64,000 nt of DNA, taken from NCBI RefSeq assembly GCF_004799685.1, contig NZ_CP031311.1, forward strand, positions 496,001 to 560,000, written 5' to 3'. Source of the DNA: Halobellus limi. GTDB taxonomy: Archaea > Halobacteriota > Halobacteria > Halobacteriales > Haloferacaceae. This document shows, one piece after another, positions 1 through 64,000 of this stretch (positions within the stretch are counted from its first letter, which is position 1; the number at the start of each line of letters is the position of its first letter). A model generated the notes under the pieces. The model was not told the origin of the DNA and searched no databases. It saw only the letters and a list, made by a program, of their open reading frames with translations. The position numbers and the translations under genes were made by a program.

Positions 1-93
1 CTGGTCGATCTCGATCCCGATCTCCTCTCCGGGTTCGAGGTCGCCCTCGACGAGGTGGTCGTCGAGGATTTTTTCCGTGAGCGTCTGTCCCAT
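1..93 (-). CDS. acn: Aconitate hydratase, N-terminal 31 residues (runs off the left edge)
   Basis: The reverse strand opens at an ATG (91-93) and reads MGQTLTEKILDDHLVEGDLE and onward without a stop to the window edge. I recognise this as the N-terminus of haloarchaeal aconitase, the TCA-cycle enzyme that isomerises citrate to isocitrate with a 4Fe-4S cluster. None of the catalytic or cluster-binding residues are inside the window, so the call rests on the start region only. A TATA box at 117-130 lies about 27 bases upstream of the ATG, which fits a leaderless transcript. Confidence 0.8.
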   Translation of the reverse strand, partial: MGQTLTEKILDDHLVEGDLEPGEEIGIEIDQ

Positions 94-116
94 AACACCG
101 GAGAATCGACCGTCTA

Positions 117-130
117 CGATTATAAATCCC
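117..130 (-). promoter_or_regulatory. TATA-box promoter of the aconitase gene
   Basis: On the minus strand the sequence GGGATTTATAATCG is centred about 30 bases upstream of the aconitase ATG. This is the usual haloarchaeal spacing for a leaderless mRNA. It is inferred from position and AT content only. Confidence 0.6.
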
Positions 131-377
131 GCGTGTTTGAGGTCGGAGATATGTCCCTTATACACATAGTGGGTCCTAATTCGATACGAACAGGCACCGT
201 CGTCGTCGATCGATTTTCCGTCCGCAGACACGGTAGGAGGCATACCGGTACACGGCCTGGGGGGGTGTCTGGGTCCACCGGACGAGTGGCATCTCCGCGA
301 AATACTGTCCGGACTCCGAGGGGAGCCGCCCGCCGGGAGAGCGATACGGTTTTGCGCGCGGAATCCGCGCTTCCGCT

Positions 378-845
378 ATGTTCCGCTCCGGCCAGTTCGT
401 CGCCTCGCAGATCGAGTCGGTCTCCGACGAGCAGATCCAGCCGAACGGCGTCGACCTCACGCTCGGCGACGTCCTCGAACAGACCGAACCCGGCCGCGTC
501 GGGGTCGACGGCAAGACCGTCGGCGCCCGTGAGCCCGTAGATGCCGACGCGGACGTCTTCGACCTCGACCGCGGGGGCTACATCCTCCAGTACGCGGAGA
601 CGATTTCCGTCCCCGAGGATCACGTCGGGTTCCTCTACCCGCGCTCGACCCTGATGCGGAACTCGTGTATGCTCAACACGGCCGTCTGGGACGCCGGCTA
701 CGAGGGCAGAGGAGAGGGGCTCCTGCAGGTGCACCACCCGATCAGACTCGAACGCGGCGCGCGCGTCGCCCAGCTCGTGCTGGCGGAAGCGTCCCACGAC
801 GACGTCTACGACGGGACCTACCAGGGCGAGCGAACCGATCGGTAG
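378..845 (+). CDS. dut: dUTPase of the dCTP deaminase-like family
   Basis: A 155-residue protein of the dCTP deaminase/dUTPase trimer fold. It keeps the PNGVDLTL start motif, the phosphate-binding YPRSTLMRN segment (roughly residues 88-96) and the DAGYEG turn. By my alignment, the glutamate that deaminates dCTP (E138 in the E. coli enzyme) is replaced by leucine in the GEGLLQV stretch. This favours hydrolysis of dUTP to dUMP and PPi over deamination, consistent with the haloarchaeal dUTPase annotation I recall. A perfect odd palindrome GCGCGGA-A-TCCGCGC (356-370) ends 7 bases before the ATG and may be an operator or a leader hairpin. The next gene is the PAN ATPase on the same strand, 133 bases on. 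Confidence 0.8.
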   Translation: MFRSGQFVASQIESVSDEQIQPNGVDLTLGDVLEQTEPGRVGVDGKTVGAREPVDADADVFDLDRGGYILQYAETISVPEDHVGFLYPRSTLMRNSCMLNTAVWDAGYEGRGEGLLQVHHPIRLERGARVAQLVLAEASHDDVYDGTYQGERTDR

Positions 846-978
846 AGCGCGGAAGCGCACCCGCTCACGCGGTCGTCGCAGGTCGCGTTCGGGGGATCGG
901 CGGACGCGTCCCGGCTCCCACAAGCCACCGGGGTTACCCAAAGGCACATTTACGACCGACTCCAAGTGCGGGCAACTG

Positions 979-2208
979 ATGTCCCGTAGTCCGTCCCTTC
1001 CAGATCGTCCGCGTCTGGACCTCGACCCGGAAATGTCGGACGCCGAACGCCTCGCGGCGATCCGCCAGCACTACGAACGGCTCCTCAACGTCAACGACGA
1101 ACTCGACGAACGGCTCTCTTCGGCGACCGACCGCCAGGAGGAGCTGCGCGAGGAGGTCGAACAGCTGAAACGTCGCAACGAGACGCTGAAGACCTCCTCG
1201 CTGTACCTCGCGACGGTCGAGGAGCTGACCGACGACGGCATCGTCATCAAACAGCACGGCAACAACCAGGAGGTGCTGACCGAGGCGTCGCCGCACCTCG
1301 ACAGCGAACTCGAAGCGGGCGATCGAGTCGCCATCAACGACTCCTTCGCCATCCAGCAACTGCTGGACGACGAGACCGACTCCCGCGCGCAGGCGATGGA
1401 GATCGAGGCCTCGCCGGCGGTCTCCTACGAGGACATCGGCGGCATCGACGAACAGGTCCGGGAGGTCCGCGAGGCCGTCGAGGACCCGCTCACGAACCCG
1501 GAGATGTTCGAGAAGGTGGGGATCCAGCCGCCGTCGGGCGTCCTCCTGTATGGGCCCCCGGGGACGGGCAAGACGATGCTCGCGAAGGCCGTCGCCAACG
1601 AGACCGACGCTACCTTCATCAAGATGGCCGGCTCCGAGCTGGTGCGGAAGTTCATCGGCGAGGGCTCGCGGCTCGTCCGCGACCTCTTCGACCTCGCCGC
1701 CGAGCGCGAGCCCGCGGTGATCTTCATCGACGAGATTGACGCCGTCGCCGCCAAGCGGACGGACTCGAAGACCTCCGGCGACGCCGAGGTCCAGCGGACG
1801 ATGATGCAGCTCCTCTCGGAGATGGACGGCTTCGACGACCGCGGTGACGTCCGTATCATGGCCGCGACGAACCGCTTCGACATGCTCGACGAGGCGATCC
1901 TCCGCCCCGGCCGCTTCGACCGCCTCATCGAGGTCCCCAAGCCCGCTCCGGAGGGTCGCGAACAGATCCTCGAGATCCACACCCGCGACATGAACGTCGC
2001 CGCCGACGTCGACTTCGCGGACCTCGCCGAGCAGCTGGAGGACTACTCCGGCGCGGAGATCGCCGCGCTGGCCACCGAGGCCGGGATGTTCGCCATCCGC
2101 GACGACCGCACCGAGGTCCGCAGGCAGGACTTCGACGACGCCTACGAGAAGGTCGAGGACGCCGAAGAGCAGACGACGATTCCCGGGCCGACGACCTACC
2201 AGTACTGA
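979..2208 (+). CDS. pan: Proteasome-activating nucleotidase (PAN)
   Basis: A 409-residue AAA+ ATPase that unfolds substrates and feeds them to the 20S proteasome. Visible in order: an N-terminal coiled coil (about residues 20-75), an OB-fold region, Walker A GPPGTGKT (about 192-199), Walker B VIFIDEID (about 246-253), and the second-region-of-homology arginine in RPGRFDR. Length matches archaeal PAN. The extreme C-terminus is Thr-Tyr-Gln-Tyr. The canonical HbYX gate-opening motif needs tyrosine as the second-last residue, whereas here that residue is Gln (see findings). No proteasome subunit gene is nearby. Confidence 0.96.
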   Translation: MSRSPSLPDRPRLDLDPEMSDAERLAAIRQHYERLLNVNDELDERLSSATDRQEELREEVEQLKRRNETLKTSSLYLATVEELTDDGIVIKQHGNNQEVLTEASPHLDSELEAGDRVAINDSFAIQQLLDDETDSRAQAMEIEASPAVSYEDIGGIDEQVREVREAVEDPLTNPEMFEKVGIQPPSGVLLYGPPGTGKTMLAKAVANETDATFIKMAGSELVRKFIGEGSRLVRDLFDLAAEREPAVIFIDEIDAVAAKRTDSKTSGDAEVQRTMMQLLSEMDGFDDRGDVRIMAATNRFDMLDEAILRPGRFDRLIEVPKPAPEGREQILEIHTRDMNVAADVDFADLAEQLEDYSGAEIAALATEAGMFAIRDDRTEVRRQDFDDAYEKVEDAEEQTTIPGPTTYQY

Positions 2209-2241
2209 GCGGTCGGCGCTGGCCGGCCCCGACGGGGTCCC

Positions 2242-2322
2242 GTCGCTCCGATCCGCGGTTCAGCCGCCCCGATCCGCGGTTCCGTCGCTCCGATCCACGC
2301 TCCTGTCGACTCGATCCGTAAC
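2242..2322 (+). repeat. 21-bp degenerate tandem repeat, about 3.9 units
   Basis: Units begin at 2242, 2263, 2284 and 2305. All share the pattern G(T/C)CG(C/A)(T/C)(C)CGATCC followed by a variable tail. The array fills the 144-base gap between pan and the arginine decarboxylase gene and ends just before the AT-rich CCGCTTATTC stretch that is the likely promoter of the latter. No coding potential is evident. Confidence 0.7.
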
Positions 2323-2352
2323 CGCTTATTCTCCGCGCCGCCGTTGTCCGGT

Positions 2353-2823
2353 ATGAGCACGATTCGGATCGTCCGCGGCGTCGGCGACGCGCCGACGAAG
2401 ATGGCCTCCTACGACGCGGCGCTCGCCGACGCGAACGTCCACAACTACAACCTGGTTACGGTCTCGTCGGTGATCCCCGCCGGCGCGACCGTCGAGGACG
2501 TCGGCACCGCTCCCGATCTCGGTCCGGCCGGGGACCGCCTCACGGTCGTCGAGGCGCGGGCGACGACCGGCGGCGTCGGCACCGTTTCGGCCGCCCTCGG
2601 TTGGACGGTCGGACCGGGGCCGGGGCTGTTCTACGAGGCCTCCGGCGAGGACCCCGGCGCGGTGCGGCGAAGCGTCGAGGTCGGTCTCGCCGCCGGCCGC
2701 GACCTCCGCGAGTGGGTCTTCGACGACGAGCACGTCACGGTCACGACGGCGGAGGCCGACGGCGAGGGGTACACGACCGCGGTCGAACTCGCCGTCTACG
2801 GCGAGAGCGAACCGATCTTTTGA
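2353..2823 (+). CDS. pdaD: Pyruvoyl-dependent arginine decarboxylase
   Basis: A 156-residue proenzyme that cleaves itself at a Ser-Ser bond to make the pyruvoyl cofactor, then decarboxylates arginine to agmatine. The self-cleavage site is the VSSVIP motif, with Ser38-Ser39 as the scissile pair. The N-terminal GVGDAPTKMASYDAAL segment matches the family. I chose the ATG at 2353 over an upstream in-frame TTG because it lies next to the family's conserved start. In archaea agmatine serves polyamine synthesis and, through TiaS, tRNA-Ile2 modification. A TiaS gene is also in this window (27689-28966). Confidence 0.93.
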   Translation: MSTIRIVRGVGDAPTKMASYDAALADANVHNYNLVTVSSVIPAGATVEDVGTAPDLGPAGDRLTVVEARATTGGVGTVSAALGWTVGPGPGLFYEASGEDPGAVRRSVEVGLAAGRDLREWVFDDEHVTVTTAEADGEGYTTAVELAVYGESEPIF

Positions 2824-2876
2824 CCCCGCCGACGCCTTTATCACTCGTCTTCCCCTACTGGCAACGACACTCCCTA

Positions 2877-3257
2877 ATGAACGGAAACAACCCGTACGCG
2901 GGCGCACCCGGCGTCGTCGATGCCGGCCGTCCCGAGGACATCGATCTCTCGGCGGCACAGGTACGAGAACTCCGTACTGCCGTTGCCGGTATCGTCTCTC
3001 GGACGCAGACGTACCTGCCGGAGGGGTACGCCGTCGGCTCGGAACTCTCCTACGGGGCCAACGGCCCGCAGGCGACCGTCGCGGTCCGTCCGCCGGCCGG
3101 CCGCCCGGTCAGCGCCGGGTTCACGCCGGACGAGGAGGACCTCGAATCGGGGCTCACCGACGAGGACCGCGACGAGGTGGCCCGCGGCCTCGCCGCGAGC
3201 GCGGCGCTCCAGGTGATGAACACCGTCGGCGACGGTCTCACGCCGACCGCGCGGTAA
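2877..3257 (+). CDS. Conserved haloarchaeal protein of unknown function (DUF5811-like)
   Basis: A 126-residue soluble protein lying 53 bases after pdaD and probably in the same unit. It has a short Asn/Gly/Pro-rich N-terminus, a helical middle (DLSAAQVRELRTAVAGI) and a likely beta segment ending in a helix. There is no signal peptide, membrane segment or catalytic motif. I recall small haloarchaeal proteins of this type being labelled DUF5811, but cannot confirm it. The ATG at 2877 is preferred because the upstream in-frame extension overlaps pdaD and is low-complexity Arg-rich. Confidence 0.7.
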   Translation: MNGNNPYAGAPGVVDAGRPEDIDLSAAQVRELRTAVAGIVSRTQTYLPEGYAVGSELSYGANGPQATVAVRPPAGRPVSAGFTPDEEDLESGLTDEDRDEVARGLAASAALQVMNTVGDGLTPTAR

Positions 3258-3270
3258 CTCGATTTCGGGA

Positions 3271-3309
3271 CCGAACGCGCACGCGTTCGGTAACGGCTTT
3301 CTATTTTTT
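3271..3309 (+). terminator. Hairpin plus T-tract terminator after the pdaD unit
   Basis: The arms CCGAACGCG and CGCGTTCGG (3271-3290) form a nearly perfect hairpin. It is followed by TAACGG and a T-rich tract ending in six Ts (to 3309). It lies 13 bases after the stop of the preceding gene. This resembles a bacterial intrinsic terminator; in archaea the T-tract alone may suffice. Confidence 0.6.
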
Positions 3310-3399
3310 CACCCCCGACGAAGGTCCGACCCACCGGACGCGTGCACCGGATGCTCCCGACCCAACGATTATGGCCGTCGCAACCGACGACCCGGCACG

Positions 3400-4296
3400 A
3401 TGAGTCCACACGGCTCGCCGAACGCGCCCCTCCCGGACGTCCCCTCGGCCGAACGGGCGTTCCGCGAGGTGGGCGACGTCACGCTGCACGTCGTCGCCGC
3501 GGGCGACCCCGCGGACCCGCTGGTCGTCCTCCTGCACGGCTTTCCGGAGTTCTGGTACGAGTGGCGCGCTCACGTCGAACACCTCGTCGACGCGGGCTAC
3601 CGCGTGCTCGTGCCGGACCAGCGCGGCTACAACCGCAGCGACAAGCCCTCGGGGCTCGACGCCTACCGGATGGGCCGCCTCTCGGCGGACGTCGTCGACC
3701 TCGTCGAGAGCGAGGAACGCGAGACGGCGCACGTCGTCGGCCACGACTGGGGAGCCGCCGTCGCGTGGGACGCCGCGCTCCGGCATCCGGGGACGGTCGA
3801 CCGACTGGGCATCATCAACGTCCCGCATCCGACGGTCTTCGAGCGGTTCCTCAAAACGAAGCCCAGACAGATGGCAAAAAGCTGGTACATGTTCTACTTC
3901 CAGCTACCGAAACTGCCCGAGTGGAACGCGAGCCGCAACGGCTACGAGTTCGTGACGTCCGCGATGCGAGAGGGGGCCCGTCCGGGGACGTTCTCGGAGA
4001 CGGACTTCGAGCGGTACCGCGCCGCGTGGGCCGAGGAGGGCGCGCTCACGGCGATGATCGACTGGTACCGGGCGCTCTTCCGCCGGCGCGACGACCCGCC
4101 GCGCGAGCGCGTCGCGGCGCCGACGCTGGTGCTGTGGGGCGAGAACGACCAGGCGCTCGTCCCCGAGATGGCCTCCGAGAGCGTCACGTACTGCGAGGAC
4201 GGTCGACTCGAACGGTTCCCCGAGGCCACCCACTGGCTCCCGCACGAGGAACCCGACCGCGTTTCGGACCTGCTGGTCGAGCATCTCGACGGCTGA
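3400..4296 (+). CDS. Alpha/beta hydrolase, epoxide-hydrolase-like
   Basis: A 298-residue alpha/beta hydrolase close to soluble epoxide hydrolases and haloalkane dehalogenases. It shows the oxyanion-hole motif HGFPEFWYEW (from His46), the nucleophile elbow GHDWGA with Asp116 as nucleophile (Asp rather than Ser is the hallmark of this subgroup), and the C-terminal ATHWLPHEEP with His278 as catalytic base. The cap-domain Tyr residues in SWYMFYFQLP would activate an epoxide. The natural substrate cannot be read from the sequence. It stands alone between a terminator-like T-tract and the convergent infB gene. Confidence 0.85.
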   Translation: MSPHGSPNAPLPDVPSAERAFREVGDVTLHVVAAGDPADPLVVLLHGFPEFWYEWRAHVEHLVDAGYRVLVPDQRGYNRSDKPSGLDAYRMGRLSADVVDLVESEERETAHVVGHDWGAAVAWDAALRHPGTVDRLGIINVPHPTVFERFLKTKPRQMAKSWYMFYFQLPKLPEWNASRNGYEFVTSAMREGARPGTFSETDFERYRAAWAEEGALTAMIDWYRALFRRRDDPPRERVAAPTLVLWGENDQALVPEMASESVTYCEDGRLERFPEATHWLPHEEPDRVSDLLVEHLDG

Positions 4297-4365
4297 GGCG
4301 GTGTCGCCGCGTCAACAACGATGCCGTGCCGTAGATTGGAACGCTCGCGTGAGCCGCAGACGGGG

Positions 4366-6174
4366 TTATTTCCCCCAGAAGGGGTCGCGCTTTCTGTGCT
4401 TGTCGAGGTAGCTCGTCAGCGCCTCCAGTTCGTCGGCCGGGATGTCGTCTGCGAGTTCCTGTTCGAGGATCTTCGCGTGCTTCTCGGGCAGGTCGATCCA
4501 CAGTTCGTCGCCCTCATCGATCTGTCTCCCCACCGTGGGGCCGTCGATGGCGACCGACACGCGCGTCCCCGCGCGCGCCTCCGAGACGTCCTCGCCCTGC
4601 TCTTGGATGCCCGAGAGCTGGCCGACGCGGGTCGTCTCGTTGCCCTCCCACTTCACGACGTTCTGGTTGTTCTTCAGCGTCCCCGAGAGCACCTCGACGC
4701 CGACGACGGCGGGATCGGACTGCCGGAACACGTGGTCTTCGAGGATGCGGAAGCGACACGGCCGGACGATCTTGTCGAGCACCGTCTCCTGCTGTGCGCG
4801 CTCGATCTCGTCGACGTAGCCCTCGTACCCCTCGACGAGCTGGTAGATGACGTCGTCCTCGAACAGCCGCACCTCGCTCTCGTCGAGTTCGCTCTCGGCG
4901 TTCGAGAGCACGTCGACGTTGAACCCGAGGATGACGCGGTGCTTCTCCTCGTTGGCCGTCGAGGCGACCGCGACGTCCCGCGGGGCGACGTCGCCGACCT
5001 CCGCGCGGAGGATCGGGACCTCGGCCTCCCGGAGGGCGTTGGCCATCGCTTCCAGACTCCCAAGCGTGTCGGCCTTGACGACGACGCCCTCCTCCTCGGT
5101 GGAGACCTGGATCTCGGCGAGTTCGGACTCGACCTCCTCGATCACGTCGTCGAGGTCGCGGTCGCGGACGACGCGGATCGGCGCGCCGGCCATCGCGTCG
5201 TCGAGTTCGGGCGCGGCGATCTTGATCCCCGCGGCGGCGCGGACCTCCTCGACCTTGTCGAAGCGCTTCTCGACTCTGATCTCCGCGTTCGGTCGGGGCT
5301 GCAGGAGCGCCCGCACCTCGGTCACGATCGGGCCGTCGATCCCGCCGACGACGATCTCGTCGTCCGCGCGGACGCTGCCGTCGTAGAGGACGACGTCGAC
5401 CGTCGCGCCGAACCCCCGCTCGTCCTTGACTTCGAGCACCGTCCCCGCGCCGGGGCCGCTGACGTCGACGGCCATCTGCTCCTTCATGTAGCGCTGGGAG
5501 AGCCCCATCAGGACGGCGAGCAGGTCCGGGATCCCCTCGCTTGTGATCGCCGAGAGGGGGACGACGCCGACGTTCTTCGTGAAGTTCTGGACGCGCCAGT
5601 ACAGATCGGCAGAGAAGCCCTCGTCGGAGAGGTCGCCGATGATCTCATAGAGGTTCTCGTCGAGTCGGCTCTTGGCGTTCTGCGATTGCTTCTCGTAGGT
5701 CTCCTGGATCGGTCGCCCGTCGTTGGGGTTCCACCCCGGCGTGGTGTCGATCTTGTTCGCGGCGACGACGAACGGCGTCCCGGTCCGCTGGAGGATCTCC
5801 AGCGCCTCGATGGTCTGCGGTTGGAAGCCGTCGTTGACGTCGACGACGACGACCGCGATGTCCGCTAACGCGCCGCCCCGAGAGCGCAGCGTCGTGAACG
5901 AGTGGTGACCCGGCGTGTCGATGAACAGTAGCCCCGGCAGGTCGAAGTCCGTCGGGTCGACGAGGTCGCCGGCCATCTCCGAGACCGTCTCTAAGGGGAC
6001 CGCCGTCGCGCCGATGTGCTGGGTGATCGCACCGGCCTCGCCCTCGCTCACCGCGGAGCCGCGGATCGTATCGAGGAGGGTCGTCTTGCCGTGGTCGACG
6101 TGGCCGAGAACGGCGACTATCGGTGTCCGTAGCGCGTTCGATTCGGCTGTCGAGGCGGCGTCGGTGTCAGACAT
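4366..6174 (-). CDS. infB: Translation initiation factor IF-2 (aIF5B)
   Basis: A 602-residue translational GTPase that promotes subunit joining and initiator tRNA binding. It carries G1 GHVDHGKTT (residues 24-32), G3 DTPGHHSF, G4 NKID, then the aIF5B-type domains and the [19 protein letters not shown] domain IV segment. It has the short N-terminus typical of archaeal aIF5B. On the minus strand GGGGTGA lies 6-12 bases before the ATG, a usable Shine-Dalgarno, so this mRNA is probably leadered. It is divergent from the PRC-barrel and Nob1 genes. Confidence 0.97.
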
Positions 6175-6402
6175 AGAGAATCACCCCGGAGAAATTCCTT
6201 ACCGTAACTCACTGCTGGACTGTAGTTAAGTCCATCGTCATCCGCGGACGGCGGCGATCACGTCCGCTGTGGCTTCCGACGAGCGAGTTCGGATTCACCG
6301 CGACTGCCGCCCTCGTGTCCGATGAACACTCCGGCGCCGATCGGACCGCCCGTTCTCGCGCCGCCCGTGGCGTTTATGTGATAGTACGAAGTAGCGTGAG
6401 GT

Positions 6403-6660
6403 ATGCCGGACGAACTCGCGGAGGACCTCTCCGGGAAGGGCGTGATGGGGGCGGACGGAGCCCAACTCGGAGCGCTGTACAACGTCGAGATGAACGTCAA
6501 GACCGGGACGATCGGCGATCTGCTCGTCTCGCCGTACGAGGACGTCAATCCGAACGCGCTCGGATTCGAGACGGGGACCGACGAGGAGAACGAGACGATC
6601 GTTCGCGTCCCCGTCTCCCGCGTACAGGACGTCAAAGACTACATCGTCGTGCAACCATAA
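6403..6660 (+). CDS. PRC-barrel domain protein
   Basis: An 85-residue single PRC-barrel domain: KGVMGADGAQLGALYNVEMN, then GTIGDLLVSP and IVRVPVSRVQDVKDYIVV at the end. PRC barrels bind protein or RNA partners, and stand-alone archaeal ones are linked to RNA and ribosome metabolism or cell division. It is 16 bases upstream of the nob1 gene and very likely cotranscribed with it, which favours a ribosome-maturation role; that is inference from context. Confidence 0.85.
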   Translation: MPDELAEDLSGKGVMGADGAQLGALYNVEMNVKTGTIGDLLVSPYEDVNPNALGFETGTDEENETIVRVPVSRVQDVKDYIVVQP

Positions 6661-6676
6661 CTGAAGGCGACGTCCG

Positions 6677-7135
6677 ATGCAGGTTCTCGATTCTTCGGCG
6701 TTCATCCACGAGTACCACACCACAGACGAGATCGCCTCCATTCCGATGGTCCGCGAGGAACTGGAGGGCGAGGCGTCGTACCGTTACGACGCCGACGAGG
6801 GCTCCGGGATGCACGTCCACATCCCCGCCGCTGGCACTGTCGAGAAGATCCAGCGCGCGGCCCGCGAGACGGGCGACTCCGAGACGCTCTCGGAGACCGA
6901 CGTCAGACTGCTCGCGGCGGCGTTCGAACTCGACGCCGTCCTCGTCACCGACGACTACGCGATGCAGAACGTCGCCGACCACGTCGACGTCGAGGTGAAG
7001 ATCATCGCCCGCGAGGGCATCTCCGAGACGCGCGAGTGGACGTTCCAGTGTCAGGGCTGCGGGCGGGAGTTCGACGAGCACCGGGATCGGTGTCCGATCT
7101 GCGGGACGGAGCTGGCGCGGAAGAACCCCGCCTGA
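6677..7135 (+). CDS. nob1: rRNA maturation endonuclease Nob1 (PIN domain plus zinc ribbon)
   Basis: A 152-residue protein with an N-terminal PIN nuclease domain. The first acidic residue is Asp5 in VLDSSAFI, with later acidic residues in the SETDVRLLAAA and VTDDYAMQN motifs. The C-terminal zinc ribbon has CxxC pairs at Cys125/128 and Cys139/142. This architecture is that of Nob1, which cuts the 3' end of 16S rRNA in archaea. It follows the PRC-barrel gene by 16 bases. IF-2, another ribosome-linked gene, is divergent next door. Confidence 0.92.
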   Translation: MQVLDSSAFIHEYHTTDEIASIPMVREELEGEASYRYDADEGSGMHVHIPAAGTVEKIQRAARETGDSETLSETDVRLLAAAFELDAVLVTDDYAMQNVADHVDVEVKIIAREGISETREWTFQCQGCGREFDEHRDRCPICGTELARKNPA

Positions 7136-7172
7136 CGGGATCGGAGGGGTGTTTGTGCGTTCTCGCCGCGAG

Positions 7173-7919
7173 CTATCCGACCAGCCCCGTCGTCGTCGCG
7201 TAGACGGCCGCGAACTGGACGGTGTTGAACAGCCCGTGGACGACAGCCGGGACCACGAGGTTCTCGCTCTTCTCGTAGACGACCCCGAGGACGCCGCCCA
7301 GAACGAGGACGGTCCCGAGCGTCGCGAGCAGGCCGTCGCCGCTGTAGGAGGAGAGATGCACCGCGGCGAAGACGGCGCTCGCGGCTGCGACGGCGATGGG
7401 CGTCCCGTAGGCTCGCCGGAACTGCCCCTGGACGATCCCCCGGAAGATCAGCTCCTCGGTGGGCCCGACGAGCAGGATCGTCACCGGGATCAGATACAGG
7501 AAGTAGACCGGCTGGCCGCTCCCCTGGTCGACGATGGCGCTGTCTGCGCCCTGGATGCCCAGGGCACCGAGCACCGCGGTAGCGCCGACGTACAGTGCGA
7601 GCAGCCCGGCGAAGCCGCCGACGAGCCACTTCAGATCGCGGCGGGTCGGGTAACGCGTCGGAACCAGATCCGTCTGGTCGGTCACGACGAGGTAGCCGAC
7701 GCCCGCGACGCCGAAGCCGACGAACTGGAACGCGCTCTGCAGCGCCAGCCCGAGCGCGCTCTCGCGGCCGATTCCCGCGGCGTCGAGGAGCGGATAGCCG
7801 AGCGAGACGGCGATCGATGCCACCAGCACGACGAGGAGCACGACGACGAGCGCGCCGCCGATCGCGCGGAGGTGCGTCCGCGGGTCGTCGATCGGGAGCG
7901 AGCGGGCGTCCGAGGCCAT
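7173..7919 (-). CDS. CPBP-family intramembrane glutamic protease
   Basis: A 248-residue polytopic membrane protein with about seven hydrophobic segments. The CPBP/Abi motifs are present: EExxxR as Glu155-Glu156 to Arg160, FxxxH ending at His188, and HxxxN as His228 to Asn232. These residues form the active site of Rce1-type CAAX prenyl proteases. The substrate is unknown; in haloarchaea such proteins are candidates for membrane protein processing. I chose the ATG at 7919, because the upstream in-frame extension is Arg/Pro-rich and unlike the family. Convergent with nob1. Confidence 0.88.
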   Translation of the reverse strand: MASDARSLPIDDPRTHLRAIGGALVVVLLVVLVASIAVSLGYPLLDAAGIGRESALGLALQSAFQFVGFGVAGVGYLVVTDQTDLVPTRYPTRRDLKWLVGGFAGLLALYVGATAVLGALGIQGADSAIVDQGSGQPVYFLYLIPVTILLVGPTEELIFRGIVQGQFRRAYGTPIAVAAASAVFAAVHLSSYSGDGLLATLGTVLVLGGVLGVVYEKSENLVVPAVVHGLFNTVQFAAVYATTTGLVG

Positions 7920-8040
7920 TGATCGCTTCGAGGTACGGCATCGGCGCGAATAGGGATACCGGTCCCGTGGCGTCGGATCGGGGTCGCCGCCGCGTCCGCG
8001 CGTCGGGACGTCTTTCATCGTCGCCGCCGTACCGTCTCCC

Positions 8041-8442
8041 ATGACGACTCACTGTGAGGTCTGTGACCGCCCGCTCGTTCGGGTGGCGGTCCCGTCAGAT
8101 CTCCGCGAGCACGCCCCCGAAGGGGCCGCGACGGTCGGGACCTGTCCGCGCTGTCTCCGCACGTATCCGACCGCGGACGACGAGGGTTCGGAACCGGACG
8201 GGGAGGCGAAGCTTCCGGCGGCGATTCCGGACGGCGACGGTGGCGTCGCGCTGCTGCTCGCGCTCGCGCTCCTCGACTCGCTGGCGACGAACCGCGCGGC
8301 GATCCAATCGCTCGTCGAGCACGCGGAGGCGTCGGGGGCGGACGTCTTCCTGACGCTGGATCGACTCGCCGCCGACGAGTCCGTCGACCCCCACGTCGAC
8401 CTGGAGCGTCGCCGCCGACAACTCGTGTCGCTGCTCGATTAG
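8041..8442 (+). CDS. Small haloarchaeal zinc-ribbon-like protein (DUF6276-like)
   Basis: A 133-residue protein with two Cys pairs in the first 40 residues (CEVC near residue 5, CPRC near 37). The pairs suggest a zinc ribbon. A linker and a helical hydrophobic stretch (VALLLALALLDSL) follow, with a charged C-terminus. I recall similar haloarchaeal proteins as DUF6276 but cannot verify it, and no function is known to me. It is divergent from the CPBP protease (121 bases apart) and 105 bases upstream of the aldolase gene. Confidence 0.7.
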   Translation: MTTHCEVCDRPLVRVAVPSDLREHAPEGAATVGTCPRCLRTYPTADDEGSEPDGEAKLPAAIPDGDGGVALLLALALLDSLATNRAAIQSLVEHAEASGADVFLTLDRLAADESVDPHVDLERRRRQLVSLLD

Positions 8443-8456
8443 TGACGAGTAACCTG

Positions 8457-8531
8457 ACTCGGTAGGGACGGTGATAGTGATCCCTCTAGGAAAAGCTCCG
8501 GAGATAGCGGGGAAAGAATAAAACTCGGTAG
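8457..8531 (+). promoter_or_regulatory. Aldolase promoter with candidate operators
   Basis: A TATA-like AGAATAAAAC (8515-8524) lies 24-33 bases before the fba ATG. Upstream, arms AGGGA (8464-8468) and TCCCT (8481-8485) form an interrupted palindrome. The 9-mer ACTCGGTAG occurs at 8457-8465 and again at 8523-8531, flanking the TATA box. Sugar-responsive control is plausible, since haloarchaeal FBP aldolase genes belong to sugar catabolism and gfcR lies at 22320, but no binding is shown by the sequence. Confidence 0.4.
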
Positions 8532-8547
8532 AGGTGTACTCGTATAT

Positions 8548-9357
8548 ATGAAGGACATCGAGGAGAGTCCGATCACTCGGAACGGGAATTCGTTGATCCT
8601 CGCGTACGATCACGGTACCGAACACGGGCCGGTGGATTTCGAGCCGATGCCCGCGAGCGCGGATCCCACGCACGTGTTCGACGTTGGGCGGCACGACGCG
8701 GTGACGGCGATCGCGCTACAGAAAGGCCTCGCCGAGTACTACCGGCTGTGGGAGACGGAGAACGACGTCGAGGGCGGGGCACCGCTACTCGTCAAGTTGA
8801 ACGGCAACTCGAATCTCGCCGCACGCGAGGACTACTACTCGCCGAAGCAGTGTTCCGTGCGGTACGCCGTCGAAGAACTCGACGCTGCCGCGATCGGGTA
8901 CACGATGTACGCGGGGTCGGTCCACGAAGACGAGATGTGGACGGATTTCCGTGAGGTGCAAGAGGCAGCGCGGGACTACGGCGTCCCGGTGGTGTTGTGG
9001 AGTTACCCGCGTGGACGGGGGATCCAGGAGAACGAGGAGTACACTGGGCAGACGGACCCGGACGTCGTCGCGTACGGCGCTCGCCTGGGTCTCGAACTCG
9101 GCGCCGACGTGGTCAAGTGCAAGTACCCGGGGAGCCAGGAGGGGTGGCAGGCGCTCGAAGACGTCGTGGGCGAGTTGAAGACGGTGATGAGCGGCGGATC
9201 GAAACGCAGCGACGAGGCGTTCCTCGACGACGTGTCCTCGACGCTCGAAGTCGGCGGGAACGGACTTGCGGTCGGGCGAAACATCTTCCAGCGTGAAAAC
9301 CCCGAACCACTGCTGGACAAACTCGAAACCGTGATATTCGAGGACGAATCCGCTTAA
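8548..9357 (+). CDS. fba: Class I fructose-bisphosphate aldolase, archaeal (DhnA) type
   Basis: A 269-residue TIM-barrel aldolase that cleaves fructose 1,6-bisphosphate to DHAP and glyceraldehyde 3-phosphate, or runs in reverse in gluconeogenesis. The N-terminal LILAYDHGTEHGPVDF and the core ADVVKCKYPG match archaeal class I enzymes. The Schiff-base lysine is Lys192 (or Lys190) of the VKCKYPG motif. The phosphate-binding SGGSK and LAVGRNIFQ motifs follow. The related enzyme ADH synthase of aromatic biosynthesis shares the fold, but this N-terminus matches the haloarchaeal sugar aldolase I remember. Confidence 0.9.
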   Translation: MKDIEESPITRNGNSLILAYDHGTEHGPVDFEPMPASADPTHVFDVGRHDAVTAIALQKGLAEYYRLWETENDVEGGAPLLVKLNGNSNLAAREDYYSPKQCSVRYAVEELDAAAIGYTMYAGSVHEDEMWTDFREVQEAARDYGVPVVLWSYPRGRGIQENEEYTGQTDPDVVAYGARLGLELGADVVKCKYPGSQEGWQALEDVVGELKTVMSGGSKRSDEAFLDDVSSTLEVGGNGLAVGRNIFQRENPEPLLDKLETVIFEDESA

Positions 9358-9402
9358 GCCCGTTCGCACCGTTTGCGTCCCTTTGTCGGGAGGTTCTTGG
9401 AA

Positions 9403-9499
9403 CCCACCTTTTGCGCTGCGGACCGGCTTTGCCGGTCCTCGTCTACGGCCAGCGAGACGGCTTTGCCGTCTCGCGCTGGCAAAAGCTGGATCAAAAGCA
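9403..9499 (+). repeat. 3'-end repeat element, copy a (after fba)
   Basis: Starts with the box CCCACCTTTTGCGC 45 bases after the fba stop and encloses two perfect hairpins with CTTTG loops. It ends with GCAAAAGCTGGATCAAAAGC. It belongs to the subtype with the tail box GCTGGAxCAAAAGC. The box pair CTTTTGC/GCAAAAG can close the whole element as a long stem. Probably a terminator or 3'-UTR structure; see findings. Confidence 0.65.
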
Positions 9500-9689
9500 C
9501 TGCGAGCCTCCCGTTGGTCGGCTCTTGGCCTCGCCGCCGGCGAGTCATCCGGCAATCTGCCGGGCTCTTCGAGCCGTCACCAGAAATCTCCGATTTCCGG
9601 TTGGCGAACGAGAGCTCCGATCTCGTTAACGCTCGGTCGTCGGGTGACAGCTCCGAGGATTGCCCGATAGCTCTCGCTGTCCTGATAAT

Positions 9690-9762
9690 GATTACTCTCG
9701 TCTCTTCCCGCCGAGCGCCGGCAACGGGGGGTAGCGCCCGGTGGTGAAAAGTGAGAGTAATC
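9690..9762 (+). repeat. 72-bp inverted-repeat element, copy 1
   Basis: Perfect 10-bp terminal inverted repeats GATTACTCTC (9690-9699) and GAGAGTAATC (9753-9762) enclose an inner stem CCGCCGAGCGC/AGCGCCCGGTGG with a GGCAAC-containing loop. Two relatives occur at 47482-47559 and 63046-63127. There is no coding potential. It may be a MITE-like element or a structured RNA or terminator. Confidence 0.75.
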
Positions 9763-9898
9763 CTAACGAGTGGTTGCTCAAACGTAATTACAGGGCCATT
9801 CGAAACGAATTAGCTACGTAACTGAGCCTGCGTGTTGGGCATCCGCGAGCGGAGCGAGCGGTTCACCGACGGAGCCGCCGAAGGCGGCGGAGTCGGAC

Positions 9899-9968
9899 GC
9901 TTTTTGGTCCAGCTTTTTGCAACGAGCGGTGCGCCGAAGGCGCACCCGAGTCAGCAAAAAGGTGGGTG
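9899..9968 (-). repeat. 3'-end repeat element, copy b (after prf1)
   Basis: Read on the minus strand it begins directly after the prf1 stop codon with CACCCACCTTTTTGC. It contains the hairpin GGTGCGC-CTTC-GGCGCACC-like stem and ends with GCAAAAAGCTGGACCAAAAA. Same subtype as copies a and f. The T5 run just after the stop suits archaeal termination. Confidence 0.7.
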
Positions 9969-11219
9969 TTAGACGCCGGTCGAGTACCGCAGGATGCCGG
10001 CGATGCCGCCGAAGGCGTCGTGGAGCTGCTCGCCCTTCTCGAAGTCGGTCGAGATGAACTTCGTCTCGGTGCCGCGCTGTTCGGCGATCGACATCAGGTG
10101 GTCGATCACGTCGTCGCGGTCGACCTTCTCTGCCTCCTCGCCGCACTCGCTACAGACGTGGTCGGGGTCGCTGTGACGGCTGTCGACCACTTCGTACTCC
10201 TCGTGACCGTTCGGACACTCGTAGATCACGACGTCCGAGCGCAGGTCCTCCGAGAGGAGGAGGCGGTCGACCGAACCCATCATCAGGTTCTTGCGAGTCG
10301 GACCGAACCCGTAGGTCGCCTCCTCGCCGGTGTGGAGGTTCTCGAAGAACTCCTCCATCTCGGCTTTGTCCTTCATCACCTCCTGGTCGGCGAGGACGTC
10401 CTGGGCGGCGTCGACGAGGTCGTGGAGGCCGGACTCGTCGGTGTAGGAGACGTCGAACTTCCCGACGACGAGGTCCTGTAGCTCGTGGTGGAGGTAGTCG
10501 CCGTCGAGGAACTCGTCTTTCGTCGGCGAGGGGCCGCCGACGAGGATGCCGTCCATCTCGTGGCGCTTCGGGACGAAGAGGTCGTCGGCCATCCCGGCGA
10601 TCTCCTGATAGAAGTTGTCGATCGCCTCCAACCGTAGGCGGGCGAACCGCTGGGCCGACTGGCCACCCTTTCGCTGCTTGCCGGGGACGAGCGACGAGGC
10701 AGACTTCACCGGCTCGACGCGCTTGCCCTTCAGCCAGCCGACGTTCGCCTCCCGGCGGTCGAGGACGATCAGGCCGAAGAGGCCCTTGTCGGTCAGCATG
10801 TCCTCCAGCGGCTGGGTGAGGAAGTTCGAATCGCAGTGGTAGCGGAACGACTGGACCGGCTCCGGCGGGCTCTCTAAGGTCCGCGTGACCATATCGGTCT
10901 GGCCGCCGCCGGCGTCGACCGCGCCCGAGAAGATGACGATGCCGTTGTCCGGGGGGTAGGTGTCGTAGTAGCGGAGCCGGTCCTTGATCGACGTCAGCGC
11001 GTCCTGGACGTTCGTCCGGGTCTGCTTGGACTTGATGTTGGACGCCTCCGAGTGCTCCTGGGTGACGTGGGCCACGACGTCGGAGATCTGCTTGTCCGGG
11101 GGGATGTAGATGGTGACGAGCTGCGTGCCGGAACCCTCGTACTCTTTGAGTTCCTCGATGACCTTCCGGAACTCGTACTTCCGGCGGTCGTCGCTCATCT
11201 CTTCGGCGTCGGTACTCAT
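9969..11219 (-). CDS. prf1: Peptide chain release factor aRF1
   Basis: A 416-residue class I release factor that recognises all three stop codons and triggers peptide release. Domain 1 carries the NIKS motif (residues 61-64), domain 2 the GGQ motif (185-187), and the C-terminal part a zinc-ribbon-like CPNGHEEY...CSEC module. Length matches archaeal aRF1. The ATG at 11219 gives an eight-residue leader before a second possible Met8; either could be used. It is divergent from the MinD-like gene. Confidence 0.96.
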   Translation of the reverse strand: MSTDAEEMSDDRRKYEFRKVIEELKEYEGSGTQLVTIYIPPDKQISDVVAHVTQEHSEASNIKSKQTRTNVQDALTSIKDRLRYYDTYPPDNGIVIFSGAVDAGGGQTDMVTRTLESPPEPVQSFRYHCDSNFLTQPLEDMLTDKGLFGLIVLDRREANVGWLKGKRVEPVKSASSLVPGKQRKGGQSAQRFARLRLEAIDNFYQEIAGMADDLFVPKRHEMDGILVGGPSPTKDEFLDGDYLHHELQDLVVGKFDVSYTDESGLHDLVDAAQDVLADQEVMKDKAEMEEFFENLHTGEEATYGFGPTRKNLMMGSVDRLLLSEDLRSDVVIYECPNGHEEYEVVDSRHSDPDHVCSECGEEAEKVDRDDVIDHLMSIAEQRGTETKFISTDFEKGEQLHDAFGGIAGILRYSTGV

Positions 11220-11339
11220 TATGGGGTATTGGCCCTCCAGTGGGTAAGTAACCTACGACTGGGCACCGACGACCGTCGCCGAGCCCTCGATTTCCCGGAC
11301 AGATTTATAAGCTCAACGCGGGAGTCACGGAACGAACCT

Positions 11340-12824
11340 ATGGGACGTGTGTACGCAGTCGTCAGTTCGAAGGGGGGTGTCGGCAAGACGACGACGGCGG
11401 CGAACCTCGCCGCCACGCTGGCCGCCGCGGGCGAGCGCGTCGCCGTCGTCGACGGCGACCTGGGGATGGCGAATCTCGCGGGCGCGCTCGGCGTCTCCGT
11501 CGGAGACGTGACGATTCACGACGTGCTGGCCGGCGCCAGCGAGGTCGAGGAGGCGATTTACGAGGGCCCGCACGGGTTGGCCGTCCTTCCCGGATCGTCC
11601 GACCTCGACGCGTTCTCGCGCGCGGACCCGGAGCGGATCGAGGGCGTCCTCGACGACCTCCGGGCCGACTACGAGTACGTCGTCCTCGACACCGGCGCCG
11701 GACTCAGCAACGACACCGTGGTCCCGCTCACCCACGTCGACGAGGCGCTGCTCGTCTCGACGCCGGCGCGGGACGCGCTCGGCGACACCGACAAGACCCG
11801 ACAGGTGGCTGACCGTCTCGGCGTGACGGTGGCCGGTGCCGCGATCACGCGCGCCGACCCGGACGCGGTAGACCGCGAGCGGATCGGCGACCTGCTCGAC
11901 GCCGAGGTGCTGGAGGTGATCCCCGACGCGGCCGTGATCGCGGAGGCGTCGGAGGCGGGCGAACCGGTGACCACGTTCGCGCCGGGGAGCGCCGCCGCGA
12001 CGGCCTACCGCGCGCTCGCCGAGGCCCTCACGGGAGTGGACCTCCCCGAGGAGACGGCCGGGACTGTCGACGGAACGGCCGGCGCCGACGAGGGCGACGG
12101 GGGTGAGGAGCGTGAGGCGGACGAAGACACCGCCCCCGACGCCGAAGCACGGACGGACGCCGATGCCGAGGCGAGCGATTCAGTGCCGCCGTCGGACGCT
12201 GATCGGTCGGACGACGACATCGTCGTCGCCGGCTCGCACGAGGCCGACCGCCCGCCGGCGGGCGTCGAAGCCTCCGACGACGGCGACACGGACGCCGAAC
12301 TCGCCCCGGACGACGACATCGCCCCGGACAGCGGCCTCGACCCCGACGACGAACTCGCCCCCTACGAACACAGCGTCGAGACCGACGATCCGGCGGTCGA
12401 AACGGTCGGGTCGGCGGACGGAACCACGGACACCGGTCCCGACGGTGAGGAGGCCCCCGAGGAAACGGAACCACTCGTGGAACCGGCCACGCCGGCCGAG
12501 ATCGATGCCGCCGAACCGGACGCCGAATCCGACCCCGACGGCGGCGTCTACACGACGTCGCTGGAGGAAGAACCCGCGGACGACGTCGGGGACGGAAGTG
12601 ATACGGAATCGGTCGACGTAGATTCGGCGTCCGACGCGGATTCAGCATCCGACACGGATTCGGCGTCCGACGCGGATGCCTCCGACGACGCCGAGAGCGA
12701 CGCGGACAGCGACGCCGGGGACGAGTCGACCGCACCGGACGACGACACTCCCGACCGGAAGCAGGGCGAGTCCGACGACGACGGCGACGGCAAGAAGGGC
12801 CTCTTCGGGCGGTTCTTCGGGTGA
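11340..12824 (+). CDS. MinD/ParA-family ATPase with long acidic C-terminal tail (MinD4-like)
   Basis: A 494-residue protein. Residues 1-235 are a MinD-type ATPase with deviant Walker A KGGVGKTT (11-18), switch region DGDLGMANL and DTGAGL. The remaining ~255 residues are a low-complexity Asp/Glu/Ala tail with S(A/T)SDADSASDTD-type repeats, ending in the basic/aromatic peptide KKGLFGRFFG. The tail recalls Haloferax MinD4, which oscillates and positions archaella and chemosensory arrays; orthology is inferred. The ATG at 11340 is set by the family start and a TATA box (GATTTATAAG, about 11301-11310). Sequence upstream in the same frame overlaps prf1 antisense and is not coding. Confidence 0.88.
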   Translation: MGRVYAVVSSKGGVGKTTTAANLAATLAAAGERVAVVDGDLGMANLAGALGVSVGDVTIHDVLAGASEVEEAIYEGPHGLAVLPGSSDLDAFSRADPERIEGVLDDLRADYEYVVLDTGAGLSNDTVVPLTHVDEALLVSTPARDALGDTDKTRQVADRLGVTVAGAAITRADPDAVDRERIGDLLDAEVLEVIPDAAVIAEASEAGEPVTTFAPGSAAATAYRALAEALTGVDLPEETAGTVDGTAGADEGDGGEEREADEDTAPDAEARTDADAEASDSVPPSDADRSDDDIVVAGSHEADRPPAGVEASDDGDTDAELAPDDDIAPDSGLDPDDELAPYEHSVETDDPAVETVGSADGTTDTGPDGEEAPEETEPLVEPATPAEIDAAEPDAESDPDGGVYTTSLEEEPADDVGDGSDTESVDVDSASDADSASDTDSASDADASDDAESDADSDAGDESTAPDDDTPDRKQGESDDDGDGKKGLFGRFFG

Positions 12825-12877
12825 TCGTCCGCGCCGAAGCGGGAGCTTCTTTTATGCGGGTGTGATGAGTCGTCGAT

Positions 12878-13021
12878 ATGGCAGAGAAAGATTCGCGCGT
12901 TCCCTTCTGGTGGCTCGTCGTGTTCCTACTGTTGGCGCTCGGAGCCGCCGTCGCGACGGTGTTCGCCGTCGGCGGCGAACTTATGGGGATGATCGCCCCG
13001 CTCGCGCCGCTCGCGTTGTGA
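12878..13021 (+). CDS. Small single-pass membrane protein, 47 residues
   Basis: A short ORF: a charged N-terminus (MAEKDSRVPFWW) followed by one long hydrophobic helix (about residues 12-32) and a second hydrophobic, Pro-containing tail ending APLAPLAL. It starts 53 bases after the MinD-like gene on the same strand and could be cotranscribed. CTTTTATGCGG upstream (about 12848-12858) is a possible TATA. No homolog is recognised; a membrane partner of the MinD protein is only a guess from position. Confidence 0.6.
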   Translation: MAEKDSRVPFWWLVVFLLLALGAAVATVFAVGGELMGMIAPLAPLAL

Positions 13022-13151
13022 GTGGTTCCAGCAGGCGTTCGTAGCGGTTACCCCTGCACGCGTCCGATCGGACGGCGGAGGCGACCGGACGTGTGCGCGG
13101 TCGTAACGACGTGCTCGGTTGCAGCCAGCCTGCGGTGAACTCCCCCGGCGC

Positions 13152-14906
13152 TCACATCGAATCCGGCGCCTCGATCCCGAGGACGTCGAGCGCGTTCGCG
13201 ACGGTGTGTCTCGACGCCTCGACGAGTCCCAGCCGGGCCGCGGCGACGTCGTCGTCGTCGGCGTTGAGAACCGAACACTCCCGGTAGAAGGTGTTGAACG
13301 TCTCGGCGAACTCGCGGGCGAACGTCGCGACGACGTGGGGTTCGAGGTCGTCCGCGGCCGCCTCGATGACGGCCGGGAAGCGCGCGATGTCGCGGAGCAG
13401 CGCCCGTTCGGCGTCGGTGTCGAGAACGGAGACGTCGGTCGAGGCCTCGATCCCCGCGCCGGCCGCCTCGCTCTCGATGCCGCGACAGCGCGCGTGGACG
13501 TACTGGACGTACGGGGCCGACTGCGCCTCGAAGTCCAGCGCGCGCTCCCACTCGAAGGTGATCCCCTTCGTGGGCTGCTTCGAGACGATGTCGTAGCGGA
13601 CCGCGCCGATCCCGACCTGGCGGGCGATCCGCTCGATGTCGTCTTCGCTCAGTTCGTCGTTTCTGATTCGGGAATCGAGGCGCTCTTCGACCTCCTCGCG
13701 AGCGCGCTGGATCGACTCGTCCAGCAGGTCGTCGAGGTCGACGCCGGTCCCCTCGCGAGTCGACATCCCGCCCTCCGGGAGGTTGACCCACGAGTAGAAC
13801 GTCTGCCGGAGCTTCTCCGTGTCGTTGCCCAGGATTTCCAGCGCCGCTTCGAGCTGTTCGGCCTGGAGCTTGTGATCCTCGCCGAGGACGGTCACCGCCT
13901 CGTCGTAGTTCTCGAACTTCCACTCGTGGTGGGCGAGGTCGCGCGTGGTGTAGAGCGTCGTGTCGTCCGAGCGCAGGAAGACGAGGTTCTTTTCGAGGTC
14001 GAACGCCGAGAGGTCCAGCTGCCAGGCGTCCTCCTCGTAGACGGCGTGCTCGGTGTCTTTCAGCCGCTCGACCACGTCGTCGGCGTCGCCGTTGCGGATG
14101 AACTGCGTCTCCTTCACGAAGCGGTCGAACTCCGCGGGGAGCCGTTCGAGCGACGCTCGCATCCCGCCGAGAACCTGATCGACGACGACGGCGACGCGCT
14201 CGTAGGTGTCCTCGTCGCCCGCTTCGAGCCCCCGCATGATCTCGGCGATCTCGGCCTCCGCTTCCTCGACGACGTCCTCGTCTTCGTTCTCCAGGAACTC
14301 GTTGCCCTTCCGGTAGTAGCGGACGAGGTCGTAGTCCGCGCGGTCGCGTTCGGGTTCGGGGAGGTCCGAGTCGTCGAACGTCTCGTAAGCCCAGGTGAAC
14401 ACGGCGACCTGGCGGCCGGCGTCGTTGACGTAGTAGTGCCGCTCGACGTCGTTGCCGGCGTAATCGAGCACGCGGGCGACGGCGTCGCCGAAGATCGGGT
14501 TCCGTGCGCGCCCGACGTGGACGGGGCCCGTCGGGTTCGCGCTCGTGTGCTCGACGACGACGGACTTGCCGGTCGAGGGGAGTTCGCCGTATCTCTCCTC
14601 GCGGCCGGCGGCGAGGGTGTCGGCGTAGTAGGCGTCGGAGACGTAGAAGTTCACGTACGGTCCCTGCGTGTCGACGCCGGCGACGTACTCGTAGCCGTCG
14701 AGGTCGATCGCGTCGGCGACGTCCGCGGCGACCGACGGCGGCGCGGCGCCGACTTCGCCCGCGAGGCGGAAGGCGACGCTCGACGCGAGCGTCGCCGGGA
14801 CGTCCTCCGGGGGCTCCTCGACTCCGAGGTCGTCGGCCGGGAGGTCGAGGGACTCGAGCGCCGCCTCGACCGCGTCCTCGACCTCCGTACGGAAGGCTCT
14901 GAACAT
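13152..14906 (-). CDS. argS: Arginyl-tRNA synthetase
   Basis: A 584-residue class I synthetase that charges tRNA-Arg. It has the N-terminal Add-1 domain (about 1-110), the signature [18 protein letters not shown] with the HxGH-type motif at His130-Arg133, the KMSK-equivalent MSTREGTGV, and the C-terminal DALR anticodon-binding domain ending near EAPDSM. Length is normal. Several long open frames on the opposite strand here are shadows created by the GC-rich codon bias. Confidence 0.96.
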
Positions 14907-15101
14907 ACTCGCCGTTCAGCAACCGCGGCTAAAGGCCTTTCCGAACGGGCTCGGCCGGTCGTCCGCGCGTTCCCCGGAACGCCACTGCGATACCGCTATC
15001 GACGCATTTAGGAACTGCCTCGACCAACTCTGAAACGTCTCACAGGAACGTGATCGCAGCCCCGGACCAACCGTTCCATTTTCGTTACGAATCTCATAGC
15101 C

Positions 15102-15113
15102 GTTATCCTTAAC
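15102..15113 (+). promoter_or_regulatory. Candidate operator before rbkR-ribB
   Basis: GTTA-TCCT-TAAC is an inverted repeat lying 25-36 bases before the rbkR ATG, where a TATA box would sit in a leaderless gene. RbkR proteins are known to regulate riboflavin genes, so self-control is plausible. The repeat is short and could be chance. Confidence 0.35.
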
Positions 15114-15137
15114 ACGGCGGCCGTCCAATTCCGGACA

Positions 15138-15848
15138 ATGTCAGAATCGGCAGTCTCCGCCGTCGGGCACGACGAGCTGGCGGCGCTGAAGTTCGTCGCC
15201 CTCGCGGGCGCGCGGTCCGGCCCCGTGAAGATCTCCTGTTCGGACCTCGCCGGCCGCCTCGACGCCTCCAACCAGACCGCGTCGAGACGGCTCCAGCGCC
15301 TCGAAGAGACGGGTCACGTCGACCGCGACGTCGTCGCCGACGGGCAGTGGGTGTCGCTGACCGAGTCGGGCGAGGCGGCGCTGCACCGCGAGTACTCACA
15401 CTACCGACGCATCTTCGAGGGGACGGACCCCTCGACGGTCGAACTCGACGGCGTCATCACGAGCGGGATGGGCGAGGGTCGGCACTACATCTCGCTATCG
15501 GGCTACATGGAACAGTTCGAGGAGCGACTCGGCTACGAGCCGTTCCCCGGGACGCTCAACGTCGACCTCGACGAGGAGAGCGTCCGGTCGCGATCCGCGG
15601 TCTCGTCGCTCCCGGGCATCCCCATCGACGGCTGGGAGGACGAGGAGCGGACGTTCGGTCCGGCGACGTGTTACGACGCGACCGTCGAGTACGGCGGCGA
15701 CGCCGCGGAGACGGCGCACATCATCGTCCCCGAGCGGACCCACCACGACGAGACCCAACTGGAGGTCATCGCGCCGGTCCGGCTCCGCGACGCGCTCGGG
15801 CTGGAGGACGGCGACGTCGTCACCGTCAGCGTGGAGGCGGTTCGATGA
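15138..15848 (+). CDS. rbkR: CTP-dependent riboflavin kinase / transcription regulator RbkR
   Basis: A 236-residue two-domain protein: a winged helix-turn-helix (about residues 8-85, with [20 protein letters not shown]) fused to a CTP-dependent riboflavin kinase domain (about 95-236). The latter shows the [14 protein letters not shown] loop and PGTLNVDL motif. It makes FMN using CTP and represses or controls riboflavin biosynthesis genes. Its stop overlaps the start of ribB (ATGA), which is textbook partner context for this regulator. Confidence 0.93.
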
Positions 15849-16606
15849 CCCGGACGACGACGGACGTCGCCCCCGACGGTGCCGGAGAGGGCGACGCGGC
15901 GACCGAGGCCGAGGCGACGACCGAGACTGACTTGGGCGCCGAGGACGCCGTCGACCGCGCGATCGCCGCGTTTCGGCGCGGTGATCCGGTCCTCGTCCAC
16001 GACGCCGCCGACCGGGAGGGCGAGACGGACCTCGTCTACCCGGCGGGCGCCGTCGACGCCGACGCCGTGGTTCGACTCCGGCGCGACGCCGGGGGGTTGA
16101 TCTGTGCGGCCGTTCCCGACGACGTCGCCGACGCGTTCGGCCTCCCCTTCCTCGAGGACGAACTCGACCACCCGGCGGCCGCCGATCACGACCTCGGGTA
16201 CGACGACCGCTCGTCATTCTCCTTACCGGTGAACCACCGCGAGACGTTCACCGGGATCACCGACGACGACCGCGCGCTCACGATCCGCCGTCTCGCCGAG
16301 GCCGCGTCGACGGCCCGAACGCCCGACGCCGACTACGACGTCTCGGACTTCGCCACGGACTTCCGCACCCCGGGCCACGTCCACGTCCTCCGCGGCGCAC
16401 CCGAGCTCCTCGCGGACCGCCGCGGCCACACCGAACTGGGTCTCGCCCTCGCCGAGGCGGCGGATCTCCCCCCCGCGGTCGTCGTCTGTGAGATGCTCGA
16501 CGCGGAGTCCGGCGGCGCTCGGACGCCGACCGCCGCGCTCGAGTACGCCCGCCGGAACGACCTCGTCTACGTCGAGGGCGCGGACCTCGTCGAACGCCTC
16601 GGCTGA
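15845..16606 (+). CDS. ribB: 3,4-dihydroxy-2-butanone 4-phosphate synthase
   Basis: A 253-residue enzyme that converts ribulose 5-phosphate to DHBP plus formate, the four-carbon precursor of riboflavin. The acidic metal/substrate loop appears as [12 protein letters not shown]. The [36 protein letters not shown], and [11 protein letters not shown] motifs are all present. About 33 extra N-terminal residues, acidic and Thr/Ala-rich, precede the domain and are probably disordered. Start ATG overlaps the rbkR stop by four bases. Confidence 0.94.
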
Positions 16607-16661
16607 GTCTCGTCGCAGGCGACTGACGACGACGAACGACCCGTAGACCGTCGCAGACGCG

Positions 16662-16697
16662 CATATATGGTTTTATGTTCCGTGGTGCAAACCACGG
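16662..16697 (+). promoter_or_regulatory. ilvE promoter with perfect palindromic operator
   Basis: An AT-rich TATA region (CATATATGGTTTTAT, 16662-16676) is followed by the perfect inverted repeat CCGTGGT-GCAA-ACCACGG (16680-16697), which ends three bases before the ATG. Its position at the likely transcription start makes it either a repressor/Lrp-type operator or a 5'-end hairpin that could mask the start codon. Confidence 0.6.
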
Positions 16698-16700
16698 CAT

Positions 16701-17630
16701 ATGGGATTCGAAGAGATGGACGTCGGCACGATCTGGCAGGACGGCTCGTTCGTCGACTGGGACGACGCGACGGTTCACGTTCTCACGCACGGCCTCCACT
16801 ACGGCACTGGCGTCTTCGAGGGCGTCCGCTGTTACGACACCGAGAACGGCCCGGCGATCTTCCGCTGGGAGGAACACCTCGATCGCTTCTACCAGTCGAC
16901 GCAGCCGTACGACATGGAGTTGCCCTACTCCCGGGAGGAACTCACCGAGGCGACGCTCGAACTGCTCCGCCGCGAGGAACTGGAGTCCTGTTACATCCGC
17001 CCGGTCGCCTTCTACGGCTACGGCTCTCTGGGCGTCGGGCCGAAGGACAACCCCGTCAACGTCGCCATCGCGGCGTGGCCGTGGGGCGCGTACCTCGGCG
17101 AGGAGGCGCTCGAACGGGGCGTCGACGTGATGATCTCCTCGTGGCGCAAGTACGCCTCCAGTCAGATGCCGACGAACGCGAAGACGACCGGTCTGTACGT
17201 CAACTCGCTCTTGGCCGGCGAGGAGGCCCGCCGCAACGGCTACACCGAGGCGATCGTCCTCAACAAGGAGGGCAACGTCGCCGAGGGCCCCGGCGAGAAC
17301 ATCTTCCTCGTCCGCGACGGCGAGATCTACACCCCCGGGCTCGCCGAGGGCATCCTCGACGGCATCACGCGGAACACCGTGATCGAACTCGCCCGCGAAC
17401 GGGGCTACACCGTCCACGACCAGGCGACCATCTCCCGCGGCGAACTCAACACCGCCGACGAGCTGTTCTTCACCGGCACCGCCGCGGAGGTCACCCCCAT
17501 CCGAAAGGTCGACAACGTCGTCATCGGCGACGGCTCCCGCGGCCCCGTGACCGAGGAACTCCAGCAGGCGTTCTTCGACCTCGTCGAGCGGCGCGACGAC
17601 GCCCACGACGAGTGGTTCACGTACGTCTAG
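16701..17630 (+). CDS. ilvE: Branched-chain amino acid aminotransferase
   Basis: A 309-residue fold-type IV PLP aminotransferase for leucine, isoleucine and valine. The N-terminal THGLHYGTGVFEGVRCY, PLP lysine Lys161 (NAKTTGLYVNS), and the GPGENIF and GTAAEVTPI cofactor/substrate motifs match IlvE. Length is typical. Start at the ATG of MGFEEMDVGT; a second Met six residues in is an alternative. A strong palindrome covers its promoter, and a 3'-end repeat begins right at its stop codon. Confidence 0.95.
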   Translation: MGFEEMDVGTIWQDGSFVDWDDATVHVLTHGLHYGTGVFEGVRCYDTENGPAIFRWEEHLDRFYQSTQPYDMELPYSREELTEATLELLRREELESCYIRPVAFYGYGSLGVGPKDNPVNVAIAAWPWGAYLGEEALERGVDVMISSWRKYASSQMPTNAKTTGLYVNSLLAGEEARRNGYTEAIVLNKEGNVAEGPGENIFLVRDGEIYTPGLAEGILDGITRNTVIELARERGYTVHDQATISRGELNTADELFFTGTAAEVTPIRKVDNVVIGDGSRGPVTEELQQAFFDLVERRDDAHDEWFTYV

Positions 17631-17715
17631 ACACCCACCTTTTTCCACGATGGGTTTCCTCGCGGCGCTTCGCGCCGCTGCGGGAACCCATCGCGCAAAA
17701 ACCTGGAGGGAAAAA
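17631..17715 (+). repeat. 3'-end repeat element, copy c (after ilvE)
   Basis: Begins at the base after the ilvE stop with ACACCCACCTTTTTCC. A nested hairpin (GATGGGTTTCC...GGGAACCCATC around GCGGCG-CTTCG-CGCCGC) follows, then GCGCAAAAACCTGGAGGGAA. It is of the subtype with CCTGGAGGGAAAAA as tail box. Likely 3'-UTR or terminator. Confidence 0.7.
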
Positions 17716-18047
17716 TGCCGCGAGGCTCGCGTTCGTCGCCGGCGCTACGCGCCGGCTTCCAGCGGGACCTTCGGTCCCGCCCGGCTCGCCTCGCGGTACG
17801 AATCGGTTGCGACCCCCGACCGCACAGCACCGATCCACCGCATCGGAGCGCGCTGCTAATCGGATCTCCCTACTGTCCTGGATCGCCCTTCAGGATTCCT
17901 CGCCGTCGACGCCGAGTGAGAACCTTATCTCGATCGATTGATGGGGAAGCTCTCAGTTGATGGGAGAGCAGATCGCTCTCGCAGTGAGGTTGGTTACGCT
18001 CTCACGCTCTCGTACCGCAAGCGAGGCCGCAGGCCGAGCGAGCGGGT
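17716..18047. other. Non-coding spacer between two facing 3'-end elements
   Basis: 332 bases between copies c and d contain short palindromes (for example CGCCGGC-GCTAC-GCGCCGG-type and GGGACC-TTC-GGTCCC) and an AT-richer middle around 17920-17960. I see no credible gene. The open frames here lack start signals and family resemblance. Confidence 0.6.
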
Positions 18048-18114
18048 CTTTTTCCCTCCAGGTTTTTGCGCGATGGGTTCGCGAAGCGAACCCGAGGCGC
18101 AAAAAGGTGGATGT
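18048..18114 (-). repeat. 3'-end repeat element, copy d (after the DUF502 gene)
   Basis: On the minus strand it starts directly after the stop codon with CATCCACCTTTTTGCGCCTC. It continues through the hairpin GGGTTCG-CTT-CGCGAACCC and ends GCGCAAAAACCTGGAGGG plus an A-run. The arms TTTTTGCGC and GCGCAAAAA pair perfectly, closing the element. Same subtype as copies c and e. Confidence 0.7.
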
Positions 18115-18702
18115 TTAGTCTTCGGTTCGCGCGTCGATCTCGATCGGCGAGGTCCGCTCCTCCTCGCCGAACCCGGCCGACAGCACGCGCGTCAGCGCCT
18201 CCTCGACGCTCTCGTCGGTCTCGGTCAGGTCCTCCGGCTTGACCTCCATCACGAACCCGGTCGTGATGTTCGGTGCGGTCGGCATGAACAGGACGACCCG
18301 CCCGTCGTCGGTCGTCTTCCCGGTCTTGAACGCCGTCATCCGCATCCCCTGCCACGGTTCGACCTTCACCGGCTTCTGGAGGTCGTCGGTGCCGGAGACC
18401 GCGGTCTCGACCGCGAGCTTCGACGCGTTGTAGAGCACGCGGATGAGCGGCACGCGGTTCATCGCCGCGTCGAGGTACGTCTCGAACAGCCGGCCGACCG
18501 TGGTCCGCATCAGGTAGCCGATCGAGAGCACGAGCATCACGAAGACGACGACGGCGACGACGAAGCCGAGCGGTTCGTCCAACCGCCGGATGACGGGCAG
18601 GTCGACGATTCTGGAGTACAGGTAGTTGAGAACGAGCAGAATGACGAGGACCGGCGTCAGAACGATCAGTCCGCTTGCGAAGTCTCGCCTCCAGGAGGAC
18701 AT
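18115..18702 (-). CDS. DUF502 membrane protein
   Basis: A 195-residue protein with two N-terminal transmembrane helices (about residues 8-30 and 42-66) and a soluble C-terminal domain. The family pattern is clear: FASGLIVLTPVLVILLVLNY, the RVPLIRVLYNASKLAVE segment, VVLFMPTAPNITTGFVMEV, and the acidic end. Function of DUF502 proteins is not established. I chose the ATG at 18702; the upstream frame is low-complexity. It is divergent from carS (128 bases). Confidence 0.85.
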   Translation of the reverse strand: MSSWRRDFASGLIVLTPVLVILLVLNYLYSRIVDLPVIRRLDEPLGFVVAVVVFVMLVLSIGYLMRTTVGRLFETYLDAAMNRVPLIRVLYNASKLAVETAVSGTDDLQKPVKVEPWQGMRMTAFKTGKTTDDGRVVLFMPTAPNITTGFVMEVKPEDLTETDESVEEALTRVLSAGFGEEERTSPIEIDARTED

Positions 18703-18792
18703 CTCTCGAAGCGTACGTCTCGCTGAAGGGTTAAAGTGACTGGTGTCTCCGCGTTCGGACCCACCGGGCCACGGCGGCCCGACCGTCCGAAT

Positions 18793-18812
18793 CGGGGACA
18801 CTTTTGTCCCCG
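18793..18812 (+). promoter_or_regulatory. Perfect 20-bp palindrome in the carS promoter
   Basis: CGGGGACA-CTTT-TGTCCCCG has 8-bp arms around a 4-base centre, ending 18 bases before the carS ATG, across the expected TATA/transcription start region. It is the same layout (arms plus 4-base centre) as the palindrome before ilvE, though the arm sequence differs. Candidate operator. Confidence 0.55.
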
Positions 18813-18830
18813 CCGCCGGACCCGACAGTT

Positions 18831-19370
18831 ATGCTCGATCTCGTCGCCGTCGCGTTCTGGGCGATGCTCCCCGCGTACGTTCCGAACAACGCCGCCGTCC
18901 TCGCCGGCGGCGGCGCACCCATCGACGGCGGCCGAACGATGGGCGGCCGCCGGCTCCTCGGCGACGGCAAGACGTGGCGCGGCACGGCCGTCGGGACGGC
19001 CGTCGGCGTTCTCCTCGCTCAGGTGCTGAACCTGGTGGCTCCGACCGTCGGTCAGTCGATCGGCGTCGACCTCCCGACGTTTCCGCTCGCCGCCGCCGTC
19101 GGTCTCGCGCTCGGGGCGATGCTCGGCGACATCGGCGCGTCCTTTCTCAAACGCCGGACGGGTCGGGAGCGCGGCGCCGCGTTCCCCGTCGTCGACCAAC
19201 TCGACTTCGTCGCCGGCGCGCTCGTTTGTGCCGCGCTCTTCGACTTCGGGTGGTTCATCGAGACCTTCACGCTGCCCGTCGTCGTCGTCGTCCTCCTTCT
19301 CACGCCCGTCCTCCACGTCGCGACCAACGCAATTGCGTATCTTCTGGGGCTGAAAGACGAACCCTACTAA
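18831..19370 (+). CDS. carS: CDP-archaeol synthase (CarS)
   Basis: A 179-residue polytopic membrane enzyme that transfers CMP from CTP to unsaturated archaetidic acid (digeranylgeranylglyceryl phosphate), making the activated lipid for archaeal phospholipids. The family hallmark [15 protein letters not shown] is at about residues 39-53, and the acidic [10 protein letters not shown] and [12 protein letters not shown] segments follow. About five hydrophobic helices are visible. Start at the ATG of [10 protein letters not shown], since the upstream in-frame extension crosses the palindromic promoter. Confidence 0.92.
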
Positions 19371-19433
19371 TCCACCTTTTTCCACGGCGGGGTCCGCAGG
19401 ACCCCGCCGCGCAAAAACCTGGAGGGAAAAAGA
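19371..19433 (+). repeat. 3'-end repeat element, copy e (after carS)
   Basis: Starts immediately after the carS stop with TCCACCTTTTTCC. It has the hairpin GGCGGGGTCC-GCA-GGACCCCGCC and then GCGCAAAAACCTGGAGGGAA with an A-run. The convergent partner on the other side is the AT-rich metallophosphoesterase gene, which has no such element of its own. Confidence 0.7.
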
Positions 19434-19549
19434 CCGCCGACGAGCGGCCGAAGGCCGCGACGTCGGCGGTGAACTGCTCGCTCACTGCGTTCGCTCGCGG
19501 ATGCTCAGTACTAGAACCTAACTGTCCCCTTGCGTAAGTCGTATGGCTA

Positions 19550-20422
19550 TCAGAACTTCTTGTTGAGGATCTCGTTCTCCTTTCCTGTGTTGTGGTCGAT
19601 AGTGGTCGCTGTCGCCTGTGTCGAGTCGACATCGAGGTAGGCGTACGTTGTGACGCCCCCATCGAGGACGTGATAATAGTGCTTCTTGTACAGGTACTCG
19701 ACTCCATCGACATTCGATGAACCTTCAGAGGTCATCTGTGCAGTGTGACCCTGCGGACACACGACCTTGTCGTACGACGAGAGAACGTCGTGGATCGCGT
19801 TGTAGTTTCGACACACCCAGTAGAGATCTGCCAAACTCTGACTATCGGTCGCTGCCGACGCTTTCGGATCTCCCGGCGTGAACCACGCGTGGTGGTGGAA
19901 GTACACGATTTTGGCGTTGTCGCCCGCTTTTTCGAGTTCCCGATCTAACCACTGGAGATCACTGTACGGGACATATCCAGTGGTCCAGCCGTAGCCACTC
20001 TCAGGAGAGCCGCTAACCCACCCCGAGCCGGCCGTGTTGACCATTAACACCGTTACGTCATCGTATTCTTTCTTGTACTGCAGTCGGGCCCGGTCGTCGG
20101 ACTCGACGAAGTACTGCAGGGGGACGTCATGATTCCCCGGCGTACAGATCACGTTATCGCCGTATCCGCTGTTGTCTACCAGTTCCCAGAACCGGTCGTA
20201 ATGTTCCGTTTGAGAGTGTTCGTAGTCGCTGTCGTAGAAGGCGTCACTCTGGAAGACGGCGTCGCCGTTGAAATATAGATCTTGGATATCATAATCCCTG
20301 AAGAGTGAGGTAATATCCTCGGTCAACCGCTCGCCGGCACCAGGAAGTTCGGATGGACCGTTCGGTTCGGGCTCCGCAAATGGATCGACGTGACTGTCGG
20401 AGAGCCACCCAATTTTGACCAT
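19550..20422 (-). CDS. Calcineurin-like metallophosphoesterase
   Basis: A 290-residue protein with the metallophosphatase metal motifs: DxH as Asp9/His11 (LSDSHVD), GD at 53-54, GNHD at 96-99, His in HHH (176-178), and GH at 225-226. The final motif, usually GHxH, reads GHTAQ here, so one metal ligand may be missing or supplied from elsewhere. No signal peptide is evident. Base composition is clearly lower in GC and codon choice less G/C-ending than the neighbours, which suggests acquisition. Its start overlaps the stop of the upstream gene by one base (TAATG), so the two form one unit. Substrate unknown. Confidence 0.82.
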   Translation of the reverse strand: MVKIGWLSDSHVDPFAEPEPNGPSELPGAGERLTEDITSLFRDYDIQDLYFNGDAVFQSDAFYDSDYEHSQTEHYDRFWELVDNSGYGDNVICTPGNHDVPLQYFVESDDRARLQYKKEYDDVTVLMVNTAGSGWVSGSPESGYGWTTGYVPYSDLQWLDRELEKAGDNAKIVYFHHHAWFTPGDPKASAATDSQSLADLYWVCRNYNAIHDVLSSYDKVVCPQGHTAQMTSEGSSNVDGVEYLYKKHYYHVLDGGVTTYAYLDVDSTQATATTIDHNTGKENEILNKKF

Positions 20423-21192
20423 TATAGCGCCTCCAGTTCGAGCGAAACAGTCGTCGTGTTCTTGATCGTCGCTGCTTGGTTCGGATCGTCCGTTTTCACC
20501 TCTATGATGAATGAATTCACCGGATTCGGTGATCCGTTTGGCATCCCCATTACGATATCTTCGTGATCCGAGAGGTACGCTTCATCGTACACCTGTGTGC
20601 TGCCTTTCCCGGTAACCTCCAAAATCGTCTGTTTGACCGGGTCCTCTTCGAGTGGGACTGGCCCCTTCGTCGGATTCACGTACATCTCTCGGTTTGCGAT
20701 CGAAATTCGGAGACTCGCCGTCGAGCCGGAGTTGTTCTCTATGTGGGTCACCGTCCGGAGGATGGGTACCTGCCCCGGTGGGAACGGAATCAGACCGTAG
20801 CCGATGTTCGAGCCGGTCTCTTCGTAGCTTGTGCTCGTCGTCGAGACGTCTTCGTGAAAGGGCTGTACGAGCCACGCCGGCCGCCTGGTTCCGGAGACCT
20901 GCAGTGAATGTGCGTACTGGCCGATTCTGACTTTCCCGAACTTATCCCCGGGCAGCACCTCATCGATCCCCGCTTCCATAGCGAGAGCCGCAGACCCCTC
21001 ACCCGGCGTTGTTTGCTGCTCGTCTTCCGCTGCTTCCGCCGTTGTCTCACCGGGAGACCTGCCTAGCATCGATCCAAGCCCACTCCCAATGGCGACACCC
21101 CCGACGCCGGTGAGAGCCGTCCGCCTCGTGATAGAGAATCGCCCCGATTCTTCCTGTTGTTCGCCACCATCTGACGTGCCACTACCTGGCAT
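20422..21192 (-). CDS. Tat-type exported protein of unknown function
   Basis: A 256-residue protein with a twin-arginine-like signal (ITRRTALTGVGGVAIGSGLG, about residues 25-45). An acidic low-complexity stretch and a probably beta-rich C-terminal domain (about 95-256) follow. It has no Cys and no recognisable enzyme motif. It is the first gene of a two-gene unit with the metallophosphoesterase. I chose ATG 21192; the upstream extension is AT-rich and lacks family-like sequence. The product may be a surface or envelope protein. Confidence 0.7.
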   Translation of the reverse strand: MPGSGTSDGGEQQEESGRFSITRRTALTGVGGVAIGSGLGSMLGRSPGETTAEAAEDEQQTTPGEGSAALAMEAGIDEVLPGDKFGKVRIGQYAHSLQVSGTRRPAWLVQPFHEDVSTTSTSYEETGSNIGYGLIPFPPGQVPILRTVTHIENNSGSTASLRISIANREMYVNPTKGPVPLEEDPVKQTILEVTGKGSTQVYDEAYLSDHEDIVMGMPNGSPNPVNSFIIEVKTDDPNQAATIKNTTTVSLELEAL

Positions 21193-21649
21193 ACCAGCAA
21201 CAACAGTAGTTACAATAAATAAATCTATCCAAATATACAAAGGGTTGTAATCAAAGTAGGGACAGAAACAAAAAATAGTAATATAGTAAACGTAGTGGTT
21301 AAGGCGAGCAAGTAGGCAAATTAACGCTACAAAATTCATAAAAACACGACATTCGATAAATCACACGTTACTCTACTTCGGAGTTGAGAGTTACAGTTGT
21401 GCTTTCAGAATCCGTCCGTAGAGTGGTTGTGTGTCGTTACTCGCCAGCAAGTGGAATACCCTGTCCAGCCTCGCTCTGAGGAGTAATTCGGCCTCGCAGA
21501 CGTGAAGAGAACCTCGTTGAATAGTTCCGTGATACGCTCCACCTCACGACGCTCTCGACTTCATTCCCTCCCGTTGATCTCCTGACCTCTTTTTCCACTC
21601 TCGCTCGGAATCGTCCCGTTTAAGCGACTCCCCCGCGCTTTCACACGCA
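21193..21649. other. 457-base AT-rich non-coding region upstream of the acquired pair
   Basis: The part nearest 21193 is strongly AT-rich (AATAAATAAATC, AATATACAAA and similar), giving several possible TATA boxes for the minus-strand unit. The stretch 21360-21560 has intermediate composition and reads like a decayed coding remnant, but I could not recognise a family in any frame. The last 40 bases contain GTTTAAGC, the likely pyrE promoter. Confidence 0.5.
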
Positions 21650-22174
21650 ATGACGAACGACGAACTCATCGCGGCGCTGCGCGACGCCGACGCGGTCAAG
21701 TTCGGGGAGTTCGAGCTCTCCCACGGCGGCACCTCCGAGTACTACGTCGACAAGTACCTCTTCGAGACCGACCCGGGCTGTCTCCGCCTGATCGCCGAAG
21801 CCTTCGCCGAGGAACTGGACGGCGAGAAGCTCGCGGGCGTCGCGCTCGGCGCGGTCCCCCTCGTCGCCGTCACGAGCGTCGAGACCGACTCGCCGTACGT
21901 CATCGCGCGGAAGCAGGCCAAGGAGTACGGCACGGGCAACCGAATCGAGGGCCGCCTCGACGAGGGCGAGGAGGTCGTCGTCCTCGAAGACATCGCGACG
22001 ACCGGCAAGAGCGCGCTCGACGCCGTCGAGGCGCTCCGCGACGCCGGCGCGGTGGTCGACCGCGTGCTGGTCGTCGTCGACCGGCAGGAGGGCGCACGCG
22101 AGCGACTCGCGGAGGCCGATATCGAACTCGACGCCCTCGTGACCGCCGAGGACCTCCTCGAAGACGCCTCCTGA
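21650..22174 (+). CDS. pyrE: Orotate phosphoribosyltransferase
   Basis: A 174-residue enzyme that makes orotidine 5'-phosphate from orotate and PRPP in pyrimidine synthesis. The PRPP-binding motif is [12 protein letters not shown] (about 110-121), and the N-terminal [16 protein letters not shown] is typical of the haloarchaeal pyrE2 type used as a selectable marker in Haloferax. Start at the first ATG, with a TATA-like GTTTAAGC about 30 bases upstream. Confidence 0.95.
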
Positions 22175-22319
22175 CCGCCCCGCCATCTCCGCCTCCCGCT
22201 CACAGCCCGTTCGTCTCGGAGCGCCGCCGCCAGCCGCCCGGAGTCATCCACGTTTGTGGTCTTTTTCGAGAGAATTCGTATCGATATATTCATACTTGCG
22301 AAACCTCGCAGATCAGTGT

Positions 22320-23039
22320 ATGAACAGAGCGGAGAAAGCGGCCCTCCAGTTACAGTCGGTTGCGGTTCTGCGGATGCTCAAGGAGACCCGGACGTACGAC
22401 GAACTCGCCGATCTCACGGGCCTGCCGGCCGGCGACCTCAACCGCTACGTCAACGGCCACGTCCTTCCCGGTGCGGAGCGAGCGCGTGACGTCGTCGACG
22501 GCGTCGGCCGCGACGCCCTGGCGACGGAACTGCGCGCCCGCGTCGAGTTTGACGACGGCGGCTACGTCGACAACTCCGGGGTCGTCTTCGACCAGTCCTT
22601 TCTCGACCTCGTCGCCCCCGTCGCCGCCAACGCGCTCGACTTCGAGCGCCCGGACGTCGTTCTGACGGCCGCGACCGACGGGATAACCCTGGGCGCGGCG
22701 ATGGCGAGTTACTTCGACGCCCGCGTCGCGTACGCGAAGAAGTCGAAGGAGACGGCCGTCGAGGAGTTCATCGAGTCCCGACAGCGTCTCGCCTCCGGGA
22801 TCGAACTGACGTACTACCTCCCCGAACGGGCGCTCTCGGGCGGCGAGAACGTCCTGATCGTCGACGACCTCATCCGCTCGGGCGAGACCCAGGAACTCTT
22901 ACTCGACATCGCGACGCAGGCCGACGCCGACGTCACCGGCGTCTTCACGCTCATTGCGGTCGGCGAGGAGGGGATCGACCGCGCCCGAGAACTCACCGAC
23001 GCGCCCGTCGGCGCGCTCACGACGTTCGACGACGGGTGA
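22320..23039 (+). CDS. gfcR: GfcR-type regulator (HTH plus phosphoribosyltransferase-like domain)
   Basis: A 239-residue protein with an N-terminal helix-turn-helix (about 10-60, YDELADLTGLPAGDLNRY) and a PRTase-fold domain with the PRPP loop ENVLIVDDLIRSGET (about 176-190). This architecture is that of GfcR, shown in Haloferax volcanii to activate genes of the shared lower part of sugar degradation. The PRTase part likely senses a metabolite rather than doing catalysis. It lies between pyrE and a nucleobase permease, so a role in nucleobase salvage is the main alternative. Confidence 0.82.
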   Translation: MNRAEKAALQLQSVAVLRMLKETRTYDELADLTGLPAGDLNRYVNGHVLPGAERARDVVDGVGRDALATELRARVEFDDGGYVDNSGVVFDQSFLDLVAPVAANALDFERPDVVLTAATDGITLGAAMASYFDARVAYAKKSKETAVEEFIESRQRLASGIELTYYLPERALSGGENVLIVDDLIRSGETQELLLDIATQADADVTGVFTLIAVGEEGIDRARELTDAPVGALTTFDDG

Positions 23040-23180
23040 GGCGTCCGTAGTTTCCCGCCCCGTTTCGACACGGCCGGCCGCCCGTCCGATCGGGACCGGC
23101 CGTTCGTTTCGACCGCGGCCTCGGGGTCGTTCGATGAAAACGCTTATCGAGTGGTTCCTAGTTATGCTCACACGTGCATT

Positions 23181-24569
23181 ATGGGACTCGTTGAATCCGT
23201 CTCAGACTACTTCGGTGTGCAAGAACACGGATCGTCCGTCCGAACCGAACTCCTCGCCGGACTGACCACGTTCCTCACGATGTCGTACATCGTCGTCGTC
23301 AACCCCGCGATCCTGGCCGGTGCCATCTCGATCGAGGGGATCTCCCAGGGCGAGATCCAGTCGATGCTCGCCGTCGTCACGATCATCGCGGCGGCGACGG
23401 CGACGTTCGTGATGGCCGTCTACGCCAACCGGCCGTTCGCGCAGGCGCCGGGACTGGGGCTGAACGCCTTCTTCGCGATCACCGTCGTCGGCGCGCTCGG
23501 GGTGCCCTGGCAGACGGCGCTCGCGGCCGTCGTCGTCGAGGGGCTCCTGTTCATCGTTCTCACGGCCATCGGCGCCCGCGAGTACGTGATCAACCTCTTT
23601 CCCGAACCCGTGAAGTTCGCCGTCGGGACCGGTATCGGGCTGTTCCTCGCGATCATCGGCCTCCAGGCGATGGGAATCGTCGTCGACGACCCCGCGACGC
23701 TCGTGGCGCTCGGCGGCGTCGCCTCGAACCCGGTGGCGATCGTCTCGATCCTCGGACTGTTCTTCACGCTGGCGCTGTACGCCCGGGACGTCCCCGGATC
23801 GATCGTCCTCGGCATCGCGGTGACCTCGGTGATCGGCTGGCTCGTCACCGCGTTCGGGCCGGTCGCCCCCGACGCGGGGCTCGTCGCCGGCGCGACGTCG
23901 ACGACCTACGACATCACGCCGCTCGCGGGGGCGTTCGTCTCCGGGTTCGGTAACGTCGAGGCGTTCACTTTCTCGCTCATCGTCTTCACGTTCTTCTTCG
24001 TCGACTTCTTCGACACCGCCGGGACGCTCGTCGGCGTCGGTCAGGCGGGTGACTTCCTCGACGAGAACGGCGACCTCCCCGACATCGACAGACCGCTGAT
24101 GGCGGACGCGATCGGAACCACCGTCGGCGGGATGCTCGGCACCTCGACGGTGACGACGTACATCGAATCGGCGACCGGCGTCGAGGAGGGCGGCCGGACG
24201 GGACTGACGGCGCTCACCGTCGCCGCGCTCTTCGTCGCCTCCTTGGTCGTCGTTCCGCTGGCGGCGGCGATCCCGCTGTACGCTTCCCACATCGCTCTGG
24301 TCGTCATCGGCGTCGTGATGCTCCGCAACGTCGTCGACATCCAGTGGGACGATCTCACCCACGTGATCCCCGCCGGCCTGACGATCCTCGTGATGCCGTT
24401 CACCTACTCGATCGCGTACGGCATCGCCGCGGGCATCGCCTCCTACCCGGTGATCAAACTCGCCGCGGGAGAGCGCGAGGACGTCCGCGTCGGTCACTGG
24501 GTGCTCGCCGCGGCGTTCGTCGTCTACTTCGTCGTCCGGACGGGCGGCGTCCTCGCCGCGCAGGTGTAG
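23181..24569 (+). CDS. NCS2-family purine (guanine/hypoxanthine) permease
   Basis: A 462-residue membrane transporter with about 12 hydrophobic segments. Family markers include TFLTMSYIVVVNPAIL, the APGLGLNAFF motif, FFFVDFFDTAGTL and GTSTVTTYIESATGVEEGGRTG (residues split across TM8-TM10), all characteristic of AzgA/PbuG-type purine:H+ symporters. Start at ATG 23181. Downstream of gfcR (141 bases), upstream of the sulfotransferase-like gene. Confidence 0.93.
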   Translation: MGLVESVSDYFGVQEHGSSVRTELLAGLTTFLTMSYIVVVNPAILAGAISIEGISQGEIQSMLAVVTIIAAATATFVMAVYANRPFAQAPGLGLNAFFAITVVGALGVPWQTALAAVVVEGLLFIVLTAIGAREYVINLFPEPVKFAVGTGIGLFLAIIGLQAMGIVVDDPATLVALGGVASNPVAIVSILGLFFTLALYARDVPGSIVLGIAVTSVIGWLVTAFGPVAPDAGLVAGATSTTYDITPLAGAFVSGFGNVEAFTFSLIVFTFFFVDFFDTAGTLVGVGQAGDFLDENGDLPDIDRPLMADAIGTTVGGMLGTSTVTTYIESATGVEEGGRTGLTALTVAALFVASLVVVPLAAAIPLYASHIALVVIGVVMLRNVVDIQWDDLTHVIPAGLTILVMPFTYSIAYGIAAGIASYPVIKLAAGEREDVRVGHWVLAAAFVVYFVVRTGGVLAAQV

Positions 24570-24669
24570 CGGGCGAGCGCCCGGCGGGTCGGGAGCGCCC
24601 GTCCGGTCGGAGTCCCGCAAGCCACCGTGGACCGCAAGAGATTCATCCGCCACCGCCGCACCGACGTGT

Positions 24670-26085
24670 GTGAACCTCCCCTCGACATCCCGAGCGAACG
24701 CCGCTCGACTCGTCGCTCTCCTCGTGGTCGTCTCCCTCCTCGCGCCGTCGGCCGTCTCGGCGCTGACGTACGACCCCGCCGAGGAGCCGGACCTAGAGCG
24801 CGGCAACATCACGAGTCCCGCGAACAACTCGACCGTCATCAGCGTGCAGGGGTTCACCTTCCGGGGCAACACGAACGCGAAGAAGCCCGCGCGATTGGTC
24901 TCCGTCGACGAACGGGGGAACCTCGAGTGGACCCACGACGACAACGTCGGCGGCAACGCCTGGTTCTTCGACGTCGACCCGCTGCCGAACGGGAACCTCC
25001 TCGTCTCCTCGCCGCGCGCCGGCGACACGGTCCTCTTCGAGTTGGACCCCGACACCCGCGAGCGCGTCTGGCAGGAGCGCTTCGAGATGACCGACACCCA
25101 CGACGTCGCGTATCTCGGCGACGACCGCATCGCCATCGCGAACATGCGGAACTGGAACGAATCCGCGGGCCGAAGCGACGACCGGATCGTCGTCTACAAC
25201 CGCTCCTCCGAGGAGTTCACCTGGGAGTGGTACTTCCGGAACCACTACCCCGAGAGCACCGACGGCGGCTACAGCAGCGACTGGACGCACGTCAACGACG
25301 TCGATCCGGTCGGCGAGGATCACCTGCTGCTCTCGCCGCGCAACTTCGATCAGGCGATCGTCGTCGACATAGAGACCAAAGAGATCGTCGAGCGTCTCGG
25401 CAGCGACGGCAACTACTCGGTGATGCGCGAGCAGCACAACCCCGACTGGCTGGTGAGCGAGGAGGGGAACCCGACGATCCTCGTCGCCGACAGCGAGAAC
25501 AACCGCGTCGTCGAGTACGCGAAGGAGGACGGCGAGTGGGTCCGGACCTGGGAGGTCGGCTCCAACACGCTCACGTGGCCGCGCGACGCCGACCGGCTCC
25601 CCAACGGCAACACGCTCGTCACCGACACGCTCAACCACCGCGTGATGGAGATCACGCCCACCGGCGAGGTCGTCTGGGAGTACTACGCGACCTGGGGCCC
25701 CTACGACGCCGAACGGATGGGCACCGGGCCCGAGTCGTCCGGACCGACGATTCGGGACATGAACACCTCCGGGACCTACCCGATCACCGGGAGCGCGAAC
25801 CTCACCGCCGGCGGCAACGACAGCGTCGGTTTCGACGGCCGGATCCGAGCCACCTTCGCCGGCACGCCGATCGAGGGGCCGATGAACGAGTTCGCCACCC
25901 GCTGGGCGCACGTGACGCCGTGGCTCCGCCCCGTCTGGATGTCCGGCTGGGACTTCGTCTGGGCGATCTCCGCCGTCCTCGTCGGCGCCGTGTGGGTGAG
26001 CGGCGAGTTGATCGCGGGGCGACGGAAGGTCGTCGCGGGCGCTCGCCGATTCCTCGCGGAGGTACGGCGACTCGTCGAACGGTGA
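24670..26085 (+). CDS. Arylsulfotransferase-family beta-propeller protein, membrane anchored
   Basis: A 471-residue protein with an N-terminal signal-type helix (about 11-31), a long extracellular domain and one C-terminal transmembrane helix (about 427-447). The domain has repeated propeller-blade motifs such as DVDPLPNGNLLVS, THDVAYLGDDRIAIANM, THVNDVDPVGEDHLLLSPRN and WPRDADRLPNGNTLVTDT. These match the arylsulfotransferase (ASST) family. The catalytic His is not certain, so enzyme activity is not proven. Start codon is GTG. Promoter not obvious. Confidence 0.78.
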   Translation: MNLPSTSRANAARLVALLVVVSLLAPSAVSALTYDPAEEPDLERGNITSPANNSTVISVQGFTFRGNTNAKKPARLVSVDERGNLEWTHDDNVGGNAWFFDVDPLPNGNLLVSSPRAGDTVLFELDPDTRERVWQERFEMTDTHDVAYLGDDRIAIANMRNWNESAGRSDDRIVVYNRSSEEFTWEWYFRNHYPESTDGGYSSDWTHVNDVDPVGEDHLLLSPRNFDQAIVVDIETKEIVERLGSDGNYSVMREQHNPDWLVSEEGNPTILVADSENNRVVEYAKEDGEWVRTWEVGSNTLTWPRDADRLPNGNTLVTDTLNHRVMEITPTGEVVWEYYATWGPYDAERMGTGPESSGPTIRDMNTSGTYPITGSANLTAGGNDSVGFDGRIRATFAGTPIEGPMNEFATRWAHVTPWLRPVWMSGWDFVWAISAVLVGAVWVSGELIAGRRKVVAGARRFLAEVRRLVER

Positions 26086-26217
26086 TACGCCGTCGCTCCC
26101 CGCCACACCGATCGGTGATTCGCCGCCGGTCTCGATCACACCCCGCCCCGACCCATCGTGCGTTTTCCGCGCACTCGACCACGTGACTCTTTAGGGCTCA
26201 CCCGCTACTCGGAGGTG

Positions 26218-26475
26218 ATGTCAGATCTCGTCCTGTACGAACTCGACGGCTGTCCATACTGCGCGAAAGTCACCGACAAGCTGAACGAACTCGGCCTGGA
26301 GTACGAGTCGGTGATGGTCCCCTCCGCGCACAGCGAGCGGACCGAGGTAGAAGCGGTCAGCGGCCAGACCGGCGTCCCCGTGCTCGTCGACGAGGCCAAC
26401 GGCGTCGAGGGGATGTCCGAGAGCGACGACATCGTCGAGTACCTCGAACAGACGTACGGCGACGCGGCGAACTGA
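26218..26475 (+). CDS. Glutaredoxin-like thioredoxin-fold protein
   Basis: An 85-residue glutaredoxin with the active site CPYC (Cys12, Cys15), the cis-Pro motif TGVPVLVDE, and a C-terminal ESDDIVEYLEQTYG helix that resembles the glutathione S-transferase N-terminal domain. Haloarchaea use gamma-glutamylcysteine rather than glutathione, so the thiol partner is inferred. GGAGG (26211-26215) ends two bases before the ATG, too close for an ideal Shine-Dalgarno. Confidence 0.88.
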   Translation: MSDLVLYELDGCPYCAKVTDKLNELGLEYESVMVPSAHSERTEVEAVSGQTGVPVLVDEANGVEGMSESDDIVEYLEQTYGDAAN

Positions 26476-26583
26476 AACTCCCGACCGGGACGCGGCACTT
26501 CGAGAGACGGTGTCGACGGCGGTTTCTGCGATACGCGTGTTTCGATCGGCCGGTCGAACAGCGACCGCCTCGGTTCGACTCCC

Positions 26584-27561
26584 CTACGCCTCGGACGGTT
26601 CCTGCGACCGGTCGCGGATGAGGTCGCGGATCTCGTCGGGGTCGTCGATGCCGGCCAGTTCCTCGCAGCTGACCAGCGCGGTCCCCTCGACGGCCTCGCG
26701 TTTGGATTGGTCCTCGGTGAAGTAGACCGAACGGGTCTGGGTGACCTCCCCGAGCGAGGACATGATCCGCGCGCGTTTTTCGGCGCTACGGGTGAACGCG
26801 GAGTGACCGGTGAGCATCGGCATAAAGTCCCGCCGGCGCTCGTCGTCCTCGCTGACCGCCTTGAACGGCGCGCGGGCGGTCGGGTGGACGGTGAATCCCG
26901 CCCGCGTCAGGACGTGGACGACGTGTTCGTCGTCGGATTCGGGGTCGGGGTCGTCGGGCGTCGGCTCGGCGTCGCGGACGTCCTCGGCCCCGTCCATCAC
27001 TTCGACGGGGCTCGAGAACGGCTGATCGAACATCTCTTCGAGCTGGATCGCCACGTCGATGCTCGCGTTCATCCCGTCCTCGTACTTCGAGACGGTCCGT
27101 CGCGAGACGCCGAGCTCCGTCGCCAACTGACCGAGACTCCACCCGCGCTCGCGGCGCTCGTCCGCTAAGAGGTCGCCGTCGATGTTGACGTAGAGGCCGC
27201 CCGGCGCGGCGTAGATGAGCGGCGGGACGCCCTCGACGAACAGGTCCAATGCGGTGTCGGGGTTGAACACCGGCACGCCGTGTCGGAAGTACACGACGCC
27301 CGGCTTCAGGTCCTCGTCGCGCGTCCGCAGCCCGACGACCATCGGCGTCGCGTCGAGGTAGGTGCCCAACCGTCGCATCTCCTCGCCGGTCGTCCCGTCG
27401 AACGCGTCGATGTTGCCGAGTATCTTCAAAAGCACCAGGTCCTCGCCCCGCCTCGCGGCGACGTCGAAGCTCTTCGGTCGGATCGCACAGCGCTCGCTGA
27501 CGAGGAACCCGGCGTCCTCCAGCATCGCCGTGACGTTTCCGACTAGCGCGGACCGTGACAT
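26584..27561 (-). CDS. Archaeal HTH-type transcription regulator (Cro/CI-like HTH in the middle)
   Basis: A 325-residue protein of the conserved archaeal HTH regulator family (HAMAP MF_00584 as I recall). Residues 1-120 resemble a restriction-endonuclease-like domain ([12 protein letters not shown]). A Cro/CI-type HTH follows (about 138-190, [23 protein letters not shown]) and a C-terminal domain with similar topology (about 215-325). Target genes are unknown. It is divergent from tiaS, with TATA-like stretches (GTATATATGC, CTTATATACC) in the shared 127-base gap. Confidence 0.85.
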
Positions 27562-27688
27562 AGGGGTATATAAGCGATTCAGCGCATATATACGTTGTGC
27601 CGTCCGTTCGCCGGCGACACCGCTCAGTCGGGCGATTCTCGCGACCGTCCCGAAAGCCGTTAGCCGACGCGTCGACTACGACCCGCCG

Positions 27689-28966
27689 ATGACGATCATC
27701 GGCCTCGACGACACCGACTCCCGCGAGCGGGGGATGTGTACGACGTATCTCGCGACGCGGCTGGCCGAGGCCGTCGAGGTGGAAGGTGGAACGGTCGACC
27801 GACGGCTCCTGATCCGGCTCAACCCCGCGGTCGAACACAAGACCCGCGGCAACGCCGCGCTCGCGGTCCACACCGACCTCGACCCGGCGCGGGCGCTCGA
27901 ACTCGCCGTCGCCGAACTGGAACCCCTCGCAGAGGTCGAGGACCCCCGGACGAGCCCCGGCGTCGTCGTCGCCGACGACGAACCCGCGGACGTTCCCGAC
28001 GCGATCGCCGACTTCACCGGACGGGCGATCCGCGACCTCCTCGAACCGGCCGAGGCGCTCGAACTCCTCGAGGACGCGGGCTATCGCCACCGCGGGTGGG
28101 CCGGCGGCCGCGGCCGGATCGGGGCGCTCGCCGCCGTCGGCGCGTGGACCGCCCTCGACGAGTGGACCTACGAGCACATCGCCTACCGGGCGTTCGACCG
28201 CTGCGGGACGCCCCGAGACGTCGACGAGGGATCCGTCTTCGAGGCCGCAGAACGGGCCTATCCCGTCGCCTGGGACACCGTCGACCGCGTCGAGAGACAG
28301 GCCGTCTGCGTCCCGAACGCGCCCGGGCCGATCCTCTACGGCATCCGCGGCGACGACGCCGGCGTCGTCTCGGCCCTGGCCGGTCGAATCGAGAGCGAGC
28401 CCGTCGAGCGGGCGGCGACCTTCCTGACGAACCAGGGGACGGACGTTCACCTGCGCGAGGGCGCGCTGGGTGACCTCCGCGACGGCCGCGCCTACCGCGT
28501 CGACGGCACCGTCGCGAGCGACCCCGAGACGCGCCGCGGCGGCCACGTCTTCTTCGAACTCGCCGACTCGGACGGGGGCGACGCTCGCATCGACTGCGTC
28601 GCCTTCGAGCCGACGAAGCGCTTCCGCGACCGCGTCCGGTCGCTCCGCGCAGGCGACGAACTCACCGTCTGCGGCGAGGTGGGAGGCGGCACGCTCAAAC
28701 TGGAGAAGTTCGCCGTCCGGTCGCTGCGGCGGACCGAGGAGGCGAATCCCACCTGCCCGGCGTGCGGCCGCTCGATGGCGAGCGCCGGTCGCGAGCAGGG
28801 CTACCGCTGTCGCGACTGCGGGACGTCGCGGTCGGATCCCGCGACCGTCGACCTCGACCGCGACCTCGACGTCGGCTGGTACGAAGTGCCGCCCTGCGCC
28901 CGCCGACACGTCGCGAAACCGCTGGTTCGGGGCGGCTTCGACGCGCCGGTCCACCCCGAGCGGTGA
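27689..28966 (+). CDS. tiaS: tRNA(Ile2) 2-agmatinylcytidine synthetase
   Basis: A 425-residue enzyme that couples ATP hydrolysis to attachment of agmatine onto C34 of tRNA-Ile2, allowing AUA decoding. N-terminal IGLDDTDSRERGMCTTYLA is the TiaS catalytic start, with HKTRGNAALAV and RGWAGGRGRIGALAAVGAW further on. An OB-fold-like segment and a zinc ribbon CPACG...CRDCG (about 353-375) follow. Agmatine would come from the arginine decarboxylase at 2353-2823. Start ATG 27689. Confidence 0.94.
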   Translation: MTIIGLDDTDSRERGMCTTYLATRLAEAVEVEGGTVDRRLLIRLNPAVEHKTRGNAALAVHTDLDPARALELAVAELEPLAEVEDPRTSPGVVVADDEPADVPDAIADFTGRAIRDLLEPAEALELLEDAGYRHRGWAGGRGRIGALAAVGAWTALDEWTYEHIAYRAFDRCGTPRDVDEGSVFEAAERAYPVAWDTVDRVERQAVCVPNAPGPILYGIRGDDAGVVSALAGRIESEPVERAATFLTNQGTDVHLREGALGDLRDGRAYRVDGTVASDPETRRGGHVFFELADSDGGDARIDCVAFEPTKRFRDRVRSLRAGDELTVCGEVGGGTLKLEKFAVRSLRRTEEANPTCPACGRSMASAGREQGYRCRDCGTSRSDPATVDLDRDLDVGWYEVPPCARRHVAKPLVRGGFDAPVHPER

Positions 28967-29004
28967 GTGCGGGTCGTTCGCGAGCGCGAACGTCAACGGC
29001 CCGC

Positions 29005-29457
29005 TCACGCCTCGACGACCAGGATATCCGTGTTCGCCCGGCGGTCGACGTACTGGCTCCCGGACGGCGGCTTCACGTCGACGACGAGGGTCCCGGTCTC
29101 CTGGTTCGCTCGCGTGTCGACGTCGACGGTGACGCTCGCGACCCCGTTGGCGTCCGACTTCGCCGTCACGACGCCCTCCATCTCGGCGCTGCCGTCCTTG
29201 ACGATCACCGTCGCCCCCTCGACGCCGTCGCCGTCGTCGTCGACGACAACGAGTTCGAGTTCCCGCTCGCCGGGCTCGACCACGTCGGGCGTCGGGCGGA
29301 CGTCGAGTTCCGAGACGGCGAGCCCCTGTACCCCCGAGAGCATGTTCAGCATCACGCTCATCGTGGCGACGCCCACCACGAGGGCGATCACGAGTCTGAT
29401 CGGCAGTCCTTCTATCGCGCGGTCGTCGCCGGCGAACCGTTCGAGTTCGTCGAACAT
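29005..29457 (-). CDS. Single-pass membrane protein with Ig-like external domain (pilin-like N-terminus)
   Basis: A 150-residue protein. Residues 12-42 (RAIEGLPIRLVIALVVGVAT and on) form one hydrophobic helix with a charged, pilin-like lead. The rest is a probable Ig-like beta sandwich with VVDDDGDGVEGATVIVKDG resembling carboxypeptidase regulatory or CARDB-type repeats. No catalytic residues. It may be a minor pilin or an envelope adhesin. It is convergent with tiaS and divergent from the HerA-like gene. Confidence 0.65.
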   Translation of the reverse strand: MFDELERFAGDDRAIEGLPIRLVIALVVGVATMSVMLNMLSGVQGLAVSELDVRPTPDVVEPGERELELVVVDDDGDGVEGATVIVKDGSAEMEGVVTAKSDANGVASVTVDVDTRANQETGTLVVDVKPPSGSQYVDRRANTDILVVEA

Positions 29458-29532
29458 ACCGCCCGTGGTCCCGTCTCCGTATATAAACGCTCGGCCGAGG
29501 GTTCAAGTCGGAAGGCGGGTCCACTCCCGCCG

Positions 29533-30696
29533 ATGCACACCGAAGTCCTCGGCCGATCCGCCGACGAGACGAACGCCGACGGGACGACCGCCGGCGAGAC
29601 GAGTACTGCACCCGTCACGGCCGTCCCCGACGCTCGGGGGGCCTTCGCCGGCACGTTCGGCCACCACCGCGCCCGAGACGGGAGCCGCGGCGCCCCCGTT
29701 GGGATCGATCTCGACCGCCCGCACGCCGCGCTCGTGGTCGGCAAGCGCGGCTACGGGAAATCGTACACGCTCGGCGTCCTGATCGAGGAGGCCGCGCGGA
29801 CGCCCGGCGTCGCGCCCGTCGTGATCGATCCGATGGGCGTCTTTCGCGGACTCCTCGGGGACGCCACGGGCGATCCCGTTCCGGCGCGCGTGATCGACGA
29901 CCCGACGATCCGTGCCGACGCCGTCCCGCCGGCACGGTGGCCCGCGCTCGTCGGTGCCGATCCCGACGGTTCCGCCGGCGCGCTCGTCTGGCACGCGGCG
30001 GGGGCGGCGGCGACGCTCGACGGGATGCGCGATATCGTCGCCGATTCCGACGCCGGCGACGAGGTCCGGCGAGCGGCGGCCAACCGCCTTCGACGCGCCG
30101 CTTCCTGGAGGATCTTCGACCCGGCGGGTCTCGACGCCAGCGCCCTCGCCGACGGCGCGGCGACCGTCCTCGACTGCTCGCGGCTCGACGACGCCCCGTC
30201 GAATGCCGTCGCCGCGGGGGTCGCGGCCGCGCTGTACGACGCCCGCGTCGGCCGAGCATCCGCCGAGGAGGGCGGCTCACCGGCCGTCGACCGACTACCG
30301 TGGCTCTTCGTCGACGAGGCGCACGTCTTCTTCGAGGGCGTCGCGAGCGTGCCGCTCCGGACGATCCTCACCCGGGGCCGCGCGCCCGGCGTCTCGCTCG
30401 TCGCCGCGACGCAGCGCCCGAGCGCGCTCCCCGAGGTCGCCGTCTCCCAGTCGGACCTCCGGATCGTCCACCGACTCACCGCCGGCTCCGACGTCCGCGC
30501 GCTCGCGGCTGCCGACCCGTCGTACGTCGACGCCGACCTCGTCGACTCGATGCCGACCGCCCCGGGGGAGGCGCTCGTCGTCGACGACACTGCGGAGGCG
30601 ACCCGGACAGTGGCCGTTCGCAGGCGGGACACGCCCCACGGCGGATCGAGTCCCCGGGCCTCGGCCGCGGCGCGCGCCATCGAAACTGATGAGTGA
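29533..30696 (+). CDS. HerA/FtsK-type ATPase (DUF87-like)
   Basis: A 387-residue P-loop ATPase with Walker A GKRGYGKS (70-77), Walker B LFVDEAH (about 257-263) and the TRGRAPGVSLVAATQRPSAL motif after it, typical of HerA-like translocases. The protein lacks the long N-terminal HAS-barrel of true HerA. Ala-rich, with a low-complexity start. The DNA target and partner nuclease are not visible. It ends 21 bases before the first crcB gene. Confidence 0.85.
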   Translation: MHTEVLGRSADETNADGTTAGETSTAPVTAVPDARGAFAGTFGHHRARDGSRGAPVGIDLDRPHAALVVGKRGYGKSYTLGVLIEEAARTPGVAPVVIDPMGVFRGLLGDATGDPVPARVIDDPTIRADAVPPARWPALVGADPDGSAGALVWHAAGAAATLDGMRDIVADSDAGDEVRRAAANRLRRAASWRIFDPAGLDASALADGAATVLDCSRLDDAPSNAVAAGVAAALYDARVGRASAEEGGSPAVDRLPWLFVDEAHVFFEGVASVPLRTILTRGRAPGVSLVAATQRPSALPEVAVSQSDLRIVHRLTAGSDVRALAAADPSYVDADLVDSMPTAPGEALVVDDTAEATRTVAVRRRDTPHGGSSPRASAAARAIETDE

Positions 30697-30717
30697 ACGC
30701 TCGCGGGAGTGTCTGCG

Positions 30718-31059
30718 ATGGCAGACCGTCTCGTTCCGGTGCTCGTCGCGCTCGGCGGATTCCTGGGCGCGACGTCGCGGTATCTCCTCGGAACGGTCGT
30801 CGCCGGGGCGGGGGGAACGCTCCTCGCCAACGTCCTCGGGAGCCTCGCGCTGGCGCTCGCGGTCGGTCTCGTCCGATCCACCCGACTCCGGTTCTTCCTC
30901 GCGACCGGCCTCCTCTCCTCCTTTACGACCTACAGCACCTTCGCCGTCGAGACGGCCACGCTCGGACCGACGCTCGGCGCCGCGAACGTCGCCGCCAACT
31001 ACGCGCTCGGGTTCGCCGCCACGCTCTTGGGACTGCTCGTGGGGAGGCGGTGGTCGTGA
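30718..31059 (+). CDS. crcB1: Fluoride channel CrcB/Fluc, first subunit
   Basis: A 113-residue, four-helix membrane protein. Fluc signatures are present: GGFLGATSRYLLG, the NVLGSLALA helix-break region, and SSFTTYSTFAVE with the phenylalanine/serine polar track. Two tandem CrcB genes usually form a heterodimer of opposite topology that passes fluoride out of the cell. Its stop overlaps the start of the second gene (TGATG). Confidence 0.92.
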   Translation: MADRLVPVLVALGGFLGATSRYLLGTVVAGAGGTLLANVLGSLALALAVGLVRSTRLRFFLATGLLSSFTTYSTFAVETATLGPTLGAANVAANYALGFAATLLGLLVGRRWS

Positions 31060-31433
31060 TGGGCGGTGTCGCGGACCTTCTCGGTACGCTCCCGACGGCC
31101 CTGCTCGTCGGCCTCGGCGGCGCACTCGGCGCGCTCGCTCGATACGCCGTCGACGTCGCGCTCGACGGGGGCCGACGGAGCACCTTCGCCGTCAACGCCG
31201 TCGGCAGCCTCGCCCTCGGTGCGCTCGTCGCGGCCTCGCCCACGGACGGGACGCTCGCGCTCCTCGGAACCGGGTTCTGCGGGGCGTTCACGACCTTCTC
31301 GTCGTTCGCCGTTAACGTCGTCCGGGCGGCCGACGCGGGCCAGTTCCGACTCGCCGTCGCCGACGCCCTCGGGACGCTGGCGGCGGCGCTTCTCGGTGTC
31401 GGGATCGGCGTTTGGCTCGGCGGCCTTTGGTAG
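31059..31433 (+). CDS. crcB2: Fluoride channel CrcB/Fluc, second subunit
   Basis: A 124-residue paralog with GGALGALARYAVD, NAVGSLALGALV and CGAFTTFSSFAVN. It starts within the stop of crcB1, so translation is coupled and an equal ratio is expected. I see no fluoride riboswitch ahead of the pair. Confidence 0.92.
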   Translation: MGGVADLLGTLPTALLVGLGGALGALARYAVDVALDGGRRSTFAVNAVGSLALGALVAASPTDGTLALLGTGFCGAFTTFSSFAVNVVRAADAGQFRLAVADALGTLAAALLGVGIGVWLGGLW

Positions 31434-31495
31434 GGATGGAAAGGGGCTTCCGAGTTGTTCGCGTGCCGCTCTGCGTCGGAGACACTCGGTCAAAA

Positions 31496-31523
31496 TCGGA
31501 CCGGCGGGATTCGAACCTCGGTC
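31496..31523 (-). other. tRNA 3'-end-like fragment
   Basis: On the minus strand the sequence GACCGAGGTTCGAATCCCGC plus CGGTCCGA resembles a T-loop (GGTTCGAATC) and acceptor 3' strand, but the T-stem does not pair and no 5' part exists. A second GTATTCGAATC lies nearby (31547-31557). It may be a decayed attachment site beside the tRNA array. Confidence 0.4.
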
Positions 31524-31565
31524 GTTCCGCTTCGCTCCACTCCCTGATTCGAATACCTTGGTAAT

Positions 31566-31630
31566 CGCTTTGCCGACGCGGGACTCACTCGTCGCTTCGC
31601 TCCTCGTTCGTGTTCGCGTCGGCAAAAAGC
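31566..31630 (-). terminator. Inverted-repeat terminator after the tRNA-Asp array
   Basis: Directly after the last tRNA-Asp (minus strand) comes CTTTTTGCCGACGCG, matched about 50 bases on by CGCGTCGGCAAAGCG. The T5 run next to the RNA 3' end, closed by TTTTTGCC/GGCAAA arms, parallels the 3'-end repeat elements found after protein genes. Confidence 0.6.
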
Positions 31631-31702
31631 GCCCGAGGCGGGATTTGAACCCGCGTCACGACCGTGACAGGGTCGTATGATGGGCCACTACACCACCCGG
31701 GC
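31630..31702 (-). tRNA. tRNA-Asp (GTC), copy 3 in transcription order
   Basis: A 73-nt cloverleaf on the minus strand: acceptor GCCCGGG/CTCGGGC with a G-U pair, anticodon arm CGACC-CTGTCAC-GGTCG giving anticodon GTC, T-arm GCGGGTTCAAATCCCGC, discriminator G as expected for Asp. CCA is not encoded. Confidence 0.95.
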
Positions 31703-31724
31703 ACACATCGGAGCAAAACCAAAG

Positions 31725-31797
31725 CGCCCGAGGCGGGATTTGAACCCGCGTCACGACCGTGACAGGGTCGTATGATGGGCCACTACACCACCCGGGC
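31725..31797 (-). tRNA. tRNA-Asp (GTC), copy 2
   Basis: Identical in sequence to the neighbouring copies, offset by exactly 95 bases. The 22-base spacers are also identical, which points to recent tandem duplication. Confidence 0.95.
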
Positions 31798-31819
31798 ACA
31801 CATCGGAGCAAAACCAAAG

Positions 31820-31892
31820 CGCCCGAGGCGGGATTTGAACCCGCGTCACGACCGTGACAGGGTCGTATGATGGGCCACTACACCACCCGGGC
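31820..31892 (-). tRNA. tRNA-Asp (GTC), copy 1 (promoter-proximal)
   Basis: Same 73-nt sequence as the other two copies. The likely promoter (TAAGTCTTAATTAGA, 31920-31934 on the minus strand) lies 28-42 bases upstream of its 5' end. All three could be made from one transcript. Confidence 0.95.
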
Positions 31893-31919
31893 TTGCTCCA
31901 CTTCCTCGTAACCCGGTAG

Positions 31920-31934
31920 TCTAATTAAGACTTA
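31920..31934 (-). promoter_or_regulatory. Promoter of the tRNA-Asp array
   Basis: Minus-strand TAAGTCTTAATTAGA gives an AT-rich TATA box centred about 35 bases before the first tRNA, in an otherwise GC-rich gap. Confidence 0.55.
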
Positions 31935-32148
31935 TCATCTGACGGCGGCGTGGGAGCGGTCACCGAAGACGCGCCGTGACGCCGTGGCCGTCACACGAGC
32001 GGCGTGTCCTCGGACGTGCCGGTTGGCGGCCCACCGAAACCGCGTCGACGTGACAGCGGAAACGACGTGACAGAACAGCGACAGAACGGGAAAATCGGCC
32101 GAAGAGGTCGTTTCCGGACCCGAGGCGGTCGAGGATCGAGAGATCCGG

Positions 32149-32832
32149 TCAGTCGTCCGCGGGTGCGGCGGCGGCCGCCTCCGCGGCCTCCTTCTCTTCT
32201 TTCTCCTCTTCTTCTTTCTTGTTCTTGATCTTCTTCAGGCGGAAGATCTCCTCGCGTTCCTGCTCTTCGAGCTTCTGCTCGATGTACTCCTTGTTCTCGT
32301 TGAGTTCGGGGAGCAGTTTGAACTCTAGGGCGTTGACCCGCCGCTTGGTCGTCTCGATCTCCTTGAGCATCTTCTTCATCGCCGTCTCGACCTCCGCGGC
32401 GAGGATGATCGTCTCTAAGAGTTCCTCGTAGGCGTCGGCCGCCTCGTCGATCCGCGCCGAGGAGCCGAGCAGCCCGTACCCGCGCTGATCGAGGCTCTTT
32501 CTGACGCGCGAGGACTCGATCTGCGGGACGACGACGCCCATAATGTTCTTCGACTGGGTGGTGATCTCCGGGTGCTCTTTCAGCGCCGCGGCGGCCCCGC
32601 GGACGGCGACGTCGCCCTCCATCGCCCGCGCCATGTTGATCTTCTTCTGGGCGGTCTCGTAGTTCTCGTCGAGCTCCGAGCGGACGTCCTGCGCCTGGTC
32701 CAGGATGTCCATGAACTCCATAATGAGGCCGTCGCGCTTCTGTTCGAGCGTGTCGTGGCCCCGCTCGGACAGTTCGATGCGATCCTCGATCGCCATCAGG
32801 TTCTTCCGGGTCGGTTTGACGTCTTTGGCCAT
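32149..32832 (-). CDS. atpD: A-type ATP synthase subunit D
   Basis: A 227-residue central-stalk subunit: long coiled-coil helices at both ends ([20 protein letters not shown] and a C-terminal Lys/Glu helix) with a globular middle. It ends in a low-complexity [15 protein letters not shown] tail. In related haloarchaea atpD follows atpB. Here it lies 5 kb away, downstream of the rhodopsin cluster, and its ATG is only 36 bases after the brp stop. A TATA-like AAAGGTTAAC at about 32859-32868 could give it its own promoter. Confidence 0.95.
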
Positions 32833-32868
32833 CTTGTAGGTGGCTAGTGAACCGAGCCTGTTAACCTT

Positions 32869-34092
32869 TTACTGTTTATCCACGAGACGGGCGAGACCGG
32901 CGCTCTCTGCCCAGTCCATCCACGTCACGATCACCACGTGAGGAAGCGTCAGCACGGAGATGAAGACGAGGTACAGCGCCGCCGCTGATCGAAGGTCTGC
33001 CTGCGTTCCGATCCCGCCCGCGACGGTGACGTCTCCCACGACGACGATATCTCCCACGACGGCGATGGCGAGCAGCAGCAGGACGGAGACGACCGTCAGC
33101 GGGAGCGCGTCTCTCCCCGTCCGCAGCAACGCCGGGAGGGGCCCTTCCTCGGCGAACGCCGTCCGAGCGGCCGGATCGACCGCGATCAGCCTGGCGATGT
33201 GGCGGATCGAGTGCCACACGCAGAAGTACACGCCGACGGCGAAGAGCGGCGGGACCAGGAGGAAGTACCCCCACAGCAGGACCGTCTCGCCCGCGTCGAG
33301 CAGCCAGACGCCGTCCCCGTCGCGGCGCCCTCCCGCGAGCAACGTCGCGACGGTCACCAGCGCGAACCCGCCGCCCAGCGCGCCTCGAACCGTCGGCGAC
33401 AGGAGCCACGCGGCGTCGAGTTCTGAGCCGAACAGCGCGACCCACGCCCCGACGACGACCCGGTACTCCTCCGGGTGGGCCAGAAGCGGCACCAGCATCG
33501 GGAGTCCGCCCCGGACGAGCACCGTCCCGGTCCGGACGCCGCGGCCGTCGAGGTGTCTCGCCCCGAGCGCGTCGAGCGCGTAGAGGTCGCCCTGTCCCCA
33601 GTGGAACCACGTCAGCGCGACGAACAGCGCCGCCGACGCGACCGGGAGGGTCCACCACAGCACCCCGTAGGCGCTCCCGAGGACGAGATACAGGAGGCCG
33701 ACCGCGAGGAGCCACGTCGCCGTGGGACGACGACCGGCGGCCCGCGCCGGTGCCAGGTGGTCGACGGCGCCGTGCGGCAGGCCGAAGACCGCCAGACTCA
33801 CCGCCAGCGGGCCGTAGCGGAGCCACCACGGCAGCGTCGGCAGTCCGGCGAGCGCGGACGCGACCGCCCAGGCGAGCGTGAGTCCGCCGAGGACGATCCA
33901 GGCCGGCCGGACGCCGACTCCCCGCATCACCGCGGCGGCGACCGAACTGCGGTCTCCCGGAACCTCGATGGCCCGTGACGGCGCCGGCCCGCCTTGACGG
34001 CGGTCGGTCGATTCGGTCGCGTGGCGTCCGGTCGGCTCGCTCGTACGGCGGTCAGTCGACTCGTTCGCGTGGTGCTCACTCGACTCGTTCAT
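32869..34092 (-). CDS. brp: Brp/Blh beta-carotene 15,15'-dioxygenase
   Basis: A 407-residue polytopic membrane enzyme that splits beta-carotene into two retinals, the chromophore of rhodopsins. Conserved histidines sit in GLPHGAVDHL (His107, His112), TWFHWGQGD, VWHSIRHIA and LPHVVIVTW. About eight transmembrane helices. The first 45 residues are a Glu/Ser/Thr/Arg low-complexity repeat (ESTDRR, TGRHATESTDRR) absent from most homologs I recall, so an internal start is possible. It starts four bases after the crtY stop, so the two are translationally linked. Confidence 0.92.
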   Translation of the reverse strand: MNESSEHHANESTDRRTSEPTGRHATESTDRRQGGPAPSRAIEVPGDRSSVAAAVMRGVGVRPAWIVLGGLTLAWAVASALAGLPTLPWWLRYGPLAVSLAVFGLPHGAVDHLAPARAAGRRPTATWLLAVGLLYLVLGSAYGVLWWTLPVASAALFVALTWFHWGQGDLYALDALGARHLDGRGVRTGTVLVRGGLPMLVPLLAHPEEYRVVVGAWVALFGSELDAAWLLSPTVRGALGGGFALVTVATLLAGGRRDGDGVWLLDAGETVLLWGYFLLVPPLFAVGVYFCVWHSIRHIARLIAVDPAARTAFAEEGPLPALLRTGRDALPLTVVSVLLLLAIAVVGDIVVVGDVTVAGGIGTQADLRSAAALYLVFISVLTLPHVVIVTWMDWAESAGLARLVDKQ

Positions 34093-34096
34093 AGTC

Positions 34097-34915
34097 TCAG
34101 TCGCCGCGATCGACCGTCGCCGCGGGTCTCGTCACCGATCGATCGTCGGCCGTCGAGTCCCCGTCGAACCGGGCCATCACCAGCCGGTAGAGGACGAGCC
34201 CCTGCACGACGAAGAGGTTCGTCACGAGGAAGAACGTCGCCTCCTCGATCGGGAGCCCGGCGACGGTGATCCCCGTGGTGTACTGCCCGGAGAGCACCCA
34301 GATGCCGTACTCGATGGCGACTCGATCGACGACACACAGATACAGCGTCGGGAGCAGCGTCCCGAGCGCGACCGTCCGCCGCCGCGCCCAGAGCTGCGGC
34401 GCGCCGACGAGCCACTGCAGCGCCAACACCGGCGCGGCCCACGCGAGTATCGCCCCGAGGTAAAACGTCCCGTCGGCGCCGAGCGACTGCCAGCCGACCA
34501 GACCGATCACCGCCGCGACCGCCAGCGCACCCGCTCGCCACGCGACGGGCCTCGAAGCCTCGGGCCACCCCGTCGGGAAGTCGAGGTGTGCGAGCCACAG
34601 CGCCGTGATCCACGGCTGTACCAGGATGAACAGGTACTCTTCGAGCGGCGCGTGTCCCAGCGTCAGGAGCGTCGTGCCGTCGCCGTACCACCACACGCCG
34701 CGGGCGATGAGGTAGTTGTCCCACGGGGTCGTGTACGCGATCGCGACGACGGTGATGACCGCCACCCCCGCCCAGTAGTTCCGCCACCCGTCGCCGAGAA
34801 CCGCTCTTTCCTCCGCGATCCGCGTCCGGCTCACGAACCCCGTCGCACACAGAAACAACACGGCGGGGAGCAGGAACGCGAGGTGGAACTGTAGGTACGT
34901 GAACTGGATGGTCAT
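34097..34915 (-). CDS. crtY: Lycopene beta-cyclase (CrtYcd type)
   Basis: A 272-residue membrane enzyme that cyclises lycopene to beta-carotene, the precursor of retinal. The two half-repeats of the archaeal/fungal type show as TPWDNYLI (about 63-70), PLEEYLF (90-96) and PIEEATFF (about 216). About seven transmembrane helices. I took the ATG of MTIQFTYLQF at 34915; the upstream extension is Arg/Thr-rich. It works directly before Brp in the same pathway. Confidence 0.92.
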   Translation of the reverse strand: MTIQFTYLQFHLAFLLPAVLFLCATGFVSRTRIAEERAVLGDGWRNYWAGVAVITVVAIAYTTPWDNYLIARGVWWYGDGTTLLTLGHAPLEEYLFILVQPWITALWLAHLDFPTGWPEASRPVAWRAGALAVAAVIGLVGWQSLGADGTFYLGAILAWAAPVLALQWLVGAPQLWARRRTVALGTLLPTLYLCVVDRVAIEYGIWVLSGQYTTGITVAGLPIEEATFFLVTNLFVVQGLVLYRLVMARFDGDSTADDRSVTRPAATVDRGD

Positions 34916-35058
34916 CGTTGTCTCCGCGGGGTCGCCCGGTTTCGTGGTCCGGGGGTTGGTGCCGGCGACTCGCCGGTGGCGTTCGTCGGTCGCGATCCGC
35001 ACTCTCCCGCTCTATTCGGGTCCGAGCCCTCCGGACAAAGGGGTTGCGGCCGAGACGG

Positions 35059-35805
35059 TCAGTCGGCCGGTTCAGGCTCGGGGCTCACCGAGCCGGCGGC
35101 GTCGAGCACCTCGCGGCTCGACAGCAGGATGATACCGAATCCGACCTTCGCGACCAGGTCCAACACCATGAAGCCGGCCGTCTCGACGTACAGCGGGACG
35201 AGCTGCAGTCCCTCGGTGCCGACGATCCACCAGACCGGGTAGATCAGCCAGACCACCACGATCAGCGTCCGGAGGGTGCTGAACGTCGACGCCGCGGAGC
35301 CGGACAGCTCACTCGCCTTCTCGTCGAGGGAGCCGTACAGCATGTACAGCAGGACGAGCAGGAAGCCCGTCGAGACGCCCCACCAGACCAGTCGCCGCGC
35401 CCCCTCCGAGAGCACGCCGGGCCCGGCCGAGAGCGTGGCGACGACGCCCGTCCCGATCATCAGCATGTCGAGCCCGACGAGCGAGGACAGCTCGTTTCTG
35501 TTCGCCCCGACGAGGAGGCCGAGGTCGATGAGCAGAAGCGGCGTGGTGAAGAACCAGTCGGTGTACCTGGCCCAGTAGATGGGCAGTTCCTCGCCCCCGA
35601 CCGTCACCATCGTCAGTCCGAACCCGAGCGCCATCGCGAGGTAGTTGACGAACGCGATGGCGGTGATGAATATCGTGACGATGTAGAACTCCTGTCTGCG
35701 CCTGTCCGTCTCGCCCCAGCCCCTGGCGATGAAGTACAGCATCCCCAGGAACATTCCGAGTGTGCCGATCCAGAGCCATATTCCTTCGCTGCCTGGTTGT
35801 GGCAT
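35059..35805 (-). CDS. bop: Bacteriorhodopsin, light-driven proton pump
   Basis: A 248-residue seven-helix retinal protein. Helix C reads [19 protein letters not shown]: Arg80, Asp83 (proton acceptor, D85 in H. salinarum), Thr87 and Asp94 (donor, D96). Helix G has Asp216 and the retinal Schiff-base Lys220 ([10 protein letters not shown]). The release-group glutamates are Glu198 and Glu208. All residues of an outward proton pump are intact, so it is neither a halorhodopsin nor a sensory rhodopsin. Start at [10 protein letters not shown]. The promoter at 35834-35864 has a UAS-like site. Confidence 0.97.
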
Positions 35806-35833
35806 AGTACGTTCTACAGTACGAGGGGAAACG

Positions 35834-35864
35834 TGGTAAGCGACGTACACAACTAGTTTGGGTC
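35834..35864 (-). promoter_or_regulatory. bop promoter: UAS-like palindrome and TATA-like box
   Basis: On the minus strand ACCCAAACTAGTTGTG (35849-35864) resembles the Halobacterium bop upstream activator sequence around the ACTAGTT core. TTACCAC (35833-35839) matches its unusual TTACACA-type TATA. Distances to the ATG (about 44-59 and 28-34 bases) agree with that promoter. Bat, encoded just upstream, is the expected activator. Confidence 0.6.
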
Positions 35865-35892
35865 GCGACCCCGTCCCGCGGTTCTGTGACGC

Positions 35893-37662
35893 TTACCGAT
35901 CGAGCACCGCCGCCGCGAGTTTCCGCTGGGCCGCGCGGAGGTGCTGGTGGAACGTCGACCGACAGACGCCCATCGAGTCGGCGATCTCCTCGCCGTCGGT
36001 CTCGTGTGGCCACTCGAAGTACCCCGCCGTGTGCGCGCGGACCAGCGCCGCGCGCTGTCGCTCCGTCAGCCTTGATTCGAGTTCTGCGACGAACCCCTGG
36101 TGGGTTTCCTCGCGCCGCTCCCGCCGGCGGTAGCCGACGAGTTCCGCGTTCTCGAACCGGTCTCTCGCCGCCTCGCTCAGCGACTGGGCGAGGGCCTCGC
36201 GTCCGACCTCGACGGTCACGCGGGCGGCCTCCGAGTCGACCTGCCAGTCGCGCAACTCCCCGCTGTGGTCTCTGAGCAGATCGCGTAGCGACGCGTTACC
36301 GATCGACAGCTCGGCGACCGGCGCGTCCGCGTCCCCGCCGAGCACGCCGTGGACGGTCACGCCCGCCGCGTCGGCGGCTTCGCGCAGCGCGGCCGCGTCG
36401 AGGCCGTCGGCGTCGACGACCTCGAACAGCAGCGACGGTCCCTCGCGGTCGCCGACGCTGCCGGCGTACTGGAGCCGACCCCCCAGTGCCGAGGCCAACT
36501 CCACCAGCGGGTGCGTCCCGAGCGCGAACCGGACTTCGACGACCTCCTCGCCCTGCAGGGTCCGCTGGCTCTCGATCGCGTTGATGCCGACGGCGACCGT
36601 CCGCCCGAGGGCCGTCAGGACCGCGCGCTCGTAGCTGTGGAACTCGTCGTTCCGAACGTACACGGCGATGGCGCCGTACGCCGCCTCCCCGTGGTGTAAC
36701 GGGACCCCCGCGACCGCCGTCGATTCCGCCGACTTCCCCGGTTCGATCGGTTCGATGTGGACGTACCGGTCCTCGAGCGCCTCGGTGATCGCCGTCTCGA
36801 CGGCGCCGACGTCGGGTTCCCCCTCGGCGGATCGGTCCCCGCCCGACGCTCGGAGTTGCACGCTCTCGCCGGGATCGCGCTCGCCGGCCTCGCCTTCGGG
36901 CGGCCGACGACCCTCGTCGGACTGCGTGAGAACCCCCTCGTCCCGCGTGGGAATCCCCTCGGCGACCCGGGGGACGACCGCGTCGGCGGCGGGGTCGTAC
37001 CGACCGATCCACGCGCCCACGTATGTGTCCGCGATGCTCCGGACGACCTCGCGTTCGAGCGCCGCCCGCGACGACGCCCGGGTGACGGCTTCGGTGACGT
37101 CGGCGACCACGCCGTCGAGTCGGTCCAGGAGGCGTTCCTGGGCGATCCGCTCGCGCTCGATCCGGGACGCCCGCTCGGCGGCCGCCCGCTCGGCCCGCTT
37201 GCGGCGCGTGACGTCCTGCTGGAAACCGACGTAGTAGGCGACGTCACCGGAGTCGTCCCGCAGCGGCGCGAGCGTCACCTCGTTCCAGAACACCTCTCCG
37301 CTCCGCCGGTAGTTCCGAATTTCGACGGTCGTGGCCCGCTCCTCCTCGATCGCGGCGCGCATCCGTCCGACGGGCTTCTCGCGGGTCACCTCTCCCTGCA
37401 GGAACCGGCAGTTCCGCCCGACCGCGTACGCCGGCGGGTAGCCGGTGATCCGCTCGAAGGCGGCGTTCGCGTAGATCAACGGCATGTCCGGCTTCCTCGC
37501 GTCCGCGATGGTGATCCCGACCGGCGCTTCGTCCATCGTGCGCGTCTTCAACGACTCGTCGACCGCATCGGTGCTGGCCGACTTGGCCGCCGCCGCGACG
37601 CCGTCTCCGCGCTGTCTCACCGCCGATCTCGTTCGAACGCCCGGATCCGCCCCCCGTGTCAT
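35893..37662 (-). CDS. bat: Bacterio-opsin activator Bat (LOV/PAS, GAF, HTH_10)
   Basis: A 589-residue regulator. Residues 45-155 are a PAS domain of LOV type with GRNCRFLQG, whose Cys85 is the residue that forms a flavin adduct in LOV photoreceptors. A linker helix and GAF domain (about 185-370) follow, then a bacterioopsin-activator domain and a C-terminal HTH_10 (about 530-585, DGEEIADSMGVCRSTFHQHL). It drives bop and related genes under low oxygen and light in Halobacterium. It lies 87 bases upstream of bop and 159 bases after atpB. Confidence 0.93.
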   Translation of the reverse strand: MTRGADPGVRTRSAVRQRGDGVAAAAKSASTDAVDESLKTRTMDEAPVGITIADARKPDMPLIYANAAFERITGYPPAYAVGRNCRFLQGEVTREKPVGRMRAAIEEERATTVEIRNYRRSGEVFWNEVTLAPLRDDSGDVAYYVGFQQDVTRRKRAERAAAERASRIERERIAQERLLDRLDGVVADVTEAVTRASSRAALEREVVRSIADTYVGAWIGRYDPAADAVVPRVAEGIPTRDEGVLTQSDEGRRPPEGEAGERDPGESVQLRASGGDRSAEGEPDVGAVETAITEALEDRYVHIEPIEPGKSAESTAVAGVPLHHGEAAYGAIAVYVRNDEFHSYERAVLTALGRTVAVGINAIESQRTLQGEEVVEVRFALGTHPLVELASALGGRLQYAGSVGDREGPSLLFEVVDADGLDAAALREAADAAGVTVHGVLGGDADAPVAELSIGNASLRDLLRDHSGELRDWQVDSEAARVTVEVGREALAQSLSEAARDRFENAELVGYRRRERREETHQGFVAELESRLTERQRAALVRAHTAGYFEWPHETDGEEIADSMGVCRSTFHQHLRAAQRKLAAAVLDR

Positions 37663-37821
37663 ACGTACGCAACCGACCGGAGGAACAAAACGCGTGTGGC
37701 CGATCCGGGGGGTGCCACACCCTGCGTGAGGGGAGCGAGACGGTCGACCCCTTCCCGCGGATCGGCCGTGTCGCCACTCGCCGAATCGGCTCGTGAAAAG
37801 GTCGCAGTCGGCGTCGGCCGA

Positions 37822-39255
37822 TCAGTCGGCCGTCGCTTCCGTCTCGGTTTCGTCGGCGTCGGCGGAGACGTCCTCGCGGTAGTACTTCTCGATGAACTCC
37901 TCGTCGACGCGGTTGAGCTCCTCCGTCGGCAGCATCGACAGGAGGTCCCAGCCGATCTCGAGGGTCTCTTCGAGGTCGCGGTTCGTGTCGAAGCCCTGGT
38001 CGATGAACTCCTCTTCGAACCGGTCGGCGAAGTCGAGGTACTTGTTGTCGCGCTCGGAGAGCGCCTCGCGACCGACGATGTTCACGAGGTCGCGCAGGTC
38101 CTCGCCCTCCGCGTACGCCGCGTACATCTGGTCGGAGACGTCGGCGTGGTCCTCGCGGGTGAGGCCCTCGCCGATGCCGTCGTCCATCAGCCGAGACAGG
38201 CTGGGAAGGACGTTCACCGGGGGCTGTAGCCCCTGGCTGTTGAGGTCGGGGTCGACGTAGATCTGCCCCTCGGTGATGTAACCGGTCAGGTCGGGGATCG
38301 GGTGGGTGTCGTCGTCGCCGGGCATCGTGAGGATCGGGATCTGCGTGACCGATCCCTCGCGACCCTCGATTCGGCCGGCGCGCTCGTAGAGCTGCGCCAG
38401 GTCGGTGTACATGTATCCGGGGTAGCCGCGTCGGCCCGGGACCTCCTCGCGGGCGGCCCCGATCTCGCGGAGCGCCTCGCAGTAGTTGGTCATGTCCGTC
38501 AGGATGACGAGGACGTGGTAGTCCTTCTCGAACGCCAGGTACTCCGCGGTCGTGAGCACCATCCGCGGGGTGACTGTCCGCTCGACTGCGGGGTCGTCCG
38601 CGAGGTTCATGAAGACCACCGAGCGCTCCAGCGCGCCGGTGCGCTCGAAGTCCTCCATGAACTCGTTGGCCTCCTCGGCGGTGATCCCCATCGCGCCGAA
38701 GATGACCGCGAACTCGGAGCCTTCGTCGTCGTCTCCTTCTTCCTCCTCGGGGACGGACGCCTGGCGGGCGATCTGCATCGCCAGTTCGCTGTGGGGCTGG
38801 CCCGAACTCGAGAAGATCGGGAGCTTCTGGCCCCGGACAAGGGTGTTCATCCCGTCGATGGCCGACACCCCGGTCTCGATGAACTCCTCGGGGTACTCCC
38901 GGGAGTAGGGGTTGATCGCCGCGCCGACGATGTCCTGTCGCTCCTCGGGGACGATGTCCGGACCGCCGTCGATCGGCCGGCCGGAGCCGTCGAGCACCCG
39001 CCCGAGCAGATCCTCGGTGACGGGCATCTTCATCGTCTCGCCGAGGAAGCGGACTGATGCGTTCTTGTCGATGCCGCTGGTGCCCTCGAACACCTGGATG
39101 GCGACGACGCCGTCCGAGGATTCGAGCACCTGCCCGCGCAGCGTCTCGCCCTGTGCCGTCTCGATCTCGACGATCTCGTCGTAGCCGATGGCCTCGTCGA
39201 CCTCGGCGAACACCAGCGGACCGCTGATCTCGGTGATGGTTTGGTACTCTTTCAT
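37822..39255 (-). CDS. atpB: A-type ATP synthase subunit B
   Basis: A 477-residue non-catalytic nucleotide-binding subunit of the A1 head. It shows [18 protein letters not shown], the [12 protein letters not shown] segment in place of a Walker A, and the [21 protein letters not shown] and [18 protein letters not shown] regions. An acidic insert ([12 protein letters not shown]) and acidic tail suit a halophile. Its start is one base after the atpA stop. It is the last gene before the rhodopsin insert. Confidence 0.96.
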
Positions 39256-39256
39256 G

Positions 39257-41026
39257 TTAGTAGAGACTCCGGAGCTCTTCTGTGATCTCCGATTTGAGTT
39301 CGTCGACGTACTCCTCGTAGTCCTCCTGGACGCCGATCCGGTTGATCTTCGGCGCGGAGTCGATGTCGATGATCTCCTCGATCGGGACGCCGGCCTCGAG
39401 CGCGTCGAACGCCTCGTCGTTGAACGTCTCGATCGTCGTCAGCATCAGGTACGTCTTCTCCGGCGGACAGTAGGTGTCGACCGGGTGGAACGCGTTCTGC
39501 TGGAGGTACGCCTCGCGCAGGTACCGCGCGACTTCGAGGGTCAGCTGCTGGTCCTCGGGCAGCGCGTCCTTGCCGACGAGCTGTACGATCTCTTGCAACT
39601 CCGTCTCCTCGTCGAGGACGTCGACCGCCCACTGGCGCTTCTCCGGCCAGTCGTCGGCGACCTCCTCTTGGAACCACGGATCGAGCTGATCCTTGTAGAG
39701 GGAGTACGACTCGTTCCAGTTGATCGAGGGGAAGTGCCGACGTTCCGCGAGGTCGGCGTCGAGCGCCCAGAACGTCTTCACGATGCGCAGCGTGTTCTGG
39801 GTGACCGGCTCCGAGAAGTCGCCGCCGGGCGGGCTGACCGCACCGATCGCGGAGACGGAACCCTCGCTGCCGTTGATGTTCTCGAAGTAACCGGCGCGCT
39901 CGTAGAACTGCGAGAGCCGCGCGGCGAGGTAGGCGGGGTAGCCCTCCTCGCCGGGCATCTCCTCCAGCCGGGAGGAGATCTCGCGCATCGCTTCGGCCCA
40001 CCGCGAGGTGGAGTCGGCCATCAGCGCGACGTCGTATCCCATGTCGCGGTAGAACTCCGCGATGGTGATCCCCGTGTAGACGCAGGACTCGCGCGCGGCG
40101 ACGGGCATGTTCGACGTGTTCGCGATGAGCGACGTCCGGGCCATGAGCGGGTTCCCGGTCGCGGGGTCTTCGAGCTCCGGGAAGTCGTCGATGACCTCGG
40201 TCATCTCGTTGCCGCGCTCGCCGCAGCCGACGTAGATGATGATGTCGGCGTCGGCGTACTTCGCGAGCTGGTGCTGGGTGACCGTCTTCCCGGAGCCGAA
40301 CGGCCCCGGAATCGCGGCCGTCCCGCCCTTCGCGATCGGGAACAGGCCGTCGAGGATCCGCTGCCCCGAGACGAGCGGCGTCCGCGGGGTCTTCTTCTCG
40401 ACGGTGGGACGGGCCTCACGGACCGGCCACTCCTGTCGCATCTGGATCTCGACGCCGGTGTCGAGCTCGGCGACCGTGTCCTCGACGGTGAACGAGCCGG
40501 ACTTGACGTCGACGACCTCCGCGGTCTCGCCCTCCTCGAGGGCGTCCGGCGGCACCATCACCTTGTGGTCGATGGTGATCGTCTCCTCGACGACGCCGAC
40601 GACGTCGCCGCGGCCGACCTCGTCGCCCTCCTCGACGGTGGGCTCGAACTCCCACTGCTTGTCGAGTTCGATCCCCGGGGCGTCGACGCCGCGGTCGAGG
40701 TAGGGGCTGCCCATCTTGTCCTCGAGGACGTCCAGCGGACGCTGGACGCCGTCGTAGATGGTGTCTAAAAGCCCCGGACCGAGGTCGACGCTCAGCGGCT
40801 CGCCGGTGTTCTCGACGGGCTCCCCGGGGCTGATCCCCGAGGTCTCTTCGTACACTTGAATCGTCGTCGTGTCGCCTTCGATCTCGATGACTTCGCCCAT
40901 CAGACCCTCGTCGCCCACGTAGACGACGTCGTTCATTCGGGCGTCGAGATCGCGGGCGACCACGACGGGTCCACTCACGCTCGCGATGATGCCGTCCTCG
41001 CGGACGGTCTGTGCTGTCTGACTCAT
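39257..41026 (-). CDS. atpA: A-type ATP synthase catalytic subunit A
   Basis: A 589-residue catalytic subunit that makes ATP. Walker A GPFGSGKT (241-248), the Walker [14 protein letters not shown], and the [19 protein letters not shown] motif are present. The A-type non-homologous region (about 115-200) is seen. No intein is inserted, unlike several archaeal atpA genes. Confidence 0.97.
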
Positions 41027-41029
41027 GTA

Positions 41030-41356
41030 TTAGTTGTCCTCCTCCATCAGGTCGATTCCGATGGCTCGCTTGATCTGGTCGCGGAGGCCGCCCGCGCCCG
41101 CGCCGCCGCCGAGCGTGACCAGCGTCGGTTCGATGCTGGTCTCGACGGCCTCGCGGACCGATCGCGAGAGGTGATCGAGGTCGTCGTCGTGCATCACCAC
41201 GATGCCGACGTCGTCGTCTTCGAGCACCTCCGTGACGGCCTCGTCGAGCTGTTCGTCCTTGTCCTCGTCGGCGACGGTCTCGAACTTCCGGACGCCCGCG
41301 AGGCGGAACCCGGTGGTGAAGTCCGAACTGCCGACGACGGCGATTTCCTGGCTCAT
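41030..41356 (-). CDS. atpF: A-type ATP synthase subunit F
   Basis: A 108-residue central-stalk subunit with a CheY-like fold: AVVGSSDFTTGFRLAGVR, DDDVGIVVMHDDDL, and the C-terminal helix LRDQIKRAIGIDLMEEDN. It overlaps atpC by four bases at its start and lies three bases before atpA. Confidence 0.94.
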   Translation of the reverse strand: MSQEIAVVGSSDFTTGFRLAGVRKFETVADEDKDEQLDEAVTEVLEDDDVGIVVMHDDDLDHLSRSVREAVETSIEPTLVTLGGGAGAGGLRDQIKRAIGIDLMEEDN

Positions 41357-42399
41357 AGGATCACCAGCTCCTGTTCGATCTGCTCCTCGGAGAGCCCCGC
41401 CTCGCGCCCCCGGGCGATCGCCCGGATGTTGTCGACCTCGCGCTCCTTCGCGAGGATGTACGACGCGATCGGGGTGATCGAGAGCGGGAACACGTGTCCG
41501 AGCGCGTCCGTGTACTCCAAGAGCGCGATGTCGAGCGCGCGCTCGAAGTTGATGAGGCTCTCCGCGGACTCGAGTTCGTCGAGCGCGGCCGAGAGGTCGT
41601 CGCCGTACTTCGACTCCCGGATCTTCTCGACGAGTTCGTCGCGGTTCTGCGCCAGCGTCGCCAGTTCGCTCGCCGAGAACAGCGACCCGCCGTCGATGTA
41701 GTACTCGGCGGGGTCGATGTCCGCGCCGCTCTGTGCGAGCCGCAGCGCGTTCCGGGCGTTCCGGAAGTCGATCTCGGCCTCCAGGAACTCGCGGTACTGC
41801 TGGGTGGCCTCGTCGACGACGAGGTCCTCCAGCAGGTGCTCGTAGTACGTCCTGTCGATGGCGTTCTCCAGGGGAACGAGCACGCTGGTGTCCTCGTAGT
41901 CGCCGTAGGCGTCCGCCAGACCGGGGCCGAAGATCGTCCCCGAGAGGCGGTCGACGACGTCCTCGATGCTCGGCGCGTCGAGTAGCTGATCGACCAGTTC
42001 CTCGTCGAACTCGCCGGCCCGAATGAGGTCGTCCGCGATCGCTTCCCGGTCGGCTCCGGAGTAGATGCCGCGGATGACCGTCTTGACGTTCCAGGCGTCG
42101 AACTTCCGGAGGTATCGCGCGATCAGATCGTAGAGGCGACCGTCGGCCCAGCGGAGGAGGTCGTCGAACTGCTTCGCGAGGTTCCGGTTGAGCGCGTACT
42201 CGATGAGGTCGACGCCGGAGTGGCGCGCACCGAGCGCGTTGATCTCGGTCTCGTAATCGGACTCCTCCATGAACCGTGCGATCTCGGCCGGCCCCATCCG
42301 AATCAGCTTTCGGTACTCCTCGTCCCCGTACAGGGCGCTTCGACGCGCCCGGACGCGGGCTGTCACGTACTCGGGATTGGAACCGCCGGCGCTACTCAT
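41353..42399 (-). CDS. atpC: A-type ATP synthase subunit C
   Basis: A 348-residue V-ATPase d-subunit-like protein that connects the central stalk to the K ring. An all-helical protein with YVTARVRARRSALYGDEEY at the N-terminus, the KFDAWNVKTVIRGIYSG motif, and a C-terminal FPLSITPIASYILAKEREV segment. Overlaps its neighbours by four bases on each side, which shows tight coupling. Confidence 0.95.
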   Translation of the reverse strand: MSSAGGSNPEYVTARVRARRSALYGDEEYRKLIRMGPAEIARFMEESDYETEINALGARHSGVDLIEYALNRNLAKQFDDLLRWADGRLYDLIARYLRKFDAWNVKTVIRGIYSGADREAIADDLIRAGEFDEELVDQLLDAPSIEDVVDRLSGTIFGPGLADAYGDYEDTSVLVPLENAIDRTYYEHLLEDLVVDEATQQYREFLEAEIDFRNARNALRLAQSGADIDPAEYYIDGGSLFSASELATLAQNRDELVEKIRESKYGDDLSAALDELESAESLINFERALDIALLEYTDALGHVFPLSITPIASYILAKEREVDNIRAIARGREAGLSEEQIEQELVIL

Positions 42400-42977
42400 T
42401 GGTCGAACAGTCTCTCGCTCACGTCCTTGAGGTTGTCCTCCCAGACGCCCTCAAGCACGGAGTCGAAGGTGTTGTTCACTCGAACCCGGGAGTCTTCTCC
42501 CTCGACGACGACGCCGCCGAGACAGTCGTACTCGCCGGCGTACTCGAAGCCGTCGTACTCCGCACAGAGGGATTCGAGCAGGTCGGCGTCGTCGGCGCGA
42601 CCGTACACCGACACCGACTCGTCCTCGTCGAACTCCGACGTCGCGTCCTCGAGGAGGGCGCTCGTCAGCTCCTCGCGCTTCTCCGCGGGGAGGTCGACGA
42701 GTTCCGATTCGACCCGGCTGCGGACGTCTTCGAGGACGTCGCGGCGGGCCTCGAGCCGTTCCTGTTTCGATTCGAGCTTCGCGGAGGAGAGCGCCTGCTC
42801 GCGCTCCTGGGCGATCTGGCGCTCGACGTCCTCCTCTCGCGCCTCGCGGAGTTCCTCGGCGTCTTTCTCTGCCGTCTCGACGATCTCCTCGGCGCGACGT
42901 TCGCCCTGCTCGCGAATTTCCTCCGCACGCGCGCGGGCTTCGTCTCGGATGTCTTCGACGACGTTGTCCAAACTCAT
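42396..42977 (-). CDS. atpE: A-type ATP synthase subunit E
   Basis: A 193-residue peripheral-stalk subunit: a long N-terminal coiled coil (about 1-100) that pairs with subunit H, and a globular C-terminal domain with CLGGVVVEGEDSRVRVNNTF. 25 bases after atpK. Confidence 0.94.
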   Translation of the reverse strand: MSLDNVVEDIRDEARARAEEIREQGERRAEEIVETAEKDAEELREAREEDVERQIAQEREQALSSAKLESKQERLEARRDVLEDVRSRVESELVDLPAEKREELTSALLEDATSEFDEDESVSVYGRADDADLLESLCAEYDGFEYAGEYDCLGGVVVEGEDSRVRVNNTFDSVLEGVWEDNLKDVSERLFDQ

Positions 42978-43002
42978 TGATGGAAAGGGGTCGAGGGGGC
43001 GT

Positions 43003-43242
43003 TTAGACCAGGAATACGACGACCAGCGCGAGGATGACGAGCGTCTCCGGAAGGACGGTCAGGATCAGACCGTTGACGAAGAGGCTGTTGTCTTCCGCGA
43101 TGGCGCCCATCGCGGCCGCGCCGATTCCGCGCTCGGCGTAACCCGCGCCGAATGCCGCGAGACCGACCGCGAGTGCGGCGGCGGCGGACGGTTCAAGAGC
43201 CGGGGCAGCTGCCTCAGTCTGCTGTAGGAGTGCTTCGAACAT
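43003..43242 (-). CDS. atpK: A-type ATP synthase subunit K (rotor ring)
   Basis: A 79-residue membrane subunit with two helices. The ion-binding carboxylate is Glu66 in VLPETLVIL, and no Na+-site pattern is apparent, so protons are the expected ion. The gene is separated from atpI by 225 bases, which hold possible TATA boxes on the minus strand (AGCTTTATGA at 43301-43310). An internal promoter would meet the higher need for K copies. Confidence 0.95.
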   Translation of the reverse strand: MFEALLQQTEAAAPALEPSAAAALAVGLAAFGAGYAERGIGAAAMGAIAEDNSLFVNGLILTVLPETLVILALVVVFLV

Positions 43243-43467
43243 TGTTTTAGGTGTTGACCGGATAGTCGTCTCCGAACGTGCGTAATTGAACCCACGCGTC
43301 TCATAAAGCTTCCCAAACTGACTCGCCGTATCGGGTGCGAAGCGCCCGGAACTGCCGGTATTCGTGGGATTTGAGAATCAGTACCACGGCTATCCGCGCC
43401 GATCGCGCGGTGGTCGAAGTCTCGGAACCGGCGGTGTGGCGAACGTCGAATCCGAGGCTGGTTCGCG

Positions 43468-45717
43468 TCAGTCTTCGGTCGTGAAGCGTCGCTCGTAGCC
43501 GAACGGCTCGTACTCGCGGCCGCCGCCGTCGAAGAACTTGTTGAAGAACTCGACGTACTCGAGACGCACCGCCTGCAGGCCCGCGCTCGTGACGCCGAGC
43601 GCGAGGACGAGCAGGTGCCCGAGCACGAGCACGAGCAGACCGATCAGGATCGTCGCGGCGTCGCCGTGGACGAGGCCGCCGAACATGATCTCGGTCACCT
43701 CGTAGCCGTGGTAGCTCAGGGTTTCACCCTGCCCGAGGGCCGCCACCGCATCGGCGTCCGGCATCCCGCCGAGACCGAAGTGCCAGCCGCCGTGGTCGTC
43801 GACGTACACGCCGAAGAACAGGAGGTTGACCGTGAAGGCCATCCCCGCCTTCGCGAGCAGCACCGCGGCGATCCGGGTGTACGAGAGGACGTTCACGAGC
43901 ACGTTCAGGAACTCGACGGCCTCGATCGGCTCTCCGACCGCCAGCAGGACGAAGCCGACGGCGAAGACCGCCAACCCGGCCCACCCGATCGCCGCCGAGA
44001 AGCCGCCGAAGCCGATCGGCAGGACGCCCTGCGCGGTGAAGGTGGTGTAGATGAACTCCGGCGCCGTTCCGCGGACGACGTCCGAGAAGATCCACACCCA
44101 CAGGCCGTTCATCATTAGCAGCCACGAGCCGTTCTCGTAGACCGCGTGCTTGAGGTCGTGGAGTTCGTAGTCCTCGACGAAGCCGAAGATCCACGCCACG
44201 TTGAGGTGGAAGATGCCGACGAGGATGCTCACGACGAGCCAGCCGCGGGCCCAGTCGATGCCCGCCGGCGAGAGGCCCTTCTCGATCGGGGCGTGTGCGA
44301 GGCCGACGACGCCCTCCCAGAGGTACGTCGAGATGACGTGCAGGCCGAACAGCTCGCCGTACAGGACGCCGAATATCGCGGTGAAGATCCCGGCCGCGAG
44401 CGTGACTCCACCCATGCTCCGGAAGGCCGGACGATCGGCGAAGTTGGTGTAGAGGTAGTAGCCGATCGCGGTGTAGATGATCCCGTACCCGAGGTCGCCG
44501 ATCATGAACCCGAAGAAGGCCGGGAACGTCAGGAACAGAATGACCGTCGGGTCGAACTCGTAGTAGCTCGGCCGGTTGACCGCCCGCACCAGGATCTCGA
44601 AGGGCTTGACCGCCCCCGGGTTGTCCTGGACCGTCGGCGGTTCGTCGTCGGCCATCACGACCGCGCTGCCGCCGTCGGCGCGGGCCGTCTCCGAGCCGCC
44701 GTCTGCGGCCGCGGCGGTCCCGCCGTTGCCGCCGTCCCCGCCGGAGGGGACCTCCTCGCGAACGTGGTCGGTGCCGTCCCTCGAGAACGTCGCGCGCTCT
44801 AACTCCTCGATCTCGGCGCGTTCGCCGACGGCGTCCTTGATCGCGCCCTTGAACTCGGTGTACCGCTCCGAGGGGATCCACCCCTCGGCGATGAAGGCGT
44901 TCTCCGTCGTCGCGAAGGAGAGCGGCGCCTCGGTCTTCTGGACGTCGATCGAGAGCTTCTCCTCGGCGGCGAGCAGGAAGCCGGCCGCGTCCATCTTCTC
45001 GGCCTCGAGTTCGTTCTCGACGGTCGCGAGCTTCGATTCGAGCTGCTGTTTCTCGTGTTCGAGCTCGCGCTTGTACTCGTCGGGGGTGCCCTCGGCGTCG
45101 GGGATCTCGAAGGCGGTGAAGTCGGCCCCGACGAGGGCGTCGACGAGCGCGGAGTCGTCGGCGTCGGCGGTCGGCCGCGCGAAGACGCCGAGGACGTCGT
45201 CGCCCGAGAAGATCTCGTGTGAGCGGAGGTCCTCGGAATCGATGATCGTGCGCTCGATGGCGTCGCGGTCGCCGGTCCCCACGGCGACCTGCAGCGTGTC
45301 GTAGCCGGACAGCAGATCGAGGTCGATGCCGAGATCGACGAACGGGTCGATCGCATCGATCCGGTCTTCGATCTCTCTGATGTCCTGTCTGAGGTCCTGT
45401 CGGCGGTCGTCGAGTTCGTTGACCCGCGTCCGGATCGCCTCTAACTCCTCGTCGAGCGCCTCGTCGGTGACGATGCGCGTCGGTCCGGCGTCCTCGGCGT
45501 CGACGTCGAGGATGCTCTCCAGCGAGCGGACCGTGACCAGCCGATCCGAAGACTCCTCGGCTCCCTCGACCGGATCGCCGGGCTCGAAGCCGTCCCAGGA
45601 CCCGTCGTACTCGGTGACGTGCAGGAGGTTCAGGCCGTGGGCGGTCTCGATGACCTCGTCCATCACGGCCTTCGATCCCGTCACCGAGACCTTGCTCATC
45701 TGCTCAGGTCTGAGCAT
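43468..45717 (-). CDS. atpI: A-type ATP synthase subunit I
   Basis: A 749-residue stator and proton-channel subunit (V-ATPase a homolog). Residues 1-380 are a cytoplasmic domain with coiled coils; the C-terminal half has about eight transmembrane helices including the conserved arginine in LSYTRIAAVLLAKAGMA. A Gly/Ala-rich linker (about 328-375) separates the two. Start at MLRPEQMSKV, overlapping the atpH stop by 14 bases. The much longer open frame upstream is Arg-rich and out of frame with atpH, so it is rejected. Confidence 0.95.
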   Translation of the reverse strand: MLRPEQMSKVSVTGSKAVMDEVIETAHGLNLLHVTEYDGSWDGFEPGDPVEGAEESSDRLVTVRSLESILDVDAEDAGPTRIVTDEALDEELEAIRTRVNELDDRRQDLRQDIREIEDRIDAIDPFVDLGIDLDLLSGYDTLQVAVGTGDRDAIERTIIDSEDLRSHEIFSGDDVLGVFARPTADADDSALVDALVGADFTAFEIPDAEGTPDEYKRELEHEKQQLESKLATVENELEAEKMDAAGFLLAAEEKLSIDVQKTEAPLSFATTENAFIAEGWIPSERYTEFKGAIKDAVGERAEIEELERATFSRDGTDHVREEVPSGGDGGNGGTAAAADGGSETARADGGSAVVMADDEPPTVQDNPGAVKPFEILVRAVNRPSYYEFDPTVILFLTFPAFFGFMIGDLGYGIIYTAIGYYLYTNFADRPAFRSMGGVTLAAGIFTAIFGVLYGELFGLHVISTYLWEGVVGLAHAPIEKGLSPAGIDWARGWLVVSILVGIFHLNVAWIFGFVEDYELHDLKHAVYENGSWLLMMNGLWVWIFSDVVRGTAPEFIYTTFTAQGVLPIGFGGFSAAIGWAGLAVFAVGFVLLAVGEPIEAVEFLNVLVNVLSYTRIAAVLLAKAGMAFTVNLLFFGVYVDDHGGWHFGLGGMPDADAVAALGQGETLSYHGYEVTEIMFGGLVHGDAATILIGLLVLVLGHLLVLALGVTSAGLQAVRLEYVEFFNKFFDGGGREYEPFGYERRFTTED

Positions 45718-46036
45718 GTACCGCCTCCTCGAACTGACTGATCGCGTACTCGACCGCCTCGTCGGCGTTCTCCTCGGCCGACGCGACCAGTTTCTTGCGC
45801 GCCTCCCGGCCCTCCTCGAGGAGTTCCTCCCGCTCCTCCTCGATCTCCTCGCGGGCCTCGGCGAGCCGCTCTTTCTCGTACTCGTCGGCCGCCCGTTCTG
45901 CGTCGGTGCGGATCTCCTCGGCCTCGCGTCGCGCCTCCTCGATGCGCTCGTCGCGGTCCTCCTCGGCCTCCTGTACGATGTCGTCGGCCTCGGATTCTGC
46001 CGTTTTGATCCGTTCGAGAACCTCTGGTCTCGGCAT
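45704..46036 (-). CDS. atpH: A-type ATP synthase subunit H
   Basis: A 110-residue coiled-coil peripheral-stalk subunit rich in Glu, Arg and Ala, with the IKTAESEADDIVQEAEEDRD heptad pattern. First gene of the operon. A TATA box (minus strand CACCTTATACGG, 46066-46077) is about 33 bases before the ATG of MPRPEVLERI. Confidence 0.93.
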   Translation of the reverse strand: MPRPEVLERIKTAESEADDIVQEAEEDRDERIEEARREAEEIRTDAERAADEYEKERLAEAREEIEEEREELLEEGREARKKLVASAEENADEAVEYAISQFEEAVHAQT

Positions 46037-46065
46037 ATTCGTATCACCGAAACGTTGCGCGAGCG

Positions 46066-46077
46066 CCGTATAAGGTG
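46066..46077 (-). promoter_or_regulatory. Main promoter of the ATP synthase operon
   Basis: CACCTTATACGG on the minus strand sits 30-41 bases before the atpH ATG, which gives a leaderless or very short leader. Confidence 0.6.
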
Positions 46078-46169
46078 TTTGCGGAACGCTCTCGCCAGCC
46101 GTCGACGAGCCGGGGAGCGGTGAAACCGGATCCGCAGCGTTATGATTCCCCCGTCCTAACCGCCGCGCG

Positions 46170-46793
46170 ATGGGTGTCCTCGAAGACAAGGCCAACGCGC
46201 GCCTGTTCTACAAGTACCTCTCGAAGGTGTACGACCGGATCAACCCCTTCATCTGGAACGAGGAGATGCGCGACGAGGCGCTGGAGTGGCTCGCCATCGA
46301 GGAGGGCGACCGCGTCCTCGACGTCGGCTGCGGCACCGGCTTCGCCACGGAGGGGCTGCTCCGCTACACCGACGACGTCCACGGCCTCGACCAGAGCCGC
46401 CACCAGATGGAGAAGGCGTTCGCGAAGTTCGGCACCCGCGATCGCGTCCGGTTCTACCGCGGCGACGCCGAGCGGCTCCCCTTCGCCGACGACTCCTTCG
46501 ACGCGATCTGGTCGTCGGGATCGATCGAGTACTGGCCGAACCCGGTCGCGGCGCTGTCGGAGTTCCGTCGGGTCGTCAAGCCGGGGAGTCGCGTCCTCGT
46601 CGTCGGCCCCGACTACCCGAACAGCTCGCTCTTTCAGCGCCTCGCGGACGCGATCATGCTCTTCTACGACGAGGAGGAGGCCCAGCGGATGTTCGAGGAG
46701 GCCGGCTTCGTCGACATCGAACACCACATCCAGCAGGCGTATCCGGGCAGCCCGAGGGCGATCACGACCATCGCGCGCGCACCCGAGAAGTAG
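46170..46793 (+). CDS. SAM-dependent methyltransferase, UbiE/MenG-like
   Basis: A 207-residue class I methyltransferase: SAM motif I VLDVGCGTGFATEGLL, motif II GDAERLPFADDSFDAIWSSGSIEYW and the post-motif PGSRVLVVGPDYPNSS. The N-terminal ARLFYKYLSKVYDRINPFIW helix pattern is that of quinone-type (menaquinone or MPBQ/MSBQ) methyltransferases. Substrate inferred: a menaquinone precursor. Divergent from the ATP synthase operon. Confidence 0.85.
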   Translation: MGVLEDKANARLFYKYLSKVYDRINPFIWNEEMRDEALEWLAIEEGDRVLDVGCGTGFATEGLLRYTDDVHGLDQSRHQMEKAFAKFGTRDRVRFYRGDAERLPFADDSFDAIWSSGSIEYWPNPVAALSEFRRVVKPGSRVLVVGPDYPNSSLFQRLADAIMLFYDEEEAQRMFEEAGFVDIEHHIQQAYPGSPRAITTIARAPEK

Positions 46794-46855
46794 AGGCGGC
46801 CCCCGGTTCGATCGGTTCGCTCCCTCCGGGGCGATCACCCGGCGTTCGGTAGAGC

Positions 46856-47353
46856 TCAATCGACCGTCCCGCGCACCCGACTCACCCGGTCCGAGTCGAC
46901 GTAGACCGTGACCGACACCGTTCGCCCGCGTCGCAACGCCGGCGCGTTCGTCGCCGCCACCCGGAAGGACCCCGTCTCCCCGACCGACCAGACTCCGTCG
47001 CTCGCGAGATTGAACGGGCCCGTCGGCCCGCCGCGGAAGCCCCTGGCGGCGAAGAACGGGACCGGCGGCTGATACCGGAGTTCCTCGCCGTCGACCGCCA
47101 CGACGATCCGCGTCTCCGAGAGGTCCAGCGGGGGTCCCGCCTCGTGCGTCAGAGCGACCGCGTCGCCGTCGAGCCTGAGCGACAGCGCGACCGTCTGCCC
47201 CGACGATCCGGTCTCCGCGCCGCCCGCGAGTTCGGGTTCACCCGCCGCCTCCGCGACCGCCTCGGCGCCGGCGGCGACGACACCGCCCAGTACGACCCCG
47301 AAGAGGAGCAGGAGCACGACACCGATCGCCGACGCCGACGCACGGGCTGTCAC
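46856..47353 (-). CDS. Type IV pilin-like protein
   Basis: A 165-residue protein with a short charged start and a hydrophobic helix (ASASAIGVVLLLLFGVVLGG, about 6-27) like archaeal class III signal peptides. An external beta-rich domain follows (VALSLRLDGDAVALTHEAGPPL, then VGETGSFRVAATNAPALRRG). This matches haloarchaeal pilins of the DUF1628 type in layout. No prepilin peptidase gene lies near. Could be a minor pilin or adhesin. Confidence 0.72.
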   Translation of the reverse strand: MTARASASAIGVVLLLLFGVVLGGVVAAGAEAVAEAAGEPELAGGAETGSSGQTVALSLRLDGDAVALTHEAGPPLDLSETRIVVAVDGEELRYQPPVPFFAARGFRGGPTGPFNLASDGVWSVGETGSFRVAATNAPALRRGRTVSVTVYVDSDRVSRVRGTVD

Positions 47354-47481
47354 GGGGCGTCTGGTGCGCGATGGCTTATGAACCTACGGCCCCTGTCTCG
47401 TCCGGCCGGTCCCGGGCCCAGCCCCCGCTGCCGGTCGGTCGACAGTTACGGCGGTAGCGAGGCGAACGCCCACCCGTTCGT

Positions 47482-47559
47482 ACTGATTGCTCTCGTCTCT
47501 TCTCGCCGAGCGCCGGCAACGGTGGTGGCGCTCGGCGGTAAAACGTGAGAGTAGTCAGT
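47482..47559 (+). repeat. 72-bp inverted-repeat element, copy 2
   Basis: Outer arms ACTGATTGCTCTC and GAGAGTAGTCAGT pair with two mismatches. The inner stem CGCCGAGCGCC/GGCGCTCGGCG is a perfect 11 bp. It ends one base before the stop codon of the minus-strand gene at 47561, so it would form the first structure in that mRNA's 3' UTR. Confidence 0.75.
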
Positions 47560-47560
47560 G

Positions 47561-48931
47561 TCACTCCGCCGGCGTGACCGTCTCCATTCCTTCCTCGCCC
47601 GAACTCTCGTTGAGTTCGCCGTAGACGAACGGCGCCGCCGTCGGTTCCACCGAGAGCACGACGACCGAACTCCCGTCGATGGCCGTCACCTGGTAGGTGC
47701 CGGCCGGTGCGAGCGTCCACAGCGATCCGTCCTCGCCGGTCTCGCCGACGACGGAACTCCGGCCGCCGGCCGGGCCGACCGTGATCTGCGCGTCGACCGG
47801 CTCGTCGTTCGAGGTGGCGTTGAGCTGCAGCCGGACGGGACCGCCCGGATACGTCCGGTGGGCGGTGAGTTCCAGTCCGTCTTTGATCGCCGACGTCGGC
47901 GACGACGTCGTCACCCGATCGATCGGCCGGTACTGGTGCTCTTTGAATACGCGCTGGCTCCTGCTGTCGACGAACGCGACGAGGCGTCCCCGCTCGTGCT
48001 CGACGGTCACCCGCGTGCTGTCGCTGTCGGGGTTGCCGACGACGTCGTCGCGGAGGCGCAGCTCCGTGATCGTCGGGTACGCCGCCTCGGTCGCGTTCAC
48101 CGCGTCGGCGAGCGAGAAGGCGCCGTCCTCCCCTCCACGGAGCGCCCCGCGGTAGGACTCGCGCACGTACGTCCCGTCGCGGATGACGCCGAGGACGACG
48201 CTGTTCTCCCCCGACTGGACGAAGAAGCGCGCCGAGTCGGCGTCGCCGTTGAGCACCGCCGCCGCGTGTCCGCGGACCGGTCCGGTGAGCGTGTTCAGTT
48301 CGAGTTCGACGTTCCCGAACCGGGCCGCGGAGATGCTGAACCCGGGAGTCGACTGCGTGAGCGTCTCGATCCGGTCCCGGCGTTGCTGGAGCTCCCGCGC
48401 CTCGGCGTCGATCAGCGCGAGTTCGTAGAGGAGTCGTCGCGGCGGGAGTTCGCCGCGGCCGTAGGCGCCGACCACCTGCCGCTGTCGCGTCCGGAGCGTG
48501 ATGATCCGCTGCTCGATCGCGCTGATCTCCTGTAGGAGGTACTGCTGGCGCTTCTCCGGCGAGTCGGCGGATTCGATCCGCTCGACCACCGCCTCCGTCT
48601 CCAGGCGCGCGTCCGTCGTCGCCCTGGAGAACGCGAGCCCGCTCCCGAGTTCGACGTACTCGGTTTCGAGCGTGCTCCGCGTCGTCTCACCGGGCGGGAT
48701 CCCGAGGACGTTGATCGAGTCCCCCGCCGTGTCGTTCGATCCCGCGACCTGCATCGGCGGGCGTTCAGTGAGCGAGGAGGACTGAAGCGAGGCCGTCGCT
48801 GTCGGTGGGACGGACGGCCCTGCGGTCGAAGCAGAGGCCGGGGCCGGCCGACCGTCCGGCAGCGCCGGTACCGCTCCGGCGACCGCCGAGAGGACCAGGA
48901 GGAGGGCGAGCGAGAGGGCGACAGCGCGCAT
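47561..48931 (-). CDS. Secreted haloarchaeal protein with coiled coil and beta domains
   Basis: A 456-residue protein with a clear signal peptide (VALSLALLLVLSAVAGAVPA). It also has a Ser/Pro-rich linker, a helical coiled-coil region (about 105-190) and two beta-rich regions, the last (about 340-440) looking Ig-like (ITVGPAGGRSSVVGETGEDG). No enzyme motif. It is divergent from the membrane HTH protein at 49209, and haloarchaea often pair such a secreted protein with that regulator; the pair may be functionally linked. Confidence 0.68.
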   Translation of the reverse strand: MRAVALSLALLLVLSAVAGAVPALPDGRPAPASASTAGPSVPPTATASLQSSSLTERPPMQVAGSNDTAGDSINVLGIPPGETTRSTLETEYVELGSGLAFSRATTDARLETEAVVERIESADSPEKRQQYLLQEISAIEQRIITLRTRQRQVVGAYGRGELPPRRLLYELALIDAEARELQQRRDRIETLTQSTPGFSISAARFGNVELELNTLTGPVRGHAAAVLNGDADSARFFVQSGENSVVLGVIRDGTYVRESYRGALRGGEDGAFSLADAVNATEAAYPTITELRLRDDVVGNPDSDSTRVTVEHERGRLVAFVDSRSQRVFKEHQYRPIDRVTTSSPTSAIKDGLELTAHRTYPGGPVRLQLNATSNDEPVDAQITVGPAGGRSSVVGETGEDGSLWTLAPAGTYQVTAIDGSSVVVLSVEPTAAPFVYGELNESSGEEGMETVTPAE

Positions 48932-49011
48932 ACGAGGAGCGTATCGCCGTGGCGTTATTAAAGTCGCGCCATTCCCCGTGGCGGCGTGCCGCCGTACTGC
49001 GGCGGCCGTAA

Positions 49012-49086
49012 TTTCGCCTGCCCGGTACAGACGTGATTTCGCCCGCCCGGTACAGACGTGATTTCGCCCGCCCAGTACAGACGTGA
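49012..49086 (+). repeat. 25-bp tandem repeat, three units, in a divergent promoter region
   Basis: Units start at 49012, 49037 and 49062 and read TTTCGCCYGCCCRGTACAGA plus CGTGA. Only two positions vary. The array lies 81 bases from the start of the secreted-protein gene and 123 bases from the membrane HTH gene, so it could hold tandem regulator sites. Confidence 0.85.
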
Positions 49087-49208
49087 GTCCGGCGGGTCGA
49101 ACCGGGCGGGATTCCGCCGAGCCGAACCGGCAGAAACGGGCGGGATCCGCTGGACCGAGACCGCACCGATGGAAAGCGTTTTGAGCGTTCCACCTACACT
49201 CTCATCAA

Positions 49209-50582
49209 ATGCGGACGTCCGCGCTGTGGTTCGCCCTCCTCCTCGTCTTCGCTGCTGTCGCGCCAGCGACGGCGCTCGCCGCCGACGGCCGATCCGCGCC
49301 GGGAGCGGAGCTCTCGACGGCTCCCGCGGATACCGCCACGGCCGCTGTCGAGACCGGTTCTCCCGACCGGATCGCCGCCCTGCGCGCTCCGGAGGTGCAC
49401 CGGCAGGTCGACGACGAGACGCCGCCGCGGACCACCGTCGAGATCTCGCTCCAGTCCGACCGGAGCGCCGAGTGGCGCGTCGAGACCCACTACGCGCTCG
49501 ACACCGAGAACGAGACGCGCGCCTTCCGGACGCTCGCTTCGCGCTACGAGTCCGGCGACGCCGACGTCGGGCCGAACGCCGTGCTGTTCGAGGCGCTCCA
49601 GCGGCGAGCGAGCGAGTCGACCGGGCGCTCGATGCGGATCGAGAACGTCACCTACCACAGTTCGATCGACGAGTCCGCCGAACGCGGCACGCTCGCCGTC
49701 ACGTTCCGGTGGACGAACTTCCTCCGGGAGGGCGAAAACGAGACGCTCGTCCTCGACGACGTGTTCACGCTGCCGACCGCCGAGACCGACGAGCGCCGGA
49801 CGTGGCTCTCGATCTTCGACGCCGACCAGGAGATCCTCATCCGTCCGCCCGACGGCTACACCGTGACCGGGACGAGCATCGCGGTCCAGCAGCGCGAGAG
49901 CGCGATCGTCCTCGCCGAACCGTCCGACTTCGAGGGCGAGGAGGCCGAACTCCGCGTCACGTACTCGCCGGTCGGACCCGCGGACCGGCTCCCGATCGGG
50001 GTCCTCGCAGGCGCTGGGATCGTCGCGCTCGTCGTCCTCGCCGCCGTCTGGATGCTGCGAACCCGCTCCGGCGGTGCCGGCGCCCCCTGGGGATCGTCGC
50101 CGCCGGACGACGGGGCGCCGCCGACTGCGGAGGCCGACGCCGACGGGGGAAGCGACGCGCCGTACGCGGGGACGGCGGCCGAGGCGGACGGGCGGAACGG
50201 CACCGGCGAAGCGGGCGGGCCGCCGTCGGGAGCGGAGCGACCCGCCTCCGCCGACGCGGACGCCCCCGCCGGTGCGGATATTCCCGACGACGCCGTGAAC
50301 GAGACCGAAGCCGACCTCTCGCTGCTGTCGGACGAGGAACGGGTCGAGCGCCTCCTCGAACGGAACGGCGGGCGGATGAAGCAGGCGACGATCGTCGACG
50401 AGACCGACTGGTCCGACGCGAAGGTCTCCCAGTTGCTGTCGGCGATGGCCGAGGAGGGGCGCGTCGACAAGCTCCGTCTCGGACGCGAGAACCTCATTTC
50501 GCTCCCCGACGACGCCGAGAGCCGAGACGCCGAGCACCGGGACGCTCGGGACGGAGACGGCGGCTCCGCCGGGGACGCGTAG
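49209..50582 (+). CDS. Membrane-anchored winged-HTH regulator
   Basis: A 457-residue protein: signal peptide (LWFALLLVFAAVAPATALAA), an extracellular beta domain (about 60-255), one transmembrane helix (about 259-281), an Ala/Asp/Gly-rich linker, and a C-terminal winged HTH (about 375-440, LLERNGGRMKQATIVDETDW and SDAKVSQLLSAMAEEGRVDK). This layout is common in haloarchaea and suggests a sensor that signals across the membrane. Target unknown; the divergent secreted protein and the 25-bp repeats between them are candidates. Confidence 0.8.
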   Translation: MRTSALWFALLLVFAAVAPATALAADGRSAPGAELSTAPADTATAAVETGSPDRIAALRAPEVHRQVDDETPPRTTVEISLQSDRSAEWRVETHYALDTENETRAFRTLASRYESGDADVGPNAVLFEALQRRASESTGRSMRIENVTYHSSIDESAERGTLAVTFRWTNFLREGENETLVLDDVFTLPTAETDERRTWLSIFDADQEILIRPPDGYTVTGTSIAVQQRESAIVLAEPSDFEGEEAELRVTYSPVGPADRLPIGVLAGAGIVALVVLAAVWMLRTRSGGAGAPWGSSPPDDGAPPTAEADADGGSDAPYAGTAAEADGRNGTGEAGGPPSGAERPASADADAPAGADIPDDAVNETEADLSLLSDEERVERLLERNGGRMKQATIVDETDWSDAKVSQLLSAMAEEGRVDKLRLGRENLISLPDDAESRDAEHRDARDGDGGSAGDA

Positions 50583-50733
50583 GCGTCTCGAAATTCCGGG
50601 CGTGACCCGCCCGGTTCGGACGAGTGCACGTCTCGCAGAACGGGTCTGAATCTCGCTCCGGCGACCCGTGAGCGGCGCCGACCCGATGTGGTTTCCGGAA
50701 CCTCTTTTGCCGCGCCATCCTCAGCGAGGGGTA

Positions 50734-51576
50734 ATGGAGTATCTGGAGCGTCGCGTTTCGATGGTCGAAGAGCGCCTCGAGGCGGTCATCGAGGCGGTCG
50801 ACCCTCCGGAGCTATCCGACGAGGTCGCACACGTCGCGCTCGCGGGCGGCAAGCGGGTCCGGCCGGCCGTGACGATCCTCGCCTGTGAGGCCTGCGGCGG
50901 CGACCCCGACGACGCGGTCGACTTCGCGGTCGCGATCGAACTCGTGCACAACGCCTCGCTCGTCATCGACGACATCATCGACCGCTCGGACGTCCGCCGC
51001 GGGACGGCGAGCGCGTGGGCGGAGTACGGGTACGGCCCCGCGATAATCGCCTCCGACGGCCTGCTGGGGGAGGCGTTCGCGCTGCTGTCGCGGAACGACC
51101 ACGCGACGCAGATCGTCGCCGAGTCGATGGTCGAACTCGGCGAGGGCGAGGCCACCGAACTCGTCGCTCGCCCCACGGACGAGGGCGAGTACATGGGCCT
51201 CGCCCGCCGGAAGACCGGGGCGCTGTTCCGCGCCGCGGCCGAACTCGGCGCGGTCGCCGCCGACGCGGACCCGTTCACGATCGAGGCGTTCGGCGAGTAC
51301 GCCGAGCGGGTCGGCGTCGCGTTCCAGATCCGCGACGACGTCCTCGACGCGACGGCCGACGCCGACGACCTCGGGAAGCCGACCGGTCAGGACGCGGAGA
51401 TGGACCGCCCGTCGCTGGTGCAGGTCACCGGACTCTCCGCCGAGGAGGCGAACCGGCGGGCCCACGACCAGTCCGAACAGGCGCTAGACGCGCTCGCGGC
51501 GTCGGAAGTCGACGACAGCGAGCCGCTGGGCTACCTCCAGGACCTCGCGGAGTTCGTCGTCGTCCGCGAGCGGTAG
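50734..51576 (+). CDS. idsA: Geranylgeranyl diphosphate synthase (polyprenyl synthetase)
   Basis: A 280-residue trans-prenyltransferase that builds C20 chains for archaeal lipids and carotenoids. First Asp-rich motif DDIIDRSD (Asp79, 80, 83), second Asp-rich motif RDDVLDA (Asp201, 202, 205), and GGKRVRPAV at 38-46. Shorter than the usual ~300-350 residues but complete in motifs. Start at ATG 50734; the in-frame upstream ATG adds unlike sequence. The product also feeds the lycopene used by crtY. Confidence 0.92.
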   Translation: MEYLERRVSMVEERLEAVIEAVDPPELSDEVAHVALAGGKRVRPAVTILACEACGGDPDDAVDFAVAIELVHNASLVIDDIIDRSDVRRGTASAWAEYGYGPAIIASDGLLGEAFALLSRNDHATQIVAESMVELGEGEATELVARPTDEGEYMGLARRKTGALFRAAAELGAVAADADPFTIEAFGEYAERVGVAFQIRDDVLDATADADDLGKPTGQDAEMDRPSLVQVTGLSAEEANRRAHDQSEQALDALAASEVDDSEPLGYLQDLAEFVVVRER

Positions 51577-51609
51577 TCGGGGCCCTCCTCGGAACCGGTT
51601 CTGCTTCGC

Positions 51610-52740
51610 TCACCCCTGCGCGGCCTCCGCGGCCGTCGGGAACCGCGACTCCGCGATCGCGAACGCGAGCGTGCTGAACACGCCCAGAAGCGTCCCGGCG
51701 GTGAGACCGATCGCCAGTTGCGTCAGCGAGAACGACCGGACGCCGTCGATGCTCGCCGGGAGGAAGAAGCCCGAGACGACGTAGAGGACGACGGCGATGG
51801 CGACGACGTAGAAGGGCGCGTTGAGGTACCGCCACTTGAACCGGTCGGCGAGGTACTCGTCGGTCACCTGTCCGAGACTGGAGGTGACGCCGGCGGCCGC
51901 GAACCACTGGACGGCCCCGTGGACGAGCGCCGCCAGGGCGATGAGCGGCGGGATCGGGTCGCTGACGCTCGCCCTCGCGGTCTCGAAGAGCGCGTACCCG
52001 CGGAAGCCGCCCACGACGATGAGCGCGGCGGCGGCGACGTAGGTGATGAGCGTGACGCGGCCCTCGTAGAGGACGTCGCGGACGCGACTCGCGGTGTCGT
52101 CGACGGCGTCTTCGAGTCCGAGTCCGCGGAAGAGCGTGTAGAGCCCCAGAAGCGCCGAGATGACGCCCAGAACCACCGCGCCGGGCACGTCGAAGAAGCT
52201 CGCGATCGTGACGAACGGGTAGATGAGGAGCAGGATGCCGAGCGGCACGAGGATCGTCCCGCGTGTCTCGGGGTCGGCGAGGACCTGCTTCATCGTGTAG
52301 TAGATCGATTCGAGGTCCTGCGCCTGCCGGACGACGACCCGGCGGACGCTGTCGATGGGGACGCGCGAGCGGACGATCGGCAGCACCGACTCGTCCTGGG
52401 CGCCGTCGGTGATGACGATGGCGCTGACGTTCTCGCCGGTCGACAGGCCCGCGAGCACGCGGTCGATCTCCTCGCCGATCGCGCGGTTGGCCTTCACGTC
52501 GCCGCCCTGAGTGCCCGTGACGGCGGCGACGGTCACCTCCTCTTCGACGTCGGGGTCGGCGGCGAGTTCGTCGTACTCGTGGATCCCTTGAAACAGCACG
52601 TTGACGTCGGAGTCCTCCGGGTCCGCGGTCGCCAGTGAGACGGCGGCCGACTCGACGGCGTCGCGGCCGACGACCGGCGTCTCCAGCCCCGTCTTGCGGC
52701 CGAGGTCGTCGTCGAGGTCGACGCAGAGGACCAGAAGCAT
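51610..52740 (-). CDS. DUF373 membrane protein
   Basis: A 376-residue archaeal protein: N-terminal soluble domain (LLVLCVDLDDDLGRKTGLET, then VSAIVITDGAQDESVLPIV) and about seven C-terminal transmembrane helices from residue ~175. The domain order is that of DUF373, whose function is unknown. Start at ATG 52740; a further upstream start would overlap the divergent radical SAM promoter. Convergent with the GGPP synthase gene. Confidence 0.85.
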   Translation of the reverse strand: MLLVLCVDLDDDLGRKTGLETPVVGRDAVESAAVSLATADPEDSDVNVLFQGIHEYDELAADPDVEEEVTVAAVTGTQGGDVKANRAIGEEIDRVLAGLSTGENVSAIVITDGAQDESVLPIVRSRVPIDSVRRVVVRQAQDLESIYYTMKQVLADPETRGTILVPLGILLLIYPFVTIASFFDVPGAVVLGVISALLGLYTLFRGLGLEDAVDDTASRVRDVLYEGRVTLITYVAAAALIVVGGFRGYALFETARASVSDPIPPLIALAALVHGAVQWFAAAGVTSSLGQVTDEYLADRFKWRYLNAPFYVVAIAVVLYVVSGFFLPASIDGVRSFSLTQLAIGLTAGTLLGVFSTLAFAIAESRFPTAAEAAQG

Positions 52741-52879
52741 CTGCGGGGACGTACGCCGTCGGAGTATATCTGTTTTCGGGAGCGTCCGAGCCGGGGACGA
52801 CCCGCCCATCGGCGGTTCGGAACGCGCCGTCCCAAGTAGCACGACTTTTGGGTCTCCGGGCGGTATCACACACAACGAA

Positions 52880-53875
52880 ATGATCTCGAAGGGCTGTGAG
52901 CAGTGCGCGAAAGGCGGAAAGATGGTGCTCTTCGTCTACGGCTACTGCGACCAGCGCGACTGCTTTTACTGCCCGCTCGGCGAGAACCGAAAGAACGTCA
53001 CCGACGTCTACGCCAACGAGCGCCTCGTCGAGTCCGACGACGACGTCCTCGAGGAGGCCCACCGGATGGACGCCCTCGGCACCTCGATCACCGGCGGCGA
53101 ACCCCAGGAGGCCATGGAGCGGACCTGTCACTACCTCTCGCTTTTGAAAGACGAGTTCGGCGAGGACCACCACACGCACCTCTACACCGGGATCACCGGC
53201 GGCCGGGAGAACATGCGCCGGCTCTCCGAAGCGGGCCTCGACGAGATTCGCTTTCACCCGCCGTACGAACTGTGGGGCGACCTCCACGGCACCGAGTGGG
53301 AGGAGATCCTCCACGTCGCCCGTGAGGAGGGGCTCACGCCGGCGTTCGAGATTCCGGGCATCCGCGCCGAAGAGGAGTTCTTGGAGTTCCTCGACGAGGG
53401 CGCCGCCGAGTTCTGCAATATAAACGAGTTCGAGATGAGCGACGGCAACTACCGCCGGATGCAGGAGCAGGGCTACGAACTCCAGGAGGGCCACATGTCA
53501 GCCGTCGACGGGTCGAAAGAGGAGATCCTCGATGCGATGGGCGACCACGAGCGCGTGTACTTCTGTACCTCCGTGTTCAAAGACGCCGCCCAGCACCGCA
53601 ACCGACTGAAGCGGATGGCGCGGACGATCCGGCGTCCCTTCGACGAGGTGACCGACGACGGCACGCTCGTCTACGGCAAGACGTGGGTCGGCTCGGACAC
53701 GCTCGACGCGCTCGGCGTCCCCGAGGAGTTCTACTCGGTGAAATCCGAGCACGTCGAGGTCGCGTGGTGGCTCCTAGAGGAAATGATCGAGGAGGGCGAC
53801 GTCTCCGAGGGCGAGATCGTCGAGCAGTACCCGACCGCCGACGGGACCGTGGTCGAGCGGACGCCGCTGGCCTGA
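52880..53875 (+). CDS. Radical SAM protein with Cx4Cx2C cluster motif
   Basis: A 331-residue radical SAM enzyme with the GGEP motif (TSITGGEP) and a TIM-barrel layout. The cluster cysteines are Cys23, Cys28 and Cys31 (CDQRDCFYC), spaced Cx4Cx2C rather than the canonical Cx3Cx2C. Two further cysteines (Cys6, Cys9) open the protein. Relatives in archaea are annotated only as radical SAM or pyruvate-formate-lyase-activase-like; the reaction is unknown. Its last 33 bases are duplicated 104 bases downstream (53980-54013). Confidence 0.85.
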   Translation: MISKGCEQCAKGGKMVLFVYGYCDQRDCFYCPLGENRKNVTDVYANERLVESDDDVLEEAHRMDALGTSITGGEPQEAMERTCHYLSLLKDEFGEDHHTHLYTGITGGRENMRRLSEAGLDEIRFHPPYELWGDLHGTEWEEILHVAREEGLTPAFEIPGIRAEEEFLEFLDEGAAEFCNINEFEMSDGNYRRMQEQGYELQEGHMSAVDGSKEEILDAMGDHERVYFCTSVFKDAAQHRNRLKRMARTIRRPFDEVTDDGTLVYGKTWVGSDTLDALGVPEEFYSVKSEHVEVAWWLLEEMIEEGDVSEGEIVEQYPTADGTVVERTPLA

Positions 53876-53876
53876 T
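53843..53876 (+). repeat. 34-bp direct repeat, copy 1 (end of the radical SAM gene)
   Basis: Covers the last 11 codons (including the stop) and one more base. Matches 53980-54013 at 33 of 34 positions. Confidence 0.9.
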
Positions 53877-53921
53877 GACGCGAGCACGCGAAGCGTTCGA
53901 GCGGCCGAGCCGTTAGGCGAG

Positions 53922-53977
53922 GCTTTTGGTCCAGCTTTTCCCGAGCGAGCGGAGCGAGCGCAGCGGAAAAGGTGGGA
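53922..53977 (-). repeat. 3'-end repeat element, copy f
   Basis: On the minus strand it reads TCCCACCTTTTCCGC, then a Ser/Glu-codon-like GCTCGCTCC hairpin region, and GGGAAAAGCTGGACCAAAAG. It has the same subtype tail as copies a and b. It lies 39 bases after the minus-strand gene at 54017, inside the segment bracketed by the 34-bp duplication. Confidence 0.65.
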
Positions 53978-53979
53978 CT

Positions 53980-54013
53980 GGGACCGTGGTCGAGCGGACG
54001 CCGCTGGCGTGAT
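53980..54013 (+). repeat. 34-bp direct repeat, copy 2 (relic of the radical SAM gene end)
   Basis: One substitution (GGCCTGAT to GGCGTGAT) compared with copy 1. It serves no coding role here. It brackets a 103-base segment that contains element copy f. Confidence 0.9.
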
Positions 54014-54016
54014 TCT

Positions 54017-54703
54017 CTATCGGATCCCGCCGGCCCGTTCCAGCGTCAGCGCCGCGTAGAGGCTCGGAACGAGGGCGACGGCCGTCCCCACGAGGAGCCA
54101 CTCGCCGAGCGGCCCGCCCGTGAGGACGCCGATCGCGACGACCCCGACCCCGAGCAGGCCGCCGGCGGCCGCTCCGCGCCGTTTCGTCCGCGGACCGAAG
54201 TCGACGCCGCGAGCGGTGCCGTACAGCGCGCTTCCGAGCGCTGCAATGGCCCCCGCGGCGACGCCGACGAGCGGTTGCGCGACGAACAGCCCGAACACGA
54301 CGAGCGCGAGGCCGACGGCGCCCCCGGTCGACACCGTCGCTCGCGGCGGGAGCGGGTTGACGTCCGCACCGTATCGGACCGCGTAGCTCGCGGGCGGCGC
54401 GCCGAGGACGAGGCCGACCAGGGCGCTTCGGAGCAGTCCCCCCGGCGAAGGATCGTCGAGGAGAACGCCGAACGCGCCCGCGAGGGCGATGACGACGCCG
54501 GCGGCCAGGAGCCAGCGCGGGCGGATCGTCGCCGCGGGGTCGTCGTCGCGGACGATGCCGAAGCCGACGAACGGGTAGGAGACGAGCGCGCCGATCACCG
54601 CCGTCGCGTAGAGTCCCCAGCCGAGCGTGACGCCGGTCACGACGACCGAGAGGCCGAGGAAGACGCCCGTGACGACGGCGAACTCGGGGACGCGGCGACT
54701 CAT
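54017..54703 (-). CDS. Polytopic membrane protein of unknown function
   Basis: A 228-residue protein with about seven hydrophobic helices and short loops, rich in Gly, Ala and Val (VVTGVFLGLSVVVTGVTLGW, LLAAGVVIALAGAFGVLL). No motif recognised. Start at ATG 54703 (MSRRVPEFAV); the upstream extension is Arg-rich. Divergent from the TRAM gene. Confidence 0.75.
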   Translation of the reverse strand: MSRRVPEFAVVTGVFLGLSVVVTGVTLGWGLYATAVIGALVSYPFVGFGIVRDDDPAATIRPRWLLAAGVVIALAGAFGVLLDDPSPGGLLRSALVGLVLGAPPASYAVRYGADVNPLPPRATVSTGGAVGLALVVFGLFVAQPLVGVAAGAIAALGSALYGTARGVDFGPRTKRRGAAAGGLLGVGVVAIGVLTGGPLGEWLLVGTAVALVPSLYAALTLERAGGIR

Positions 54704-54885
54704 ACTCCCTATCGGGTCGAGACGGCGGAAAGCGTTGCGGTCGGCGCCGGACTCGTGGTGTCGACCGTCACCGCGGATCGCGCGCTCGCGTCGCCGCGCG
54801 TCCACGCGCTCGTGAACGCGCCGCCGCGTGCAGACCCGATAGTAGACCCGCAAGGGTTTAGACACGCGGTGGAGTAGTTCACGCT

Positions 54886-55383
54886 ATGTCTGACTGTCCG
54901 CTGGCCGACGACTGTCCCCGGTATTCGGAGCGAATCGACGGGATGGGATGTCAGTACTACGGCGACCGCGGCGGCGCGGAGTGGTGTAACAACTACGACC
55001 AGCCGATCCGCGACCTGAAGGCGCAGCCAGTCAAGCCCGGCGAGGAGGTCGTCGTCGACGTCGACGACATCCACGAGAGCGGCGCCGGCGTGGGGCGGAC
55101 CGACGACGGCTTCATCGTCCTCGTCGACGGACTCCTGCCGGAGGCGCGCGCGGTCGTCCGCATCGACCGCGTGAAGTCGAACCACGCCACCGCGAAGACG
55201 GTCGTCGAACGCCTGCCGCTCGACGGCGACGAGGAGACGGACGACGAGGGCGAGAGCGGATCCGACGGCGACGGGGACGACGCCTCCGACGCCGGCGACG
55301 GTTCGGAGTCCGAGAGCGAGGAGACCTCCGGCCCGGGACGGCCGACCGCGCTCGGCAGCCGAGACAACTTCTGGGGCGGGTAG
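54886..55383 (+). CDS. TRAM-domain RNA-binding protein
   Basis: A 165-residue protein with an N-terminal Cys-rich segment (Cys4, 10, 22, 34), a TRAM domain (about 48-112, KPGEEVVVDVDDIHESGAGVGR), and an acidic disordered tail of Asp, Glu, Ser and Gly. Stand-alone TRAM proteins in haloarchaea bind RNA and some act as RNA chaperones. A T6 tract at 55435-55440 after the stop may end the transcript. Confidence 0.85.
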   Translation: MSDCPLADDCPRYSERIDGMGCQYYGDRGGAEWCNNYDQPIRDLKAQPVKPGEEVVVDVDDIHESGAGVGRTDDGFIVLVDGLLPEARAVVRIDRVKSNHATAKTVVERLPLDGDEETDDEGESGSDGDGDDASDAGDGSESESEETSGPGRPTALGSRDNFWGG

Positions 55384-55464
55384 CCGCCCGCGAGCGCCGG
55401 GGGGAGACCGAACGGACAGTCGTTCTTCTGTAGCTTTTTTGCAGCGGACACCCAACGAACCGGT

Positions 55465-55977
55465 ATGGACAACGTCGAGGACGCCGGTGACGACGCCGCG
55501 GAGTCGGAGGACGCCGAGGAGTTCGACGTCGAGGAGGCCCTCTCGGAGGTGGGGTTCGACGCCGAAGAGAGCGTCTTGACCCGTCGGCAGGCGGAGGTGC
55601 TCGTGCTCCGCGAGCGGGGCGTCCGACAGTCGCGGATCGCGTCGATGCTCGGGACCTCGCGGGCGAACGTTTCGAGCGTCGAGTCCAGCGCCCGGCGGAA
55701 CGTCGAGAAGGCCCGCGAGACGGTCGCCTTCGCGGAGGCGCTCACCGCGCCGGTGCAGGTCTCCGTCGACGTCGGGACCGACCTCTACGACGTCCCGAAG
55801 AAGGTCTACGACGCCTGCGACGAGGCGGGGGTGAAAGTGAACCGGACCGCCCCCGAACTGATGAAGATCGTCTCCGACGCCGCCGGCGACGCCATCCAGG
55901 GCCGCGAGGTGCGCGAGTCGCTGCTCGTCGGCGTGACGACCGGCGGACGCGTGCAGGTGCGGCGCTCCGCGGAGTGA
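55465..55977 (+). CDS. Tfx-family DNA-binding regulator
   Basis: A 170-residue protein: acidic N-terminus, an HTH of LuxR/sigma-4 type (about 39-72, LTRRQAEVLVLRERGVRQSR), and the Tfx C-terminal domain. Tfx in Methanothermobacter binds near the molybdenum formylmethanofuran dehydrogenase promoter. In haloarchaea the target is unknown. Confidence 0.88.
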   Translation: MDNVEDAGDDAAESEDAEEFDVEEALSEVGFDAEESVLTRRQAEVLVLRERGVRQSRIASMLGTSRANVSSVESSARRNVEKARETVAFAEALTAPVQVSVDVGTDLYDVPKKVYDACDEAGVKVNRTAPELMKIVSDAAGDAIQGREVRESLLVGVTTGGRVQVRRSAE

Positions 55978-56016
55978 CGCCGCCGTTTCGACCCCGAAAA
56001 CGGCCGACCCAGAGGC

Positions 56017-57222
56017 TCAGAACTCCCCTCGTTCCTCCAGCGAGCGCACGAGCGACTTGACGTCCTGAGCACGTTCCTTCGGCACGACCAGCACGCGGTC
56101 GTCCCACGCCACGACCGCGAGGTCGGAGACGCCGACCAGCGAGACGTGTCGGTCGTCCGCGGCGACGACGTTGTCGGCGGCGTCGAGCGTCCGGAGCGCG
56201 ACGTCGCCGGCGGTCACGTTTCCGTCCCCGTCGGCGTCGAGGACGCGTTCCAGCGCGTCCCAGGAGCCGACGTCGTCCCACGGAAACGAGACGGGCACGA
56301 CGGCGACGTCCTCGGCCCGCTCGAAGACCGCGTTGTCGACGCTCACCGGCTCGACCGACTCGAACGCCGCGGTCGCGCCCGGACCTCCCGCGGTCGGCGG
56401 CTCCGCCGACTCATCAAGCGCCTCGAGCAGCGGGGCCAGCGGCGACGACGCCGCGGCGTCGACGAAGACCTCCGGCCGCCACGCGAACAGGCCCGCGTTC
56501 CAGTAGTGACCGGCCTCGACGTACCGCCTGGCGGTCTCGGCGTCCGGTTTCTCGTGGAACGACTCGACCGGTCGCCAGTCGGCGTCGGGCGCGGATCCCG
56601 CTGGGCCGTCGGGCGCGGATCCCGCTGGGCCGTCGGGCGCAGGTCCCGCTGGGCCGTCGTACGCAGACCCCGCCGGTTCGATGTACCCGTAGCCCGTCTC
56701 CGGGCGGGTCGGCTCGACGCCGAAGGTGACGAGCCGGTCCTCGGCTGCCGCAACCGCAGCGCCCCGGCGGACGGCGGCCGCGAAGCCCTCGCCGACGAGG
56801 TGGTCGCTCGGGAGCGCGAGGACGACGCAGTCGTCGTACCCGCGCGCGATTCTGTGAGTCGCATACAGCAGTGCCGGCCCGGTGTCGCGGCCGGCGGGTT
56901 CGACGAGCACGTCGGCGTCTGGGACGCGCGCTGCGACGCCGTCGGCGTACGACTCGCGGGTGACGACGACGACCTCGTCAGCGGCGTCGCGGGCGCGCGA
57001 GACGGTCCGTTCGAGGAGCGATTCCCCGCTCTCGCCGGCCAGCGGGAGGAACTGCTTCGGCCGGTGCGATCGGCTCGCCGGGTAGAGCCGGGAGCCGGTC
57101 CCGCCGGCGAGAACGACGGCGACGACCGGGAGCGGGACGTCGGGCGTCGTCGACGAGCGGTCGTCGGGACGGGCGTCGGCGGCACCGGCGTCCGCGACGT
57201 CGTCGGGTTCGGTCCCGGACAT
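56017..57222 (-). CDS. Mannose-1-phosphate guanylyltransferase-like nucleotidyltransferase
   Basis: A 401-residue sugar nucleotidyltransferase with the signature VVLAGGTGSRLYPASRSHRP, KQFLPLAG, and a bacterial ManC-like FHEKPD...NAGLFAWR core, plus PWDDVGSWDAL. It would make GDP-mannose for glycosylation or exopolysaccharide. A 24-bp tandem repeat (56591-56662) inserts a GPAGSAPD-type loop. The first 28 residues are acidic and disordered. Start at ATG 57222, overlapping the upstream gene stop (TGATG). Confidence 0.85.
   Translation of the reverse strand: MSGTEPDDVADAGAADARPDDRSSTTPDVPLPVVAVVLAGGTGSRLYPASRSHRPKQFLPLAGESGESLLERTVSRARDAADEVVVVTRESYADGVAARVPDADVLVEPAGRDTGPALLYATHRIARGYDDCVVLALPSDHLVGEGFAAAVRRGAAVAAAEDRLVTFGVEPTRPETGYGYIEPAGSAYDGPAGPAPDGPAGSAPDGPAGSAPDADWRPVESFHEKPDAETARRYVEAGHYWNAGLFAWRPEVFVDAAASSPLAPLLEALDESAEPPTAGGPGATAAFESVEPVSVDNAVFERAEDVAVVPVSFPWDDVGSWDALERVLDADGDGNVTAGDVALRTLDAADNVVAADDRHVSLVGVSDLAVVAWDDRVLVVPKERAQDVKSLVRSLEERGEF
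56591..56662 (-). repeat. In-frame 24-bp tandem repeat in the nucleotidyltransferase gene
   Basis: Three units of 24 bp (56591, 56615, 56639), the first two identical and the third with a few changes. They encode eight-residue repeats of the type DGPAGSAP. The repeat lies between YGYIEPAG and the conserved FHEKPD motif, in a likely surface loop. Confidence 0.85.
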
Positions 57223-57524
57223 CACCACGTCTCCACGATGCCGTCTCCGACGTCCTCGACGCAGCCCTCGCAGTCGGGGTGGTCCCCCTCGAAACAGGCC
57301 GGATGGCCCTCGCCGTCCACGGCGACGGCCCGTCGCTCGGCGTGGCGGCGGCAGACGATCCGGAGGCGTCCCTCGCCGTCCCGCGGGAGCGAGTCCGGAA
57401 CGGCGTCGCTTCCGGGGCCGGTGCTCTCGTCGCGGCCGTCGCGGTAGGCGTCGCGTGCGCGGGCGTACTGTCGCCCCGCCTCGCGGAATTTCTGTCTGAC
57501 GAGACGTTCGAGACGGTCTTCCAT
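57222..57524 (-). CDS. Small Cys/His-containing haloarchaeal protein
   Basis: A 100-residue protein with a helical Arg-rich N-terminal half (MEDRLERLVRQKFREAGRQY) and a C-terminal set of Cys and His residues (CRRH, CFEGDHPDCEGC) that may bind zinc. It lies upstream of the nucleotidyltransferase with a one-base overlap, so the two are likely coupled. I do not recognise a named family. Confidence 0.7.
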   Translation of the reverse strand: MEDRLERLVRQKFREAGRQYARARDAYRDGRDESTGPGSDAVPDSLPRDGEGRLRIVCRRHAERRAVAVDGEGHPACFEGDHPDCEGCVEDVGDGIVETW

Positions 57525-57752
57525 CGGCCGGATATGCGGCTGCGACCGTGATAAGGACTGTTGGTGGGGCCGAACGGCGCCGGCCGTTCGTACCGGTCGC
57601 CTCTCCGTCCCTCGATCGACCGCACTCGGCCTTCACACTGCCGTTCTACCCACTGATTTCCACTTTCACTCCGCTTACGATACTTTATTACACATCGCGC
57701 ACCAAACGCCCTGTGCCTCCCAACGGAAAACAAGGCGGAGGCGAGTGAAACT

Positions 57753-58682
57753 ATGTCAGACCTGCGAACACACGCAGCGGAGATAGCCGAACAGTTCTCG
57801 GACCACTTGGACGTCGACGAAGACGAGGTCGAAGAGCGACTGGAGAACCTCGTCGAGGAGTACCGCGTGCCCGTCGAGGAGGCGCGCCGGTCGGTGATCA
57901 ACAGCTACCTCGAAGAGGCCGGCCTCGAACGCGACGAGATCGGCCGCGGCGGCAACGACGAGGTCCACCTGGCCGACATCGACCAGGACGAGCAGTGGAT
58001 CGACGTGACCGCCAAGGTCGTCGAACTGTGGGAGCCCCGGAGCGATTCGATCGCCCAGGTCGGCCTGCTCGGCGACGAGTCGGGTCGCACGAAGTTCGTC
58101 GCCTTCGAGACCTCCGACCTCCCGGAACTCGAAGAGGGCGCGGTGTACCGGCTGGGCAACGTCGTCACCGACGAGTACCAGGGCAACTTCTCGGTGAAAC
58201 TGAACAAGACGACCTCGATCGAGGAACTCGACGAGGACATCGAGGTCGGCGACGACGCGATCACCGTCGAGGGCGCGCTCGTCGACATCCAGTCCGGGAG
58301 CGGCCTCATCAAGCGCTGCCCCGAGGAGGGCTGTACGCGCGTCCTCCAGAACGGCCGCTGCTCGGAACACGGCGACGTCGAGGGCGAGTTCGACCTCCGG
58401 ATCAAGGGCGTCCTCGACGACGGCGAGGAGGTCTACGAGGTGATCTTCGGCCGCGACGTCACCGAAGACCTCACCGGCGTCACGCTCGAGGAGGCCCAAC
58501 AGATGGCGATGGACGCCCTCGACACGACCGTCGTCGTCGACGAGATGCGCGAGGACCTCCTCGGCACCTACTACCGCGTCTCCGGCCCCGAACTGGGACG
58601 CTACGTCCTCGCCGACGAGGTCGAACGGCTCACCGAACCGGCGGACCCCGAAGCGGTGCTGATCAAAGCGAGGTCGATCTGA
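57753..58682 (+). CDS. rpa3: Replication protein A (RPA3-type single-strand DNA-binding protein)
   Basis: A 309-residue protein with a helical N-terminus (about 1-65), an OB fold (about 75-180), a zinc finger (Cys189, Cys194, Cys203, His206), and a further OB-like region. It binds ssDNA in replication and repair. Length and the directly following partner gene match Haloferax rpa3-rpap3. TATA-like ACTTTATTAC is about 65 bases upstream, so a leader of about 40 nt is expected. Confidence 0.9.
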   Translation: MSDLRTHAAEIAEQFSDHLDVDEDEVEERLENLVEEYRVPVEEARRSVINSYLEEAGLERDEIGRGGNDEVHLADIDQDEQWIDVTAKVVELWEPRSDSIAQVGLLGDESGRTKFVAFETSDLPELEEGAVYRLGNVVTDEYQGNFSVKLNKTTSIEELDEDIEVGDDAITVEGALVDIQSGSGLIKRCPEEGCTRVLQNGRCSEHGDVEGEFDLRIKGVLDDGEEVYEVIFGRDVTEDLTGVTLEEAQQMAMDALDTTVVVDEMREDLLGTYYRVSGPELGRYVLADEVERLTEPADPEAVLIKARSI

Positions 58683-58683
58683 T

Positions 58684-59340
58684 ATGAGCGCAAACGAGAT
58701 TCCGTCCCGAGAGGTCGCCCGACGTGTGTTCGCAGACGAGTTCAACGACGCCGCCTTCACGTTCAAAGAGTCCGACGACGACCGCGCGCCGGTCTACCTG
58801 CTGCTGCCGACGGGCGCGAAGGCCAACCGGGTGTTCTTCGTCGGGACGTTGACCGAAAAGGACGACGTCGGCGAGGACAACGAGTACTGGCGCGGCCGCA
58901 TCGTCGATCCGACGGGGACGTTCTTCGTCTACGCGGGGCAGTACCAGCCGGAGGCCGCGAGCACGCTCCGGGACCTCGAACCGCCCGCCTACGTCGCGGT
59001 CGTCGGCAAGCCCCGGACGTACGAGACCGACGACGGGAACGTCAACGTCTCCGTTCGACCGGAGTCGATCCAGGTCGTCGACGCCGCGACCCGGGACCGC
59101 TGGGTCGTCGAGACCGCCGAGCGGACGCTCGACCGGATCGACGCCTTCGACGACGAGGGCAACGAGTACGCGCGGATGGCCCGCGAGGAGTACGACCTCC
59201 CGATCGATCGCTACACCGACTCGGCGGTCTCCGCGCTTGAGAGCCTCGAAGAGGGCGACGGCGACGAACTCGGACTCGACGGCGGGCAGGTGGAGTCCGG
59301 CGACGCCGACGAGGGCGCCGACCTCCAGCCCGAACCGTAG
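58684..59340 (+). CDS. rpap3: RPA-associated protein (RPAP3-type)
   Basis: A 218-residue COG3390-type OB-fold protein: EVARRVFADEFNDAAFTFKE start, ANRVFFVGTLTEKDDVGED, YWRGRIVDPTGTFFVYAGQY, VVGKPRTYETDDGNVNVSVR, and an acidic tail. It forms an operon with rpa3 (one base between stop and start). In Haloferax such proteins act with their cognate RPA in DNA repair. Confidence 0.9.
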   Translation: MSANEIPSREVARRVFADEFNDAAFTFKESDDDRAPVYLLLPTGAKANRVFFVGTLTEKDDVGEDNEYWRGRIVDPTGTFFVYAGQYQPEAASTLRDLEPPAYVAVVGKPRTYETDDGNVNVSVRPESIQVVDAATRDRWVVETAERTLDRIDAFDDEGNEYARMAREEYDLPIDRYTDSAVSALESLEEGDGDELGLDGGQVESGDADEGADLQPEP

Positions 59341-59433
59341 GCCCCTCCCGGCCCTCGCCTTCGATTCGCCGTCCGGACTCCGTTTCGGGGTCGCCCCGTC
59401 GGTCGAATCCGCGGCCGACCCGTGGGACTGTCT

Positions 59434-59468
59434 GACGAACGTTTAAGTGAGTCCGCCGACGAACGTCG
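59434..59468 (+). promoter_or_regulatory. Promoter and possible self-operator of the ribbon-helix-helix gene
   Basis: GTTTAAGTG (about 59440-59448) is a TATA-like box about 31-39 bases before the ATG. GACGAACGT occurs twice (59434-59442 and 59458-59466) on both sides of it. The second copy is part of the palindrome CGACG-AA-CGTCG (59457-59468). Repeated short half-sites suit a ribbon-helix-helix repressor. Confidence 0.4.
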
Positions 59469-59478
59469 AAACGAGCCA

Positions 59479-59889
59479 ATGGGCAACAAAAACAAGACCA
59501 TCTCGTTCCGCGTCAACGAGGACGCGTTCGAGACGCTGCGTGAGATCGCCGAGGAGCGTGACATCTCGCTGTCGGCGGTCTTCCGCGACTACGTCGACAC
59601 GCTCGTTGCCCACGACGGCCAGGTTCAGGTCGTCCCCGAGCACGAACTCGAACAGTTACGCAACGGCGAGGACGAGAGCTTCCCGCCGAAGGTGAAGGTC
59701 CCCAAGAGCTTCGTCCGCGAGCACGAGCGTCTCGAACTGGAGGCCGAGCACCTCCGCGAACAGCTCGAGGAGCACAAACAGTACGTGAACTACCTCCGCG
59801 AGCAACTCGAAGACGAGAACGAGGAGGTCATCCAACTGGAAGACCTCGACGCCAGCGAGGCCGACGAGCCGTCGTTTCGGCTCGGGTAG
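59479..59889 (+). CDS. Ribbon-helix-helix plus coiled-coil protein
   Basis: A 136-residue protein with an N-terminal ribbon-helix-helix (about 5-48, NKTISFRVNEDAFETLREIA and ERDISLSAVFRDYV) and a C-terminal Glu/Leu-rich coiled coil (about 84-118). Likely a dimeric DNA-binding regulator. Target unknown; its own promoter has suitable repeats. Start at ATG 59479. Confidence 0.85.
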   Translation: MGNKNKTISFRVNEDAFETLREIAEERDISLSAVFRDYVDTLVAHDGQVQVVPEHELEQLRNGEDESFPPKVKVPKSFVREHERLELEAEHLREQLEEHKQYVNYLREQLEDENEEVIQLEDLDASEADEPSFRLG

Positions 59890-59922
59890 TCAGGTCGATC
59901 CCTCACCGCAGGCGGCGAAGCG

Positions 59923-60378
59923 CTACCCCGAGAGCGCCTGCCGCGCGCGGTGCATCTTCCGCTCCATCTCCTGATTCCCTTCAACTTCGGCGAGGGTCTC
60001 GGCGGCCTCCAGCGTCCGGACCGCGTTGTCCAGGAACGAGAGGACGTCGCCGGGATAGGCGTACAACATGTACTCGTCGCCCATCACGTCGACGATGGCG
60101 TCGGGACCGAGCCCCTGCGCGCGCAGTTCCAGAAGGTACCGGACGAACTGCCGCTCGGGGTAGCCCGTGTAGAGGTCGTCGGGGTTCTCGGGGTCGAGGA
60201 AGTCCTCCGCGAAGTCGAGCAACCGATCCCGGGTCGCGTCGTCGACCTTCGTGAGCCCCTCGCCGGAGTAGAGGACGTCCATCGTCGCCCCCTTGAACGC
60301 CCCCTTCGGGATGTTGACGTCCAACTGGGAGACGATCTGGCGGTGGTTCTTGAGGTAGATCTTGTCCGTGATGGCCAC
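59923..60378 (-). CDS. Conserved haloarchaeal protein of unknown function
   Basis: A 151-residue mostly helical soluble protein (KNHRQIVSQLDVNIPKGAFK at the start, YLLELRAQGLGPDAIVDVMG in the middle). No Cys, no membrane segment and no motif that I recognise. Convergent with the ribbon-helix-helix gene and divergent from tRNA-His. Confidence 0.75.
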   Translation of the reverse strand: MAITDKIYLKNHRQIVSQLDVNIPKGAFKGATMDVLYSGEGLTKVDDATRDRLLDFAEDFLDPENPDDLYTGYPERQFVRYLLELRAQGLGPDAIVDVMGDEYMLYAYPGDVLSFLDNAVRTLEAAETLAEVEGNQEMERKMHRARQALSG

Positions 60379-60516
60379 GGTTGCTCGCGGATAGGTGACT
60401 GTGAACGAAAAGCGTCCCGGTCTGCGGCGTGTCGCGCCGCGAGAGCCGACCCCGGCGTCCGCTCGAATCGGGGGCGCACCGTGTGACGTCGGCGCACTCC
60501 GCTGCGGAGTCGTAAC

Positions 60517-60525
60517 GTATTTGAC
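60517..60525 (+). promoter_or_regulatory. Likely promoter of tRNA-His
   Basis: GTATTTGAC lies 27-35 bases before the tRNA 5' end. Confidence 0.4.
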
Positions 60526-60551
60526 TTCGACGGGGATACCTGAAGGTGCGT

Positions 60552-60626
60552 GTCCGGGTTAGGGTAGTGGACTATCCTTCAGCCTTGTGGAGGCTGAGAC
60601 GCGGGTTCAATTCTCGCACCCGGACC
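60552..60626 (+). tRNA. tRNA-His (GTG)
   Basis: A 75-nt cloverleaf: acceptor GTCCGGG/CCCGGAC, anticodon arm CAGCC-TTGTGGA-GGCTG with anticodon GTG, T-arm GCGGGTTCAATTCTCGC, discriminator C as required for His. The base before is T, so G-1 must be added after transcription, as in eukaryotes and many archaea. No intron and no encoded CCA. Confidence 0.95.
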
Positions 60627-60663
60627 TTTCTGTCTGCGAACGACGTGAGCCGACGCGTTCCGC

Positions 60664-61971
60664 TCACAGCGACTCGACGAACGCGTCGAAGGCCCCGCTC
60701 GCGGGGTGGACGTGACAGTACGTCCCGAGCGCTCGGTACTCGGTGAGCCCGTCGCGTCCGTCGTCGATGCCGTCGCCGCGCTCGACGTCGAAGGCGAACC
60801 GGGCGTCAGACGCCGCGTCGGCGCTGGAGTAGTGGAACTCGTGGCCCCGGAGGCGACCCCCCGAGCCGGCGGTGAGCGTCCCGCGACGGGCACGGAGTTC
60901 GACGTGGTCGAGCGCCTGATACCGGTCGTGCATCCGCACGTCCGCCGGGAGCACGCCGGCCATCCGGTGGCTGTCGCCGTCGGCGGTCGTCAGCGACTCC
61001 GCGAGCGCCATCAGCCCGCCGCACTCGCCGAGGACCGGGAGGCCGTCGGCCGCCGCGGCTTCGAGCTGTCGGATCGCGGGGCTGTCCGCCAGCGACGCGG
61101 CGTGCAGTTCCGGGTATCCGCCGGGGAGGTAGACGCCGTCGCAGTCGGGCAGACCGTCGCCGGCCGTCGGCGCGAACGTCACCACCTCGGCGCGCTCGCG
61201 GAGGCGTTCGATCGTCGCCGGGTAACAGAACCGAAACGCCTCGTCGCGGGCGACCGCGACGCGCCTGTCGGTCTCCGAGGAGTTCGGGTCCGCGTCTCTG
61301 GGTTCCGGTCGCGGCGGACGCCGGGCGAGGTCGAGGAGCCGGTCCGTGCGGACGTGGTCGGCCACCTCGTCGAGCACCTCGGGATCGAGCGGCGCTTCCG
61401 CCCCCAGGTGCAGCCCGAGGTGTCGGTCGGGGATTTCGAGGTCCTCCCGCGGCGGGATTCGACCCAGGTACTCCAGACCCTCTGGCAGGGCGTCGCGGAT
61501 GCCGCGCTCGTGTCGGCCGCCGTGGGCGCGCTGGGCGACGACGCCGACGACGTCGAGGTCGCGGTCGGCGTGCGCCGCGTATCGCCGGAACCCCACCGCG
61601 GTCGCGGCGACGCTCTCCATCCCGGCCTTCGCGTCGACGACGAGGACGACCGGGAGGTCGAGCGCCTCGGCGACCATCGCGGTGCTGGAGCCGTCGCCGT
61701 CGTACAGCCCCATCACGCCCTCGACGACGCAGACGTCGCCCTCGCCGCGGAAGTAGTTCCGCCGGAGGCCCGCCTCGCCCTGGAGCCACCGGTCCAGCGT
61801 TCGCGACGGCCGCCCCGCCACGCGCTCGTGGTGGCTGGGATCGATGAAGTCCGGCCCGGCCTTGGCGGGCTGGACCGTCCGTCCCGTCCGTTCGAGCGCC
61901 CGCACGACGGCGAGCGTGGCGACGGTCTTGCCGACGCCGGATTTCGTCCCGCCGACGACGAGGCCCTTCAC
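60664..61971 (-). CDS. cbiA: Cobyrinate a,c-diamide synthase
   Basis: A 435-residue glutamine-dependent amidase of cobalamin synthesis. N-terminal ATP-binding domain GTKSGVGKTVATLA (8-21), PAKAGPDFIDPSHH motif, and a C-terminal type I glutamine amidotransferase domain with nucleophile Cys317 (GECGGLMAL) and a late His (CHVHPAS). Length is typical. Separated by 88 bases from cbiX on the same strand. Confidence 0.94.
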   Translation of the reverse strand: MKGLVVGGTKSGVGKTVATLAVVRALERTGRTVQPAKAGPDFIDPSHHERVAGRPSRTLDRWLQGEAGLRRNYFRGEGDVCVVEGVMGLYDGDGSSTAMVAEALDLPVVLVVDAKAGMESVAATAVGFRRYAAHADRDLDVVGVVAQRAHGGRHERGIRDALPEGLEYLGRIPPREDLEIPDRHLGLHLGAEAPLDPEVLDEVADHVRTDRLLDLARRPPRPEPRDADPNSSETDRRVAVARDEAFRFCYPATIERLRERAEVVTFAPTAGDGLPDCDGVYLPGGYPELHAASLADSPAIRQLEAAAADGLPVLGECGGLMALAESLTTADGDSHRMAGVLPADVRMHDRYQALDHVELRARRGTLTAGSGGRLRGHEFHYSSADAASDARFAFDVERGDGIDDGRDGLTEYRALGTYCHVHPASGAFDAFVESL

Positions 61972-62059
61972 GGCGCTGGCCCCGACGTCCCGGCACCCCG
62001 TCGTCCGGACAGAGACGCCGACCGTCCGCGCTCGGCGGAGGCCGGATCCGAGCGTCTGG

Positions 62060-62848
62060 TCACCGCGGAACCCCCTCCCCGTCCGTCGCGACCGGTCGCT
62101 TCGTTCGGGCGAGTTGCGCCTCGAACGACGCTCCGGTGGACGAGCCCTCGCCCGCGAGCGCGCGCTGTTTCTCGACCTCCGCGTGAATCGCGTCGGTGAT
62201 CCGTGGGTGTGCGCCGAGCGGGTCGGCGTACTCGATACCGCCGCGGTCGAGCTCCAACTCCGCGGGAATCCGCTCCTCGGTCGCCTCCGTCCGCGAGAAA
62301 AAGAGGGGGACCGCGACCGACCGGCTCCCGGTCGCGTTGTACCGGACGCACTCGACGGCGGGGTTCTGGAGGAGGTAGCACGTCAACACCTCGCCGTACT
62401 CCGACCCCTCGCGGAGGCGAGACGCGTGGTAGTCGGTCGTCTGCCGGTGGTACGGTTTCGAGCTACTGCCGAACCCGACGAGGACGAGAGAGACGTCCTC
62501 GGCGGCGGGGAGCAGGTCGGCGCCCCGCTCTTCGATCACCTCGGTGACGACGGGGCTCCGCCCGATCGGTTCGCAGTAACGGACGTCCCCGGAGACGTAC
62601 GAAAGCGCGGCGGGGACGGCGTCGATCGTCTCGTGAGTGTGTGCGGCACACACCGGAACCGCGTACACGACGTCGGCCGCGATCCGCTCGAACCGCTCGC
62701 GGAGTTCGCGGACCGGTTCGCTCTCGTAGGTCGCCACCTCGACGGCGTCGACTGCCGCCCGCCGGCGGAGCCGGTCGGCGTGTTCTTCGAGCACTGCGCG
62801 GGCGTTTCTCGTCTCGCGGGCGATGAGCAGGATTGCTTCGGATGTCAT
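62060..62848 (-). CDS. cbiX: CbiX-type cobaltochelatase
   Basis: A 262-residue two-domain CbiX/SirB-type chelatase that inserts cobalt into sirohydrochlorin in the early-cobalt pathway. The metal-binding His are in VCAAHTHETID and LVGFGSSSKPYHRQTTDYH. Start at ATG 62848 (MTSEAILLIA); an in-frame TTG 18 bases upstream is less likely. Its promoter holds two palindromes. Confidence 0.85.
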   Translation of the reverse strand: MTSEAILLIARETRNARAVLEEHADRLRRRAAVDAVEVATYESEPVRELRERFERIAADVVYAVPVCAAHTHETIDAVPAALSYVSGDVRYCEPIGRSPVVTEVIEERGADLLPAAEDVSLVLVGFGSSSKPYHRQTTDYHASRLREGSEYGEVLTCYLLQNPAVECVRYNATGSRSVAVPLFFSRTEATEERIPAELELDRGGIEYADPLGAHPRITDAIHAEVEKQRALAGEGSSTGASFEAQLARTKRPVATDGEGVPR

Positions 62849-62858
62849 GGATCGTCCA

Positions 62859-62903
62859 TAAATCAACTAAGATTTAGCTACTCCAATCTGGGTTTACTAA
62901 CCC
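62859..62903 (-). promoter_or_regulatory. cbiX promoter with two palindromes
   Basis: TAAATC-AACTAA-GATTTA (62859-62876, perfect 6-bp arms) covers positions -11 to -28 from the cbiX ATG. GGGTT-TACT-AACCC (62890-62903) follows upstream, and TTATTTTATAATCC at about 62914-62927 is AT-rich. These are operator candidates for cobalt, B12 or metal control. Confidence 0.5.
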
Positions 62904-63045
62904 GTGGAGACGGATTATAAAATAAGTTGTGGTGACGCCGAGGCGGGCCGATTCCGGCCGCGGTTCGGGGTCGACGAGGACGGCAGAGAGTAGGAGTCGC
63001 GGCGTCGTCGCCGGGGGTTCCGATGAGCGGGCGGTCCAGCGATTC

Positions 63046-63127
63046 ATAATGATTACTCTCGGCTCTTACCGCCGAGCGCCGCAAACGGGGGTGGCGCTCG
63101 GTGGTGAAAAGTGAGAGTAAGCATTAT
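63046..63127 (+). repeat. 72-bp inverted-repeat element, copy 3
   Basis: Outer arms ATAATGATTACTCTC and GAGAGTAAGCATTAT pair at 14 of 15 positions. The inner stem CCGCCGAGCGCC/GGCGCTCGGTGG pairs with one G-T. It overlaps the stop codon of the minus-strand cbiE gene by one base, the same placement as copy 2. Confidence 0.75.
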
Positions 63128-63891
63128 CAGTCGACCCGGACCGCGAGCACGGAGAGGTCCGAGAACGGCGACTCGTCGTCCGCCGAGTCCGCCGCACGCG
63201 CTCCGAGCGCGCCCAGTGTCGTCCGCGTGATCGACTCGTCGGGGTGGGTCAACCGCTCGAGGACGAGCGCGTCGAGCGAGGGCGACGCGCCCGATTCGAG
63301 CAGGTCGGCCGCGACGTCCTCCGGCATCCAGTCGTAGGGGCGCGGGAGCACGAGGAGGTGCCGCCGCCCGACGGCACTGCGGAGTCGTCGCAGCCCGTCC
63401 GTGATGTCCCCGCTCCTGTGCAGCGTCACGAAGACGGTATCTTCCATCGGCGTCCGCGCTCGGCTGGCGGCCACCTGGAGCGACGAGACCCCCGGAACCA
63501 CCCGAACCGGCGGCCCGACGGCCTCCTGGACCTTCCCGACGAACTGATACCCCGAGTGGTTCGGATCGCCCATCAGGACCGCCGTCCCGCGTTCGCCGTC
63601 GGCGACGCGGTCGGCGAACGCCGACAGCGTCTCGCCCTCGTCGCGGTAGCCGCAGGCGAGCAGGTCGGCGTCCGTCTTCGCCTCGACGAACCCCACGACC
63701 GTCTCGAAGCCGACGACGAGGTCGGCCTCGCGGATCGCCCGCTCGGCTCTCGGCGTCAGATACGCCGGGTTCCCCGGTCCGATCCCGACGGCGTCCACCG
63801 GGTTTTCCCGCTCGTCCGGTTCCGACTCCGGTTCCGCGGCCGCGAGCGCCGCCGGGTCGGGGCCCTCGTCCAGGTCGTAGTCGTCGCTCAC
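63127..63891 (-). CDS. cbiE: Cobalt-precorrin-7 (C5)-methyltransferase
   Basis: A 254-residue SAM-dependent tetrapyrrole methylase. The N-terminal VGIGPGNPAYLTPRAERAI is the family start, then VVGFETVVGFVEAK, LMGDPNHSGYQFVG, VVPGVSSLQVAASR, and the late DALVLERLTHPDESI that marks CbiE over CbiF/CbiH. The first 30 residues are acidic. The start is GTG, overlapping the cbiC stop (GTGA). It acts just before cbiC-type steps in cobalamin synthesis. Confidence 0.88.
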   Translation of the reverse strand: MSDDYDLDEGPDPAALAAAEPESEPDERENPVDAVGIGPGNPAYLTPRAERAIREADLVVGFETVVGFVEAKTDADLLACGYRDEGETLSAFADRVADGERGTAVLMGDPNHSGYQFVGKVQEAVGPPVRVVPGVSSLQVAASRARTPMEDTVFVTLHRSGDITDGLRRLRSAVGRRHLLVLPRPYDWMPEDVAADLLESGASPSLDALVLERLTHPDESITRTTLGALGARAADSADDESPFSDLSVLAVRVD

Positions 63892-64000
63892 GGGAGTTCG
63901 ACCTCGCCGCTCCGGACGTCGCTCGCGACGTGGACGAGTTCGTTCGTCAGGCCCGCCGCCAGTCCGCTCCCGCCGCGGCGACCGACGTTCGTGACCGCCG
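63888..64000 (-). CDS. cbiC: Precorrin-8X methylmutase, C-terminal part (runs off the right edge)
   Basis: The minus strand reads NVGRRGGSGLAAGLTNELVH and ends GEVELP. GRRGGS followed by an Ala-rich helix is the usual C-terminal end of CbiC, which moves the methyl group from C11 to C12. Only about 37 residues are visible. It overlaps cbiE by four bases. Confidence 0.75.
   Translation of the reverse strand, partial: AVTNVGRRGGSGLAAGLTNELVHVASDVRSGEVELP

Follow-up and report, generated by a model that had tools for sequence, protein, structure and literature searches.

The duplicated end of the radical-SAM gene

In the window, the 64,000-nt stretch of Halobellus limi DNA analysed here, a gene of the radical-SAM family is followed by a non-coding element, referred to as E, and then by a second copy of the gene's own 3' end. 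The features of this locus are the following:

52880-53875 (+): radical-SAM family gene, 3' end duplicated; 331-aa open reading frame whose protein has a Pfam Radical_SAM match of E 1.9e-6, just under the curated cut-off
53843-53876 (+): gene-end copy g1, the last 33 coding bases including TGA, plus one base; sequence repeat
53877-53922 (+): spacer f, from the stop codon to the element; GCGAGC-rich left part of the insert
53923-53975 (+): element E (copy f), made of T-run, GGTCCAG, hairpin and AAAAGGTGG; its ends are conserved in the family
53931-53933 and 53973-53975 (+): hairpin foot of E, CCA pairing with TGG
53976-53979 (+): junction GAC+T, three bases matching the native gene just upstream of g1, and one extra base
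53980-54013 (+): gene-end copy g2, untranslated, then native downstream sequence; from the repeat and the empty-site comparison
54017-54865 (-): convergent open reading frame from the frame list, with its stop codon 4 bases past g2

The duplication of the gene end around this copy of E, reported in a first-pass annotation of the window, is real: 33 of 34 bases are identical between 53843-53876 and 53980-54013 (GGGACCGTGGTCGAGCGGACGCCGCTGGC(C/G)TGAT), and a pattern search with the last 33 coding bases gave only two matches in the window, both at this locus, and none in 100 dinucleotide shuffles of it. The gene ends in GGGACCGTGGTCGAGCGGACGCCGCTGGCCTGA, which recurs with one change at 53980-54012, and this sole coding difference between g1 and g2 (GCC/GCG) is synonymous. 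The copies are separated by 103 bases with no coding capacity and no integrase gene, within which E lies with its conserved ends CTTTTGGTCCAG...AAAAGGTGG. If one extra base is allowed, the repeat starts three bases earlier, GAC-T-GGGACC beside E corresponding to GACGGGACC in the gene. The first part of spacer f resembles the empty-site flank of relatives. Elsewhere in the window, three identical tRNA genes on the minus strand form a 95-bp tandem repeat (31626-31910) and a 25-bp unit, CGTGATTTCGCCCGCCCGGTACAGA, stands in tandem (48982-49106).

The hairpin element and its occurrence behind genes

E is a dispersed hairpin element of 50-100 bp. The three pairs of its foot covary over 154 distinct copies (CCA/TGG in 138, GCA/TGC in 6, CGA/TCG in 3, GGG or GGA/TCC in 3), with a near-invariant G-G mismatch above the foot. 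Since the folding energy of the window copy is no better than that of shuffles (z -0.45), this covariation is the better support for a hairpin. Both the T-runs and the location of E would fit the place of a putative transcription terminator behind genes. With Rfam, only tRNA was detected in the window at gathering scores, and only tRNA and a ribosomal leader at six duplication-bearing loci, with no family for E in either search. Archaeal T-run and hairpin terminators resemble E in having T-runs just behind stop codons and hairpins near 3' ends; the main text of the 3'-end mapping in Haloferax volcanii (PMC7237163) holds no match to the GGTCC motif and, unlike what is observed for E, reports no gene-end duplication.

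Variants of the element were also noticed. At L261 and L126 a second hairpin is inserted at the same point of the left foot of E (after GGTCC), and L021, L053 and L064 hold a subtype with the foot CGA/TCG followed by GATGTACGCCCGGAACACTAACGG, a sequence found again 80-180 bases upstream. Two further E copies of a longer type, without flanking duplication, lie in the window at 9478-9497 (-) and 9901-9920 (+); the right end of the latter abuts the stop codon of a convergent open reading frame, 9969-11219 (-), and relatives have differing E variants at the end of that gene. The variant motif TTTTCCCTCCAGGTTTTTGC, apparently of a related element family, occurs three times in the window (17695-17714 (-), 18050-18069 (+), 19411-19430 (-)).

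A pattern requiring both ends of E was matched in 56 of the 170 genomes of the family, belonging to 16 of 28 genera, and the reversed pattern was matched nowhere in the 170. The genome of the window (G000) has 15 E sites at one mismatch or fewer and none of the reversed pattern. No match was found in 2.9 million viral contigs, on which count a virus-borne origin of E was rejected.

The first-pass annotation had suggested that similar flanking duplications might be seen at other copies of the element, and these were found: direct repeats flank 77 of the 105 E copies that were sampled across the family and, after sorting by upstream gene, about 65 of the 71 copies lying just behind a genuine sense gene carry the gene-end duplication. 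None of the copies adjoining a convergent gene has it, E not behind a sense gene is without flanking repeat, and a control on 117 non-focal gene ends gave 2 weak repeats. A chance tandem repeat of the gene end, unlinked to E, is already refuted by these figures and is extremely improbable: tandem gene ends without E do exist (L209 and L088:5208), but the association of E and duplication extends over more than ten gene families and many genera, against a control rate of 2/117. The tandem copy at L209, at the end of the radical-SAM gene of Halorubellus salinus, was possibly left after loss of the element.

The duplicated ends belong to more than ten gene families and one tRNA, namely radical SAM, ilvD, an Eco57I-type methylase, tRNA-Arg and at least ten more families recognised by the C-terminus alone; several families carry the duplication in more than one genus. 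Among radical-SAM orthologs (n=80), E and a second gene end were found in Halobellus, Salinigranum, Haloferax, Haloplanus, Halomarina, Halovivax, Halorussus, Natrinema and Natrarchaeobius. The second copy does not begin at the same place in all of them, its left edge lying about 17, 27, 30, 33 or 60 bases before the stop-codon end, and several independent events have therefore affected the same gene. Two other loci are of particular composition: at L083:658-960 (G000, C1) the 3' end of tRNA-Arg and about 80 bases of its flank are repeated after E with the same extra junction base, and at L080:2000-4200 (G010) an array of E and gene ends behind the Eco57I-type methylase gene has paralogous small open reading frames between its units.

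The right boundary falls exactly at the foot of E, 62 of 89 alignments to the gene starting at the next base, and one extra base stands exactly three bases past the foot at 37 of the 89 aligned junctions, at no fewer than ten unrelated gene ends. So exact a junction, in which the foot GGTGG is followed by three native bases and in many cases by one extra base, is suggestive of joining by a specific reaction. The coding length duplicated varies, from 18 to 71 bases before the stop-codon end (median 35). Tandem units of 81-136 bp are common among E arrays, and a truncated E comes after the last gene end in 12 of 71 arrays, compared with 7 of 2130 background windows.

The coincidence of the junction with the right hairpin foot, the truncated remnants and the frequent tandem units would also suit an origin in which a plain terminator hairpin came first, replication slippage or template switching at its foot duplicated the segment g-f-E, and the last E was truncated or lost. 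However, only about 6 of 71 copies have the form expected of a precursor of slippage, E behind a gene with no second gene end; several of these few keep a stub of the repeat (L151, L163, L113), and most arrays bear no trace of a last E. We hold this origin to be unlikely. Fold-back priming from the hairpin was rejected by reasoning, as it would give an inverted and not a direct repeat.

Filled, empty and mosaic alleles

The radical-SAM gene is present in all 17 genomes of the genus Halobellus, at 85-97% identity in the 16 further ones. Empty-site forms, which the first-pass annotation had proposed to look for, do exist in relatives: 13 of these 17 genomes have neither E nor a second gene end at the site (for one of them, L018, on the basis that its genome holds no match to the E pattern), and closely matched empty and filled pairs were found in Haloferax. 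The arrangement g-E-g is seen in G000, G006 and G008, and g-E-g-E-g with identical units in G004. The g copies of G006 are identical to each other (33/33) and differ at six positions from those of G000, and the gene-end copies of G008 match over 49 bases, past the stop codon. Within each filled species of Halobellus, the two gene ends are closer to each other than to those of the other species.

Between the gene end and its untranslated copy, 20 differences fall at codon position 1, 9 at position 2 and 68 at position 3. When each distinct difference was counted once (n=76), 55 were synonymous and 21 nonsynonymous, an excess of synonymous changes both against the 26% expected at random (p 4e-17) and against the approximately 41% expected if the first copy alone were constrained (p 3e-8), under a uniform mutation model; by our estimate, allowing for a transition bias would reduce this excess without abolishing it. 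It follows that the untranslated copy was a coding end until recently, which is what exchange predicts. A diversity-generating retroelement was also considered; in an informal look, no adenine-directed differences between the copies were noticed.

The comparison in Haloferax was made between empty and filled species pairs with genes 97-99% identical. In 7 of 9 filled alleles the 60 nt past the last g match the empty relative at 0.88-0.98, and the 60 nt past g1 match it at only 0.60-0.72 and other filled species at up to 1.00. In the AIEFSR gene, import accounts for the 3' part of g1 together with the spacer and E, and the 3' part of g2 and the downstream flank are native. G048 and G040 have their left crossover within g, and G042 has it just upstream, so that among the few recipients sampled there is no fixed crossover site, and in all three the spacer f after g1 is foreign to the recipient. 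Such mosaic alleles are the pattern that recombination through the duplicated gene end leaves. In G047 and G053, the flank past the last g of the AIEFSR gene is only 0.63-0.65 similar to the empty sites and the sequence behind the last copy is the cassette spacer itself; both look like donor lineages.

These comparisons establish that close species differ in having or lacking the unit, with native flank after the last g, that the imported segment extends from late g1 across E into early g2, with crossovers varying within or just upstream of g, and that tandem arrays (gE)n-g occur whose copies differ mainly at synonymous sites. The unit is composed of a gene end g, a spacer and T-run f, E and a second g, is specific to its gene and stands in sense orientation. 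As read from aligned alleles, a structured and widespread hairpin element is thereby shown to travel from one allele of a gene to another, accompanied by a copy of that gene's end. Recombination at the gene end, offered by the first-pass annotation as one of two explanations, is directly supported by the Haloferax mosaics and the synonymous differences as the route of E exchange between alleles. Of its wider suggestion that the elements move or are exchanged, the part on exchange between alleles of one gene is borne out; movement from gene to gene was not directly observed.

The other explanation, insertion with a long target duplication, is one possible account of how the duplication first arose. 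E would then be a non-autonomous transposable element residing at terminators, and widely staggered cuts would produce a target duplication of about 35-60 bp spanning gene end, spacer and T-run. E is indeed a dispersed family nearly always accompanied by the duplication when behind a sense gene, several arrays have a repeat of 35-49 bp reaching the E boundary with gap 0, and the native T-run of Haloferax massiliensis, a species that also carries g-E-g-E-g, is found at the right edge of the repeat, in agreement with the empty site of H. sulfurifontis. The repeat length is, however, not constant (18-71 coding bases), the differences between copies are mostly synonymous and not random, and the f after g1 is foreign in G042, G048 and G040. 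In addition, E not behind a sense gene is without the repeat, viral contigs are without E, several E carriers have no Y1 transposase and many g21 genomes have Y1 and no E. Transposition with such a duplication is in our judgement rather improbable.

The Y1 domain (PF01797) is absent from G000, G006, G007, G009 and G080, all of which bear E, and present in many E-free genomes; Y1 transposase was accordingly rejected as a required driver. This bears as well on a scheme in which g-f-E cassettes are cut out as circles by a site-specific recombinase or an HUH-type enzyme and then integrated at a matching gene end. The chimerism of g1 and g2 is what a single crossover of such a circle in g would give, and the recurrent junction of three native bases and one extra base at ten or more unrelated gene ends would agree with it. 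Yet the recipients do not share one left crossover, that of G042 being upstream of the unit, several E-bearing genomes are without Y1 transposases, and a screen for Y1 transposases found no E-linked candidate enzyme. Enzymatic excision and insertion of this kind seems to us quite unlikely.

A probable route of exchange and its relation to known systems

The explanation preferred here is that an allele lacking E would acquire the unit through ordinary homologous recombination or gene conversion, one homology arm being supplied by the gene body with g1 and the other by the spare end g2. Thanks to the duplicated end, E would move cleanly even between alleles with unmatched downstream flanks and would leave the C-terminus of the gene intact, and unequal exchange between g copies would lengthen or shorten the arrays. 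At a new gene, the first duplication would come from a specific joining in which the GGTGG foot is attached 18-71 bases (median 35) ahead of the stop-codon end, often leaving three native bases and one extra base. A homology of about 30 bp is little for RadA-type recombination, and the right arm being only of about that length counts against this explanation. So do the extra base recurring at a fixed position, which homologous recombination does not explain, the flank mismatch of G047 and G053, and the shuffle-level folding energy of the window copy. In its favour, efficient gene conversion has been published for Haloferax volcanii (PMC8223754, PMC11276520). The whole account, comprising exchange of alleles through the duplicated end, arrays by unequal exchange and a specific first joining, is considered probable, with some reserve.

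Several known systems share part of these properties. REP/BIME elements are mobilised by RAYT (Y1) transposases and, like E, are short, dispersed, palindromic, extragenic and often behind genes. The 15 sites in G000 and the foot covariation place E among short extragenic dispersed palindromes, but the hairpin of REPs is headed by GTAG and that of E has the conserved motif TTTTTGGTCCAG...AAAAAGGTGG, and neither G000 nor the four other E carriers named above encode a Y1 (RAYT/IS200-type) transposase. To our knowledge, REPs carry no duplicated host gene end. MITEs are likewise small, non-coding, dispersed and present or absent between strains, as E is with its empty sites in relatives. In E, however, no terminal inverted repeats of a known transposase were identified, and the target duplications of MITEs are usually 2-10 bp, in contrast to the inconstant 18-71 coding bases plus spacer that flank E.

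Some integrative elements use the 3' end of a gene or tRNA as attachment site and restore the gene. E similarly has a 3' end on both sides of the insert, carries the copy by which the gene remains intact, as with tyrosine recombinase-type elements, shows att-like chimerism and once lies at a tRNA-Arg 3' end. It differs in that the insert of about 50-100 bp holds no gene, one shared element is combined with a gene end varying by locus, and crossovers are not fixed. Integron attC cassettes also form arrays of units of sequence and hairpin that may be gained or lost, but what each of them carries is a gene, in place of which the E unit has a copy of the end of the gene beside it.

In the open-access literature, no description was found of a hairpin element bracketed by duplicated gene ends, and the fixed extra junction base points to a joining reaction for which no counterpart was found there. 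On the basis of sequence comparison, we suggest tentatively, and as a reading with more doubt than confidence attached, that these units may form a novel class of mobile DNA: gene-end cassettes, each specific to its gene and about 80-140 bp long. In such a cassette a dedicated reaction, leaving three native bases and one extra base after the hairpin foot, would link a conserved hairpin to a copy of the last codons of the host gene, and the cassette would enter matching genes harmlessly, bringing its own gene end and terminator.

If this is true, a non-coding hairpin with no identified enzyme would stay mobile across archaeal genera by using a spare gene end as homology arm. Strong recombination at gene ends would be predicted, the recurrent insertions at the same genes in unrelated genera would be explained, and the units would constitute a natural substrate for short-homology recombination that is testable in Haloferax.
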